From Oidiodendron maius Zn (Eukaryota; Ascomycota; Leotiomycetes; Myxotrichaceae), in assembly GCA_000827325.1 (NCBI GenBank), contig KN832873.1:820245-884244 (forward strand): DNA of 64,000 nt. The letters are read 5' to 3'. Below the pieces are notes generated by a model. That model worked only from the letters and a program-made list of their open reading frames with translations, made no database searches and was not told where the DNA came from. Shown in pieces: positions 1-64,000 of the stretch. The first letter of the stretch is position 1; the number at the start of each line of letters is the position of its first letter. A program made the position numbers and the translations under genes.

Positions 1-696
1 CCTTGTATGATTGAAATTCCCACGGGCTTCAGTGATAAATATAACCTGCCAGCGCGCAAACGATGCCAATGCGTTCGATTGCTGCCGCATTTGGCTCCCG
101 TGCTTGGTTAGGCAGACATTATCGCCCCAAACCCAATTCTAGCCCCCCGTATTGTGCCGCTTTCTGCTGCAGCATTCGTTCCACCGCCACAACGTCGAAA
201 TCTCGCGAATTAGATAACTTTGTACGTGAAAGACAGGTAGCATAAAATGAGCCAACCCTGTGAGTTTCGTACAATGTTCATAATAGATAAAATTTAAGGA
301 TAGTCGTCGACATGGGAAATTGGCAAAGTGTGGCTGCTGCTGAGACCAACCATTCCGGACGCCGCATCGGGCGGCGCCGAAAGTCTACTTGAAAGTTTCC
401 GCTCTCTTCTTTTCGATGTCTGATGCGTTGCTTATTTCCTATATATCCCATATCAGCCTTGTCACGCACATAGAGCTTTAGAAAGTATGGACGCCGTACC
501 CCATAAACGCAGCGCTCAATTCTGCTTCTACTTCTTGTCGTCATAATGTCAACAACAGGGCGTCCGCTAGCGCGCGGGCGGCGATCACAGTCTAGATTCT
601 TCTGAGAGGTTCGACTCAATGAAAAGATATTCAACTTTATATTTCTCTCTGGCTCTGCTCTCCAATTTGTGTCAGACCATATCTCGTTTATCCAAT
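1..696. other. intergenic, upstream of MFS gene
   Basis: I see no supported gene here. Short open frames on both strands lack domain character. The stretch includes the promoter of the transporter that starts at 697. An in-frame ATG at 619 would add 26 residues, but the added stretch has no homology to DHA2 N-termini, so it is treated as leader. Confidence 0.5.
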
Positions 697-2493
697 ATGG
701 CTACGGAAATTTTGACTGAGACTCTGGAAATGCAGGCAATTGTCGAAGGCGATGCGGCAGATCGCAGCCCTGAGACAATCCCAAGACGCTCTGCCCTCCA
801 ATCGGTCACTATAATCCTCGTCGTCAGTGGCGCTACATTTTTGAACTCGATGGTCAATGGCCTTCTCATTGTAGGCTTGCCAACTATAGCAAAGGATCTC
901 GAGCTAGCTTCAAATCTGATATTCTGGTAAAGTGTCACCACATTAACACCCCGACACATTACTCATTATCTCACTAGGCCGTCGTCAGTCTTCTCGTAAG
1001 TTCAACTTATATTTGGGTCAGTATTCTTTGTGCTGAGATAAACCAAAAAGACTCGCTTGTGGAAGCACTCTCCTCCTTTCCGGGTCCATAGCAGACATAC
1101 TCGGCGCACGCCCGCTCTTTCTTCTAGGCTCGGCAATATATATGCTCCTCACCCTTATCACAGGGTTCTTACAGACCGGCATTGAGCTTATCGTTTTCCG
1201 TGCCCTCCATGGCATCTCACTAGCCCTCTGCCTACCAAGTGCTGTGAGCATACTGGCAAATTCCTTGCAGCAAGGCAAGTGGCGAAACATTGGTTTCGGC
1301 GCACTAGGTGCCGGCCAACCATTAGGATTCGCAGCTGGCCTAGTAGTGAGTGGCGCACTGCTGGATTCACTAGGATGGAGGTGGGCATTTTGGATTGTGG
1401 CTGCTGTAAGTGGATTGATTACCGTCGCGGCTTTCTTCGCCTTGCCAAAGGACACCAGTAGAGCGAGTATAGCGTGGAATCAACTTCGCAAAATTGACTG
1501 GACTGGAGCAATACTATCATCCGCCAGTTTGGGACTCCTGAGTTATGTCATGGCGTATGTGGAGCCTATATCTCTCGTCGCATAGTGAGAAAGCTACTGA
1601 TAGAGAGAGCAGTATTGTTGGTCAGCCTCGATCTGAGTGGACACACTTGTCGCTCATCCTCCCCGCTTGTCTATCTGCTACCCTTGGTGCTACATTCTTC
1701 TATTGGGTCCATCGCCAAGAGAAACTCAGCAAGCCCTGCATGATCCCACTCTCCCTCTTCAAAAACCGAATATTTACCTCCATTTGTGTTGTGATATTCC
1801 TCACCTGGGCGTCTTTTAACTCGGCATCGGTACTCTTGACTCTGGTGTAAGTCTTGCTTCATATTCATTTGCCTGCTTGCCGATTAATAGCTGTCACAGA
1901 TTTCAAGACGTTCAGAATCTTTCTGCTTCTCAGACATCGCTCCGCTTTATTCCTGATGTTGTTACTGGTGTCCTCATGAACCTCGGCGTTGGTTTCTTAA
2001 TCCACAAAATGTCTACCTACTGGCTTGTTCTTGTTGCTACACTGGTCACATTAGCGGCACCGTTATTACTGGCTAGAATGGACGAAGGTTCCTCGTACTG
2101 GGTCGCGGCGTTTCCAGCAATGTGCCTGATTCCGATTTCGGCTGATGGTGAGTAGAGTCTTCTTAATAGAGCTCTGGCTAACACTATTGAACAGTGTTGT
2201 ACACCGTTTCAAATCTCGTAATATCATCCTCTTTCCCAGAAAATACACAAGGGCTAGCGGGAGGAGTCTTCAACGTTGTCGTCCAGGTTGCAAATTCAGT
2301 TGGCTTAGGCATAACTTCTATCGTAGCCACCAGCATTACTGCGTCTAAGTCTGTTTCGACACAGCCTGCATCTAAATTAATGAGCGGCTACCATGGCAGC
2401 TTCTGGGTATGTTTCGGTGGCATGGCCATTGCAAGTCTCATCAGCGGGACGACATTGAGGGGTATTGGACGAATCGGCCAGAAGAGGGATTAA
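697..2493 (+). CDS. DHA2-type MFS transporter
   Basis: Major facilitator superfamily proton antiporter of the plasma or vacuolar membrane, probably exporting drugs or a metabolite. The model is 697-926, 978-995, 1051-1554, 1586-1846, 1900-2147 and 2195-2493, giving 519 residues. The N-terminus is acidic and cytosolic. TM1 is followed by the segment SLACGSTLLLSGSIADILGA, which matches the loop 2/3 motif of the family. The antiporter motif C region reads GALGAGQPLGFAAGL. Two joints are unusual: exon 2 is only 18 nt long and intron 3 is only 31 nt, yet both keep frame and restore family sequence. The gene stands alone on the + strand, with about 1 kb to the next gene. The substrate cannot be told. 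A secondary-metabolite role is possible given the oxidoreductases at 7-10 kb, but no backbone synthase is present. Confidence 0.88.
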
Positions 2494-3542
2494 GAGTCCA
2501 ATGCAATGGAAGAAATTAGGCTTATTGTGGACTATTACACATTTTCTGGAGATATAGACAGACAGGTGGGCACTCCTAGAATAGGTATTGTGGTCATTAG
2601 CCACTACCAAGCCAAATAGATATGACTTATGTATATAGAAAAAAAAATCGTTTAAGTATATACAAACTCTAAATGGATCTTTTCTCTTACCGGTTCCGTT
2701 TTAACCTCTGGAAGTGAGTACCTGTGATAAGGGTTAGCAAACCTGAGCAGAGCCTGTGCATCCTGAGGTAAATAATATGCTAACTCCCGGAGGTCAAATA
2801 ACTAGGCCAACTGAGCTTGCTCCGTCAATCACTGAAATCGCACAACGCACGACACACTCTTGGGCTATGTATTTGAAATGAATATAATGTTAATCCGTCT
2901 AGCTAAAGGCAGAACAATTGGAAGGCAAACGCGGTTGATACTAGAGCAATGGTTGTGATCTGCCTCCGTAACCAAGCATCCTAATCACTGGTTAGTGCTA
3001 GCAGATCCTGGAACCGGAAGCAGAGCTCCGATAGAACACCGACGACACTTATAAAATGCCTGGAAGCTCTTCAGAAACCCCATACCCATTTTACAATCCA
3101 GACCATCGCCCAGGAGATGTCTGATTGACCTGAACTATATGAGCCCAGTGGTGTAGGCAGGCAATCAAAGGTCAACACATATTTTGCGAAGTTAGTGTCT
3201 GCGGCTGGGGCTTTATTTCTTTTGCAGCCTAACACAGCCCACGCCCTGCTTCTTAGGGACGGGATTTATTCTCTCCTTTCATTTGCCGCCGAGGATAGAT
3301 GATCCCACGATTCTCGTATTACTCGTCCGTTTCATGTGGTAACCTGTTATAAGCGACTTGCCCTGCTGCACATGATTCAGCTATGATGGAATCCCGCCCA
3401 AACTGGTCACCACTAGAGCTTGGCCTCAGGCCGGCTCTATACATTAATATTTGGAATCTCTTCACTTACTTTTCTTAAGACAAGGCTTTGAACAATTACC
3501 GCTTTCCAAAGCATTTGAATTTGAGACTCTGCGGTGGCAACC
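2494..3542. other. intergenic
   Basis: About 1 kb without a supported gene. It holds the 3' end of the transporter and the promoter of the caspase-GPCAT gene. No repeat, RNA gene or clear TATA element was recognised. Confidence 0.5.
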
Positions 3543-6421
3543 ATGAATGGAAAGGCAGGTGTACAAAAGTCTGCTTCGTTCAAGTTCTCCGTAGGTGATC
3601 TAGATGTTGCATCTGTTCGAACAATCCTCTCTTGGTTCCTGCTTGCCTGGATAGGACGTCGTACCATCTTTGTTTGGGGCATTTTCATACTATTCGTCCT
3701 GCTGCTCTTACTCCGTAACTCGCCAAGACCAGTTCAGCCTGGTCTACAACCCAAAGTACGCAGTGACTTTTTCAGTTTAATATCTAGTTCACGATTTACT
3801 GACATAACCTAGGGAGATGCCAATGAGCTGGACCCCAAAAGATCCATTCGTCGTCCCAATTCTGGAACTCACGACATAAAAAACACAAAACACCATACGC
3901 CTATCGCAAGTTTCGGAGCTGATCTCCATAGTGCAATTGGGGCAGCGCTACCAAGGCGTGATGAAATTAGATACTCACGTGTTATTGCGTTGCTTCTGTC
4001 CTGGGAGGACGATAATCTCGGCGTTTACAGTGAGATCAACGAACTGGAAAATGTCTTCGCGAACATATATCATTTCGATGTGGAGAAGTTTGAAATCCCT
4101 AGTCTGGAGCCAGTTATGCAAGTCAATGAGTGCATCACGGGGTTGATCAAACGGGCTGGGAAAGATACGCTCTTAATTGTATACTACGGCGGCCATGGTC
4201 GTGGAGTTGAATATTCAACTGAGGCACCGATATGGTTTCCGTAAGTACTAGGAAGCCCCTTCCTCAGCAACAGGTGTGGGATTAACTAACTCCCAACAGA
4301 AATGGTCAGAACTCATCGGTTTCCTTACCCTCTGGAGGCATTCAATGCCTGCTCGAAGAAGCATCTTCGGATGTTCTCTTGCTGTATGATTGTTGTCACT
4401 CTGCTACAGTCCCCACCTGTGGTTCAGGAAAAGGCGGAGTTACAGAAGTGATTGCGGCCTGTGGATATGAGACTACCGCATCTGAAGTGGGCGAGCACTC
4501 TTTTACGAAAGCGCTCCTCGACATTCTAATCCTTGACTCGGACTTCCCATTCTCGGTCGGCCGGCTCCATTCTCGAATCCTGAGCAATTTGAAATGCTGG
4601 TCGCCAGCAGTGAAGGAGCTTAATAGAGAGAAACTCAAGCAGTGGCAGCCGCGTAGGACTCCTGTGTATACCCTTCTCTCTGAAACTAAACCCCGTCGAA
4701 GTATTGTCTTAGGACCTCTGCCTTTGCAGAAACCATCCTCAAATAGTGCACAGGAGCATGGAACACCGACATCAACAGGCTCCACCTCAAGCACTCCTTC
4801 GACGAGTGAGAATAATAGCCCAAGCGAGAACGGGGAAGTCGATTCTGAGGGTAACAAATGTGCACAAATATTACTTGCAATCCGAGTCGATGAGACCTCT
4901 TTTGACAAGGATGAATGGGTAGAATGGATGAAGACTGTTCCTATTAATGGTCGCGAAATTCACGTCGAAGGTCGATGGGGTAGCTTCTCTACTCTTCTGT
5001 TGCTTCGAATGTCCGTTGAAATTTGGAACCTTCTTCCTGAGAACCCGGCTTACAGTTTTGTTGGATTCGTCACGACTCCCAACACCAATATCTCATTACA
5101 TCCAAGCCTACCGTCAACCCCCAATTCGGACAATGCATTTGACACTTTTGTGAACCAACACGCCATGCCCAAACCCGCTCAAGCCGTGGCACGACTCGAC
5201 GCTCCGCAGCCGCCAGGGGATATGACGGCTCGGTCAGGCTATCGAACTCTAGAGATCAAAGTCATAACTATAACCGAAGTGGCCGAAATGGCCGTAGCCG
5301 CTCTGCGGCGGTCTATATGTTCGCTGATCTTAGCCCTCCAGTCAGAAGTTCTCGTACATAGCTCCTCATCAACTTCTTCAACTCCTGAAGATGGGGAATC
5401 AAGCTCTCCATTAAGCAGGCTATCCTTCGATCGGATGTGGATGCAACAGATGCCGATGATGGAAATATACCATCGCGCGAGACTGGTGGCGGGAGTTCGT
5501 GAGATTATATACAACAATGTTGAGCAACTAAGCCAACGTTGGAATAGGACGGAAGCGATTACTCTTTGGGAGAAAGTGCTCTTCATTTGCGGTGTCTTCA
5601 ACATCCTCATCAGCGGATATATCATAGGAGGGTACCCCCAAATTTTCCATTATTGGTATACTGGGCAGCTTCTCTACCTCCTCCCTATTCGCTACTACAC
5701 CTTCTACAAACGCGATTCTCACCTTTTCCTGGCCGACCTTTGCTACGCTGTCAACATCCTCTGCATGTGCACTATTTGGTTGTGCCCTCGATCGACTCGA
5801 CTGTTCATTGGCACATACTGCCTAGCCTTCGGAAACAATGCAATCAGCATAACCATGTGGAGAAGCTTAATGGTCTTCCATAGCTTGGACAAAGTTACTA
5901 CTGTCTTCATCTACGTCATGCCCTGCGTAGCTCTGCACTGTCTAGTACATCTCATGCCGCCAGATCTCCAGCAAGAACGTTTCCCCGCCATCTGGGCTAT
6001 CAAAATGCTCGCACCAAGTCTAAGGGTGCAGGATTCTCTATTGGCAATGACAGTGTGGTCCACAGTACCGTATCTTATCTGGCAACTGGCATACTATTTC
6101 ATGGTTACAGTTCGCCAACGTGAAAAAATCGCTGCAGGAAGCCCTACGTCTTTTACCTGGCTCCGCAAAAGATATGCTCAGACGACGATCGGGAGAGTGA
6201 TGCTGTCATTGCCCGAATCTCTCCAAGAGCCAGCCTTTATGATGTTGCAGTACATTTACATATTACTTACTTGCCTCCCTTGTCTGATCTGGTTCCGGAA
6301 TCGGTACGCATCTGCCACATTTCTGATCGTAGTGTTCTTCGGGTCCGTCTATAACGGTGCGACATTCTACAGCGAGCTATTTCGCAAGCGAAACAAGAAC
6401 GAGGAGGAATCTGTGGGGTAG
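3543..6421 (+). CDS. Membrane-anchored caspase-like (C14) protein fused to GPC acyltransferase
   Basis: Exons 3543-3755, 3813-4240 and 4300-6421 give 920 residues. ATG 3543 sits in a good context (CAACCATGA). Residues 41-57 form one hydrophobic anchor. Residues about 125-320 are a caspase/metacaspase fold: the catalytic His is H199 in YYGGHG and the catalytic Cys is C246 in DCCHSA. Residues 404-472 are the extension that follows the caspase domain in many fungal C14 proteins (STLLLLRMSVEIWNLLP). From S589 to about 915 the protein matches the fungal glycerophosphocholine acyltransferase family (GPCAT, Gpc1, DUF2838), a multi-pass ER enzyme that makes lysophosphatidylcholine from GPC and acyl-CoA. 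Matching segments are VREIIYNNVEQLSQRW, FLADLCYAVNIL, VFHSLDKV (H741, D744), SFTWLRK and VYNGATFY. Caspase extension, linker and acyltransferase lie in one uninterrupted exon, so the fusion does not depend on a splice guess. Biological role is inferred only: a cell-death or membrane-remodelling protein. Confidence 0.88.
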
Positions 6422-7118
6422 AAAAGCGAGAGACTTGCAAGGATACAAAGACGCTATAAATTTTTTTCTTCCTGTAACCTCGCAAGCTTCAAGCTCGCCT
6501 CTCTCCTTTGGGCTCTAGTCAGCCGTGGTGAAAGAAAATCTCGTTGGTCTGGTATAATACAGACTTTGACTGGTGCTTGTTCAACGTCATCCACGAAGAG
6601 CATGGCTTACTATTGTGAGAACTTTTTTAAGTAGTTACAGTAGAAGTATGCAAACCTGTCTATCTTTTACCTAGAACTTATTACTAGGCAAGGTTCTTTA
6701 ACTAGTTCGCTAGATAGGCCGCTATTTTAGCATTAATTTGTGTCCACTTGGAGCTGGCTCTGGGCAAACGGTGGGAGGAATGATCTTTGGCACGGAAGGG
6801 ATCCTCATTTATCCGATGCCACATGTCGTCATGATAGATTGATAACTTTGTCATCCGATACATGACCTTCACCCTTCCAGATCACGGTGTAGCTGCACTT
6901 CTTCTAACCGATGATGGGCCTGAGCCTCAAGGCTTGGAACCATATTGCGGCTTCTACTATCAATGTAGTAATCCCAATGGCACCTATGCAAGTAATTGAA
7001 AGGACAAACAGCTGTTCATAGTTGGCATAAAATATCATTATGGAAAAGAGCGTTATCATTGACTATTTATACTATGTTGGTAGAATTTAGCAGTAAAATA
7101 TGCCAAATACCTAATTTA
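6422..7118. other. intergenic
   Basis: About 700 bases between the caspase-GPCAT stop and the 3' end of the GMC oxidoreductase gene, which converge here. Nothing coding was recognised. It presumably holds two 3' UTRs. Confidence 0.5.
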
Positions 7119-9041
7119 TTAGCCTTTGATGATATCAGCAGCCCTCTCTGCTACCGCATAGACCGTGGACTGTATGTTTCCGCGAGGAATGACTGGAAAG
7201 ATACTCGCGTCAACGATTCGCAAATTTCCTGTGCCATAAACCATTAACTTCTCATCTACGACTCCTCCTTTATCTTTCGGTAGCATCGCAGCCGTACCAC
7301 ATGTATGATATGACGTCCCAGCGGTATCAATCAGGTATTTCTTTGCCACTTCTAAGTCTTGAATGTGATATTAATCTTCGTGGTTACGCTTTCCGCCCGG
7401 CTTGAAGAGGCATGCAAGCTCTGTTGTGTTTCTCAAAGCCTCAAGGGCTTGCATATGGCGGGCCATAATTTCCAAATCAATCGGATTCGAAAAATATCGT
7501 GGATTGATTTCAGGAGCCGCACTAGCATCAGCAGATGATATATGAGAAGACCCACGCGAGAATGGATGGCATTGAAGAACGCCCAAGGAAGCGTGGTTGC
7601 CGGGGAGAAGCTGCCCTCCCATAAACCCTCTATCTTTGTCGTGGAGGCTTGACTGAGCCTGGAATACAATCCATGCCGCTGAAGCTTCATTCGGATTCTC
7701 GATTAAGGATCGCACAATGTTGTAGTGGTCAGCATCTTCTGGTTTCGGCGGATGTTTGGCAATCAATTCCGACTGCCGTCTCTGACCCTCAGCAACCTCA
7801 AATTCGGGAACAACCATAAAGGCATGAGATTGTATGCCTCCACTAGTGAACGTTCCTGCCTTATATTCAGCATATAATTGCTGAGCCATCTGTAACGCCT
7901 CTGGTTCTTGACGCAGAAGTGAATCCCCAGTCATAGCTCCATCGGCAACTTCGAAACTGATGCCACTTGCGAGGTGGTCTTGCATATTTTCACCGACACC
8001 AGAATTCTCAATGATAGTGGGTATTCCATACTTTGTTAGCAGATCCCTGTTACCTATTCCCGACAGCTCAAGTAGCTTAGGCGTGTTAAAAGCGCCTGCA
8101 GCAATAATAATTTCTTTACAGGCATTAAAAGTTTTCAACTCTCCTTGAACTGTACCCTGAACGCCTGTTGCAATAGCTTTCCCAGAGGCTTGATCAAATA
8201 AAATCTTTTGGACTGTAAGTCCAGTGACGAGGTGAAAGTTTGGTCGCTGAAGTGCTGGCAGGCCATACGCTGTGCCCGCATAGCTCCGGACTTTATTGAC
8301 CGGATCAATGGTAGCCGAGTTACTATAACCGCCAATTGAGTTTCCAGAAAAGGGATCTATTTTGAATTATCAGAAAGAGCATCTTCTTCGATTTGAAATA
8401 TAGCGCGCGTACCGCCAGTGGTTGCCTTGTTCATTCCACGAAACGCATCCACCCAGGCTTTGCCGAATGGATTCTGAACTACCCCGGGGAAAGACACCTG
8501 GATAGGTCCTGAGGACCCTCGATACTCATCATTTACCCAGTCAATACCAAGATGATCGACGGTCGCCTGATCAGGAGGAATATTGAGAGTATGAGTCTTC
8601 TTATAGTAGGGGACGAGAGAAGCCCAATTCCAACTCGAATTCCCAAGTTTGGCCCAAGCATCAATACCAGCCTGTGAAGGTGCAATCCACGCTTGAGCAT
8701 TAATGGCTGAGGATCCACCTAACCCTTTGCCTTGTGGTTCTTTGACAGACCGGCCAAGCAGGCCCTCCTATATATTATCTACATCAATCATTGCGCGAAA
8801 ATTCCGAATGACGTAGACTCACCTGGGGCAGAGACTTATATTGCCAGTCTACTTCAGAGCCAATAAGACTTTGCCAAAAAGCTGGAATATTTACCCGTGG
8901 GTCGGCGGTAGTGTCCTGTCCGGCTTCGAGGACTAGAACGTGAACATTAGGATCCTCAGTCAGGCGGTTTGCTACCACCAAGCCAGAAGTTCCTCCGCCT
9001 ACGACAATATAATCCGCAACGGTGACAAAGTCCTGGGTCAT
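7119..9041 (-). pseudogene. GMC oxidoreductase interrupted by one in-frame stop
   Basis: FAD-dependent glucose-methanol-choline oxidoreductase, of the aryl-alcohol/choline dehydrogenase kind. Exons are 9041-8823, 8767-8413 and 8356-7119, with introns of 55 and 56 nt. The ADP-binding motif GGGTSG is at residues 15-20, the first GMC signature GKGLGGSSAIN is near 86-96, and the second signature region (GAFNTPKLLELSGIG) follows. The frame runs cleanly to codon 520, which is TAA at 7373-7371, directly after RNHED. It then continues in the same frame for 83 more codons with the conserved C-terminus: the catalytic His in SYHTCGTAAM would be residue 542 and the partner Asn in PRGNIQ residue 585. The stop removes both catalytic residues, so a protein ending there should be inactive. 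No GT donor is available to splice the stop out. It is either a very young pseudogene, a sequence error, or a read-through case. It lies downstream of an SDR gene on the same strand. Confidence 0.85.
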
Positions 9042-9413
9042 GATAGCGACTGAGGTAACAGATTTGTGGAAAGATTTGAAAGGTGGCCGCAGTGAGAGAA
9101 TGGAAGGAAATGCCTCGTATCCACTCCATCTCTGGCGGGGTTCCAACAGTTGGATTCTGATACCACACAAGAGGGATTTCGCCAGCCGAAATGGTTCGAA
9201 GAATAGTAGGCTCCGATTAGCCCGCTTAAGACACTGTCTACTTAGTATGTTGTTCGTCGTATTTAGCTCCTTAGATTTTCTGTCCCTTAATTAACTCTGC
9301 AATCAATCTTACGTGAGAAACGGCCCCCTACGTAAAATATAGCCAAGTGCAACTGCTGACATTGAGCTCGGACACTCACCAGGATTGTGATATCCTATTT
9401 ATACACTGAGTGT

Positions 9414-10229
9414 CTACCAAGGGACCTCTCTCATCGCTCCATCCTCGAATTCCAAGAAGCTTCCGGCCTTCCATTCTCCTCTCCTCGCCATCGCCAACCT
9501 GACCACAACCTCTGCTCCGTCCAGCGGGTCCTTCGTGCCTCTATAGCCGTTAAATGCAGTCTTGCAATGGCCAGGAGTAATTGTGTAGAAATCTACCCTA
9601 CTACCGTCTCTTTCATTTCCAGTTCTTCCATTTTCTACCTTCTGCTGCTCAATAGTCAACGCATTCAGTGCGACTTTTGAGATGGAATAGGCTACTGCAG
9701 CTGTTGGAGGGAAATTGTCGCCGGTGGATCGCTGGATAGACGCCCGGCCAGAGGAGACATGGATGACTCTGGGATCGGAAGAGAGTCGAAGTAATGGAAG
9801 AAAGATTGATGTCACAGCGGCAATAGATGTGACATTTTCATTGAAAGTTGTATTGAAGGAGTCTCGCAAATCGGCGAGCTCGGTGGTTTTCTGCAAAATT
9901 GCTATACCGGCGTTATTTACCAACACTTAATCCAGTAAGCTATCTTCCTTTTAACAAGATAAGGAAAACTCACTGTCGAGTTTGCCATATTTTTTCTCTA
10001 TTGCATCCTTTGCTTCAATAATACTAGCATCATCGGTGACATCTATCACAACAACATCCAGTGATGCGGTTATGCCGAGTTTCTTCAGCTCTACAATTGC
10101 ATCCTCACCAGCACCTTGCGAACGGCAGCTAAGTATATAGATTGAGTTCGGTGCTCGGAGAGCAGTAGACTGAACTATCGCGAATCCAATTCCCCGGTTA
10201 GCTCCGGTCACTAGGATGATGGAAGACAT
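9414..10229 (-). CDS. Short-chain dehydrogenase/reductase (classical SDR)
   Basis: NAD(P)-dependent SDR of 255 residues, close to the classical family length of about 250. Exons are 10229-9974 and 9925-9414; the 48-nt intron splits a codon and restores the segment KLDMLVNNAG. Seen motifs are TGANRGIG (residues 8-15, cofactor binding), NNAG (89-92), a Ser in HVSSG (143-144) and the catalytic YSISK (Y165, K169). The sequence is similar to the sniffer/carbonyl-reductase-like group, but the substrate cannot be assigned. It lies upstream of the GMC oxidoreductase on the same strand, 372 bp from that gene's start, so the two may have formed an alcohol/aldehyde oxidation pair. It is divergent from the NLR, with 427 bp between start codons. 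Confidence 0.9.
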
Positions 10230-10656
10230 TTTGGTCTGGAATAAAACGATTATGGCGAACTAGCAATCGCGTTAAATTATAGAGATAAATTGGTTGGCGC
10301 CTGGCCCAATCTAGAAAAGTTCCATTAATTTATACTTTTCTCTATCGCCTGGGCATTGCTCTTATGTGTGTCTTTTCGGGATGGAGTTAACTTCCGTAAC
10401 GCCGAAACCATAGATGCATTTACTGTTTCGGTGATCCTACAACCACAAAATCCGTCAGGCCTTATTCAGTTAATCAGTACAGTCGCTTGAAAAGCCAATA
10501 GGCTTCAAGTCTGCGCCTTACCAAATCTAGTCAAGCGGCCTCGGTACCTATCCCGCTAACACTTTCTGGGCGACGCGCTGTACGCTTCTGATACAAAATT
10601 CAACAGATATTACACAGCCTTGTCGATTGCAACTCGCAATCTTCTAGCAGTTGGTA
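10230..10656. promoter_or_regulatory. Shared upstream region of SDR and NLR genes
   Basis: A 427-bp gap between two divergent start codons. No clear TATA box or repeated operator was recognised. It must contain both promoters. Confidence 0.4.
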
Positions 10657-13600
10657 ATGGAGGATCAGACGGGAGCAAGGGTCAATACTAAAGGCTTCAC
10701 CGTCCTTTTTGAACCAGAAAGCCCTCTCATCGAGTAGGTCTCGCTTTTCCTTGGGCGGTTTCTGCCTTGGGAGTGCTGCCACTGACCTGTTGAAGTATCG
10801 TCTTCATTCACGGATTTACCGGCGATCCTAAAGGGACGTGGACTCTGAAGAAGTGCCCCAAGCCGCCAAAAAAGCACAATCTAGAAAGTGCTGAAATTGA
10901 CCAGCGTTGTGACGCAGTCGGCTCCGCTCCATCGAAATATCTGAAACTCTTCACCAGAAGACAACCTCATCATGTGAAAGTTTCAACTTCGCAACCAAGG
11001 ATCGCTTCCGGACTGAGTAGTAGTGTAAATGAATCGTGTCGGGCAGAAGTATACTGGCCCAGAGATCTGCTACCTCAGACAGTTCCAGGTGCTCGGGTTC
11101 TCACTTACGGTTATGACACGAATGTGCGGCACTCAGCAATGGGTGTCATAAGCCAGAACACTATACACGATCACGGCTGGAACTTCTTGTGCGCATTGGA
11201 AGAATTGCGCCGTGATGAGCCCTTACGCCCGCTCCTTCTTATTTCGCACAGTTTAGGTGGCCTTATTGTGAAAGAGGCGTTGAGAAAATCTAGCGATTGG
11301 GAACTGGTCAAACCCCATCTATGCAGCATCGTGAGATCAACTGTTGGAGTGTTATTTTTTGGCACTCCACATCGTGGCGCTGACCCTCGAGGTCTTATCC
11401 ACCACGCACTAACCCAACTGGCGAAAGGTGTTGGCTTTAAATTTAACGACAGAGTTGTCGAAACCCTCATGCCTGGCGGAGAACATTTGAGAGAGATGAG
11501 AGATGAGTTTGCCGCACTAGCTCGGCAGGGACGATGGATCATCTATTGTTTTCAGGAAGAGTATGGCCTTCCTGGGCTCTTTGGCAAAAAGGTATCAACA
11601 TCATGAACAGCTTCATGTCTTGCAGCTGACTCTCAAGGTTGTTGACGATGAATCGTCCCGTCTCGATGACCCTACCATCGAAACTCCGCGGCATATTTCG
11701 AGTAACCACATGGACATGTGTCGATTCTCTGGGACCGGAGATCCAGAATATCAAAAGGTTGCTGCGGCAATTGGGCGGATACTGCGAAAACTTCCGCCGA
11801 AACTTCAACCTAGCTTGGTCAGGTTTAATAGCGCAGCGTCGAGCAATTTTGCTGACCCCCGTATATCAGACATCTCACCACAATGGAGCTGCACTGAGAA
11901 TAACAAGATGGATAATTTCGGTCCCATTACAAAATTCAGTGACAGTGATCAAACCGGCGCACGACAAAATTTGATAAATCTTTTGCATTTTGACCAGATA
12001 GACGCCCGACTTATGACATTGAAAACTGCAGAGGCAAAAACCTGCCAGTGGTTTCTCCGCAAGCTCGAATACACAGGTTGGATGGACGCAGAGAAATTGC
12101 AAGAACATCATGGATTCCTGTGGATTAAGGGGAAACCTGGTGCTGGAAAATCGATATTGATGAAGTTTCTTTTCTCGGAGGCAAAGGAATCAGCTAAGTC
12201 AATTCCAAACGCCATGGTAATCTCATTCTTCTTCAACGCGCGGGGTGATCATCTGGAGATGTCAACCGTGGGTCTTTATCGATCTCTCTTATTACAGATA
12301 TTCGAGAAAGCACCAGATTTACGAGGCGTTTTAGATGGACTCGACTACAATGCTCAACGCCTAATTCAAGAGCATGGATGGCAAATCGAAATCCTCAAAG
12401 AGATATTAGCCAAAGCTGTCGGGGCCTTAGGGAACCGAACCTTAACATGTTTCATTGACGCTCTGGATGAAGGTAACGAAGATCAGGTTGCGGATATGAT
12501 CTCATTCTTTGAAGAAATTGGAGAAAACGCTGCGGATACCAATACTCGCTTGCATATATGCCTTGCAAGCCGCCATTACCCAACAATTATTGTTCAGAGA
12601 GGGTTTGAAGTGGTTCTAGAAGATGAAAAGGAACATGCGGCGGATATCACCCGTTATATCAAGTCAAAACTGAGACTGGGCAATTCAAATCAGGCAGAGG
12701 CTCTAAGATCTGATATACTGGAGAAATCTGCGGGAATTTTTCTCTGGGTTGCCCTGGTCATCCAAATCCTGAATAAAGAATATGCCAAAGGCCATGTCGG
12801 TGCTCTTCGACACCGCCTGAAGGACATCCCACAAGACTTAGACGAGCTATTCGAGATGATCCTCACGAGGGACTGCGAGAATATGCAGGAGCTTCGGCTA
12901 TGCACTCAGTGGGTCCTCTTCGCGATGCGCCCCTTGAAGCCAGAGGAGCTTTACTTCGCAGTTCACATTGGGCTTGGCCAAAGCACTTTGACATCTTGGG
13001 ATACAGATAGTATTTCCTCCGACGACATGCATCGGTTTGTGCACAGCTCTTCTAAAGGCCTAGCGGAGGTTACCAAATCTAGAACCCCCGCCGTTCAATT
13101 TATCCACGAATCTGTCCGCGACTTCCTCCTTCTCAAGGATGGTAAAAGGAAGCTATGGCCTACGTTTGGTGAGCAGTTTGCGGGCCATAGCCAAGAGACC
13201 CTCAAAAATTGCTGCTTAGCACAGATTGATGCTGTTCAAGATATCAATCTTCCCTTGACTGACCGTGGTGACTTAAAGAAAAACATCCAAATCAAATATC
13301 CGTTCCTAGATTACGCTACAACAAATGTCCTTTTACACTCAAACCAAGCACAGAGAGTCGGAGTTGCGCAGAATACTTTTATTACTACCTTTCCCTTGCA
13401 GCATTGGATCAGGCTAAGCAACTTTTTCGAGAAATTCCAAGCCCGGCGCTACACAGACCAAGCAAGTCTTCTCTACATCCTGGCAGAGCTCAATTGCGCA
13501 AGTCTGATCAAAGTTCATCCACGAGCACCTGACCACTTCGATATACAAGGCGAACGTTACACCTACCCTTTCATTGCGGCAGTAGTGCTTAGGAATGAAG

Positions 13601-14760
13601 ATGCAATTCGAGAACTCATACATGCCATTCTGCCAAATCAGCCAGACGCTTTGATGCATCTCCGTGGCGCTCTTGATGGTTTTCCGCACGGAAGGGATTT
13701 CCGATGTCGCAAAGATCATGAGTTATTCTCCTTTCTTGTTGACTTCAACCATGAGGGCATATTTCGATACGCCCTCGAGACATACCCGGTCGAGATCGAG
13801 TTGACGGATAAGAACCGACGGACACCACTGTCATGGGCTGCAGAAAGGGGGCGTGAGGTGGTGGCCAATCTGCTGCTAGCACGCCCTGAGGTCGATGCCG
13901 ACTCGAAGGACCGCTCTGAACGGACACCTCTATCGTGGGCTGCACAGTGGGGGCATGGGGCAGTGGTTAAGCTACTGCTCGAGAAGGGCGCTGAGCTGGA
14001 GTCCAAGGACAGTTCTAGTCAGACGCCGCTCTCGTGGGCTGCAGAACATGGGTACGAGGCAGTAGTAAAGCTGCTACTCGAGAAAGGCGCTGAGCTGGAG
14101 TCCAAGGACAATTCCGGTAAGACGCCGCTATCGTGGTCTGCATTCCGGGGGCATAAGGCAGTGGTTAAGCTACTGCTCGAGCAGGGTGCTGAGCTGGAGT
14201 CCAAGGACAATTCTAGTCAGACGCCGCTCTCGTGGGCTGCAGAACATGGGTACCAGGCAGTAGTAAAGCTGCTACTCGAGAAAGGCGCTGAGCTGGAGTC
14301 CAAGGACGATTCCGGTAGGACGCCTCTATCGTTAGCTATACATCAGGGGTATGAGGCAGTGGTTAAGCTACTGCTCGAGGAGGGCGCTGAGCTAGAGTCC
14401 AAGGACAATTCTAGTCAGACGCCTCTATCGTTGGCTGCATTCCATGGGTATGAGGCAGTAGTAAAGCTGCTACTCGAGAAGGGCGCTGAGCTGGAGTCCA
14501 AGGACGATTCCGGTCGGACACCGCTATCTTGGGCTACACGCGGCGGTGACGAGGCAGTGGTAAAGCTACTGCTCGAGAAGGGCGCTGAGCTGGAGTCCAA
14601 GGACAATGCCGGTAGGACACCTCTATCGTTGGCTGTACAGTGGAGGCATGAGGCAGTGGTAAAGGTACTGCTCGAGAAGGGTGCCGAACTAGAGTCTAAG
14701 GACAATTCCGTAGGACACCACTATTGTTGGCTAAAGAGCGGGGGAATAAGGCAATGGTAA
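10657..14760 (+). CDS. NLR: alpha/beta-hydrolase (lipase-like)-NACHT-ankyrin protein
   Basis: Fungal NOD-like receptor of about 1,330 residues. Exons are 10657-10733, 10796-11591 and 11626 (or 11638)-14760; both acceptors of the second intron (34 or 46 nt) keep frame. Domains in order: an esterase/lipase-like domain of the type seen at NLR N-termini (oxyanion region IVFIHGFTGDPKGTW, nucleophile S178 in ISHSLGG, FFGTPHRGA); a NACHT NTPase with Walker A GKPGAGKS near residue 460 and Walker B LTCFIDALDEG near 562-572; and nine intact ankyrin repeats from 13810. In known fungal NLRs the C-terminal repeats sense a ligand, NACHT oligomerises, and the N-terminal domain acts as effector, often in non-self recognition or cell death. 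The repeats are nearly identical to each other. The frame shifts in the tenth repeat, so the protein ends at 14760 with about 20 non-ankyrin residues, while repeat DNA runs on to 15025. Confidence 0.88.
13810..14697 (+). repeat. Tandem 99-bp ankyrin-repeat array
   Basis: Nine coding units: the first is 96 bp, the other eight are exactly 99 bp, starting at 13906, 14005, 14104, 14203, 14302, 14401, 14500 and 14599. Each later unit carries the framework TPLS, AVVKLLLEKGAELES and KD. Nucleotide identity between units is very high, including long shared runs around the AVVKLLLEKGAELESKD segment, which points to recent duplication or gene conversion. Differences cluster in the helix-1 and turn positions between TPLS and AVVK (for example WAAEHGY, WSAFRGH, LAIHQGY, WATRGGD). 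Confidence 0.92.
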
Positions 14761-15025
14761 AGCTGCTACTAGAGAAGGTTGCTTAACTAGAGTTAAAAAA
14801 CAGTTCTGGTCAGATGCCACTATCTTTGGCTGTGCTTTGGGGCATGATGTAGTGGTAAAGCTGCTACTCGAGAAGGGTGCCGAACTGGAATCTCAGGACA
14901 GTAATGGTTGGACGGTGCTGTCGAGGGCCTCTGAGCGGGCAGAGAAAATACAGCCGTCGCCACTCTTGGCAAGAGACCGCTACAACAAGATGTTAAAACT
15001 ACTTGATACGGGTGAACAACAATAG
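14698..15025 (+). pseudogene. Decayed ankyrin units beyond the NLR stop
   Basis: Three further repeat units follow the ninth intact one but are no longer joined in one frame. The tenth has lost one base near 14710 (ATTCCGTAGG where sister units read ATTCCGGTAGG) and then carries a TAA where sisters have a sense codon. The eleventh and the final unit keep recognisable ankyrin sequence (VVVKLLLEKGAELES) and end with a normal-looking tail, terminating at 15025. The ancestral protein therefore probably extended to 15025. Confidence 0.75.
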
Positions 15026-15705
15026 TTGAATACTGCCTTGGGAACACATCGGCTTGACTAATCAAAATAGTACAGGCACCAGAGGCTAAGATTTAAGTAG
15101 TGATCATTCACCTCTGCATGAGATATACGCTTTGAAGCTCCATCTAAATTATTAATTATAACTCCTGAATATAAGGTTTAATTCTGCACCGAACTCGAAT
15201 CGAAGCATCATTTGTTAACTGGGTTGAGAAAGCAATCAGGTGGTAGTAAACTACCAAATTATCCTTGAGTCGTCTGTCCATTTAGGTTGTAATATTAAGT
15301 TGATAGATAATCACTACAGACTACTCTATGATTGCTTTGTCGTCTAGAGGGTGGATAAGTTTAGCTTGATACAGCCTATCGCTACTTGGGCCCGGTTGCT
15401 AGCACATCTTTGTACGAGATCTAAGGTCCACTCACAGCCCCTTGCAGGAAATCTGCCATTGCATAGCTATAACTACGTGCGATGATACATAGTACGAAGT
15501 CAGATCTAGAATTGCGGGTGCATGAGGCTAATACAATAACGTAGGGTTATGATTCAGACAGAGAGAGTTTGAGGGTGAGACTGATATTGCATGCGACTAC
15601 AAAAGTATATACGTTTGCTACCTTAAAACTTGTCGGCTGGTCGTAGAAGCGCCATCGCAGGAAAATTTGAAATTTCGAACACGTCTAACAACCTTAGCAG
15701 GCTTG

Positions 15706-15713
15706 TGACGTCA
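15706..15713. promoter_or_regulatory. CRE-type palindrome TGACGTCA
   Basis: Perfect 8-bp ATF/CREB-type bZIP site, followed at once by CGCGTG. A second identical site lies 151 bp away at 15857-15864. In fungi such sites bind ATF/CREB factors of stress and development. Whether it is used here is unknown; the nearest downstream gene start is 2.2 kb away. Confidence 0.4.
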
Positions 15714-15856
15714 CGCGTGTGATCGCGTGCTTAAAGATATCAGCTGCGAGATACACTTCTACACAAGTTGCCGGGAGTGCTCTGAGAGGCTACAGCTATT
15801 AATCAGTCGATAAATGTGGTATCTCAGGGTCATTTCTTCGCAATTGGCAGGCAGAT

Positions 15857-15864
15857 TGACGTCA
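15857..15864. promoter_or_regulatory. Second CRE-type palindrome TGACGTCA
   Basis: Perfect copy of the site at 15706-15713. Two perfect copies within 160 bp are unlikely by chance in this base composition, but no gene nearby explains them. Confidence 0.4.
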
Positions 15865-16298
15865 GGAGTTAGAGATAGCTCAGCCAAGCTTCGCAGCATG
15901 GCGAGATGTGACCTCGCGATCACGACCCAAATTGCGAGACGGATACGGCCGAAGAAAGAAATGGCAATATCTCGGATTAAAAACCTGGAGTAACTTAAAT
16001 GACGGCTCGTAAAATGTGGAGTGCTGTATTGTATATGGAAAACCATAAGGGTCCAAGACAAAATTCGCAGAATCTGAGACCTTTATGGATCCGTCTTCCA
16101 ATAAAGGCAGAAGGGCATTTCCTATTGGCACGAGGGTGGGGGCATGTCTAAGACAATGGCGGGATTTATTTTGGGGCACCCGCGAGGCAGGGGACTTATA
16201 ATATTTACGAAACAATAGCCTAATAATTGACTCTACTGTAGGAAATGATGCGTATCATGTTGGCCGGTCGGGAAATCAGGTCCATCCCAACGAAGAAG

Positions 16299-16318
16299 GA
16301 CAGACAGACAGACAGACA
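16299..16318. repeat. (GACA)5 microsatellite
   Basis: Five perfect tetranucleotide units in non-coding DNA. Confidence 0.95.
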
Positions 16319-16784
16319 AGGACCGGGAACGAGCTTCCGTAGGTTGGAAGCCCATTGGGGAATGCATCAAGATGGCTCTTCTCGGAACCCCTTCGGCGGG
16401 CTTCTGTCACTTTCTTGGGGTCCGGAATGCAGGGCGCCGCGGGGTTCATCACGCCTCCGGGCCAAATGCGTGTCGTACGGATGGGGGTTATCGAAAACAA
16501 CCTCACAGGTGGGCAATTCATCTGTCCTGTAGCAGCTGATGACGATTGACCAGCAATTCCAAGGCCGAAGACCCAACATGTTATGTCATGGTCGGGGGGC
16601 CAGGAATTGCGTTATTTATTGGCAGAAGTTTGTGATGGTTCCTTGCTTTCGGCCTGGCTGATCAAGAAGGTCGGCAATACTCCGGCGGTCGGCCGGTGGC
16701 TGCCGCTCATTGGCCCCGACCGGCCAACATCTCCACCGCAACCAGGGGCAACGCAGCCACCTCGGATCCTGGGCTCCTAAGAGG

Positions 16785-16796
16785 CTGTACGTACAG
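16785..16796. promoter_or_regulatory. 12-bp palindrome CTGTACGTACAG
   Basis: Perfect inverted repeat, followed within 10 bp by a further overlapping CTGTAC/GTACAG pair (16804 onward) and another GTACAG near 16930. The arrangement looks like an operator cluster. The binding factor is unknown. Confidence 0.35.
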
Positions 16797-17804
16797 GACC
16801 GTACTGTACAGGAAAATAATACAACTCACTGCAACCCAGGGTTTCAAGGAACCTCCGCCCAGGGATGCGGATGCGTCTTCAGTGGTCTCTGCCCACCCGT
16901 CTCCGACGGTCCTCGACGGACCCTGATGTACAGAGAGAGGCTCAGTTCCACGCGGCGTTTCGTCTCGACCGGCCGGTCGCAGGATACCACAGGGTCTTCG
17001 ACATGCGCTGAGCGATGGTCCGCAACAGATTCTGAAGCTGGGCGGTCGTGCTGTCCTTATAGTGCAAGGGAGACGCGGCCCAGCCGCTGCAGGAACAAAC
17101 CGAGGTGGTCGGAAGAAAGCTTATAGTTTTTCCTGACATTTTGCGTGTGGTATCGGGGGCCAAGACTCTCGCCAGTGGCAAGGGAGCCATGGTCGAATAC
17201 GAGCGTGAGAACGCGCTTTTTCATGTGCGCTCGTCTCTGCAGGTGCAGCTCTTCAGATGAGCTTTCTTCCCGCCCCTAGTACTCTTAGTACCAGCCATTG
17301 CTATTCTTACCATCACTGACGGCAGGTCTAGAAGCGCCGCGCGGCTGCGTTCTAGGTTCTGTGCAATTCCAAACCCCGTCCGCTTCATGCGATGCTCCAC
17401 TCCAGCAGCAGAGTGGGCTTCCCTATCCATATCTTATACCGGCCTTCCCTGTTTAGCCCGTTACTTGATGCCCACTATGGTCTCTAGATGGCCCGCATTC
17501 CACGAGCCAGCTCCGCCCCCGGCCGGCCCCGGATCTGTAAATGCGGTAGCAATGGGACCCCAAAGCAATCTCGCCGGAAACAGGTCCACCAATATGAGCC
17601 AGCCGGGCCAGGTTTTTTGCTTCGTATCGCATGGGGGAGCGCCACCACGTCGTTGGCACAGGGAAAAAGGGACAGGGAGAGAGCCCATGGACGCTCCACT
17701 GGACAGGGGCCAGGCTTTACGAGGTCCAGGAAAATCTGGTATGGCACGGCGCCAGATGCGAGATTTGGTGTTCCCTTCCGTCTGTGCAGCCCGGCTTATG
17801 TGTG

Positions 17805-17961
17805 TATATAAGTGCCACCCAGCCGTCTCCTTGTTTACTTCCCTTTCTTCTCTTCTTCGTTAGATCCAACCATTCATCCATAACAAGACCTCTGTTCTCT
17901 GTTCTCATCTCGATCGCTACATCAGATCCTTCTGTCGCTAACTCTCACTCAAATCTTCAAC
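17805..17961 (+). promoter_or_regulatory. Core promoter of the GPI-protein gene
   Basis: A TATATAAG element begins 157 bp before the start codon and is followed by a long pyrimidine-rich tract (about 17825-17865). A TATA box plus CT-rich block just before the transcript start is typical of strongly expressed fungal genes. Confidence 0.6.
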
Positions 17962-18276
17962 ATGCGTTTCTCCATTGCTGCCATTGCCCTCGTGGCCACT
18001 GCTGTCTCCGCTCAGTATGCCACCACCACCGCCGCAGTCACCAGCTACGCAGCGTCGAACGCGACCTCCTCCGCCGGGCCCACTGTGTACTCGACGTAAG
18101 GCCCATCTTCAGCCCACTCTTGACCTTCATCACTAACTTCTGACAGCGTCTCTGGTGCTCCCAGCGGAACTGGCTCTGCTCCCACCCACACCCCCTCGTT
18201 CGTCAACGCTGCCCCTGCCAACGAGTACAAGATCGGTGCTGCTGCTCTCGCTGCCGTCGCTGCCCTTGTCCTGTAA
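17962..18276 (+). CDS. Small GPI-anchored cell-wall/secreted protein
   Basis: Exons 17962-18095 and 18147-18276 encode 87 residues. Residues 1-17 are a clear signal peptide (MRFSIAAIALVATAVSA), with cleavage predicted before Gln18. The mature part is rich in Ala, Thr and Ser, with one N-glycosylation sequon (NAT). The C-terminus ends in a hydrophobic tail (IGAAALAAVAALVL) preceded by a short polar segment and small residues, the pattern of a GPI-attachment signal. The 51-nt intron has a GTAAGG donor and CAG acceptor. There are no cysteines, so it is unlike classic effectors or hydrophobins. Codon use is strongly C-ending, which with the TATA box suggests high expression. It is probably a structural wall protein; the exact family is not assigned. 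Confidence 0.85.
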
Positions 18277-18987
18277 GGGACTTTCTCGCGTTGACCTTGG
18301 CCGCCCCAAGGGATCCAACAACTATCTCGGTATTATAGACGGGATTGCGACCGTATACGGGACTGCGGAATCATAGAGCCAGGCAATGATGTTTAACGGG
18401 ACATGTTACAATAGCACAAAAAGGGGCGTCACTGTTTGATTAGTTATCCCCTGCTAAAATGAGCGGATACTCTTAGCATTCTCGCGCGTAGGCGCCGGCC
18501 ATTGCCAGTTAGACGCTACGGCGTAATTAATACTATAATATACCCATAAACCAGACCTTGAGTCCATTGACGGTGCTATATCCTATCACTTTGCATATTG
18601 CTCCATGTGACGTTCTGTTCGAATATTTTGGTGAGAAATTGCCTGCAAGCTTTGAAGCCTTAGATCAGTAGCGCATACAGGTCATCTGCAGTAAGATACC
18701 CGATATTACATAAAATATTGTCGGGGGTACCGGCTGAGCCTGCAGGGACGCGTAAAGTTACTTGAGACGTGGGACGCGCAGTAGAGGAAGTCGCTAGAGG
18801 TCACAACGGATAATGAGATTCGAATTGTTATAACTGCATAATATTCTGAGCACATATCCGTGGATTTTATGGTAGATGACTTCCTCGAAACCAATACCTG
18901 CGTTGCAATGGATATCGTGGTATCTTACGAGATCATTCTTTAAGTGCAGTCTTAACAACTAGCGTATCGGTCATTCCAACAGAAACT
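18277..18987. other. intergenic
   Basis: About 710 AT-rich bases between the 3' ends of the GPI-protein gene and the AAA gene, which converge. Nothing coding was recognised. Confidence 0.5.
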
Positions 18988-21288
18988 CTACCTGGGTGCA
19001 GGAGGCTGCTGGTCCTGAGGGGGCTCGTCATAATCATTTCGTCCATAGAGGTTTGCAGCTCTCCATTCCGCAGTGTCTCTCTTGATCGAGTCAAGGTAAT
19101 CCCGGAAAGAGCGGCTCATAGATAAGACTCTCTCGAAATGATCCTTCTCGACCTTGATGGGTTCTCCCTCGACGTAATCTTGGTCTTCCTTTGCCTCGAA
19201 TTGCGCCAATGCGATTGCGGTCTGCAGAGCGTTACGAATCTCTCGTCCATTAAGTTTTATCTTCAGATCTTTTGAGTCTTGCATGACGTATGTCTTCGCG
19301 CTTGGACTGAGTCTAATCTGCCCGCCTGTGTCAGTGCGCATCTTGTCAAGGAAGCCTTGCCAGATCTCGCGACGCTTATTGTCGTCAAGCTGAGGATATC
19401 CAATGACAACATGGACACGGGACATGAATGCTTCGTCAATGTGCCCCACTCGGTTAGTGGTGAGGAAGAGAAGGCCACTGAAGTACTCCATCTTGCGGAG
19501 AAATGCTACACATATCCCAAGTCAATGCAGCGCGTCAAATCACGAGGAAAGCAGACTTACCGGAAACGATTCCATTCCGAGCAAGATCCGTATGCTTCCT
19601 GCGCTCAAGAAATATATCGGCTTCGTCGATTAAAAGGACGGCTTTCCACCTCTCGGCAAGGTAAAACCAAGAGGAGAGCTCGTTCTCAATCTTGTCTTCC
19701 TTCGTACCGATATCAGCGATGGTCAGCGCAAGAAGCGGTCGCCCAGTGGCAGCTGCAGTACATTCTACATTCCAAAATTAGCTTCATGCCAAAATAAGTT
19801 AACATTCTCATTCCTCTGACTTACCTACTGAAAACGTTTTGCCAACGCCCGGGGGACCTAGGATTCCAAGTTAGGATATTCGTCAAGCAATAATGTGGCA
19901 TGAACATACCATGAAGAAGAATGATGACGCCTTTGCCCTTATCCTTGATGGAATCTGCAGACCATGCTGGCTGCGGACTTAACTGGCTAGACGAGAGAGA
20001 CTTGATGATCTGGAGATGCGATTGCTCCATGACCAGTTTTGTTGGAGTTTTATTCACCTCCATTTCGTGCAGTCTCTCAATATGGGCGGAATCTGGAGAA
20101 GGATAATTAGCACATATTATATTCTCAACCTGCACTAGTCGAGGCAGTCGGCAACTTACACCAGGATTTGATGTCATGCGCGTAGCATGGAATGTCCGGG
20201 CTTAGCAAAAAACATTGATCTTTGGTGAGCTTGGAGGGGTCATCGCCGTCAAGCTTGAGCAGCTCTGCCAGCTTTGAAAGGCGTTGACTCGATTCGTTAG
20301 GGCCGCCGGTTCTGGATTGTCGATTATTTATCCACAGGTCATCTTTCAGCCTCTCGTCCATACCCCACGTCCAGAGTGTATCTGCATCACTCGAGACCTG
20401 GAGGTCTCGACTATCATCTACAATGACTCGACCGTGATACGTTCGCCTCGTCTTTTCAAGTGACTCTCCTTTATAGTTCATCTGCTTGTACCCACTTTGC
20501 AATAACTTCACCTTCTTCAAGCCCCTCGCTTCGAATTGATCACGTCGAGCCCCGCCGTCTATAGCGTCCCAATACTCCCTCGGGATCACGCTAAGAGATG
20601 TGACATCTTGTTCTCCTTCGAAGCGATGGATAACGTGCTTTCCTTTCTCTCCTGATTCTGTATAGCCGCGAAACAACCCAGCATTATAGTCAAGGAACCA
20701 CACAAGGATGTTCCATTTAGTTATTTTCTTGGAGGATCTCTCTTCTTTCCCTTTGACACGCATGATAATAGCTCCTATCCACTCCTTGTCGTATTGGCAA
20801 TAAACGAAGGTTCCGGGCTTCAGGAGGTACCAGAGCGTATCGAATGTGATGGTGGGGACCTTCTTCTGAAGTCGGCGCTGAATGGGAGGTATCAATCTGT
20901 CAACTTGCGGCCGGATAAAGTCGAGCAACACCTTCAGATGGTCCGCCTGTTCTTGGGCGGCAATTTTCTCTTCGTCATTCTCTGAGGACCCGGAAGGGTC
21001 GGATAATTTCGCATGCAACCTTTTCAGCTCCTTTTCATGGTGAACGAGAACCCAGTACGGCTCGTGGATGATCACTACATCACCCGTGAGATTTTGGTTC
21101 GGGTAGTAATCAACAGCCTCTCTGATGACTTCAAGTAGAGGATGAGAGTGGATATCTATTCTTGTCTCAGTCACTTCGGTAATCTTGAGATGCTCCAGCT
21201 TAAGCGGCTCTTCCTCTGGAGGTGTTGTAAGCTCAGGAGATGGCTCGTCATGCTTCATCCCAAATATTTCAAGGTGCATAGCATCCAT
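18988..21288 (-). CDS. AAA+ ATPase with DUF7025-type N-terminal domain
   Basis: 688 residues from exons 21288-20160, 20092-19910, 19857-19825, 19764-19561 and 19505-18988 (introns 67, 52, 60 and 55 nt). ATG 21288 is the first in-frame ATG of the open stretch. The N-terminal about 250 residues match the fungal DUF7025 module (TFDTLWYLLKPGTFVYCQYD, WNILVWFLDYNAGLFRG). The ATPase core has Walker A GPPGVGKT (438-445), Walker B LLIDEAD (D495, E496), the sensor segment FLTTNRVGHIDEAFMSRVHV with an arginine-finger-like Arg, and a C-terminal helical lid. The Walker A motif is carried almost wholly by a 33-nt micro-exon. Such ATPases are numerous in filamentous fungi; they resemble Bcs1/proteasomal-type AAA proteins but their substrates are unknown. 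It is divergent from the gene at 21357, with 68 bp between starts. Confidence 0.9.
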
Positions 21289-21356
21289 TTTTTCCCCCGC
21301 GGTCGTCAAGGTACGATGCCTTTCAACTCGATGGAGATTGGAGCTAACCGAGAGAT
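21289..21356. promoter_or_regulatory. 68-bp divergent gap between AAA and DUF7708-type genes
   Basis: This is the whole space between two opposite start codons, too short for two independent fungal promoters and 5' UTRs. The transcripts must overlap, or one start lies further in. A 10-codon upstream frame begins at the ATG near 21334 and ends in the ATGA that overlaps the + strand start. Confidence 0.55.
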
Positions 21357-22748
21357 ATGAAGGCAACGGTCACTCATGAAAAGATTGCCAGTGAAATATC
21401 AAGCGGTTTCGACGAGATCGCAGACCAAGTGCGCTCCTTCTACTTTGTGGTCAAGCTCCACCCTCGATCGACGTATATCAAGTACTATATTGCAATATTT
21501 TACTTCGAAGTATTTCAGTTTCTCGTAAGTATCATGCGGGAATGGTACCAGTCGTCCTGGAAGCGCTTTTCGAAGTCCCTTGGCAACTCTTTCTTAGAGA
21601 ATACCGTGCAGGGGACACTGAACACTCTGGCCTTGTACACCAAGAGAGTCGAGGCAGAGGATACGCGCAGGACAAAAGATATGAATACCAAACAACTTTT
21701 TGCTTTGGGTGCGATGTTACAAGCGGGTCTCGCAGGTATCGCGGGCCAAGAAAAGATGCAAAGGGATATCAAGAGAGACTACGCCAATTTGTATACCTAT
21801 GTCAAGAAAGATCTCCCCGCCAAGATTGTGCAGGAGGTACTGAAAGATGGAGCTCTCAACACGAGTCAGATCATGCCTCCCCCTCCCCGGCCAGCTATCA
21901 TGGCGCGGTCAATCGATGGTCCGGGATTATCTGGTGCAGAACCAGTCGCTCGCCTCAGAGGGATCCCATCTTGGTCAAGGGACAGTATCCTGACCGACGT
22001 CGATCACTTGAAGCCATATGTACAAACCGCGGAGCATGTATACCGGTTAATAGAACGCAGCCATTCAGTTGCCGTCAGCACAGAGATCAGCGTCCGCATC
22101 CACCAATGGGTCATGAACACTTCCTCCGAAGCTCTCTGGATCGAAGGACCAAGCGGACCTGCTCAGCCGAGCCAAAGCACCCTCACATCTGCCTTCATTC
22201 TAGGAAACTTGCGTCGGGTGGTAATACCCGCCATAATAGAATTCTGTCAGTATGACCCAAGGTTCTGGAGGACTTGGAATGCCGAAAAAGAGCTTCTCAA
22301 TGTCATATACGCCCTTGTGTATCAGGCTGCGAAGATGGTTTCTGAGAGATTAGAGCCCGAACTCGTCCCTTTCGAATTTCCCTCCTCTCGCTTTCAGGCA
22401 TTAAACGGAAATGTTGAGACGCTTCCAGATGCCATCAAGCTCCTCTCGGATCTGATCGCTGTTGGGCCGCCGCTGCAATTCCTCCTCATTGACGGCCTGC
22501 AACTATTCGATGGGCGTCAGCTAAGTCCGCTTGTGCAGAAGAGTATGAAGGATCTCGTTGCATTATTATGCAAGGCTGTAGCGGATGCTTCCGGAGGGCA
22601 GAGAGTGTTCAAGGTTCTTTTCACCACAGACGGTCTTGTAGGAGAACTCGCAGATGCGGCGAACGCAAAGCTTCTAAGTCGCCAGATACAAGAGAGTGAG
22701 AATGAGGATGAATTATTGACCATAAAGGACATCGATTTGATCAGATGA
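21357..22748 (+). CDS. STAND-like protein with partial DUF7708-type N-terminus
   Basis: Single exon of 463 residues. It resembles a Pezizomycotina family whose members carry an N-terminal DUF7708 helical domain and a C-terminal NTPase-like domain with a degenerate P-loop. Here the P-loop position reads WIEGPSGPAQPSQSTL, lacking the Gly-Lys-Ser/Thr of Walker A, and the Walker-B-like strand reads FLLIDGLQLFDGRQ. The family sequence starts only about half-way through the expected DUF7708 helices, so the N-terminus looks shortened, or a 5' exon has been missed inside the neighbouring AAA gene. Members are often found among NLR-like and heterokaryon-incompatibility genes, but function is unknown. 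Family assignment is from recalled pattern similarity. Confidence 0.65.
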   Translation: MKATVTHEKIASEISSGFDEIADQVRSFYFVVKLHPRSTYIKYYIAIFYFEVFQFLVSIMREWYQSSWKRFSKSLGNSFLENTVQGTLNTLALYTKRVEAEDTRRTKDMNTKQLFALGAMLQAGLAGIAGQEKMQRDIKRDYANLYTYVKKDLPAKIVQEVLKDGALNTSQIMPPPPRPAIMARSIDGPGLSGAEPVARLRGIPSWSRDSILTDVDHLKPYVQTAEHVYRLIERSHSVAVSTEISVRIHQWVMNTSSEALWIEGPSGPAQPSQSTLTSAFILGNLRRVVIPAIIEFCQYDPRFWRTWNAEKELLNVIYALVYQAAKMVSERLEPELVPFEFPSSRFQALNGNVETLPDAIKLLSDLIAVGPPLQFLLIDGLQLFDGRQLSPLVQKSMKDLVALLCKAVADASGGQRVFKVLFTTDGLVGELADAANAKLLSRQIQESENEDELLTIKDIDLIR

Positions 22749-23412
22749 AATTTTCCAGCTACCTGCTTTCTCTTATTATATGCGTACTTAGTAGGGTCGA
22801 GATCTTATAGACGAGGGTGTGATTGTCTACCAGTAGACTAGAGCCTGTAGACTCCTGCCAATAGACTCTTTCTAGGTATACCTCTTATTGAGAAACCATC
22901 AGAAGAGGGCTTCTTTCGCGTTCAGAAGTGTCCGTATATTTCACATTCTCAAAAGATATATCAATCGTATTACAAGTCTTAAACACTTTCAATTCGATAT
23001 TCGATCGATCTCTCGCTCACTGCTAGCATACAGCCAGGTCAAGTTAAATTTCCCAAGATCCGATTATGCCCCCAAAAAGAGTACAGTTTCCCGTTGCAAA
23101 TAATCAGAACTGCAATAACAAAGTCGCTCGCGCGTTTTCGTTCTTCCAAATACCGAGACGAATTATTCATACATAAGTTACATGACCAGTGTCTCGAGTA
23201 CTTCTTGTTTATTTTTTACTTACCGTGAGTGCTGTATTCCTCAGATAAAGCAAGAGAAAAAGAAAGAAACTCCGTGAAAGAGGCTCTTTCCAAAAAAAGC
23301 TTCAAATAGACCGCCCGCCCATCAGCCCCGCGAACCAAACCAGCATCCATCCATCCGCCCATTTTGTCCCTTTCAGTTTATAAACGCCATGTATTTGTAC
23401 AATCAGTTTTCT
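22749..23412. other. intergenic
   Basis: About 660 AT-rich bases between converging genes. No gene or repeat was recognised. Confidence 0.5.
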
Positions 23413-25734
23413 TTAGGTGCGACGTAGACCGCCGGCTTTGCCGAATCCGAGCCAATTTCTGCCGGTCTTGTGCTCAGATTCAGAGTCCGCTACGTTGCGT
23501 GTAGGAGTCTGGGTCTTTTCATCATTTATATCATTTGCACCATCGGTATCAAAGGCATACTGCTGCCTGCGCAATGCGAAATTAGATGCACCGACGCCAG
23601 CGGAGCTGGGACGGTGAGTGGGTGTTGTTCCAGTTCGGCTCCGCCTGATAGGGGGTGGTGTCGCTCGCGATTCGTCTTCGTTGCCCTGTCGATCGTCAAT
23701 CCAGCTCCGCCTCGTGTCATTTGACTTTGGTGCTTGGTGTGGAGAAGTGTTGATAGCAGGGCTGGTATCAGAGCGACCAAAGAGTCGGCCTGCAAGGCCC
23801 TTTCTCTTGTTCTCTTGCTGTGGAAATACAGGAGAGTTCCCAATAGGAGTTGTCGGAGGCTGAGAAAAGCTGTTGCGAAGTTTGCCAGTAGCTGACAGAG
23901 AAGAGCGACGTTCCGGAGGTCGTGGTGTACTATCAAAGGAGGTGGGTGGATTGTGAAGATTGGGATTGTACGGCAGCCGCCTGACAATATCGTCATTGCG
24001 TGGTTGCACAGGAACGCTCGACTGACGAAGCCTCTCATAGCGAGAAGCAGTATGGAACGGTAAAGAGGGTTCGTAGTTGAACATCATGTCCCGTCCCAAG
24101 GTGCCATATCGGTCTTCGCTGGTATATGTAAAGAGATCTGGAGTGAGAGGTCGACCAGGACGCCGGGAAGTCTGAGTTGCAAAGGTGCTGGCGATACTCG
24201 ATATATCATCTTCTTGTGTCTCGGTATCCCATCCATGACCTTCACGCCTGCTCGTAACAGTCTCGCCTGCACTGCGAGGCCGAATGGACAGTGTGGATTG
24301 GAAGGCATTTTCCGTCGAGCCTGGTGCCGGGATGGTTGAAGAGCTATTCAGGAATGTGCCATCGGCTATGCGGTTCTTATCCAACGTATCATTGGAGTTC
24401 TGATAGTGCCTCAGGGTATTAGTGCCGACAGTGTCTGGAGTTGGGGGGAGCATCTGCTGTTGATCGAAGCTAGACTTATCAGTCATGACGCGCTTGAGCA
24501 TTTCTTTGGTCTTGGGTTTCTCGTTGGTCTGCTGTGGTATGGTGGTAGAAGCGAGACGACTGCTCTTCTCCATGGAAGTCTTCAACTTCTCCAGTCTCTG
24601 CAGTGGCGATTCCAAGACGTGGTTGATTGAGGGGAACTGGCCTCTGCGGGAATCATTTCGTCGTGGTATTGTAGACGAACGGTTTTGCACCGCAGGTCGA
24701 GAAGGGATCGGTCTATCATCAACCCATCTCTCCACTGATTCTGACTTGTGGCGCTGGGTCTCCGGATCGGCTTCAGCGACGTCGTCGTCCAAGGACAGTT
24801 GCCTCTCTCCGTATATGCTCAAAAATGAACTTTCGCTCAAAACGCTCAAACGAGGGCTATCCATCTCAGTGGGCGGTGCATCCTCTGATTGCTTGGGCAC
24901 AGTCGAATCGGTATAGCTGTGCTCGGTGGGAAGATACAAACTCCTCAGAGCTTCGGTGCTCTCACTCTGCTCCGATAAGAAGGAGGGCATCCTGGCCATA
25001 GCATTGCTGATCTCGGACCGAGCTGGTCCAGGAACATTGTATGGTTCGTCATGGTTCGTGCCATAGAATCCAGGATCGTGGTTTGCGTCGAATGCTTTGA
25101 CGATCTCTCTCTCTTTCATCAACCTTTCAACTTTCTCCTCCAGGCTCACAATAATGCCGACAGCCTCCTCTACGGCCTGATCTCTTTTCTCCAACTCCGC
25201 CAGCAATTGTTCGTTGACTTCTTGGAGCTCCGCTTGTTCTTCGATCCGTTTCTCCGCAGCTTCCAGTTTTTTCTCGAGTGCTTCTTGGCGCTCACGACGG
25301 TGGTGTAGTTCGAGCTTGAGGTTGAAGTTTTGCTTCGTCAAGGTAGAGACATGCTGCAAGTATGGTTAGCCCCTGTTAGAACAAAGCAGAAGGAGATGTC
25401 TAACCTCTTCAATCTGCTTCACACCCATTCCTTTGCCTGTTCCGCTGGAGCTGGGTCTCCTCTCCTCCTTGCCCTTCAAAGGCGAGCTAGGTAACATTCT
25501 CTCTGTGGTATCAATGCTCCCTCTCCTTGCCAGGTTCTCACCCTTTCTCTCTCTCAGCCTCTCTTGTAGCAAGCTTGCTCCAGACGCGCCCCTCGAGAGA
25601 CTTTGGTTTCTAGGCAGATTCACCGAGGAGCTGTTGTTGCTGGAGCTGGGCGTCATTTTAGTCTGGCTTGAGGTGCTGGATTCGGGGCGTGGAGGCAGAG
25701 GCCGCGACCTCCTAGACAAGTGACTGTCGTCCAT
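23413..25734 (-). CDS. Centrosomin-motif (Cnn_1N) protein, probable gamma-tubulin recruiter
   Basis: Exons 25734-25405 and 25353-23413 encode 756 residues. The start ATG is in the context CCATGG. Residues 1-100 are Ser/Pro/Arg-rich. From about 103, the segment GVKQIEEHVSTLTKQNFNLKLELHHRRE matches centrosomin motif 1 when read across the intron (residues KQIEE before it, HVSTLTKQNFNLKLEL after it), and leads into a coiled coil to about 195. The rest is disordered, rich in Ser, Arg and Pro. Cnn_1N proteins (Mto1, ApsB, Pcp1, CDK5RAP2) bind the gamma-tubulin complex and nucleate microtubules at spindle pole bodies, septa or cytoplasmic sites. The protein is shorter than ApsB/Mto1 (about 1,050-1,100 residues) and lacks their long second coiled coil, so it may be a distinct paralogue. 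Confidence 0.85.
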
Positions 25735-26975
25735 GGAGAGCGAGGCAGGAAGATATCGATCTTCAAGTACACCTTTGTGGAGGTGAGATGCGAAGGGACC
25801 GTTTGCAGTCTGCACGATCAATCGTGTCGGATATCTCAAAGAGAACTTTGCTGTTGTGGGCGGTGTGGATAGGCTAAGGAGGAGGCCCAGCGGTAAGACG
25901 TGTCGCAGTAGAAGAGGGCCCAACGTATGACTGCATTGACCAGTGCATGTGATAACGAGCAGCGCAGAGAAGTGATGTGTAGTGCGTTCTCTTCACATTG
26001 CGCAGGTCTGCTGCAATGGACCGCGTTGCAGAGAACTGGATGGCCTTTGTTGTGGGGAGGAAGCGACAGGTTCCGCTCCACGGTAACCGACAGAAAAAAA
26101 AGTCGCCAAACAGTTGAGTGACGCTTGAGATCAAGAGAGGAGAGGAGAGGAGAGGAGAGGAGGGAGGAGACGAAAGCTAGAAAGCTTTGACGAAAGCAGG
26201 GTCTTTCGCGTTGTGTGTGGAGGCCAGGGGACCCGAGAGCTTCGATAGTTCCAATGTAACGGTGATACGATCCGTTACATATCGCCTCCTGTCCTCCGTC
26301 ACAATTCTACGTTATGGTGCTGAGGATGGTGATTGGCGGAGGCAAATGGCCAGAGCGACCCGTTGTGTGTCAGCTCATCACATCACATCCCGATTTTCAT
26401 GTTTAAATTAAGGGCATCAATAAAGCGTGAGAAAAGGGGGCAGAAAATAGGGAGATCTTCCAGGGCCAAAAGTGCGCGCCGGGCCTTACCAACGGGCCGG
26501 AACAACTCCGCGGAAGGACTAGCTGGATAGGGGTTAGCGTATCAATCTCGTGCCCGCAGTCCTGGAATGTGGCGGAGAGGAGCGGCTCGTGCGGGCAGTG
26601 AGCGCTCAGACAAAAGCCGTTGGTGATGATAGTAGGTCAAAGGGTAAGGTTTGATATGCAGGAGAGGTCCATTTATGAAATACGACGTTAAAAGTCCAAC
26701 TGCACTAAGCCATATTAGGCTATGTCCTCTAAAATAGGCCATGTAAGGAAAGAACTTGAACTACTGTATGTAACCAACTACTCGCAAGTCTCCGCCAGAT
26801 CTGTGCCTCAGGCTACTCTTACCGAGTCGTCGCATTGCCAACAATCGCCTTCTGTCGTTCTCTTTGCAGAATAGGGGGATTGCCAACGAAAGTTCCACTT
26901 CGACTGGTGTTTTCCGCAACTATATCTGGAAGTAGCAGTTCCAACCCTGTTCTCCCGTTCCTTTCCACCTTCACA
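25735..26975. promoter_or_regulatory. Divergent region between Cnn_1N and hemerythrin-like genes
   Basis: A 1.24-kb gap between two divergent starts. It contains an AGAGG pentanucleotide tract and CA-rich stretches, but no supported gene. It must hold both promoters and leader sequences. Confidence 0.45.
26136..26160. repeat. (AGAGG)5 microsatellite
   Basis: Five perfect pentanucleotide units followed by imperfect GGAGGAG. On the minus strand this is a CT-rich tract upstream of the Cnn_1N gene and may lie in its promoter or leader. Confidence 0.9.
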
Positions 26976-27906
26976 ATGGCCACCAGCATTGCCGAGAAGC
27001 CATGGACTGATGAACCCCTCGCCCTTATCCCAACCCCAGTCTTTGAAAGCAAAATGGTACCATCCTGTCCTTCTAGATCGTCGAGCTGCTAAGCATAACT
27101 TGTCATGCTAGCACAACCTGTTCACCAATGGTGCGAGTCACATGTGTATGGTACACAATTCCCTCTTTCGCGGGTACAATTCTATCTATCAGCAAGCACC
27201 GTACATTGCCGATGCCGACAAGCTCGCTTTTATTGGATATTGTCTGACATGGTACAAATTCCTGAAGACACATGCAGATAACGAGGATATCAGTCTCTTC
27301 CCCAAGACGGAGGAGCTTCTGAAAGACAACACCATCTTTGAGGAGTCACATAAGGAACATAGTAAGTGAGAGTCCGGTCTATATAGCGCAGTGAGAGATA
27401 GGGGCAGATGGGCTAACTGACAGCTCTTGGTTATTCTAGGCAGCTTTAAACCCGGCCTAGCTGAGTTTCATGACTATCTCACCAGCCTCAAGTCACCGAG
27501 CGAGTTCTCGGGAAGTAAGCTGTTGGAGATAATGGCCACTTTCCAAGAACCTCTTGACAAGCACATGCGGTCCGAGGTTGCCACCATCGCTGCTCTATCG
27601 AGCCATCCGGGAACGCCTAAGGAGGGTAGCAAGGAGGAAAAGGCTGCCCAGCAAGCCTTCGACACTCGCGAAGGTAATAACCTCATTATGTCAGGTATGA
27701 CGGATGTCCTGCCGTTCTTCCTGTTTAATTATGACAGCGGCTATGAAGGTGGTATCTGGGCAGACTGGCCACCTATTCCCGGACTTGTAAGGTGGACAAT
27801 TATGAACGTAGCTCAGATTCTACATCCATGGTGGAAGTTCGCGAGTTGTGATGCTCAGAGACAGAGGAGACCATTGTACGCAGTTCCCGGCCCGGGAAAT
27901 ATATAA
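26976..27906 (+). CDS. Hemerythrin-like (HHE cation-binding) domain protein
   Basis: Exons 26976-27056, 27112-27361 and 27440-27906 give 265 residues. The start is the ATG in CACAATGGCC, a good fungal context. The four-helix HHE pattern is present: SHMCMVHNSLFRGYN, FLKTHADNEDISLFPKTEE, FEESHKEHSSFKPGL and PLDKHMRSEV, with the His and acidic residues that bind a di-iron centre in this family. The C-terminus (WWKFASCDAQRQRRPLYAVPG) is conserved in fungal homologues. These proteins are thought to bind iron or oxygen or to act in redox stress; no enzyme activity can be assigned. The first 27 residues are not part of the domain and show no signal peptide, so a cytosolic location is likely. Introns are 55 and 78 nt. 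Confidence 0.88.
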
Positions 27907-28608
27907 ACCATGCTGAATTTCATGCTTTGGATATAAGTTGTTGCGGATAGCCGTAATAATTGTTCGAGAGTATATTGATATGCTCCCTTAACTCCTTGCT
28001 TCCCACGCTGTGGTAATTGGGACTTCTTCTACCGGATTGGCTATATACGTACCAGACTAAAGTATATTCTTCGTACACCAGCCAGTCTGCCATATTCCGA
28101 GGGTAAAGACCAACCCGCAGTGGCACGAAAGTTTGAGGTTAGTGCAGCCAAGGATCTAATTGTCGCCGAGACAGATCCCGTTTCTAAATTCTGCTTATGT
28201 TAAGAAGAGCGTATCGGCTCTACGAAGGTAGTATTCATCTTAATGGATGCAGGATCGAGCACAAGTGGATGGTGTCGGGTGTGTCTGGGATTGTAGGATA
28301 GGAAGAGACGTGGTGGAACGCGCCTTGGCAAAGTAAAAAATCCGGGCTGAGAAAACGACACAGAGTGCACCATTGACCTGGCTGCTATATCCCGTACTGC
28401 TCATCTCAGCTACGAACTGTATGCAGTGAACGACATCCACGATATCCTAGAAGTGTACGAAATATGACGTGTATTTTCGTATAGGGAGTGATATTGTCTA
28501 TCAGTTCTTCCTGCTGCATATTGCTACAGTGCGTTGCAGTAGGGACGTTTCTGCATATATAGTCTATCTGGTTATGATCGAGTGAAACACCATCATATCA
28601 GACGCCCT
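27907..28608. other. intergenic
   Basis: About 700 AT-rich bases between converging genes. No gene or repeat was recognised. Confidence 0.5.
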
Positions 28609-30319
28609 TCACGATGTCCCCTTATCAGCCCATAGGTCATTCCAGAACTCCTTGAAGCCGTAAAGTGGCTTCTTCGAATCATGGACAACGGCTTTGTCAG
28701 CCGCAAACCGCTCCATTATGCCCCCCGGCGTGTGACCAATCTTCTCGACAAGATCCTTGGCTGGCCGTGTCGCACGCTCCCTGATAGCTGCAGAGAGTTG
28801 TGGTGCGACATCAGCGTAGCATGAATTCAATTCCCGCTCCAGGGAGAAGTAGGGCTTCTTAGCGAGGTCTGGCGCCATGAGATTGTAGGACCGCGTGAGG
28901 CTATTCAGGTTGGAGATCGCCAGCTGAAGATATGACATTTCCGCTGCCTCCCATGCAGGGAGTCGGAAAAGAGGTGGTAGCGGGCCTGCTGAAAGTGGGG
29001 TACCCTGTATTGTCTCTTGGGACGAGTCTAGGGTGGATGTTGCATCTGCCAATATTGTCGTAGCCTGTGCTACCGGAGCATCCGCCGCGGTCTTCACGTC
29101 GGTGGTGATGTTAACCATCGCAAGATCTTCTATGACATTTGTCGGTACGGATATTTGTTCCACTGGCCTCTTCCTCGGGTTGTACACTCTCTCAGTCTCT
29201 GCATATCTATCTGCCAAAGCCATATGTTCTTGTAGGCTCCCACCGCGACTCGAAATGGTCCTTGCAGCGTGGCGTTTCCAGTCATTCCGTAGCCGCGCAC
29301 GGAACACATTCGCTGCCTTCACGAGCTCTTGCTGCTTCTCTATCCAGGGTGGGACAATATCCTGCCGCTGAATCATCTTGTTCATTATATATTCGGTCGT
29401 GTCCACAAACGGATTGTCCGCCCTCGTATCTCTTTCGATGGCTCTGCCTCGGGGGATATTCTGTCAGGTGTTAGTTACACGTCAAACTAATTTTCTGTAG
29501 GCGTACCTTAAACTGGCCTCTAGCAATGGCGTCCTCAATTCTTTCATTTGCCAAAGCAGCCAGCCCTCTGATGGAGTTCGGCATTGGTCTGGCGCCGGGG
29601 GAGAATCGTTCCTTAAACTCCCTCTTCAAGTCATCTCTCTCTTTCTCCGTCATCTGCGAATCTTTCGATATTGCATATATGGAGCTTTTGTCCCTTGCAT
29701 TCGCCAGTCTCTGCCCGGCTGGAATTTTTAACTGGGGCTTTAACCGAATGTCAATGTTCGGGCTAGGAATCTTCGCAGTGCTCCGTAGATGAAGTTTCAG
29801 CGGTTTTTTCGCATCGTCAAGCATGCGCAGGACTGAATCTTCCAGGTTCTCGGTCCCCGTCCAAGCTTGCCCAGTGGCAATGTTGCGGGATCCTCTGCCT
29901 ACGTTTGAGCCCATATCGACTTCTGTGAAGGCAGACGCATTTTCTGATTGGAATTTGGCAGCTTGGACCTTCTCCAGCAGCTTGGCCTTTAACTCTTCCG
30001 AGAACCCCGCATCGGCTACGGCTTGTCTACCAGCCCTCCCGCCCTCGAAGAGTGCAACTTCAGTCGCTTCTGCGAGTCGCCTCGACATCGCACCCTGTCC
30101 TGGCCCGGCATTTTCTGGAGGAGCAGATGGTTTAGATGACTGCTCTGCAGTCCCTTTTTCTGAGGATGGTTGGTCCACCTTGCCGCTTACCTTTCCTTCT
30201 GTGACAATCGGCGAACTGCAGAATGGCCAAGAGGGGGCTCGGCGAGTAATTCCATGGCGCAGAGAAGCTCGCAGTTTGCAGGCGCGTGTACTTAGGATCC
30301 GCGCTCTTATTCCTGGCAT
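28609..30319 (-). CDS. DNAJC28-like (DUF1992) mitochondrial protein
   Basis: Exons 30319-29508/29507 and 29460-28609 (46-nt intron) give 554 residues. The N-terminus (MPGIRARILSTRACKLRASL) is rich in Arg and lacks acidic residues, as in a mitochondrial presequence. Near residue 252 begins the DUF1992 domain: LAALANERIEDAIARGQFK, joined across the intron to NIPRGRAIERD, then FVDTTEYIMNKMIQRQDIVPPWIEKQQEL. This domain is named for the human DnaJ homologue subfamily C member 28, although no J domain with an HPD motif is present here. The fungal proteins are conserved and of unknown function, probably matrix proteins. It is divergent from the Zn2Cys6 gene, with 259 bp between starts. Confidence 0.85.
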
Positions 30320-30578
30320 ATAGAAAACAGAGAGCAGCGTATGATCTTCTGAGATGCTTCCGCTGCACCGAGAGACATTTCCACCGCATCAAAGATGTTC
30401 ACATCCACCGCCTCGGTTGCATAAACGAGCCAATCGCATCGCATCAATCGCGAGATGGATTGCCGAGCAATCCACAGCACTGTCGTCTTGTCTACATCCC
30501 ATTCGACGATACAGACTGGGGAAAGCTCCACGGATGAACTGATCTGAGGGGACGGCACGGCATAAGGCTGGGCTGGGT

Positions 30579-31945
30579 ATGGAGAGTACGAGTGATGTGC
30601 CCGGCGCGAGTAAGCCGCGCCGTTCTCACCACAAGAGCCGGACAGGGTGTTCGAACTGCAAGCAGAGGAAGGTAAAGGTATGAGACGATCTATCTGTGGC
30701 CCCTGTTTTGTCTAGTATATGGTCCCCTTTATATGCTCGCGATAGCTCTCACTGATCCGTCATCTCAAGTGCGATGAAAACAAACCCATATGCAAAAAGT
30801 GTGAGATCCACGGTCAGTCATGCTCGTACCTACAGACACACCCTCTGAAGAGAGGGCCCCCAACCGTGGCTTCTATGCTTTCACCACCAAATCCACTTCC
30901 AGGGTCGGGTTCAATAAGCCCAGTTCTCTCAGCGCCTACTCCCATTATACTACCTCCCGCCCTTCCGGCAAATTTCAGCATGACTGATCTCGAACTTCTC
31001 CATTTCTGGACGACAAAGAGCATAGCATCCTTCGTCGACTTCGAATCATGCGTCGCCCTTTTCCAGACCACTGTCGTCGAGTTAGCCCTTACTCATCCTT
31101 TCCTCATGCATGAAATCCTCAGCCTTTCTGCCCTACACCTCTCAGAGTTGAAACCAGCCAGATCCGGCCACTACCGGCACGCCTCGGACACACACTTGGC
31201 AACCGGCCTCTCCTTATTCCAGCCGGAAATCGCCAACCTGTCAACAGAGAACTGCCATGCATGCTACGCCTACGCCGTCATGATCTTTACTCACACATGG
31301 GCATCTCAAGAGAACGACAAGCCATCGACGCTCTTCTTCGCCCCGTCCTCCATGCGCCAGGATATAGACCGCGGCCCGGTACAGTGGATAAAGTTGCACC
31401 GAGGTTCCAGCGAGATCATGGAGAACCTCTCTCATCTAATCACAGAAGGCCCCCTGGAACCGCTCTTCCGGCCATGGAAAGGCCTTGATCCCAACCGTCC
31501 GGATCCGCTACCTCCTATAGAAGAAGTCCAGCTGTCTCAGCTGCCCAACTCGTGGTCGTCTTCATCTCTAGCTCATGAGGATAAGGAAACCTTGGACTCG
31601 GTTTTAAAGAGTCTACGGCGAGTTTTTAACATATTGGCATACAATCCGAATATCAGTAAACTAAGTGCAGTGATGAGCTGGTTTAGCATGCTCACGGAGA
31701 ACTACATAAAAATGCTGAAGGACAAAATTCCGGAAGCATTGTTAGTAGTGATATTCTACTGCGTGGCGCTGAAGAGAGCAGAGCACTTGTGGTGGGTGAA
31801 AGGCAAGGGAGAAAACCTTATCCGGACATGCATGGGCGAGTTGGGCGAGGGGTGGGCGGAATGGACGAGGTGGCCGGTGGAACAGGTTCTGGGGCCTGGA
31901 GAGGGCAGGACTTTTAGCAAGGAGGCGTCTTGGGATTTAAAATGA
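30579..31945 (+). CDS. Zn2Cys6 transcription factor, Upc2-like
   Basis: Exons 30579-30677 and 30770-31945 encode 424 residues. The binuclear cluster uses C24, C27, C34, C41, C44 and C51 (TGCSNCKQRKVKC, CKKCEIHGQSC) and the 92-nt intron falls inside it, between KVK and CDE, a common place for an intron in this family. A Pro-rich linker leads to a regulatory domain: LLHFWTTKSIASF, HPFLMHEILSLSALHLS and the later helices. This pattern resembles the sterol-responsive Upc2/Ecm22 group and many related uncharacterised regulators. Targets cannot be told from the sequence; the neighbouring genes are housekeeping and do not suggest a pathway cluster. The protein acts in the nucleus by binding CGG half-sites. 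Confidence 0.9.
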
Positions 31946-32220
31946 TGATCATAAAGGAGGGTAAAATATGGGTATACGGAGGCTCGGATTGGTTTTGCAA
32001 AGCATGACAGGGAGTAGTTGCAAATAGGCTCATAGGTTCTCGTACATCACTTCACTCATATTTATGGTCCTGCTACTCGCTTCCTAATACGTCAAATTGA
32101 TACAGATCAAATTGTGTTAGATCATTTATTATCCTGCCGCTGTATTGAGTCTTCATACGCTATGGTCCTATGCTAAGAGCCGCCTGCTAACGCCTGTACG
32201 CCCAGTATACGCCTCGTCGG

Positions 32221-32907
32221 TCATCCAGCTGCTTCCTTAACTTGTCCCTCCGTAGTGGGTGGTTCGTCAATAAACTGAGGAACCTCATCAACCATAAAGC
32301 TCGGGGTGCTCTCAGCTCCCAGCCCTTCATTCTCCACCTCCTCCCCCAAAGCTTCCAACTCCGCATCCAACTCCGCCTCATCAACATCTTCAGGAATGTC
32401 ATAACTCCGGCTTATGCTCTCCTGGATATCGTTCCCGATGTCCATTAGATCCGCCATCTCATCCTGCATGCGCTCGATCTTGTCGATATTGATCTTGCCA
32501 TACTGCTGCTTCAGTGCCTTGTTGGTCGTCTTCATCGCATCCACCGTCGTCATGACGTTCTTCAGGTTATCTTGCATCATGCCCGCCTGCTCCATATTCC
32601 ACGACTGCTGCTGCAGCTGGTCCCGTTGGCCCTCGTACATCTTGCGCCGCTGCAGCACCTTCAGGGCCTTCTGCTTGATGGCCGTCTTGCCAGGGCCATC
32701 GCGCATCTTGGAGAGTTTAGTCTGGTAGGCGGTGAGCTCGGCATTTATGCTGGCGAGCTTGACGTCGATAGATTCTACGCGCGCGTCCACCTGGGAGGAG
32801 CTGGTTAGAAGTGAAGAAGAGAGAGGGGAAAGGGGACGAACATTAGATATGGCAGAGTTAAGGGTTGGCTTTGGCGCCGAGTTCTTTGCTCCAAAGAGGC
32901 GGTTCAT
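32221..32907 (-). CDS. vps60: ESCRT-III subunit Vps60/CHMP5 (Snf7 family)
   Basis: Snf7-family protein acting in multivesicular-body sorting at endosomes, where Vps60 binds Vta1 and stimulates Vps4. Two exons, 32907-32842 and 32790-32221, give 211 residues, close to the usual length. The start MNRLFGAK is typical, followed by VESIDVKLASINAELTAYQ, the GPGKTAIKQKALKVLQRRKMYE core and an acidic C-terminal arm with DIPEDVDEAELDAELEAL. The intron 32791-32841 is exactly 51 nt and has no stop, so its retention would insert 17 residues between SN and VDARV. The homologous join and a CTAAC branch site plus CCCAG acceptor argue that it is spliced. It is divergent from the SIT4-associated gene 1.26 kb away. 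Confidence 0.92.
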   Translation of the reverse strand: MNRLFGAKNSAPKPTLNSAISNVRPLSPLSSSLLTSSSQVDARVESIDVKLASINAELTAYQTKLSKMRDGPGKTAIKQKALKVLQRRKMYEGQRDQLQQQSWNMEQAGMMQDNLKNVMTTVDAMKTTNKALKQQYGKINIDKIERMQDEMADLMDIGNDIQESISRSYDIPEDVDEAELDAELEALGEEVENEGLGAESTPSFMVDEVPQFIDEPPTTEGQVKEAAG

Positions 32908-34169
32908 GATTGCAGCTGGATAGAGCGTGGAGGGGTGCAGAGGTGGCGCTGCAGCGATGAGAGATCGATACTATCGAGATGGAGGGGTAGCTTTGGATCG
33001 ATGTCTCAGTTGTATCTGGAAAGTTGGGTGGCGTCGAAGGGATGCCCTTGGCTCGTGCCGTGATCCTGTAGGCAATCTCAGTTCCCTCGTGAGTCGCCCT
33101 GCTCTGTGCTCAACGACAGATCGTATGTAGACGCGCGATATGCCTTCCAGGCTACCGAGTTTAGATGCTTCCAAACGAATATGTCAATGCTTCAACTCAA
33201 TTTTGGCCTCAGGCCTGGATCGGGGGATCGGGGGATCGGGGCGGATCACGTGGCAGCCAGCATCTGGCGGAAAGACAATGGCGAATGCACATAGACGTGG
33301 CTTCGCGAGCATATCTCTTCTGCTGGTGATGAGACCTCTTTCACATATCCGATACTGGCATATCTGATATTGGCGCTGTCTCTCTCGCCTGGACCCTTTC
33401 TCAGCCTCCGTCCGCCCCGTTTCCATTTCCTGCTGTCGTCAAACCGGCGGCACATGGGCAAGGATCTCTCTAGGGGAAAGTTTCTGCAGCGACCAGCTCC
33501 AGTCAAGAAACCACTCCCCATCGACCTCCCACTCACGCCTCTCTCCGACCCCTTCTGTGTACTTCTATGCTTCTTATTTCACTTCTTGTTGTTCTTTGAT
33601 ACCCGGCCTTTCGACTCCTTTCGTCTTCCTTCCACTGGCCTCCTAATTCCCCGCGATCTCGAGCCGAAGTGGCGCGGTCACCGAGTCGAGCATCATTCTA
33701 GTCGTGTGTCTTAATTCCGAGCACCACGATCGAGCCGCAGCCTCACAGCCTGTACAATATCCATTGGATCGCCCTTGTTCCTTTGTATGCCTCCCCCCAT
33801 CCCACCGCACTAGGCGCAGAGAATGTTCTGCGCGGCGCCCTGGCGCGCCTGATTATTCAGACACAACAGGCCTCCACGATGCGGCTGATGGATTCACTTT
33901 GAACAGGACATTCTGCTGACATCTTTCCGCCCAGCCTCACGGCGATCACAGTCCCTTCCTTACGAGTCACGATACTGGCATAGAGACCACGGCAAGCACG
34001 ACATTCATACACGGCGTCTGACTTCGGGTTCCACCTTCTGCGGCTTTCCAGCGTCATCCCATCTACGCGCATGACCACTTTCCGGACCGCTCTTATCTTC
34101 GATAACGACCTCCCTGTGCACCGGTCACCCACTTCCCAGTGGCGAGCGAGTGCGGTGACATAAACCAAC
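32908..34169. promoter_or_regulatory. Divergent region between VPS60 and the SIT4-associated gene
   Basis: A 1.26-kb gap between divergent starts. It contains three perfect 8-bp GGATCGGG units at 33217-33240 and a pyrimidine-rich block from about 33370 to 33620, which is likely promoter or leader of the + strand gene. Short open frames here show no domain. Confidence 0.5.
33217..33240. repeat. Three tandem GGATCGGG units
   Basis: Perfect 8-bp direct repeat in the VPS60/SIT4-associated intergenic region. Confidence 0.9.
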
Positions 34170-37100
34170 ATGTTTTGGCGGTTCGGCGGCTACGCCAACA
34201 TCTCCACAATCGACACGATCCTTGACAAGCCCGATGCTACACTGGAAGAGCTGCTAGACGAGAGCGACCTCATCCAGGAACTGAAGCAACACAATACCAA
34301 GCTCATTGAATATCTGCGGGAAGACAAGATCTTGGAGAGGTTGCTGGAATACGTTGTAGCTCCAAAACCTACGTCTTCTCCGACAGAGCAGACACCAGAA
34401 GAGAAGTCTGTGAGCACGGATTCTAAAGCCAGAGAGCGATCACTCTCGGGATCTCGTGATGACTTTGACGGTGACGAAGATGAGAAGGAGAAGAAGCGCA
34501 ACCGATATGCGTACGTTGCAGCCGAAGTCCTATCTTCGGATAATTGGTCAATATGCGAGGCATTGATGGAGAACCAGCCGCTGTTGCGCAAGTTCTGGGA
34601 TTTTTTGAAACTCCCGCCAGCTTTAGATCCATTGCAAGCCAGTTACTTCACTAAGGTCAACGAATCCCTTCTGGACAAGAAAACCGAGGAGATGCTGGAA
34701 CTATTCAAATCTCTAGAGGGAGTGGTGAAGAATATGCTGCAGCATGTTGATTCTCCAATGGTGATGGACCTGCTTCTCAAAATAATCAGTCTGGAAAAGG
34801 CAGAGGGTGGGCAAGGTATAATTGATGTATGATGCAAAGGCTTCTATTTGCCAACTTTTGCTAACAAGAAACTAGTGGCTCCACTCACAGGACTTAATGC
34901 CGATTCTCCTCTCATTTCTCTCGTCTGAGCATTCTTGGGGAACACAAACGTCGGCAGGGGACTTCTTGAAAGCCATTATAACTATTTCCGCCAACGCATC
35001 GCAAAACGAGCAGTCTTGCATAGGGCCGAACGAGCTGACACGGCAGCTTGTATCGCAGCCATGCATCGAAAAGCTCATTTCTGACATGTTAAAGGGTGGA
35101 AATCCCTTGACCGTTGGAGTTGGAATCATCATTGAAGTTATCCGGAAGAATAATTCAGATTATGATCCAGATGTGGGAGGAGAAGCAAACTCGATCCCAA
35201 CAACTCGCGATCCCATTTACCTTGGAACGCTCCTCCGCATGTTTGCTGAGCGGGTCCCTGATTTTATGGAGCTCATTCTCAGTCCGAATCATACCATTGG
35301 CGGAGGAGATGGACCTATAACAATTAAAAGAAAAGAGCTAGCGGCAGCATTTGGAAGCAAGGTTGAGCCCCTTGGGTTCGATCGATTCAAGACATGTGAG
35401 CTCATGGCTGAGCTTCTCCACTGCAGTAATATGGGGTTGTTAAATGAAATCGGTAGCGAGGAATTCGTCAAGGCTCGGGATCTAGAACGTGAGAGGTTGA
35501 AGAAAGAAGGCAAGCTTGGCATCTCTTCGAACCACCTCAATACGTCTGAGGAGGATCTAACTATGAAATCCCCATCACAAACTCGACTTGGATCTCCGTC
35601 CGGATCCAGGAAACTTGAGGTTCAAAACGCCTCTGATGACGACGGATTTGAAGAAGTCACACATTCCGCAGATCTGAGCGAAGACTCTAAGGATGACTTC
35701 GATGAGAAACCAAGCGAGGAGAGCATCCTTAAAGCTGAAAAATCAACTCCGCTGTCATTTCTCGACAAGGACGACGATGAATTCGTTGACGAGCCACTTA
35801 GCTCGCCTCGGCTTAATCACGTTGAGTTAGGCCAACCTAGACAGTTTGAGCCTGAATTGATGGTGCAGCCGCTCTCTCCCAGCAAAGAGCTCTCCAAAAA
35901 TGTCGATTCCCTTGGTTTGAAAGAGGACACTCCCATGGTCTCTCCGCCAGCCGTAGAAAACGATTCTACTGTACACGAATTTTCAGCCAACATTATGAGC
36001 GACGATTCGCCCGCGGCATCAGAAGTTACCTCTCACATCCTCGTCCAGCACAACCCTGCAATAGATTCTGAGCCAAATCCTGTGGTTCCTGAACAAGCAC
36101 CAACACAAAATATAGAACTGCTGGCTCACCCGGAAGACAAACCGGCGCCGTTGTTTGTTAGAAAAAGCCCAACAGAATCTACTGAATCACAACCACCAGA
36201 GTCAAATATCAGCTCAGAGAGTCTTGACACCACTATGGGCGAGGCTGGGGACAGCTCTAATTCTGTCATGATGTCAAATACGGAAGATCAACAACAGTCT
36301 TCGTCAGAGGAACCAACCACCCCTGTAGTTGGAGACTTCCTGAAGATGCAATTTGTGGAGCATAAAGTCGTGCCCACCATATTAGTTAGTATCAATTCCT
36401 CTCGATTCCTACGTCTCTAACCTCTCGCAGGATTTTTTCTTTCGGTTTCCTTGGAATAACTTCCTGCATAATGTCGTTTATGACGTTGTACAACAAGTTT
36501 TTAATGGTCCTATGGACCGTGGTTTTAATCGCATGCTAGCTATTGATCTGTTCGATACCGGTAACATCACAGTTCGAATAGTTGATGGCCAGAAGAAAAG
36601 TGACGAAGCACAAGAGAAAGATAAGATGCGTTTGGGATACATGGGACACCTAACGCTGATTGCGGAGGAAGTTGTCAAATTTACTGAGCGACATCCGCCG
36701 GAGCTTCTGTCGGATTCCGTATTAGAGAAGGTCATAAATAGCGAGTGGATTACCTACGTGGAGGTCACTCTCGCAGAAACTCGGGAACGAGATAATGCCA
36801 TTCTTGGGGGTGTCAGACCCGATATATCGGTTGGGCCACGGCAAGCTGTCATGAATGCTGTCAGTGCAGCCAATAACTTCGGCGGAGCCTCTTCGGCCTT
36901 GATGGATGCAGGACTCAACGGGACAGGAGTTCTTGACAGTCTCGACCTGGTAAATGGCAATGGTGTCTCGGGTGGTTTCACCCTCAGCAGCGGTGGCCTC
37001 CTTAGCGGCTTTGGAAGCTCGAGTGATGAAGAAGACGATGAAATGGATGAAGATAATGATGAGGAGGGAAACCGGAATCCTGGCTCGGCTGAAGTGGGTG

Positions 37101-38333
37101 ATTCCATTCCCCCAGCTCCTAATCTTGATCAGTGTGACGACGAAGAAATTGATTTTGAGTATCTGGAACAACTGGATCGAGAGGCACCCTTATTCCCCGA
37201 GGGTCGAGCTCATAAGTCCTGACTCCATTACCATTATCTTTATTCTTCTGTATATTATTACCCTGCATTACGGCTTAGCATCTTACCATTGGCTTCAACT
37301 GTCATGTCAATATCGGAAGATGGGTTCAAGTTCTAAAGAAATTGAATACATCATTCCTTGTTGTGACTTGATAAATGAAGATGAGCGGTGCTTTTCTGGT
37401 CATATTTTCTCTTATCCTTTCACTCGGCTCTCTAGATCTGTGATATTCCGTATGACCGTCAATATTTACTAACATCTACCCGTTCAGTTCTCCCGCTACA
37501 TTTCCACCCCTTCAACGACAACGGCAACATCAGCTACAGAGCTCGAACCACCCAATGCTCCACCTCCTCCTCCCCCACTCAACATCCCACCCTCGCGTGC
37601 ACGTCGTCAGCTCGCTGCCCGGCTTGCATTACATAGCAAGCAGAATTCTCAAATCAATGCATTGAATAAGGAGCAAGAAACTCCTGCTAGCGAACCTGCG
37701 AGAGACTCAAATCCCTTCGCAGCAGAAGAGGATGAGGATTCTGATGGAGAAGGCGATTTCACTATCGGTGATGCCGAAGGCGACGATGATGGGAAGGGGA
37801 AGTCGCACGCTGGCACCAACTTATCTCACGGGCAAGAAAGCCTACTAGGAGGCGAAGCGGGCAAGAATGTGGGTATTCCGTCTGGCCGTTCTGGCATCGC
37901 GTTTCCCCCAGCTTCAGCGTCTGTTTTGGGGAGGGGGCGGGCAGCTTTCCCTTCTCTGTGGCCATTTGGCGGGTCCTCGAAGGCAAGCAACAGCGGGGAG
38001 CGATGGGAGGCAGAGATGGAGGACACTGGCAAAGGCCATTTCAGAGGTTGGAGTGCTAATGATGAGCAGAGTTCAGACGAGGATTCCGACGGAGAGTATG
38101 GAGGGGCGAAGTTTGGAGATGACAGGCCAAGGAGGCCAAAGAGGAGACTGAGCAGCACGACGGAGGCGAAGAGGAGAACGAGTCTCGAGGACGATGATGA
38201 GGATGAGGTCGTGCATGTCGGCTTGGCGGAAGTGCCCGAGAAGAGCGTTGAGGCGAAGGGAGTAGGCGATGACGAGGAGTTGATCGAGATCCAACACACC
38301 GAAATGCCGGGTGTAGAGCAAGCGCAGCAATAA
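34170..38333 (+). CDS. SIT4 phosphatase-associated protein (SAPS family)
   Basis: Regulatory partner of the PP6-type phosphatase Sit4 (yeast Sap155/185/190, fission yeast Ekc1, animal PP6R). Clear exons are 34170-34826, 34876-36384 and 36431 to about 37200. The start MFWRFGGYANISTID and the segments LEELLDESDLIQELKQHNTKLIEYL, WLHSQDLMPIL and DFFFRFPWNNFLHNVVYDVV are hallmarks of the family. A long disordered Ser/Asp-rich region separates two halves of the helical domain. The third exon frame stops at 37220-37222. A further open segment 37488-38333 carries a family-like tail (APPPPPPLNIPPSRARRQLAARLALH) and begins after a good branch site and CAG acceptor, so the gene most likely includes it. 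No canonical donor in the right phase is visible near 37200, so this junction is unresolved. Confidence 0.82.
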
Positions 38334-39847
38334 GGCAAGCAAATGCCCGTGTACAATATCCAGTTCAAGGAATTGAAGAGAGCGCGTTCTTGTAGACTAG
38401 TATATATTTTGACATTTTTGCATGATGGGGAATCTATCAGGACCTGCTTTGAAACCTTCAAACGCCTCAGATATAGGAGAAGTTGGCATTGTGATGCGTT
38501 TTATGAATGGTAGGCACACGACAAGTTATATTCCTTAGCTGTCATCAACACAGGCGATCTCTTGACTGCCCAGCCAAGTATGAATTTGATTAAATATCTC
38601 ATTATCTCTGTAAGCCAGGTACACGGACGACACTGTTATATTGTAGATCTATTTTGAGTATTACTGTGTTAGCTGTGCGCATATTTGGCACATAAGAAAT
38701 TAAGATATTTGATGATGTTGATTCCTAGGCCAAGTAAGTCCCTCTTGATTTTCAAAACAAGATCTGGGGAAGGTGGATGATATACTCTTCGCAGTGCTGG
38801 AGTCGACGTGGAAGGTCTACAGATGCTTATTTATGTTAATTCATCGGAATCAATAAGTTATTTACTCTATCATACGCCTTGCTGAAGGAACTGTGGGATG
38901 AGAGACGCCGAGAAAAGGCGTAATAAAAAAGAGGGGGGGGTGGGGGGGGTGTTGCTCATTAAACTAATTTCGACTAGGTTCACCCAGGTCCATCAGCTTG
39001 AGCGTTATAAAGATTCCTGAAAATTGAACACAATTTTGTCTAACTTAAGAAATCAAGTCGTAATTTGTATCCAATGGAGCTGGTAGAATTGGAGACATTG
39101 CACTGATGCAGACAGGCCCGTTACATAAAAAGATACGTAGAATTTCCAGAGGTAAACATCAGTGAGACCAAAACAACGTTAAACGACAATATGTATTTTA
39201 AAGGCCTAATACTTCCGTACATAGAATTAATCAAAAGGCATAAATCGAAGCCTGACTATAACTCTCAATATACCGGCTTTCGAGAAGTGTGCGGGAACGC
39301 CTGAGATCATAAGCCAAAGGTAACGAACTCACTAGCGAATTCGCCACGACACCACCTTTCCCTGTCCCAATCGCACCACCGCAAAACGTCACTACTACGT
39401 TGTAGAGAGGCTGATCTTGGCGACTATGGAGGCAGACGTAAGAGATCCCACACAAGGTCCAACTAACGTCTGACCTGGGATCTTCACGAGCGAGTTAGAT
39501 TTTCGAAAGATTTCAGGATCATGATTCCTTCACCCCATTTGCACAGCCTTGTATGCAATTGGCAATGCAGCAGCTTTTGAACCAAGTGAGGAAAATGAGG
39601 GCAGAGAAATACTGTGATGATAATATGCACCGGTCCTATACTACAGTATCTTGTTTTCATGTCCATATTTTTAGCCCTGAACTCCCTCGCTCACATGTGT
39701 TATTATGCAACTATCGTCGATGATGAAGCGCCCCGAGCACTCCATACCCAGGTATCCAATTTCATGCTATCCGTAAATCAAGAACCCCAAAATAGCCATC
39801 CTCTCGCCTCTTCCATCATGCGTGAGTGTTGATATTCGTATCGAGAA
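38334..39847. other. intergenic
   Basis: About 1.5 kb of AT-rich DNA between converging genes. It includes a G8-T-G8 run at 38933-38949. Short open frames are not supported. Confidence 0.5.
38933..38949 (+). repeat. G8-T-G8 homopurine run
   Basis: Two runs of eight G separated by one T, in non-coding DNA. It could form a G-quadruplex or simply be a slippage tract. Confidence 0.9.
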
Positions 39848-41338
39848 TCACCAATCGTGCTCCACTCTCCATGCATCGTTGGGCTTTAATCCCATGGCGA
39901 CAATGTCGCAATCCCTATGTCCCCATTTCTCGCTGAACACCGTGCGGCCATGCGCGATGGTCATCTGAATGGCCTCCTCGAACCCCTCGCTGTCGCGATA
40001 GAACGGGTCTCCCTTTCCTCCCTTCTGTGTGCCTTGCCATGTATTCCTCCCGCGCTTGCTTTCTGCCTTGGATCTGAACATGTCATCCAGCACTCTCACC
40101 AGATGCTTATAGAGCTCGGAGTTGGGTTGGTCGTCTTCCCACCCCGCTGCAGCAGGCGACTGCTTGTCACTAGAGGGTTTAGTAACTGCTCCCACTTCAT
40201 TCTTCACCTCGTTGCGGGTGTCTAACTCTTGGCGGCTACCCATGCCGGCCTTTTCTAGCTCCTTCTCGCTCAAGGAGATCGCTTCTAGTACCTCGTCCAG
40301 CTTGTTGGGATCCATGAAGCTCGCCGGCTTGATCGACTCGCCGCCGGGAGCCGATTTCTTCCTGTATAACACGATGAGGTCGTCGAGACCGCTTCCAATG
40401 TCCCAGATGCGCCCAGCCGGCTTCTCCTCAATGTTATAACCCTCCATCTCCAGCCGGGCGTGCATGTCACAGTCCGTCATGTAGAACGGGATTTGTGTGT
40501 CCCAGCCCCCAATATTTCGGAAGGATGTGACATTCACTAGAGCTAATCGGTCGTAAGAGAAGAAGCGCATTGCCCATTTCAGATCTTTATCTGCTAGGAC
40601 ATCATATAACGCCACTAGAGCCTCGTTGTAGACAGATTTATAACCAGAAAGATCCGCATTCGGGTCTTCGAGGTTGATGTCGGGGTTCTGCTCCGCGAAC
40701 CTGCCATCGTCGGAGAGGACCACTAGGTCCATGTGTGACCAGAAGTAGTACGGGTATTTCTCAGTTGTCGAGGTCCAGAGGTAGAAATTCTGTAGTTGGG
40801 CGAAGGTGAGAAGGGTGGGAGTTATGATAATGTTTACTCCAAGCATCTCGAGTCGCGTATGATTGAGAAAGAAGGGGTTCTGCAGTGAGAGCTGGCCCAA
40901 CTTATTGGCATCTAGAACTCCAGTGTTCTCGACGACGTAGATGTCCTCTGGTGGCCAGCCGGCCGTGATATATGATACCACCACCTGCTGCAGCACCCTC
41001 CAGTTTCTGGTGAAGCCGATAAATAGAGGGGTCTTTTCTGGAACGTGGGGCGAGGGTGGTACGTTCCATCTTGGTATGGGAGGAAGTTCTGTAGCTGAAT
41101 GCGCGGCTGCCGCGAGAGGGAAGTTGTCGACAATTGGCGGTGCACTGTGCGCCGAGCTGACCTTCTTGTATTTTGGATATGGCACCTTTTCTTTGCTTGC
41201 TTCTGGCGGCGCGATCAGTTCGACGATGGTTTTCTCCTGGTTGATGAAGGCTGTCCGCAAGGTGAACACAACAAACGTAATTAACACCAGCGCAATGGAT
41301 GCACAGAAGATATTTCGCTGGCGCAACTTCACCGGCAT
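39848..41338 (-). CDS. Type II membrane glycosyltransferase-like protein
   Basis: Single exon of 496 residues. The ATG at 41338 (MPVKLRQRN) is chosen because it puts a short basic cytosolic tail before a single membrane segment at about 10-28, the type II layout of Golgi glycosyltransferases. The lumenal part contains TPLFIGFTRNWRVLQQVVVSY, DIYVVENTG, a metal-site-like stretch FWSHMDLVVLSDD, and FYMTDCDMHARLEMEGY, as in a fungus-specific glycosyltransferase family with a GT-A-like fold. N-glycosylation sequons (NHT, NVT) occur in the lumenal part. The donor and acceptor sugars are unknown. The C-terminal about 120 residues are more variable and rich in charged residues, then end in a conserved block HRDCDIVAMGLKPNDAWRVE. 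Confidence 0.75.
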   Translation of the reverse strand: MPVKLRQRNIFCASIALVLITFVVFTLRTAFINQEKTIVELIAPPEASKEKVPYPKYKKVSSAHSAPPIVDNFPLAAAAHSATELPPIPRWNVPPSPHVPEKTPLFIGFTRNWRVLQQVVVSYITAGWPPEDIYVVENTGVLDANKLGQLSLQNPFFLNHTRLEMLGVNIIITPTLLTFAQLQNFYLWTSTTEKYPYYFWSHMDLVVLSDDGRFAEQNPDINLEDPNADLSGYKSVYNEALVALYDVLADKDLKWAMRFFSYDRLALVNVTSFRNIGGWDTQIPFYMTDCDMHARLEMEGYNIEEKPAGRIWDIGSGLDDLIVLYRKKSAPGGESIKPASFMDPNKLDEVLEAISLSEKELEKAGMGSRQELDTRNEVKNEVGAVTKPSSDKQSPAAAGWEDDQPNSELYKHLVRVLDDMFRSKAESKRGRNTWQGTQKGGKGDPFYRDSEGFEEAIQMTIAHGRTVFSEKWGHRDCDIVAMGLKPNDAWRVEHDW

Positions 41339-41971
41339 TTTGAGCTTCGCAATGAGGAGAAGCAACAAGTGCAAACTGGACCTATGAAGTCATGAGGAAG
41401 CTCCAAGTTGATTTCGGCATGCTGTCATAGGAGTGGGGAGTGGAAGGTAGGATCAGGAGCAACTGGGTCATGCACAAGAGGAAAAAGACAGAGCAGACGC
41501 ACGCCCGACGCCTGGCAGCGGTCAGCCCTCCATAAGCTGGGCGGTACTGGAAAGCGATGGCCTTTACGTACGGGCAACAAGGCCCTGTAGGATGCCCGCC
41601 ATGGAGCTGCAGGCACCCCTGGATACAAGATACGAGATCTGGGGGGATACGAAGGGGGCTCTCCGTAATTTGTTTGCCTGCCGGAGAAAGCATAATTAAG
41701 CCGACTCATGGCCAGACCGCTCGCCATTATTGACGGCTATTTGCAGGTAGTCTTTGCAAGTCGAAATCTTTATTAGTTAGGGTAGGCAGCTATCTTCCTG
41801 CCCTCCAGTAATACATAATACAGGCCCTACCTAGTGGCCGGCCTAAATTTCCACGCCATAGAGAACCCGCGCTATGAAAAGCTTCCCGTGCGCCCATCTC
41901 TTGTTTTCACCGTGCTGTATCATAGCATCGTTATATCGTGTTCCGATTCTCCCTTCTAGACCCCACTACCT
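41339..41971. other. intergenic
   Basis: About 630 bases holding the promoter of the glycosyltransferase gene and the 3' flank of the F-box gene. No further gene was recognised. Confidence 0.5.
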
Positions 41972-44614
41972 TCATTCAATCGGCGCGAAGAATCGGCTGG
42001 CCTCGATGATCTTCTCATCTCCATTCGCAAAGTCCCACCCTACAATTACGGAAGTCTGGCTACAGCAGATGATTCTTCGGGCGTCGAATTGTAGCTTGAA
42101 TACTCGTGCCATATTCTCAGGCACCCCACGTGGTGGCGTTGGCGTAATATGAGCAGCCGGGGCTTGTGTTCCTGCGTGAACGTTTGCAATAGGCATGGAG
42201 CCTGGTGCGAGAGCTGCCCCTCCCTGCGAGCCGCCAGCCGTCCAAGCTGGTGTTGGCGTGGGAGCCGGATTTGGAGCTGATGGTACTGTCGAAGTGTGAG
42301 CTTGTGTCTGTGTCGATGTTTGAGCACTGGCCGTGCCCACTTGAGCGACAGAACCCAGTGGATTGTTCCCAGATTGCGGTCCAGCGTAGTCTGTAGCTGG
42401 AGGTGGTTCATCCTGAATAGCCGTCGATAGGACATGATTCAAGGCTTGCCTCGAGGCTTCTGGCAGGCGATCGATGGCTTCTCCTAGATAGCCGTACGTG
42501 AGCATTTGGGGGTGCGCTTGTAAGGCATGCTGTAAAGCAGCTGGTCCTTGGCTGACAGTCAGGTCAATAAGGTGGCGATAAAAGGACGCGCTTCCGGGAG
42601 CGAATGGGGCGGTGGGTGCGTTAACATCTGGATTGACGGTGACCGCTGCTGCTTGTTGTGGAGCGGGATGGTGGGCAATCGCTGAGCCAGTGACTTGAGA
42701 AGTCCGGGTGTGCGACCTCCCATGAGAGCCGCCGGACGCAGCTTGTGCAGCTTCTTCTTGCCGGAGCGTGTGCTGTGCTCTCCAGATACCCTCCTTGTCT
42801 CGGCGCCATATTATGATCGTTTCGTCATATGATCCCGAAACAATCCGCCCAAACTTTCCACCGCCTCCTCCAGGAGGTAGTTTGGCGCCGTACGCAGTGA
42901 TATCTTCCGGTTTCCTTGAACCAGCATTTCGAGGTTTGCCGCGCTCAAGAGCAGATCGCACGATTGCCCCTGAATCGACCGCCCTGAAATACTCGTAATC
43001 CGTAGCCTTGGCGACCTCCCTATCTTCTTGTTCACTGTAGGGTAAATCGCCAAAGCCCGCCTGTATAGTGCGAACGAGGCTTGTATGAGCTCGCAGGCTT
43101 GCTACTTCGAGACCGGATTCTTTGTCGAAAACCTTTACCTCGTTGTCACTGCTTCCACTGACTATACGACGTCCATCGTACTGCACACAAGCGATGCCCT
43201 TGGTATGTCCAATTAACGTACGTTTGCACGTCTGTTCTGGCCAATTCCACACCTTAACAGAGCGATCTCCTGAAGCGGATACAATCTCATCCCCATGGAT
43301 TTGTACAGCGTTTACGGCAGCGCTGTGGCCCACCAAACATGCTATCATGGAATATTCCGGCTTGACTTGGAGTCCAGCCGTGGGCGCAGGGTTGAAGCCG
43401 AAATTATTAAGGTGCGTAGCCACGGGTTGCACTCCATTGAACATAGCGGCATCAGCATATCCCATTTCTCCTGGGTGAAGTGGCTTGCGGTTGAAGACTT
43501 TAATGGTTTTGTCCTTTGAACAAGTGACTAAGACGCGTTTATCAAACCGGACATTTAGAACTGATTCATGGTGTGCTTTCTTTATTCGCTGGATGATATG
43601 TCCAGTCGAGAATTTCCAGAGGATGATCGTCGCATCGCTGCTCCCAGAAACGATGATATCCTCCTCTGGATCGGCATCGAATTGAAGGCAGAGGACAGAG
43701 CCAGCATGACCATATAGAGGATCTCGAACGAGTCTTCGGGTGTCAAGATCCCATATCCGTAGTGTCCTATCTCTACTGCCACTAACCAAATACTTTCCGC
43801 TGTGTTGAATTGTATAGATGCACTCTTTGTGAGCCTCTCTAGGGTGATCTGGATGTGGCAGTTGAAAATTTGTGTACTTCTCTGCTTCCCAGTTGGCTTC
43901 GAGACGTCTCCTTTGAGAGTATAGATACTGCCAGTTCAACTTTTTCTTGTTGTCGCTCGGGTCTACGACAACCAATGATGACATGTTTGACAAAATAGAT
44001 GAGTCCTTGGGAAGGTGTGACGCTACCGAGAGACGACTGGAGCGATCTTGAGGCTTGCGTATGCTTGCTTGTCTCGTTGGATGCTGTGCGGACTTTGGAC
44101 TCTGCAGTGGAGGAAGGTCTGTCATATTCTCATCTCTATCAGTATTTGACTTTCTCGAGGCACGTCCGCTTCTCGATGGACCGAAGATAGATGTCGGCGC
44201 CGGCGTATCTACTGCCGTGCTAGCATCCACCATCTCAAAGTCGTCGTCTCTTACAGGAGGAAGAGCTTTTTGTGACTGAGATCGTCTCTTGCTTGCATGC
44301 TCCTCGACATCTTTCTTGTCGGTCGTGGACTGATTCTCGTTCAATGATCTTTCGAAATTGTCGACCTCTGAGCGAATAACTCTGAACCCTTCTAGAACGT
44401 ATAATTGCTCCCATAGCTTTCGGTCCATCGCCAGGGGCATCCATTCTCGAGAAGCTCGGGCGGTATTGATCAGAGATACGGGATCCAAGAAGCCGATAAT
44501 CTTGAGACACACCTCCTGGGGAAGATACTGAAAGAAGTCGATGTATAGCCGAGGACGAAGACGACGTACAATTTCGCATACTTCTGAGGTCGGCAGTTGA
44601 TCGATAATGCTCAT
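41972..44614 (-). CDS. F-box/WD40 protein, SCF ubiquitin-ligase substrate receptor
   Basis: Single exon of 880 residues. The start is the ATG at 44614 (MSIIDQLPTSEV). The F-box lies at about 28-70 (YLPQEVCLKIIGFLDPVSL) and would bind Skp1. After a disordered Ser-rich stretch, WD40 repeats run from about 255: CIYTIQHSGKYLVSGSRD, RIWDLDTRRLV, HAGSVLCLQFD, VSGSSDATIILW, VTCSKDKTIKVF, VSASGDRSVKVW and GRIVSGSYDETIIIWRRD. A poorly conserved insert precedes the last full repeat. The tail is rich in Gln, Ala, Pro and Thr, then a final WD-like segment (ICCSQTSVIVGWDFANGD) closes the propeller. Related to the beta-TrCP/Met30/Pof1 type of receptors and to the Lin-23-like fungal proteins. Substrates are unknown. 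A 5' exon further upstream is possible (see 44839-45249). Confidence 0.87.
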   Translation of the reverse strand: MSIIDQLPTSEVCEIVRRLRPRLYIDFFQYLPQEVCLKIIGFLDPVSLINTARASREWMPLAMDRKLWEQLYVLEGFRVIRSEVDNFERSLNENQSTTDKKDVEEHASKRRSQSQKALPPVRDDDFEMVDASTAVDTPAPTSIFGPSRSGRASRKSNTDRDENMTDLPPLQSPKSAQHPTRQASIRKPQDRSSRLSVASHLPKDSSILSNMSSLVVVDPSDNKKKLNWQYLYSQRRRLEANWEAEKYTNFQLPHPDHPREAHKECIYTIQHSGKYLVSGSRDRTLRIWDLDTRRLVRDPLYGHAGSVLCLQFDADPEEDIIVSGSSDATIILWKFSTGHIIQRIKKAHHESVLNVRFDKRVLVTCSKDKTIKVFNRKPLHPGEMGYADAAMFNGVQPVATHLNNFGFNPAPTAGLQVKPEYSMIACLVGHSAAVNAVQIHGDEIVSASGDRSVKVWNWPEQTCKRTLIGHTKGIACVQYDGRRIVSGSSDNEVKVFDKESGLEVASLRAHTSLVRTIQAGFGDLPYSEQEDREVAKATDYEYFRAVDSGAIVRSALERGKPRNAGSRKPEDITAYGAKLPPGGGGGKFGRIVSGSYDETIIIWRRDKEGIWRAQHTLRQEEAAQAASGGSHGRSHTRTSQVTGSAIAHHPAPQQAAAVTVNPDVNAPTAPFAPGSASFYRHLIDLTVSQGPAALQHALQAHPQMLTYGYLGEAIDRLPEASRQALNHVLSTAIQDEPPPATDYAGPQSGNNPLGSVAQVGTASAQTSTQTQAHTSTVPSAPNPAPTPTPAWTAGGSQGGAALAPGSMPIANVHAGTQAPAAHITPTPPRGVPENMARVFKLQFDARRIICCSQTSVIVGWDFANGDEKIIEASRFFAPIE

Positions 44615-45492
44615 CACGTATTCTAATGCCTGTTAATGACAGCAAGAGATTCTCCTCATCTTGCTCAGTAATTACCTGTCCGCTCAGCTACGGGCATGCT
44701 GTGTACCCAATGTGGGATACCTGACATCCCAGACACCGCTCCCACAGTCAAAGGATCCTCGCTGTAGCCCTCATCCTGCGGCGACTGCTGGTAAGAGGAC
44801 ATCGTGCGTAAGCCAGGAGAGTTTCGGAGCGCGCCGTTTCAATACAACAGCAGCACGAATTGAGCGGCTCCTCGTTTTCCACCCTTAGAGAGCGTCGACG
44901 TGAAACGCGTTGACTTAATGATGCCTCCGCGGCACAGGGCACCACGAGGCGTCTTGCTGCCGTTACAGGCAGCAATGAAGTGATTGTTCAGCTGGTGGTC
45001 GCCACTAGTGTTCGAGCAAATTCGCTGGCAAGGAGGTGCGCGAGAGCTCCAAGCGGCACGATTGTAATAGGGAACGCAGGTTGGGCGTGGTGGAAGGTCT
45101 GCTCTCTTCGGTGTTCTCCTGTTGCTGCTGCCAGCCTTCCATCCTGAGATGGGCGGTCGTGTCTGAGATTCACCATTGCTGTTGTTCTGCTTAGTAATAA
45201 GCTCTCTGCCTCGGATCTTGGGTGTCGAGGCCCTGCTTTCGGGCGACATTATGTAACTATTGTCACATCCACTTCTTGCCTTTATGCCTCAGGCCACAGA
45301 ACCCTGGATAAGATTAGTTAGTGCGTCGGCTGCATGCCAGACTGCTCCTGTCTCAAAGGACGACCACAACATAGGAGACCCGAACTCTCCCCTCCTCACG
45401 CCACCCACGCACTTCTCCACCCTAAATATCCTAATCGCCAGACATAGATCGTGTGGTTTGATGCCGAACCACGCTTCCACGATTTATTGCTC
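44615..45492. promoter_or_regulatory. Divergent region between F-box and CDC24 genes
   Basis: An 878-bp gap between divergent starts. It contains the uncertain open frame 44839-45249 and presumably both promoters. Confidence 0.45.
44839..45249 (-). CDS. Hypothetical 136-residue open frame, or upstream exon of the F-box gene
   Basis: Open frame from an ATG, MSPESRASTPKIRGRELI, rich in Ser, Arg and Pro, with no recognised domain. It lies on the same strand as, and 225 bp upstream of, the F-box/WD40 start. The first about 45 residues look like a disordered N-terminus with Ser-Pro sites; the rest is less protein-like. It may encode part of a longer F-box protein through an intron, be an independent small gene, or be chance. 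I do not recognise it. Confidence 0.25.
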   Translation of the reverse strand: MSPESRASTPKIRGRELITKQNNSNGESQTRPPISGWKAGSSNRRTPKRADLPPRPTCVPYYNRAAWSSRAPPCQRICSNTSGDHQLNNHFIAACNGSKTPRGALCRGGIIKSTRFTSTLSKGGKRGAAQFVLLLY

Positions 45493-48400
45493 ATGTCATC
45501 TGGCGCCGGCGCCATCCCCATGGCTCATCCTCACGGTCCGCTCATCAGAACCAATACGGCGCCTGTCTACCCCACCAGAAACACAACTACCGGTCTCCCT
45601 GGCCTCAGCCAGACCATGAGCCATGCTTCTCGATCCTCCCAGATGTCCGGCTCGACGGCATATGCATCCTCCTCCTCGACGTCACTCTCCTCCATGACCA
45701 GTTCGGCAACTCTGGTCGCCCCCGCGAATGGTGGGCCCGTGGTTGCGACGAACAATATCATCAACCAGCGCGCCGATGCATCGAGGTCTCTCTACCAGAT
45801 ATGCGTTAATTTGAAACAGAGGCTGGCGCAGGTGCCTGGATTTGATGCACATCTTAACGATGCATATGACGAGGATGAAGGGGATGATATGGACCCCGTG
45901 TCGTCGCTATGGCGGTGTCTGCGGAAAGGCACGCCTCTGATGACTATATACAATGCTCTCCAGCCTGCAGAGCCATTGCAGATGGACGAAGCGCAAGCAG
46001 CAAAGAACCCCAAGAAACCAGCCTTCAAGTTTGTGGAAGCATGTTTAAAGGACTTAAAACTGCCTCCTGGAGAATGTTTTACGCTATCAGATCTGTTTGG
46101 CGATGATACCACTGGCTTTGTCAAGGTATGTAGAACCCACATTTGCCTCTTGAGAGCTTCAGTCATGGCCTGGATTTCACCGTATTCTTTGGCCAAAGAG
46201 ATAGCGCTGGTTCTATTTCATAGTTGGCCTTAAACTGTTTCACTTTGCTCACTAAGTCACTCAGGTCACACAAGTCATAAATTTTGTCCTCGATAATGCC
46301 GAAAAAAGAGGCCTTCTCTTGACCTCGGGAAAAGAAGATGCCGCGCCGGTGGCAACACCAGGTTCACAAATGAGTTACCGCGACCATGTAGTTCGTGAGC
46401 TTGTAGACACTGAGCGCAAATATGTCCAAGACCTCGAAAACCTCCACGAGCTGAAGAAGAAAATAGAACAGAAGGGCGTTATTCCAGGCGACACAGTGCA
46501 CGATATCTTTCTCAATATCAACGCTATTTTAGATTTTCAACGGAGATTTCTCATTAAGATTGAAACGACTAATTCTCAGCCACCTGATCGCCAAGAGTGG
46601 GGCTTACCATTCGCGAATTACGAGGAAGCATTTGGCATATATCAGCCTTTCATTGCAAATCAGCGAAAGGCAGCAGATATTGCCAAGCGAGAGTTTGATA
46701 AGATTGTGTTAGCCGATCATCCCGTCGTGGTTGATTTCAACACGCTGGATGGGTTTTTATTGAAGCCGATGCAAAGACTCGTCAAATATCCGCTGCTACT
46801 CAAGGTATATCTTTATACGTATATTATATTCAATCTTGGTTAGCTGACGCCACCTAGGATCTACGTGATAAGACCGGCGCAGACGAAGAGACGAAGTTGG
46901 ATTTAACCGCAGGAATCGAAGCTTCTAACCGAGTGCTTCGGCAAGCTAATGAAGCTGTTGATCGCGAGTTGAGAAGCGAAGCTTTAACAGATCTGATCCA
47001 ACGTGTTGATGACTGGAAGAATCATCGAGTCGACCAGTTTGGCGACTTGCTACTACAGGGGCATTTCCCAGTTGTCACAGGGAAGAGTGATATTCAGAAA
47101 GAAGTATGGAACCCTTTCATCTTATCGCCGAGCTACCTTCCATCAATCTGAGTATCAGGAAGTGGGGTCAAAGTGCTAGGCGCTTTGGTTCATTTATCTT
47201 CACCCAGAGTGCCTCTGCGGAACAAAATATAGGTTCCAATATGGAGCTCGTTCCAGTTGATGCACACAAACAGCTACCAAGTCAGGGGTTGTTTATTGGC
47301 GGTGATGATACTCAGTACTCTCTACTCCTATAATCAATATCTGCGGATTTATTAGAATCAAGCTAACGGCAGGGGCTTCACCTGCCCATATTCTGAACAG
47401 TATACAATATATCTTTTTGAGCGCATTCTTCTGTGCTGCAAAGAATTCAATCCGAACAAGTCGAAGGATAGACTTATGGGCACTCAGAAGGATAAAAAGG
47501 ACAAGAAGGACAAGAAAGAGCCGAATAAGAATGCAAGATTACAGCTCAAAGGTCGCATATTCATGACGAATGTTACAGAAGTTGTCTCCCTCGGAAAGCA
47601 AGGTAATCTATTCTACATCTGGCTAGTAATACTTGAAACTCACACTCATAAAGGCTCGTACACGATTCAAATATTTTGGAAAGGTGATCCTGGCGTTGAG
47701 AATTTCATTATCCGCTTTTCTAACGAAGAAACTATGAATAAGTGGTATGCGGGTGTGGATACTCAACGGAAGGCGCACATCATTTCTGCGCTTCAAGATG
47801 GTGCAAACAACCCAGCAGTAGACTTCGCATGGATGCGTGATCAAGGTGGTACAATGTCGAACCCTTACGCTCAACAAGATGACGATGATGACGACGACGA
47901 TTATCCGCCCCAGCAAGTCCAACAGACCCAGCAGACATCACCTTATGTTGCCAATGGTGGCATGCCACGAAATGCGTCCAATACAAGTCTACGAGCAAGA
48001 TCCATGACAGGGGAAAGCCAACAGTCACTGGCCGGAATTGCTCGAGCACCTCCCCCACGCTTCCCCATGGGAGCCACCGTGAACCCCCCTCTTAGCTTGC
48101 AAACTGGAATGCCGTCTGCTGGTATGCCATCGCCAAGCCAGCGCGGTGGAGATTCTTATTTCTCACCCGTTGGCGAGTCGCCAGCCTCTTCATCTAGAAC
48201 AAGTACAGCATCCTCAATGTTCCCTTTCCCGCGTCAGGGAACTCCGCAAAGTGGTTGGGAAGACTCCACAAACAGATACACAGCACCTGCAGTGGCACGA
48301 GTACCGTCACGAGATAGTTCAACGCCTTCGAACGCGTACCAAATGAATGGCCGTACTCCCCAACGACCCTCACTTCCCGCAATGGCATCGGGATCATCCC

Positions 48401-49083
48401 ATGGACCTGTCTCACAACAGCGCAGTCGATCTTATAGTACTCCTGATGTAAACGGTCAAAACGGAAACCGGCGACCTCCCACTGCACCTCCTAGTGGACC
48501 TGTTCCTGCTGTTCCTGGAATACCGTCTTATCTGCAGAATTCAGCTTATGATGCCGGTATTCCACGATCTGCCAACGATTCTCCCACCGGTGTTGCCCCC
48601 TTGAGATCAACAACGCAGTCACCAGGAGTTCAGCGAGAACGACAGCAAGTACCATACTCAAATGCTGCACAATATGGCCGACCAAACACTGCGCAGGCTC
48701 CAACTGCTGCACCAGATGCTCGCACAATATCTCCACCTCCTGGGCTTCCTAAAGCTCCGGAAAGCGATTTGGTGCTGCCAACGCAATTGAAGGTGAAAGT
48801 GAATTGTGACGGAAACTACGTGACATTGGTGGTAGCATTCAACATTACGTACCAATCTCTCATTGATCGCATCGATGCGAAAGTGGGCCGGTTCTCCAAC
48901 AATGCTATTTCTCGAGGGACGATGAGACTAAGGTACCGCGACGAAGATGGGGACTTCGTTACTATTGAGTCCGATGACGACATACAAATTGCCTTCCAGG
49001 AATGGCGGGAAGCGCAAAGACAACAATACCACACTGGACTGCTAGGCGAAATTGAATTATTCTGCCTCAGCGTCGACAACTAG
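45493..49083 (+). CDS. cdc24: Cdc24, Cdc42 guanine-nucleotide exchange factor
   Basis: Polarity GEF that activates Cdc42 at the cell cortex. Exons are 45493-46125, 46265-46804, 46858-47103, 47401-47602 and 47654-49083, giving 1,016 residues. Domains in order: a Cdc24-type calponin-homology domain at about 100-240 (SLYQICVNLKQRLAQVPGF); a DH (RhoGEF) domain from about 249 (HVVRELVDTERKYVQDLENL, LKPMQRLVKYPLLLKDL); a PH domain with the join KSDIQKE-YTIYLFERILLCCKE; a long disordered Ser/Pro/Gln region; and a C-terminal PB1 domain (LKVKVNCDGNYVTL, MRLRYRDEDGDFVTIESDDD with the OPCA acidic motif) that binds Bem1. Intron 3 is 297 nt, long for this genome. Intron 4 (47603-47653) is 51 nt without a stop, so retention would keep frame. 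Confidence 0.95.
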
Positions 49084-49608
49084 AATATTTATGAAGGATG
49101 GAAGCCGATCTATTACTCTCCAGATACCTACCAGTATTTATGGGCGGAAGATTATGATTTGATGTTGAGATAATGATATGGGATGCTCTGATCTATACAC
49201 AGGATCATAGGCGTGATTAATTGCTTTTGAAGGGTGTTAACAGGCGCAACTCTACTTCATAATCATGCGCAGTGGCACTACCACCTGCCTTTCTTGGGTT
49301 GAATTGGCGCAAGCATCAATGCATGTGGATGACTGGTGCGATGGGGACATAGCAGATAGATTGCATTTGATATAGGGCTCTAAACCCAATTTTGAAAGAA
49401 GATACTTCAAAGGAACATAATTGTAGTGCTGTGTATTTCATGTCTTCGATCCACTCGACCCTGAATACGGTATATATACGCCATAAAATGCCCAGTTCCT
49501 CGCAGCAAACCTTGCAATGCAGTATTGATACAGTAATCATTGCTCAACCCAAACTCCTTATTTTTCCAATTACACAATCCCCGTTCAAGGTTCAGGCAAA
49601 CCCGAGGC

Positions 49609-50064
49609 TTACTTCCTTTTCCTCGGGCCCACAATATTTGCATACATGCGCGACAAATGATAATTAATCGTGTTCTTCTTTTGAGCTACCGGTCTCTGTA
49701 TTGTGAGTTAGATAGAGTTCCAAATAAATTGCTCCAGGCTTCCGAATCTGCACTGCTCGACCATCGACCAGAGTCCAGGAAAGGGCGATCGGAGAAACCT
49801 ACAGGCGCATCCATACATGTTCTCAACTGATTCTCCAATGCTTGACAACCTGCAATGGTGTGGCCCGAAGATGCCCAGCATGCTGCTATAGTTAGCCCAG
49901 TGCTATGTGAATAGATTGGGCGGAAGGCGGATCATACTGAGAACGGAGGACATGATTGCCAAACATGGATTCGACTCTGACTGATTCGGACGACGGACTT
50001 TGAGCCTTGGAAGGGGTGGCAGCCGCATGGGTTTCAGCTTGGTGGAGGCTCCCTTCGGAGGCAT
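49609..50064 (-). CDS. mrp10: Mitochondrial small ribosomal subunit protein Mrp10 (mS37, CHCH)
   Basis: Exons 50064-49938, 49882-49803 and 49695-49609 give 97 residues, a normal length. The start MPPKGASTKLKPMRLPPLP is typical of fungal Mrp10. It has a twin CX9C fold: the first pair is in NPCLAIMSSVLTCW and the second in AGCQALENQLRTC. The first pair is formed exactly only if the first intron ends at the GCAG acceptor rather than the upstream TAG, which fixes that splice site. The C-terminus KKNTINYHLSRMY is conserved. Known role: component of the mitochondrial ribosome, imported through the Mia40 pathway. Divergent from the nuclear-protein gene, 348 bp between starts. Confidence 0.93.
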
Positions 50065-50412
50065 TTTGGTAATGCGGGGCCGGAAAGAGAGGTAATTCAA
50101 TATACTGAAATTATGAGGTGGTGATACTTGTGTTTTGGACTTGGAGAATCAATGGCATTTACATTTTTTGCGCTATCGCAAATATGGGTTAGTGCATCCC
50201 CGTGCTCCATTTTCCGTGATTCGCTGAGAACTCCGTGTAAACAAACTATACACAGGTACGCCAAAAGTCGAAAGCACAATCATCATTACTATTCGACGCG
50301 AAATCTGTTTGTTATTGCTTCATGTCTACACGAAGTATTTACTTGCTTGAGCTAAGCCACATTGTTTTGGAATTGCGGGCAGGATTACCCAGCAGGTGCT
50401 ATCGCGTTCGCC
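50065..50412. promoter_or_regulatory. Divergent promoter of MRP10 and the basic nuclear protein
   Basis: 348 bp between two opposite starts; AT-rich, no TATA box or repeat was identified. Confidence 0.45.
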
Positions 50413-52959
50413 ATGGAAAACGTGGAACTCCCCTCTCAAGCTCCTGTTGAGCAGAATAATTGGTATTATATAATTTACTTAAGTGCATGCTATATTTATT
50501 TCTTCATACAAACTCTAATGATTTGATATAGGAAAGTGTACCGTGATGCATTTGCACCTCCTCGAGATGTACGCCGGCCAAAGCCATGGGAACGAGCGTC
50601 GGTTCCCGCGTACGCACCCCGCCTTCAAGGCCAGAAGATATGGAAGAAGGCTGGAATTCAAATAAGAAGCGACAAGGAGAACGAAATGGCCCTGTTAGAA
50701 TTGCAGTCCGAAGGCAACGGCGCGAGAAAGAAGCGGAAAGTGTGGACTGCAAAGGAGAATATCAGAGATGCCGCGTGGAAAAGTGTCTCTGGTTTGGAGC
50801 TTTACGCCCAAGGAAAGGACAATGTGGAGGTTACGGGTGGTGATACTGCTGCGAGTGAAGAGCAAGTAGGAGGCAAAAGTGACGTGCTCCGATTCATACC
50901 TCGGAAACGCACTAATACAGATCACGTTATTACGCCCAGGAAACCTCTACGGCAGACATACCTGAACAGCGATGCACAAACATTGGAAGTGGTATCAGAG
51001 GTGACTCTCAGAGAGAAACCTCCCCGACGGAAAAAGTCTATCAGAAGGAGCATTCAGCAATCTACAGGCGCAAAGACAGCAGGCACATCTCTATTCTCCG
51101 CTGGAAATGGAGCTGTGCCGAGCCTCGCAGCGAACATGGATATAAATTCGCATATGGGTGCTATCCAGCAACAGAGAGAAACTACATCTGAAACGATGAT
51201 CACTATTGAGTCTTCGGCTGTAGGCGGTCGACCTGCGGAAGAGGCCGAGTCTGGTCAACCGCTTGTAGCTCAAGGAGTCTTTGGAAATGCTGAAATGAGT
51301 GTGGATAGCGATATGCTATCTACTGCTAAGGATACGGACAGCCCGAAGAAAAGGAAACGATCCAGCATACGCAGACATTCAAGGAGATGTACGAGGAGCT
51401 CTACAACCATGCAAGGCATTACGGAGGAGCCGTCCGCAGAGAATAAATCAATAACTGACAATACGGAGATTGGTTTGCCTACTAATCAAGACTTACGAGA
51501 TAATTTGGAGCAGAAGGTTATATCAGGGGACAATACGGCAAGCGCTGCACATGATATTAGCATCAAAGCATCTGTGGAGGAAACCCAGGGACGCCTCCAA
51601 TTAAGCTCGATCAATGAAGCCGTTGAAAAACAGTCATCTACCGAGGACCGTGTCGTGCAGCCTGCGCCAAGAGAAAGCTTGCAACTAGAGATTCTATCAG
51701 TGAACTCCATTAATATGTTACGACAGACCCAACCTACCAAACTGAGTGCGAACTCATCACCGGATGGACTAGGAAATACTGTAGCTGAAGAGCTAATTCA
51801 ACCGGAGCCGAATAAAGTGCAGATGTCTGCTATTGGAAACGAGACTTTTCCTCAGGCGAGAAAAGCGCTCGAACACGATCAGTCTGAACGAGCAGAGGCG
51901 ATCGCATCACCAGATTCCCCTTCAGACGAAAAGTCTCCAGCGGACCCCTTGTCTGTGTCACATCTCGTCAATGCATCTGTTTATGCGCCGTTTTCTCAAA
52001 CAACTAGTGAGGCCCCAGGGTCTGTCGCAAATCTCGAACCGAGTATGCAAATACCAGCAGAAGGTATATCAACTCTTGAGATCATTAATGTTGCAGCGGA
52101 AGAGCTTCCACAATCACCTTCTGACGACCCGTCGATATCGGAGCCTTCTCAAGCCTTGCCGGAGAGTGCTCCATCATTTAACTACGAGGATGATGATGCC
52201 GACATGCTCCGTAAGTTCCTGACAAGAGTCAAAGCCAATAAAGCGGCCAAAGCAGAGAATGTCACACCGCAAAGAAAAAGATCTCTGCCTCATTCGCCTC
52301 TCCGACTCCCTTTGGGGGAGCTTGATACCAACAATTCGCCATCGCCCCTAAGTCTGAAGCCAAAAGATGAGCTTGAGGCCAGTGACCCGTCACCTTTGCC
52401 AAAGCGCAGAAAGCGACACGAATCAGCCACGGATGCAGAAGACGAGGGAAAGTCGAAGGCAATCAGACGGAGCGGTCGTACAAGACTGCCTGTCAAGTCA
52501 GCCGCTCCGGGCGCGCCAAGCTTGATTCCAGTCCGCAGGTTGGGGAAAGATGGAGATGCAACTGTAACACTGCGAAGTAATGAAGAGAAGGAGCTCGCAG
52601 CACTGACTAGAGTCAACACACGGAAGAACAAAGGCTCTCTGAACCCCACGGAAGTCCTACTTCTGAAGATGGCGGAGAAGACGGACCCCGTACTAAAGCA
52701 GCGGCTCCTGAAGGAGATGTTCGAGGAGAAGAAGAAGGGAAAGAATAGCGAGAAGGGCAAGAGCGTGGCGTGGGCGGAAGAATTGACTCAATTTCAGAGT
52801 GAGAAGGATCATAAGGGTAAGGAGAAGGTGACCGCGGGATCTAGCTCCGAGCTGAAGAAGAGTTCTGTTAGAGTGGGAGCGGCGGTTAGGAACAAGATTG
52901 CCCTTGGCAAACCAGTCAACGGAACTCCTGGTCCTAAGAGGATGAGGGAGCGTATGTGA
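50413..52959 (+). CDS. Large basic, disordered nuclear protein of unknown function
   Basis: Exons 50413-50462 and 50532-52959 give 825 residues. ATG 50413 (MENVELPSQAPVEQNN) joins through a 69-nt intron to KVYRDAFAPPRDVRRPKPWE. Several nuclear-localisation-like clusters occur (ARKKRKVW, KPPRRKKSIRRS, SPKKRKRSSIRRHSRRC, PKRRKRHE). The middle is disordered and acidic-polar. A more conserved C-terminal block follows: SGRTRLPVKS near 645, then SLIPVRRLGKDGDATVTL, ELAALTRVNTRKNKG and a Lys/Glu-rich helix ending in VAWAEELTQFQ. Such a layout fits a chromatin, kinetochore or DNA-replication scaffold, but I do not recognise the family and assign no function. Many SP and TP sites suggest cell-cycle phosphorylation. 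Confidence 0.75.
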
Positions 52960-53477
52960 GGCCGTGAGCGAAATGGATTAATTTTCGTAGGTATTTGTCA
53001 GATACCAGAGCTTTCGTTTGGACATACTGGGTAGGCGTTTTCAAGGCGCAGGAGCATGACCCGGGGGGTTATGATGCTAGCAATACTACGTATGGTTCAG
53101 TATACTACTGTAACAGAAAGCTATTGTAAGGTATCTTCGTGGTACCTCAATTTGAAAATTAACCATGTTCTTCGTGTCCCCTCTTCAGCTCGTCTCAGCT
53201 CGTCTCATCCCCGTCAGCTAATCCTTCCAGAAATGAAATAGGATTCTGAGCTACATGTGACCTCGGCATACGACTTCGACAATCCCACAATTTCCTGAGC
53301 TGGTCTGCACTATTGATCGCCGATGTGCGATATGCTTTTGAGCAGGCTCGCAGATCGTCCGTCGGCGACATGGGCGTTTGACGGGATCTGGAGGTTGTGG
53401 CGGATTCTCTCATGACTACTGACACTATCATTCCGTTCGGTGAAGCTATACTCCGCATTTGACGGACGGACTGCGGT

Positions 53478-53513
53478 CAACAGTAATCAACCGTAATCAA
53501 CAGTAATCAACAG
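53478..53513. repeat. CAACAGTAAT 10-bp direct repeat, 3.6 units
   Basis: Units at 53478, 53488 (one mismatch), 53498 and a partial unit at 53508, in non-coding DNA. Confidence 0.9.
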
Positions 53514-55366
53514 GAAAAAGCAAGCAAGGCTGGGAGGCGGTCTCCATGGGTTCATCCGGGGAGGGCATGAAAGAGGATGAAAAAGAAAAACCACTCAACA
53601 CACGGACAGCAGAAATAGTTTGGCCATGACCGAGGGCGCGCAGGAGCTAATTGGGCAGCCCAAATCCGAGTCCGCGAGGCCGGGTGCGCTAGGTATGCGC
53701 GATGTAACCTGGCCCGCAGGGGCAAGGTGGTGGATTGAATTGAATTAAACTGGAAGAGCCCTGATCTCCGTACAGGAGCTTTGCCGGTCATAGTACTTTG
53801 CACCAGAACATGACGGCGCGGGAGAATGGCCGGAGGGTACGGAGCAGAAAGTACCCGTGGAAAGAGGAGATGGGGCGCATAGAGTAAGACCTGCGTCGAT
53901 CCTACGTTACCTAGCCGGGGAGCGCTGTAGCCACTGTTGAAGGCAGCAATGCGAGTGGAGGATGAGGACCCAAGGAGCTGGACGGCGGGACTGGAGTGCA
54001 GGACAGGGCAGAACGCGAGTAGAGCGCGAGGGAGGATTGGTCCAGGCTGAGTCGTATTCGTGGAAAAGGCGTGGCTCTTCAGGGGGAGGCAGTTGTCATA
54101 GGCATTTTTTAGGCTGTCTGCTCCTCTGTTCTTGGCAAGGAACGGTCCGGAGCTGTAGACTGCGCGGGAAGATACTTCTCCCTTTAGCAGAGGAGGACCC
54201 TCTTGGTGAAATTCGGGCCGCGGGGAAATTGAGAAAGGGTGAGTGACATGAGTATGGCTGAAGGGTTCCTCGGCAGAAGTAGATGCCGTGACTGTCAGCT
54301 GCCAGGCAGGGCCGAGGGGAAGAAGAGGAGGTGTTTGAGGTAAAGCCTTGGAAATCATTCGCTTGGTCGCTTCTCCACTCAGATGCCCTGGCTTGCGTAT
54401 GTGCAGACGTACTGTACTGTGCTTAAGCTCTTGGCAGAGTGGCACCAAGTTAAGCCACAGCCAGGCAGCGGTGCGTGTCGGATCGTCCAGCGCAACGACT
54501 GCCTTGCCATGGAGAGAGCGCCGCAGTCTGGCCCTTCAAGGTAAAATAGTGTCCTTCATTCCATGTGGTGCGGCTGTGTCCGCTAAGGAAAACTCCGGAG
54601 GCGTGCAGCGCGGTTGTAACCCTGAGCTCTGCCATTCCTCCTCGCCGTGGCGGGTGGCCGACAGCGCCAGAAGGGCACAAGGGGAGCACGCTGTCGAAGC
54701 TCGAGGGCCGTTGGATAAGGTGCTTGACCCCCACTGTCGGCTATGATGCCTGCTGCTCCTTTCGTACAGAATCCCTATACGGATGCCGGCAATACAGTTT
54801 GCATCGCAGTTGCAGGGAGATAAACGAGCGGGGATGGGGGGGGGGGAGCAAGAGCATCAATGCAGTGCAGAGATCGTGCCAGCAGCACCAGCTCTTCCCC
54901 TCGTCTCTCACTCTCGCGCCGCGCCACAGATAAAACCGAGCTGAGGATGATCGCCCGGATGAGAGGGGAACGGCCTGAAACGACCAGAGGCGGAGACCTG
55001 GAAGGGAGAATCATTATCTAAACGGATAGGCAAATCGCAGAGGGGCCAAAGGGGACTGGGACTTCCCCGGCTCGCGCCAGAGCACAGGTGTGTGCTCCGT
55101 CAGCATTATCTAAGTACTAATATACGGATGCAGGATAAAAGTTGGTTGGCTAGGAAGACGCTCCCCCACATGTCCCGATAGAGTAGTTTGTGCGATGGAG
55201 CAGTTTGAGCAGTCGCCGCACGAGGAGCGCTGTATTGAGAAGGGGAGATTGATGTGCCTGACCCAAAAGCAGACAATCGTAATAATTCTGACTGTGAGTG
55301 AGGATGATTAAGATCGCGATCAAAAGGCGCAGCATCCCTCGCTAGATCAGATCTGCGTGCGGATTG

Positions 55367-55467
55367 TGGTGGGGGGAGGGAGGGGGGAGGGGAGAGAGCT
55401 GGTGGCGGTTGGTGCGGTTGGTGCGGTGGGCGCGGTGGGCGCGGTGGGCGCGGTTGGTTCGGTGGGC
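55367..55467 (+). repeat. G-rich tract plus 9-bp GCGGTKGGY minisatellite
   Basis: A G-tract (about 55367-55393) with several runs of four or more G is followed by seven 9-bp units from 55405 to 55467, alternating GCGGTTGGT and GCGGTGGGC. The strand is strongly G over C and could form G-quadruplexes. Confidence 0.9.
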
Positions 55468-57007
55468 GGCATGTGTGTGTGTGAGGGAGCAAGTGAGTGA
55501 GTGAGACAATGGCCGATATAGATGCTTCATTCAACCTTGAAGGCCATAATACTGTGCAATGCAATATGCACTCTGCCAATCTCACAACCTGAACCTCGCT
55601 GGCATGTAGCTGTCGTCAGACAAACCTGCGCCTCGCTCTCGCCAAACCAAAGCATGCCTAACCCACAGCTAGTGGGCGGTGATTTGAGTTCTTCAGCGTG
55701 CCTGGTCCCGCTATCTCCAGCTCTCCAGTTCCTCTCCAGCTTGCTCTCTCCCTCTCCAGCTGCTGTGTTTTCTCTTTTCTCGCTCTTGGGGGGTGGGTTA
55801 GAGAGAGAGATGCACGAGTCAGGTGTGTCTCTGTCGCATCCCCGTCTCCTCAGTCCATTTCCGGCCTCTCTCTCTCTCTCTTATCCCTCCCTAGCCAAAC
55901 TGCCCTGTACCCCGGAAACTCAGTGCTTACCTACAGCGTCTGCTGCTGGGAAGCCCCACCGCCGCAGCGCTGAGGAATAACGTCGCCGTGGTGCCGGGTT
56001 GGGCGTAGCATGGAACGTGGAACGTGGAACGTGGGCGGCGAAGCTCGTCCTCTCGATCCTGGCCCCTTCCTGGACGCTCCGGCACTATCAGGCGGAGGTC
56101 ATGTCGAAACGATGCGGTACGAGGGGGGCATCTGGCCATATGGCCCCGCCGGGCTGGGCCATGTACTCTGTACTTACCCAGTCCAGTAGCCGTGGTGTCC
56201 CTCGTACAGGCGGTACACGCCTCCCTACAGTAGCTAGAGGCCGGCGGATTCACACGACACGGCGTGCAGTCCTGCCATTTGTCTATCGGCCCAAGAGTCG
56301 CATCCCAGGGTGATCCAGCCACGGCTGGCCTGGCCCACTTCGTCTTGTTTGGGCGCCATATGGACCTCCGAGGACAAAGTACATAGAGGAGCGGCCGTCC
56401 CACTGCCGGCCTCTTAGGAGAGAGAGGGAAGGAGGGAGGGTAAAAGACAGGCCGTTATAGCTCTTGCTCTCACGTCTGTTCGTGTGTTTGTTGTTCTCTG
56501 CTCTGCTGCTCTCCTGCCGCTTTCTTCTCCTGCTACTATTATCCGACTTCTCTGCTCTTATCTGCCTCTATTACCATTACCTTACAGCGCCTTTTTCGTA
56601 CGAGAAACTCTACTCCTACCTGTCTGCCCCGACTCTTTCCTGCTTCTTTACCCGTCTCTGCCCTGAACGCCTATTGCTCGCTCTTGTTATCCTCCCACTC
56701 CCTCCCATTTCTCCAGGAGCCAGCTTCTCAGCAGCTATATCCTCGAGTTCCACATCCCCTCGCTCGTTTCCGCGCGCCGACACAACCACACTTGATTCCC
56801 CGCAATACCGAGCACCACCACACGCAACTCTCAGACCCTGCGATTCTCACTCGAGCTCTCTCCGGGGTCCAGGTCGATAACTTCGACAACTAATTGTCTG
56901 TTGAAGAGAGTGTGGGAGCTCTCTTCTATAGTTACACCTTCGCCCTTGGTCACTTAAGCGCGCACTTCTTGTCGGCCAGTCCCACCTGCTCCACGTCACC
57001 TCTCGTC

Positions 57008-57415
57008 ATGTGTGATTATACACAGGTCGAATACGAATGCGGGCACCTCCGGTTTATCGTCCGGGCATGGTGTACGAATTACGAGACGACACATCGACGT
57101 TGCCCGCCAACCGTCGTGGCTCTTGAATTTCGGTACGTACACTCCCCTTCACTTAAAAACCCTAGTTCGTTCTCTCCCTTGTACCTGCAGCAGGAGCTGA
57201 CCTGTGCTGTGCGTGATATCTAGGCTGGACCAACGTTGTGGTACGTTTTTGAGCACATTCCCCTCACCTGCATGAAAGCTCTCTCTTTTCCCTCCTGTTA
57301 CGCCACCAAAGATTTTTGGAAAGCTGAAAATAACCCTCGAGCAGGGGACTGTCGAGCGCCAGCTATGGCACCGACCTGGATTGGACACCCAAAACCTTCA
57401 CGAATCTCCACGTAA
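57008..57415 (+). CDS. Small conserved cysteine-rich fungal protein (MCDYTQVE type)
   Basis: Exons 57008-57132, 57224-57240 and 57345-57415 give 70 residues. The middle exon is only 17 nt, and splicing it in yields the conserved join EFRLDQRCGDCR. The start MCDYTQVEYECGH and later RAWCTNYETTHRRCPP belong to a family common in Pezizomycotina. Potential metal ligands are C2, C11, H13, C22, C32, C47 and C50 (CGDC at 47-50), suggesting a small zinc-binding fold. There is no signal peptide or membrane segment, so it is probably cytosolic or nuclear. Function is unknown. It is the only supported gene in a 7.6-kb stretch, with unusually long CT-rich DNA before it. Confidence 0.8.
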
Positions 57416-60400
57416 GGGGACCTATCCAGGATTAACAGAATGTGCAAGGGAATAACGGGACCATCTACTGGACAACATACTCATCTATGTCTGAGAGAAG
57501 ATCAATCTTGTGAAGCGGGGTCCACACCCCTCGGCTGGCGGCATCCGTAGGAATTGTTTTCTCTCTATCTAGCACGGACGGAAATGGGAGGCCTCTCTCG
57601 AGGCGTTTCAGGGACCTGGGCAATGGGTATTCGGTTTGGGGCGGACTCATCGGAACGGGGACTGGGTAGGCTTGCTTGCGGAAATAAAGTTCTCGTATTG
57701 TGGTTATGGGCGTAGGGACTGTAGGAAAGGATCGGAAAGGAGTTCTGGGCTGTACATAACGAATTTCAGTCGTGGTTGGCAATTTAATGGATGATATCTC
57801 CATCTCGACCTCTTCTCCTTACCCGCCTACGTCGCCGTGTGGCAGCACCGAGGGACCATTGACCAGGAAGATGCGACGAGAAATCTAGACCAGAGGATAC
57901 AGATACTGCACGGGTGGTTGCAATGCAGATGCCTGTGGCCGTCGCACTGACACTTGCATCCGGTCCTTGCAGATGAGAGCCGGATCAGAAGCTCAGCGAT
58001 ACACTGGCCTTGCAATAAGGCATAACATATGATGATTATGCCTTACCTCACATGCCCTGCGAGTGACACCACAACTTCGCGGTCTCTTCATTGCGCAACA
58101 TCCTCACTTATCTCTTTTTCTTATCTCCTATCCCACTCTTGGCTACATTGCCGGACGCCTCGGGGGTTTGCAGCCCGTGCGGCCTCCACGCAGCGGTCGG
58201 GTCGGGTCGGTGAAACCATGCTCCCGCTCCGTGCGGAGACTGGATACATGTAAGGAATCGTGGTCGAGACAGCTAACAGGCCGACCAAAAACATGTTACA
58301 CCAAACTACAGAAGACTCCCGCCCACCTATAGTAAGAACGGAGACCCTACGTACCGTGCAAAAGGACCGTACATATCTGACACTCGGCCCAAGGGCTGGG
58401 GAAATTCTCCGGGTGGCTTTCCTCCCCCATTGCTCTCCGTTCCGCCACGGCTTGGGTCATGAGTGCCGGCCACTGGTATTGTGACTGTACCTCAGCCATT
58501 GGTTTTCCCTTCCTCGTACGCGTGATCCTCAAACTCGAAAGGTAGAAGTACTGCTGCAATCTGCTTAATATCCTATCTCCTAGTCCTTCCAGGTGGCCAA
58601 TCAGCAATTGCAGAGGCGCGGGATGGACGGGGAAGTGCCCTGGAGGCGAGCGTGGAGAGAGGGATGGCGCGCACCGCGCACCAGCAGATGAGAGGCGGGC
58701 GTAACGGCTTGTTGGGGGGCACATGCCAGAGAGTGGGATGTGTGATTCAAGGAAACTGGAACTGTGCCGTCTCGTTTCATCGTCCAGTCTCCGCCCTGGC
58801 TAATGTTTCTTTTCCTGTGGTCTCTCCCCTCTCTCCGTGAAGTTGTGATGTTGCACGCTGTCGATGTGACGGTACACTGCAGAGGTACCTCGCAAAGTAC
58901 CACAGCTGTACATGGTACCACGCAGCTCAGCTCGGTTTCGGCGCTCGGAACCATCTCACGCCAAGTATCTCGCGCTTCCCATCCCGATAGTCTGGCACCG
59001 GCTCGGACTGGTGGGGCCGGCATTTCAGGGCCTGGTCCTGATGTCTCTCCGAACTCATGTCTGATGCAAAAACTGATCGAGATCCCAAAATCCACCATCC
59101 AATCCAACCCCAACATCCTGATACCTCAAGAGGTGTCAGAATCAAAACTGCGGACGATTTCCTCTCTTTGTCGTCAACTTGCGAGCCTCAATGTCTCCTG
59201 TCCCCACTTCTCGAAAACAGAAAATCGCTCCCGGATGCGTAAGATCGGTGTGTGGAACTCTCCGCCCAGCCACGCCAATCAATGCCAATCAATGCCAATT
59301 AATCGGCGATACCAAATATCCACGTTCTGTATTGTAACGGTACTCAAGCCTAGGGAGGGCGGGGCAATAATAAGAAACCCCATACTGTAGCAACATCGTT
59401 CCTCCTGCCCACTCGAACATCTGAGAAACATCCCCATATCTATCTCCAAGCCATGACGGCGGTGGCTAGCTGTATGTCATGCACTTATGCACTCTACCTA
59501 CGCCATCCACGAATCCGACGGCTAGTCTCCGCAACCTGTCATATTGCGCCTGGCCAATATATCAGAAACAATAGTCAGTAAAAATGATTTAAGCTTTTCG
59601 AGGTATCACATTTTTTGCCGCTGCCGCTAGCTACATGGCGGCCATGTGAGACATCACACGCACACCCATCTAGCCAGCCCCCTTCCGCGTTAATTCCTTC
59701 CCCCAGATCCTTCCAATCCTCCAGATCGCGATGAGCTGGGTGATCGGTGATCGGTGATCTATGATTTGGCTTGCATGGCTTTTTTCATGCAAGTGCAGCG
59801 AGTTCATTTACCTAAGACGGTAAGCAGGCAGTTCTATATCGGGACTTGAGGCTTGGAGGCTTGCAGGCTAGAGAGTCTGGAACTTGTGTGACGGATCCCG
59901 CGGGAGCTTGGAGTGTCTGCTAAGTAGTTTTAAGTCCAATGCGCCGAGACGGAGCGTACATATGTAATGTGCCATTTATGAGCAAGATTCAAAGAAGAGT
60001 TGAGAATCAGAAGGAAAGCAAAAGTATCGATCTCGATCAGTCGTAAGACTGCATACGTACAAGTATACATGTATGTAGTCTGGTTGGAGAGAGACTAGTC
60101 CTGTAAGTCCTCGGAACGGAACTGGCTGGTGGCTGGGGTATTGGGAATGAAGTATCCTGATAGCAAAATTGAAAGTATCGACAAAGGAATATATTGAGTC
60201 AGGTAACACAACGAGAGGAGATCAAGGAATGGACCAAAACAGCATTGCATTAGAATCGCCCTCAAGTTATTAAGCACGTGATATATAAATTATACACTTT
60301 ATCCCAGCGAAGCAAAGGAAAAGATCATGTATCGTGATTGTCCATAAAGCATATCATGTCATCTATCCACAGAGGCATGTCCTCGCCCGTTCCCCCATCC

Positions 60401-60578
60401 CAAAGCATAGAAGCCGATGCCCGTCAACACCAGGAGCAGAATATATGAAGGGGAGAACAGGACAACCCAAGAAAGTTACGGTTTGCAAAATGCTCAGAGC
60501 TCATGCGCGCCTGGAATGCCTCTCTCTCAAACCGTTGCTGGGTATCATATATACACGCCAAAAACCCCGCATTCAAAA
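57416..60578. other. 3.2-kb gene-poor region between the CxxC gene and STU2
   Basis: No gene is supported. A minus-strand open frame from an ATG at 57803 to 57465 (112 residues, Pro/Arg-rich) has no recognised domain. A cluster of GTAC palindromes lies at 58871-58920. The region from 59.4 kb on is AT-richer, with stops in all frames. Confidence 0.5.
58871..58920. promoter_or_regulatory. Cluster of GTAC-centred palindromes
   Basis: Within 50 bp there are AGGTACCT (58883-58890), TGTACA (58907-58912) and TGGTACCA (58913-58920), plus GGTAC and AGTACC half-sites. It looks like a multi-site operator, but no gene start is close and the factor is unknown. Confidence 0.3.
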
Positions 60579-63489
60579 TTAGTTGCGATTAATTCCTTGT
60601 CGAGCCTGTTGAGATTTATGTTAGTTTCATGTAGGTAGGCGTGTTTTGGGGTTTAGGGAATAAGCTACCTTCATCTGCTCAATTTTTGCTTTCAATGCGT
60701 TGGTTACTTCGGCGGCTCTCTTCCAGGACTCGACCGGTTGAACATTTGCGGCGCCATTGCCGTCTTGCTTGCCTGCGAAGATGTAGTTAGTAGCTGTATC
60801 TGGTAAAGCAATGTGAACATCCTTACTGGAATTTTCCATGGCGCTGCTGTAATTCGGAGGAGCAGGGCTGCCCCGCCCACTCCCGCTCGCCGCACTAGTT
60901 CTGCCAGTCCTGCCAATGTCCTGGCTGGTCTTGGTCCGCCCATATTGTGCCGCCAGCGCATCGCCACTGTTCTCCTTCTCCTCGCTCAGGGCAGAGTTGA
61001 ATGACAGGCGAGTTCGGCTGGGATAGGCAGTGCGAGCATTGTCTTGGGGAGCGCCATAAATGCCTGTATCACGATAGATACCGGCACTGTCAGTCGCAGA
61101 CTCCCGGCCAGGGCTGGCCAAGGATGTGGTGTTGGCACGCTCTTCTCTAGTGAGGGCCCGTTTTAATCTTTCCATCTCGCGGCGTAGCTGCCCGCACATG
61201 GCTTCCGCTGCTTCACAGTCTGATCGGGCACGCACGAGCTGCGTTTCCTTCGCTTTGATAGACAGGACATCTCGAGTATGGTCCTCAATCAGTTGGGCAT
61301 TTTGGTTCTTTAGTTCTTGAACCTCAGAGTTTAGACGAGAGCGCTCCTGCCGCAGATCATCAGCCTGTCTGATCAGCCGCTCCTTGTCGAGTCGGAGCTC
61401 TTCTAATTCAGCTCGTTCAAGGGCAGTGAGACCAGAGTTGGGTGGCGGTGATATTGAAGAGGCTGCTGCTGCAGGTGCTGGAGCAGGAGCGGCTTTGGCT
61501 AGGGAGCGACCTGCTAGCCCGCGGCCAAGGGCAAGACGAGGTGGCGCCGGTCCGTCCTCTTCTGGTGGGGTTTGTGATGGTGGTCGTCGAGGGGATGCAG
61601 TTGGTGGGGCTCCGCCAGGTCCTGGTAGAGTTCGCTTCATAGGGGCTTTCAAACCCGCTCCTGGCGCCGCCAAGCTTGAAGGCTTCGGCAGACCAAGTTT
61701 GGATCCGGGAATACTCCTGGCTGTGGGTTGAGGAGCTAGAGACCCCTGTTCTTGTGGTTGTGGGCTCGGCGCTGTAGTGGCCTTCTTTGGTGCTGGCTTC
61801 TTCGCCACGACCTTCTTCGGGGCGGCTGCTGGTGCAGCTGCTCTTGGGGTTGGCGCTGGTGCAGCTTTCGGCTTATCCTTGGCCTTGACTTCCGCAGTGT
61901 CAAAATACTCTTTAATCTTGGTCTTTCTGATATCATCTAACCCCTCAAGATGCGGCCCCATAGCACGCTCACCCATAATCTTCATGACAGTGCCAAGAAC
62001 CTCTGCCCCGCCAGATCTGAGAACTTCGACTGACTCGGAGAGCAGCTTCTTGGCGGCTTCCGCAATCGAGGTTACCTCCGTCTTCGATGGAGCGTTCCTC
62101 GTATTCTTGAGACATCGAATCAAGAATTTCATCGTTCCCTCCTTTACTTGCGGATTCTTGTGCTTAAGAAATTCGATTGTGTCCTCCAGGACTTCTGACA
62201 GGCTGGTGGCGATGAAGACTTGGTCCAAAGCAGCACCAAGGGCGTCAGACACCGAAGCCTTCTTCTCCTTCAATCTCTCCATGATAGGACTCGTCACAAT
62301 GGATCGATACTTTCCAAAGGACTTTCTTATCCCCTTGGCAAGTACTTCTATGCATTGCGCCGCCTGAGTGACAACGGCGATATTGGCATCTTTCATGCAT
62401 TTTGCGAGTGCCCGAGTGATCTCAGCAAAGTCCCCATCCTTGATCCTAGGGACATTCAGAGTCGCATAAAGGGCCTCGAGTGCTTCTTTCCTTTCCTTCC
62501 ATTTTGCTGATGCCAGTTGCTCGTGGAAGTCTGAGGCAACCTTCGAGAGCACATCTTGGGGTTCGGCCAGGTCAAAAGCATCGATTTCCACCCCATCTCC
62601 CTCAGCTTCCTCTTCCTCTTCTGCACCTCCCGCTCCTGGAGGTGGGGCACGGGCCATCGCAGCCTGTTGTGATCGTAGATACCGCTCTTGTTTTGGTGCT
62701 GGCTCTGATTTGATCTTCTCGAACTGGGCTTCCATCTCCGTCTGTTGTGTCGGTTTGAGGTCATTCCAGAACATAGGTTTCATTGCCTCTCTCAGCCATC
62801 TGTAAAACTCAACAGCCAGATTCGTAGCCTCCGCGCGCACATTCTTATCTGCGTGTCCAAATACCTTGGGAAGGAGTTTGAGGACGGGTTTGGGATCCAC
62901 CGTTTTGCAGCCATAGCTATGATATGTAGCAGTCAATGCTGCTAATGTCGCAGCTATGATTTTGGGTTGCTTATTCGAGAGAGCGGGAAGGAGATCGTCA
63001 ATGATTGGAGCGGGGGTATCTAATTCTATGTATAATAAGATGGCTTCGAGAGAGGAGGCTTTCGTGGCTGCCCTCGTAGAGGCAAGACCCTTCTCAACTA
63101 TGGGGCCTATTGTACTTCCCCGGGTTCTTTCATTGTCAGCGCATGCCCATATAATAGATTCCAAATGACAAACCTCGTGCAGCCCTCACGGCCACCAAAC
63201 TTTAGGAAAGCACATAATGCCGCAATACCCTCCTGCTGAGCTGCAACGTTAGAATCTGCCACAGCGCCCTTCCAAAGACTCGGCTCATTTAAGAAGGGCC
63301 GGAATGCAGGATCGTGCTCGTCCGGGGTAACCTCGAATTGTTTTGCGGCATCTTCATAGGCGCCTTTGCGAACTTTCCAGATCTGCTCAAGTCAGCCCTA
63401 TACCCACCCTCTCCACACGCTTCAGTCACCTTGTGTGTAAATCGCTCCGTTAACGGCAAAGAGCTATAGTCTTCTTCCTGGTCCGCCAT
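60579..63489 (-). CDS. stu2: XMAP215/Stu2-family microtubule polymerase (TOG protein)
   Basis: Microtubule plus-end and spindle-pole polymerase (yeast Stu2, fission yeast Alp14, Aspergillus AlpA). Exons are 63489-63430, 63382-63174, 63126-60669 and 60605-60579, giving 917 residues. TOG1 begins at the N-terminus (LTERFTHKIWKVRKGAYEDA) and TOG2 near 285 (SAKWKERKEALEALYATL, FLKHKNPQVKEGTMKFLIRC), each a HEAT array binding tubulin. A Lys/Ala/Pro-rich basic linker follows (KKVVAKKPAPKKATTAP), then a coiled coil (ALERAELEELRLDKERLIRQ onward) for dimerisation, and a C-terminal helix (VTNALKAKIEQMK). The two-TOG layout is typical of fungi. The last exon adds only eight residues (ARQGINRN); if the last intron is retained the protein ends 14 residues after MK, at a stop at 60627. 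Confidence 0.94.
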
Positions 63490-64000
63490 GCTGGGCGCGG
63501 GTGCCGGAGCCTTGATAGGAAGGGTTCGTCGAGGCCGGCGGAGAACTGCCACACAGCGGGTTAGCCCTGGAATCCAGCTCATGATTGAGAATATGTAGGC
63601 CCCTGGAAGACAAGGAAAAAAAGGACTCCAGGAGATGTATAGGGCTCTTAGGGTATCCAGGGCGCACAAAGGGCGAGCATCGCGTTACATACCTGAGGAG
63701 AGTTGTCAATTTATCCCCGCGCATGCAATGAAAAGAGGCGGACAATGAGCAGCAGAGCTAGATGGAATGTGAGTTGTATATGGGCGGACACAGTTGGGAG
63801 GCCGTGCACAGTCGGACACCAGCGCGGATCGTTCAAGATGATGTAAGGTCTGTTTGTGTTTGTGCCCAAAAATTGCAAACGGACAATAGTGATGATGATG
63901 CGGTCGTGTGTTGATGGCCGTTCGCCAAATGTCGCTGTTGCCCACTTTTCGCTGGTCACCACGGCGACCCCCTGCATATCAAACCACACAGGGCAAAATC
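63490..64000. other. Upstream region of STU2
   Basis: Promoter side of STU2 up to the window edge. No further gene was recognised. Confidence 0.45.

Follow-up and report, generated by a model that had tools for sequence, protein, structure and literature searches.

The window analysed here, a stretch of 64,000 nucleotides from Oidiodendron maius Zn, holds a gene in which the frame of a caspase-like protease continues into that of a GPC1-type glycerophosphocholine acyltransferase, and this fusion frame is very probably genuine. At the DNA level the fusion is supported by a single reading frame and by one long exon in which the catalytic Cys is followed by the linker and by all of the DUF2838 half. 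We tentatively propose that the product is one membrane protein made of an anchored caspase-like protease, a Ser/Pro-rich linker and a GPC1-type acyltransferase, with the protease controlling the acyltransferase in cis; taken as a whole, mechanism included, this proposal is possible rather than probable. To our knowledge, the substrates of fungal caspase-like proteases are largely unknown. If the gene gives one protein, such a protease would be tied to one defined membrane-lipid enzyme, and the presence of both in the same protein would provide a directly testable substrate.

Gene structure and reading frame

A rebuilt splice model with three exons and two GT..AG introns gives 920 residues and a stop codon at 3543-6421 of the forward strand (Table 1). 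With its standard splice signals, the model reproduces the single gene of 920 residues that a preliminary description of this DNA had placed there. An in-frame TGA is found at 3522, 5' of the ATG. Exon 3 has no stop in the proposed frame, against 32, 31, 32, 20 and 41 in the five other frames, which bears out the uninterrupted exon of about 2.1 kb that had been said to carry extension, linker and acyltransferase. Its 706 open codons begin ahead of the catalytic Cys and run through the entire acyltransferase half (P ~4e-15 at its base composition), and for 150 open codons around the linker P is ~9e-4. A loose rule for hidden introns in exon 3 returned eight candidate pairs, which start at 4487 or 6304 and of which three preserve the frame; none was returned within 4657-6303, and thus none at the junction.

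Coding signals differ along the gene. The proposed frame has the best codon score of the six in exons 1 and 2, in the part of exon 3 that encodes the protease, and in the linker, the scores being small; in the GPCAT part one reverse frame beats it (0.06 vs 0.03), which counts against our main reading. The periodicity of exon 2 was reached by 4 of 1000 shuffles and that of the GPCAT part by none of 1000. Periodicity was weak in the linker (5201-5449, reached by 135 of 1000 shuffles), in the extension (4901-5200, 77 of 1000) and in the protease stretch 4301-4900 (134 of 1000), and this also speaks against the main reading. Since the coding signal of the linker is weak when taken alone, coding through the junction rests on the open frame. 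A chimeric assembly was considered and rejected, as G+C is 0.454-0.492 across 3-7 kb without a break, a test of composition only and not at the level of reads. That the fusion is no artefact of the gene model is likely, not proven. On the reverse strand, an open frame of 187 codons (4399-4959) lies over the protease part and is probably due to chance.

Table 1. Features of the fusion gene (positions in the window)
Feature	Position	Strand	Residues	Description	Basis
Exon 1	3543-3755	+	1-71	Hydrophobic stretch 41-59 at 3663-3719, likely membrane anchor	Splice model, hydropathy
Intron 1	3756-3812	+		57 nt, GT..AG; in-frame stop if retained (frame ends 3812)	
Exon 2	3813-4240	+		Start of caspase-like domain; His199 at 4194-4196	Splice model, Peptidase_C14 profile
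Intron 2	4241-4299	+		59 nt, GTAAGT..CAG; stop if retained (frame ends 4244)	
Exon 3	4300-6421	+		Remaining protease, extension, linker, acyltransferase, stop codon; single open frame	
DCCHS motif	4388-4402	+		Cys246 at 4394-4396	
Extension	4844-5068	+	396-470	Without Pfam or fold match	
Linker	5069-5437	+	471-593	Ser/Pro-rich stretches	
GPC1/GPCAT-like domain	5438-6418	+	594-920	Multi-pass	
PF10998 DUF2838	5570-5899	+	638-747		Profile match

Protease half

The catalytic pair occurs in the order GHG then DxC, with H199 within YYGGHGRG and C246 within YDCCHSA. Pfam Peptidase_C14 matches residues 146-247 with E 0.0037 and 17.4 bits, under its gathering score of 21.4; exon 2 by itself gave E 0.001 and 19.2 bits, also under that score. 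The Cys-bearing stretch of exon 3 (4301-5200), searched by itself, had no caspase profile match, a result against the main reading. Further matches were obtained with Raptor_N of Pfam (E 0.0071, 16.6/27 bits), with the NCBIfam model caspase_w_EACC1 on the 234-residue domain (E 4.7e-6, 26.2/140 bits), which spans 146-290 and so extends beyond the Cys, and with the PADLOC caspase model (E 4.4e-5), while the PHROGs profiles had no match for the protease domain. No curated caspase-family cut-off was reached in Pfam or NCBIfam, and for this reason we name the domain caspase-like, not caspase. Given caspase-named models in three libraries together with GHG and DCCHS in order, this is a fair name for a domain that is, judged by its sequence, divergent. 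The C14 caspase-like domain of the preliminary description keeps its pair, H199 and C246, and its motifs, with profile scores below every curated cut-off.

In PDB, phmmer searches to E 10 with the whole protein and with the protease domain found no solved caspase, which likewise counts against the main reading. The sole match of the whole protein to E 10, a DUF3317 transmembrane protein (E 0.53), was taken as chance, as were the ligase matches of the protease domain (E 1.2 and 1.3). Two further NCBIfam matches, one to a sugar-porter model (residues 4-55, E 0.0068) and one to a primosomal model (E 0.29), were also judged to be due to chance. Asp244, two residues before the Cys, belongs to a DxC-H-S motif that is presumably of metacaspase type, and it suggests a specificity for Lys/Arg rather than Asp. 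According to the available excerpt of PMC7885106, metacaspases cleave after Lys/Arg and are activated by Ca2+.

Residues 396-470, which correspond to what the preliminary description called the usual fungal caspase extension, had no match in Pfam. An 80-residue single-sequence model of the extension (pLDDT 65), compared with PDB folds, gave 39 matches to E 10, the best at E 2.3, and none was accepted. We assume that this segment resembles a block seen C-terminal to the catalytic domain in fungal C14 proteins. The linker that follows also contains Lys/Arg sites.

Acyltransferase half and membrane topology

Membership in the GPC1/GPCAT family, assigned from DUF2838, is certain at the level of sequence. 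Indeed, Pfam PF10998 (DUF2838) matches residues 638-747 with E 1.4e-37 and 128.7 bits, against a gathering score of 25.2, over 110 of 111 profile positions. Profile searches for Peptidase_C14 and DUF2838 had been proposed as a check on the fusion, and their outcome is mixed, well above gathering for the second and below it for the first. In the available part of PMC5122774, Asp24 and Ile362 bound the plant GPCAT core, and DUF2838 occupies 68-174 within it; applying the same offset of 44 residues between core start and DUF2838, we placed the start of the core here at 594. The conserved core of the family has about 340 residues. C-terminal to DUF2838 there are 173 residues, against 188 in the plant core (PMC5122774, excerpt), and, judged by length only, the core seems whole or lacks little at the C-terminus. 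Earlier, a complete multi-pass GPCAT/Gpc1 domain had been set at 589-915; DUF2838 and several hydrophobic stretches agree with this, completeness is a matter of length only and our bounds are 594-920. The single-sequence structure model of this half has a mean pLDDT of 45. A comparison with a GPC1 segment that does not come from a database and serves as a lead only gave 83 identical positions of 128, and the DUF2838 score was 129-131 bits here vs 164 for that segment. Residue 752 is a Tyr (FIYVMPC, 5912-5914, forward strand) and is one of the mismatches. Gpc1 acylates glycerophosphocholine; in yeast it is ER-localized and its loss leads to bilayer stress (PMC10331479 and PMC10790099, excerpts).

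Hydropathy showed a clear and strong hydrophobic stretch at 41-59, the likely N-terminal membrane anchor noted earlier, and five separate strong ones in 640-903; the GPCAT family is described with eight predicted transmembrane helices. A net charge of +4 on each side of 41-59 (1-40 and 60-121) favours neither cytosol nor lumen for the protease. There are four N-glycosylation sequons (218, 385, 477 and 629).

Comparison with known systems

What appears to be new is that two familiar types of protein are combined. The Gpc1/GPCAT proteins (PF10998) of yeast, Candida and plants have in common with the present one DUF2838, a similar core length and several hydrophobic stretches. Described members have one defined domain in the available text of PMC5122774 and PMC13027849, and the yeast Gpc1 core begins near residue 110 (PMC10790099, excerpt), whereas here about 590 residues, including the protease, precede it. 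The His/Cys dyad is shared with fungal type I metacaspases (Yca1, MoMca1/2). In these, a Q/N-rich prodomain precedes a C14 domain that forms the C-terminal part, and the two M. oryzae proteins are 396 and 410 residues long (PMC7885106, excerpt). The present protein departs from this layout, since residues 1-121 comprise an anchor and a basic stretch and are not Q/N-rich; moreover, the protease is trailed by 565 residues that include the acyltransferase. Fungal CHAT or S8 protease receptors controlling gasdermins likewise join a protease to another module in a setting of regulated death, but they include NLR, WD40, TPR or ANK modules and are encoded in clusters with gasdermin genes, as far as the available text of PMC12881547 describes them.

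Pattern searches gave 7, 3, 0 and 3 matches in viral_contigs and 24 in genome_contigs, none of them a confirmed relative; since these collections are viral and prokaryotic, this null result is uninformative on recurrence in fungi. Searches of the open-licence literature found no caspase-like/GPCAT fusion of such architecture, no co-mention of DUF2838 with words that begin with caspase, and none of caspase with glycerophosphocholine acyltransferase in a fungal context, in line with the lack of a described precedent in the preliminary description. In the parts of that literature available as text there was no fused or protease-controlled GPCAT, and co-mentions of glycerophosphocholine and metacaspase were off-topic as judged by titles and the beginnings of abstracts. 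Of the fungal C14 proteins that are extended at the C-terminus, we know of none with an acyltransferase. Annotated fungal proteomes may well contain the same architecture without its having been noticed.

Proposed working and alternatives

For our main reading we counted the single frame with the dyad, DUF2838, the caspase models of three libraries and the codon scores, and also the NLR-like gene nearby, the Colletotrichum enrichment (both below) and the localization and bilayer stress of yeast Gpc1. An N-terminally anchored, perhaps metacaspase-like protease would be joined by the linker to a GPC1-type acyltransferase in one chain, and by analogy with yeast Gpc1 the fusion may be located in the endomembrane system. 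Control in cis is suggested by the fact that the protease shares its chain with a glycerophosphocholine acyltransferase. Once triggered, the protease might control the attached enzyme by cutting the Lys/Arg-containing linker, or it might cut neighbours in the same membrane, and the rebuilding of phosphatidylcholine from glycerophosphocholine could thereby be switched in a stress or nonself/cell-death response. A cell-death or membrane-repair switch, as put forward in the first description of the gene, would be compatible with the data.

The main alternative is a serious one, which we nevertheless hold to be somewhat unlikely: the fusion would be real, and its acyltransferase half a decayed or co-opted GPC1 acting as a multi-pass anchor or a lipid sensor and not as an enzyme. 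Its DUF2838 score, below that of the comparison segment, may indicate a more divergent domain, and fewer residues follow DUF2838 than in the plant core. Moreover, fungal GPC1 presumably has a His after 'HSLDKVTxxFI', where the corresponding residue here is Tyr752, and this lead goes against the main reading. However, the frame of the domain is intact throughout, which together with the identity to the comparison segment argues for ongoing selection, and a protein with an anchor at 41-59 already has a means of attachment. As regards the His, the argument is a lead only, because the comparison segment does not come from a database and the Gpc1 active site is not known according to the available text of PMC10790099.

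It seems unlikely that the fusion is recent or due to chance, with no joint function and with both halves keeping their ancestral jobs. Such an origin would agree with the single instance seen here and with viral and prokaryotic collections that gave no confirmed relative; the open frame across about 120 linker residues nevertheless fits a translated join, which is not proof of joint function. Less likely still is that the locus gives rise to two products, namely a transcript for the protease and a free acyltransferase made through an internal promoter or start, with the long protein minor or absent. Because the in-frame Met593, 595, 598, 600 and 601 stand where the GPCAT core begins, an internal start would yield the whole domain, and hence a free acyltransferase could still be made; CCAAT boxes at 5085 and 5121 and a pyrimidine run at 5029 lie upstream of these Mets. 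On the other hand, the halves are not separated by a stop, the junction contains no candidate intron, and 4700-5500 is without a TATA-like or AATAAA element, the latter being a weak point since the main start has no TATA-like element either.

Genomic surroundings

An MFS transporter gene lies upstream of the fusion gene, and a GMC oxidoreductase and a short-chain dehydrogenase are encoded downstream on the opposite strand. An NLR-like gene (10794-14900, forward strand), 4.4 kb downstream, combines an NPHP3_N ATPase, DUF7791 and ankyrin repeats, and has a weak alpha/beta-hydrolase match under cut-off (E 0.0012). In a Colletotrichum, isolate-specific genes are enriched in caspase (8), NACHT (8) and ankyrin (17) Pfams (PMC5915685, excerpt). 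A more far-reaching version of our proposal can be formulated, in which the caspase-like protease, which might act under the NLR-like gene nearby, would when activated free or destroy its own glycerophosphocholine acyltransferase, leading to phosphatidylcholine repair or to membrane failure in a nonself/virus response; we regard it as improbable. Gasdermin models at E 0.01 had no match among the 30 ORF stretches scanned, in a window with 102 ORFs of at least 110 codons. From the same 30 stretches we infer that the fusion gene's side of the window is an accessory stretch; past ~23 kb there are several housekeeping-type ORFs (Snf7, SAPS, RhoGEF, TOG). AAA+ lid_13 and DUF7025 were found in adjacent ORFs at 18991-21369 of the reverse strand, perhaps parts of one fungal AAA+ ATPase gene. 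The ankyrin array of the NLR-like gene (13923-14900) consists of 9.9 copies of a 99-bp unit with 78% matches, and its repeats are perhaps a sign of recent repeat turnover.
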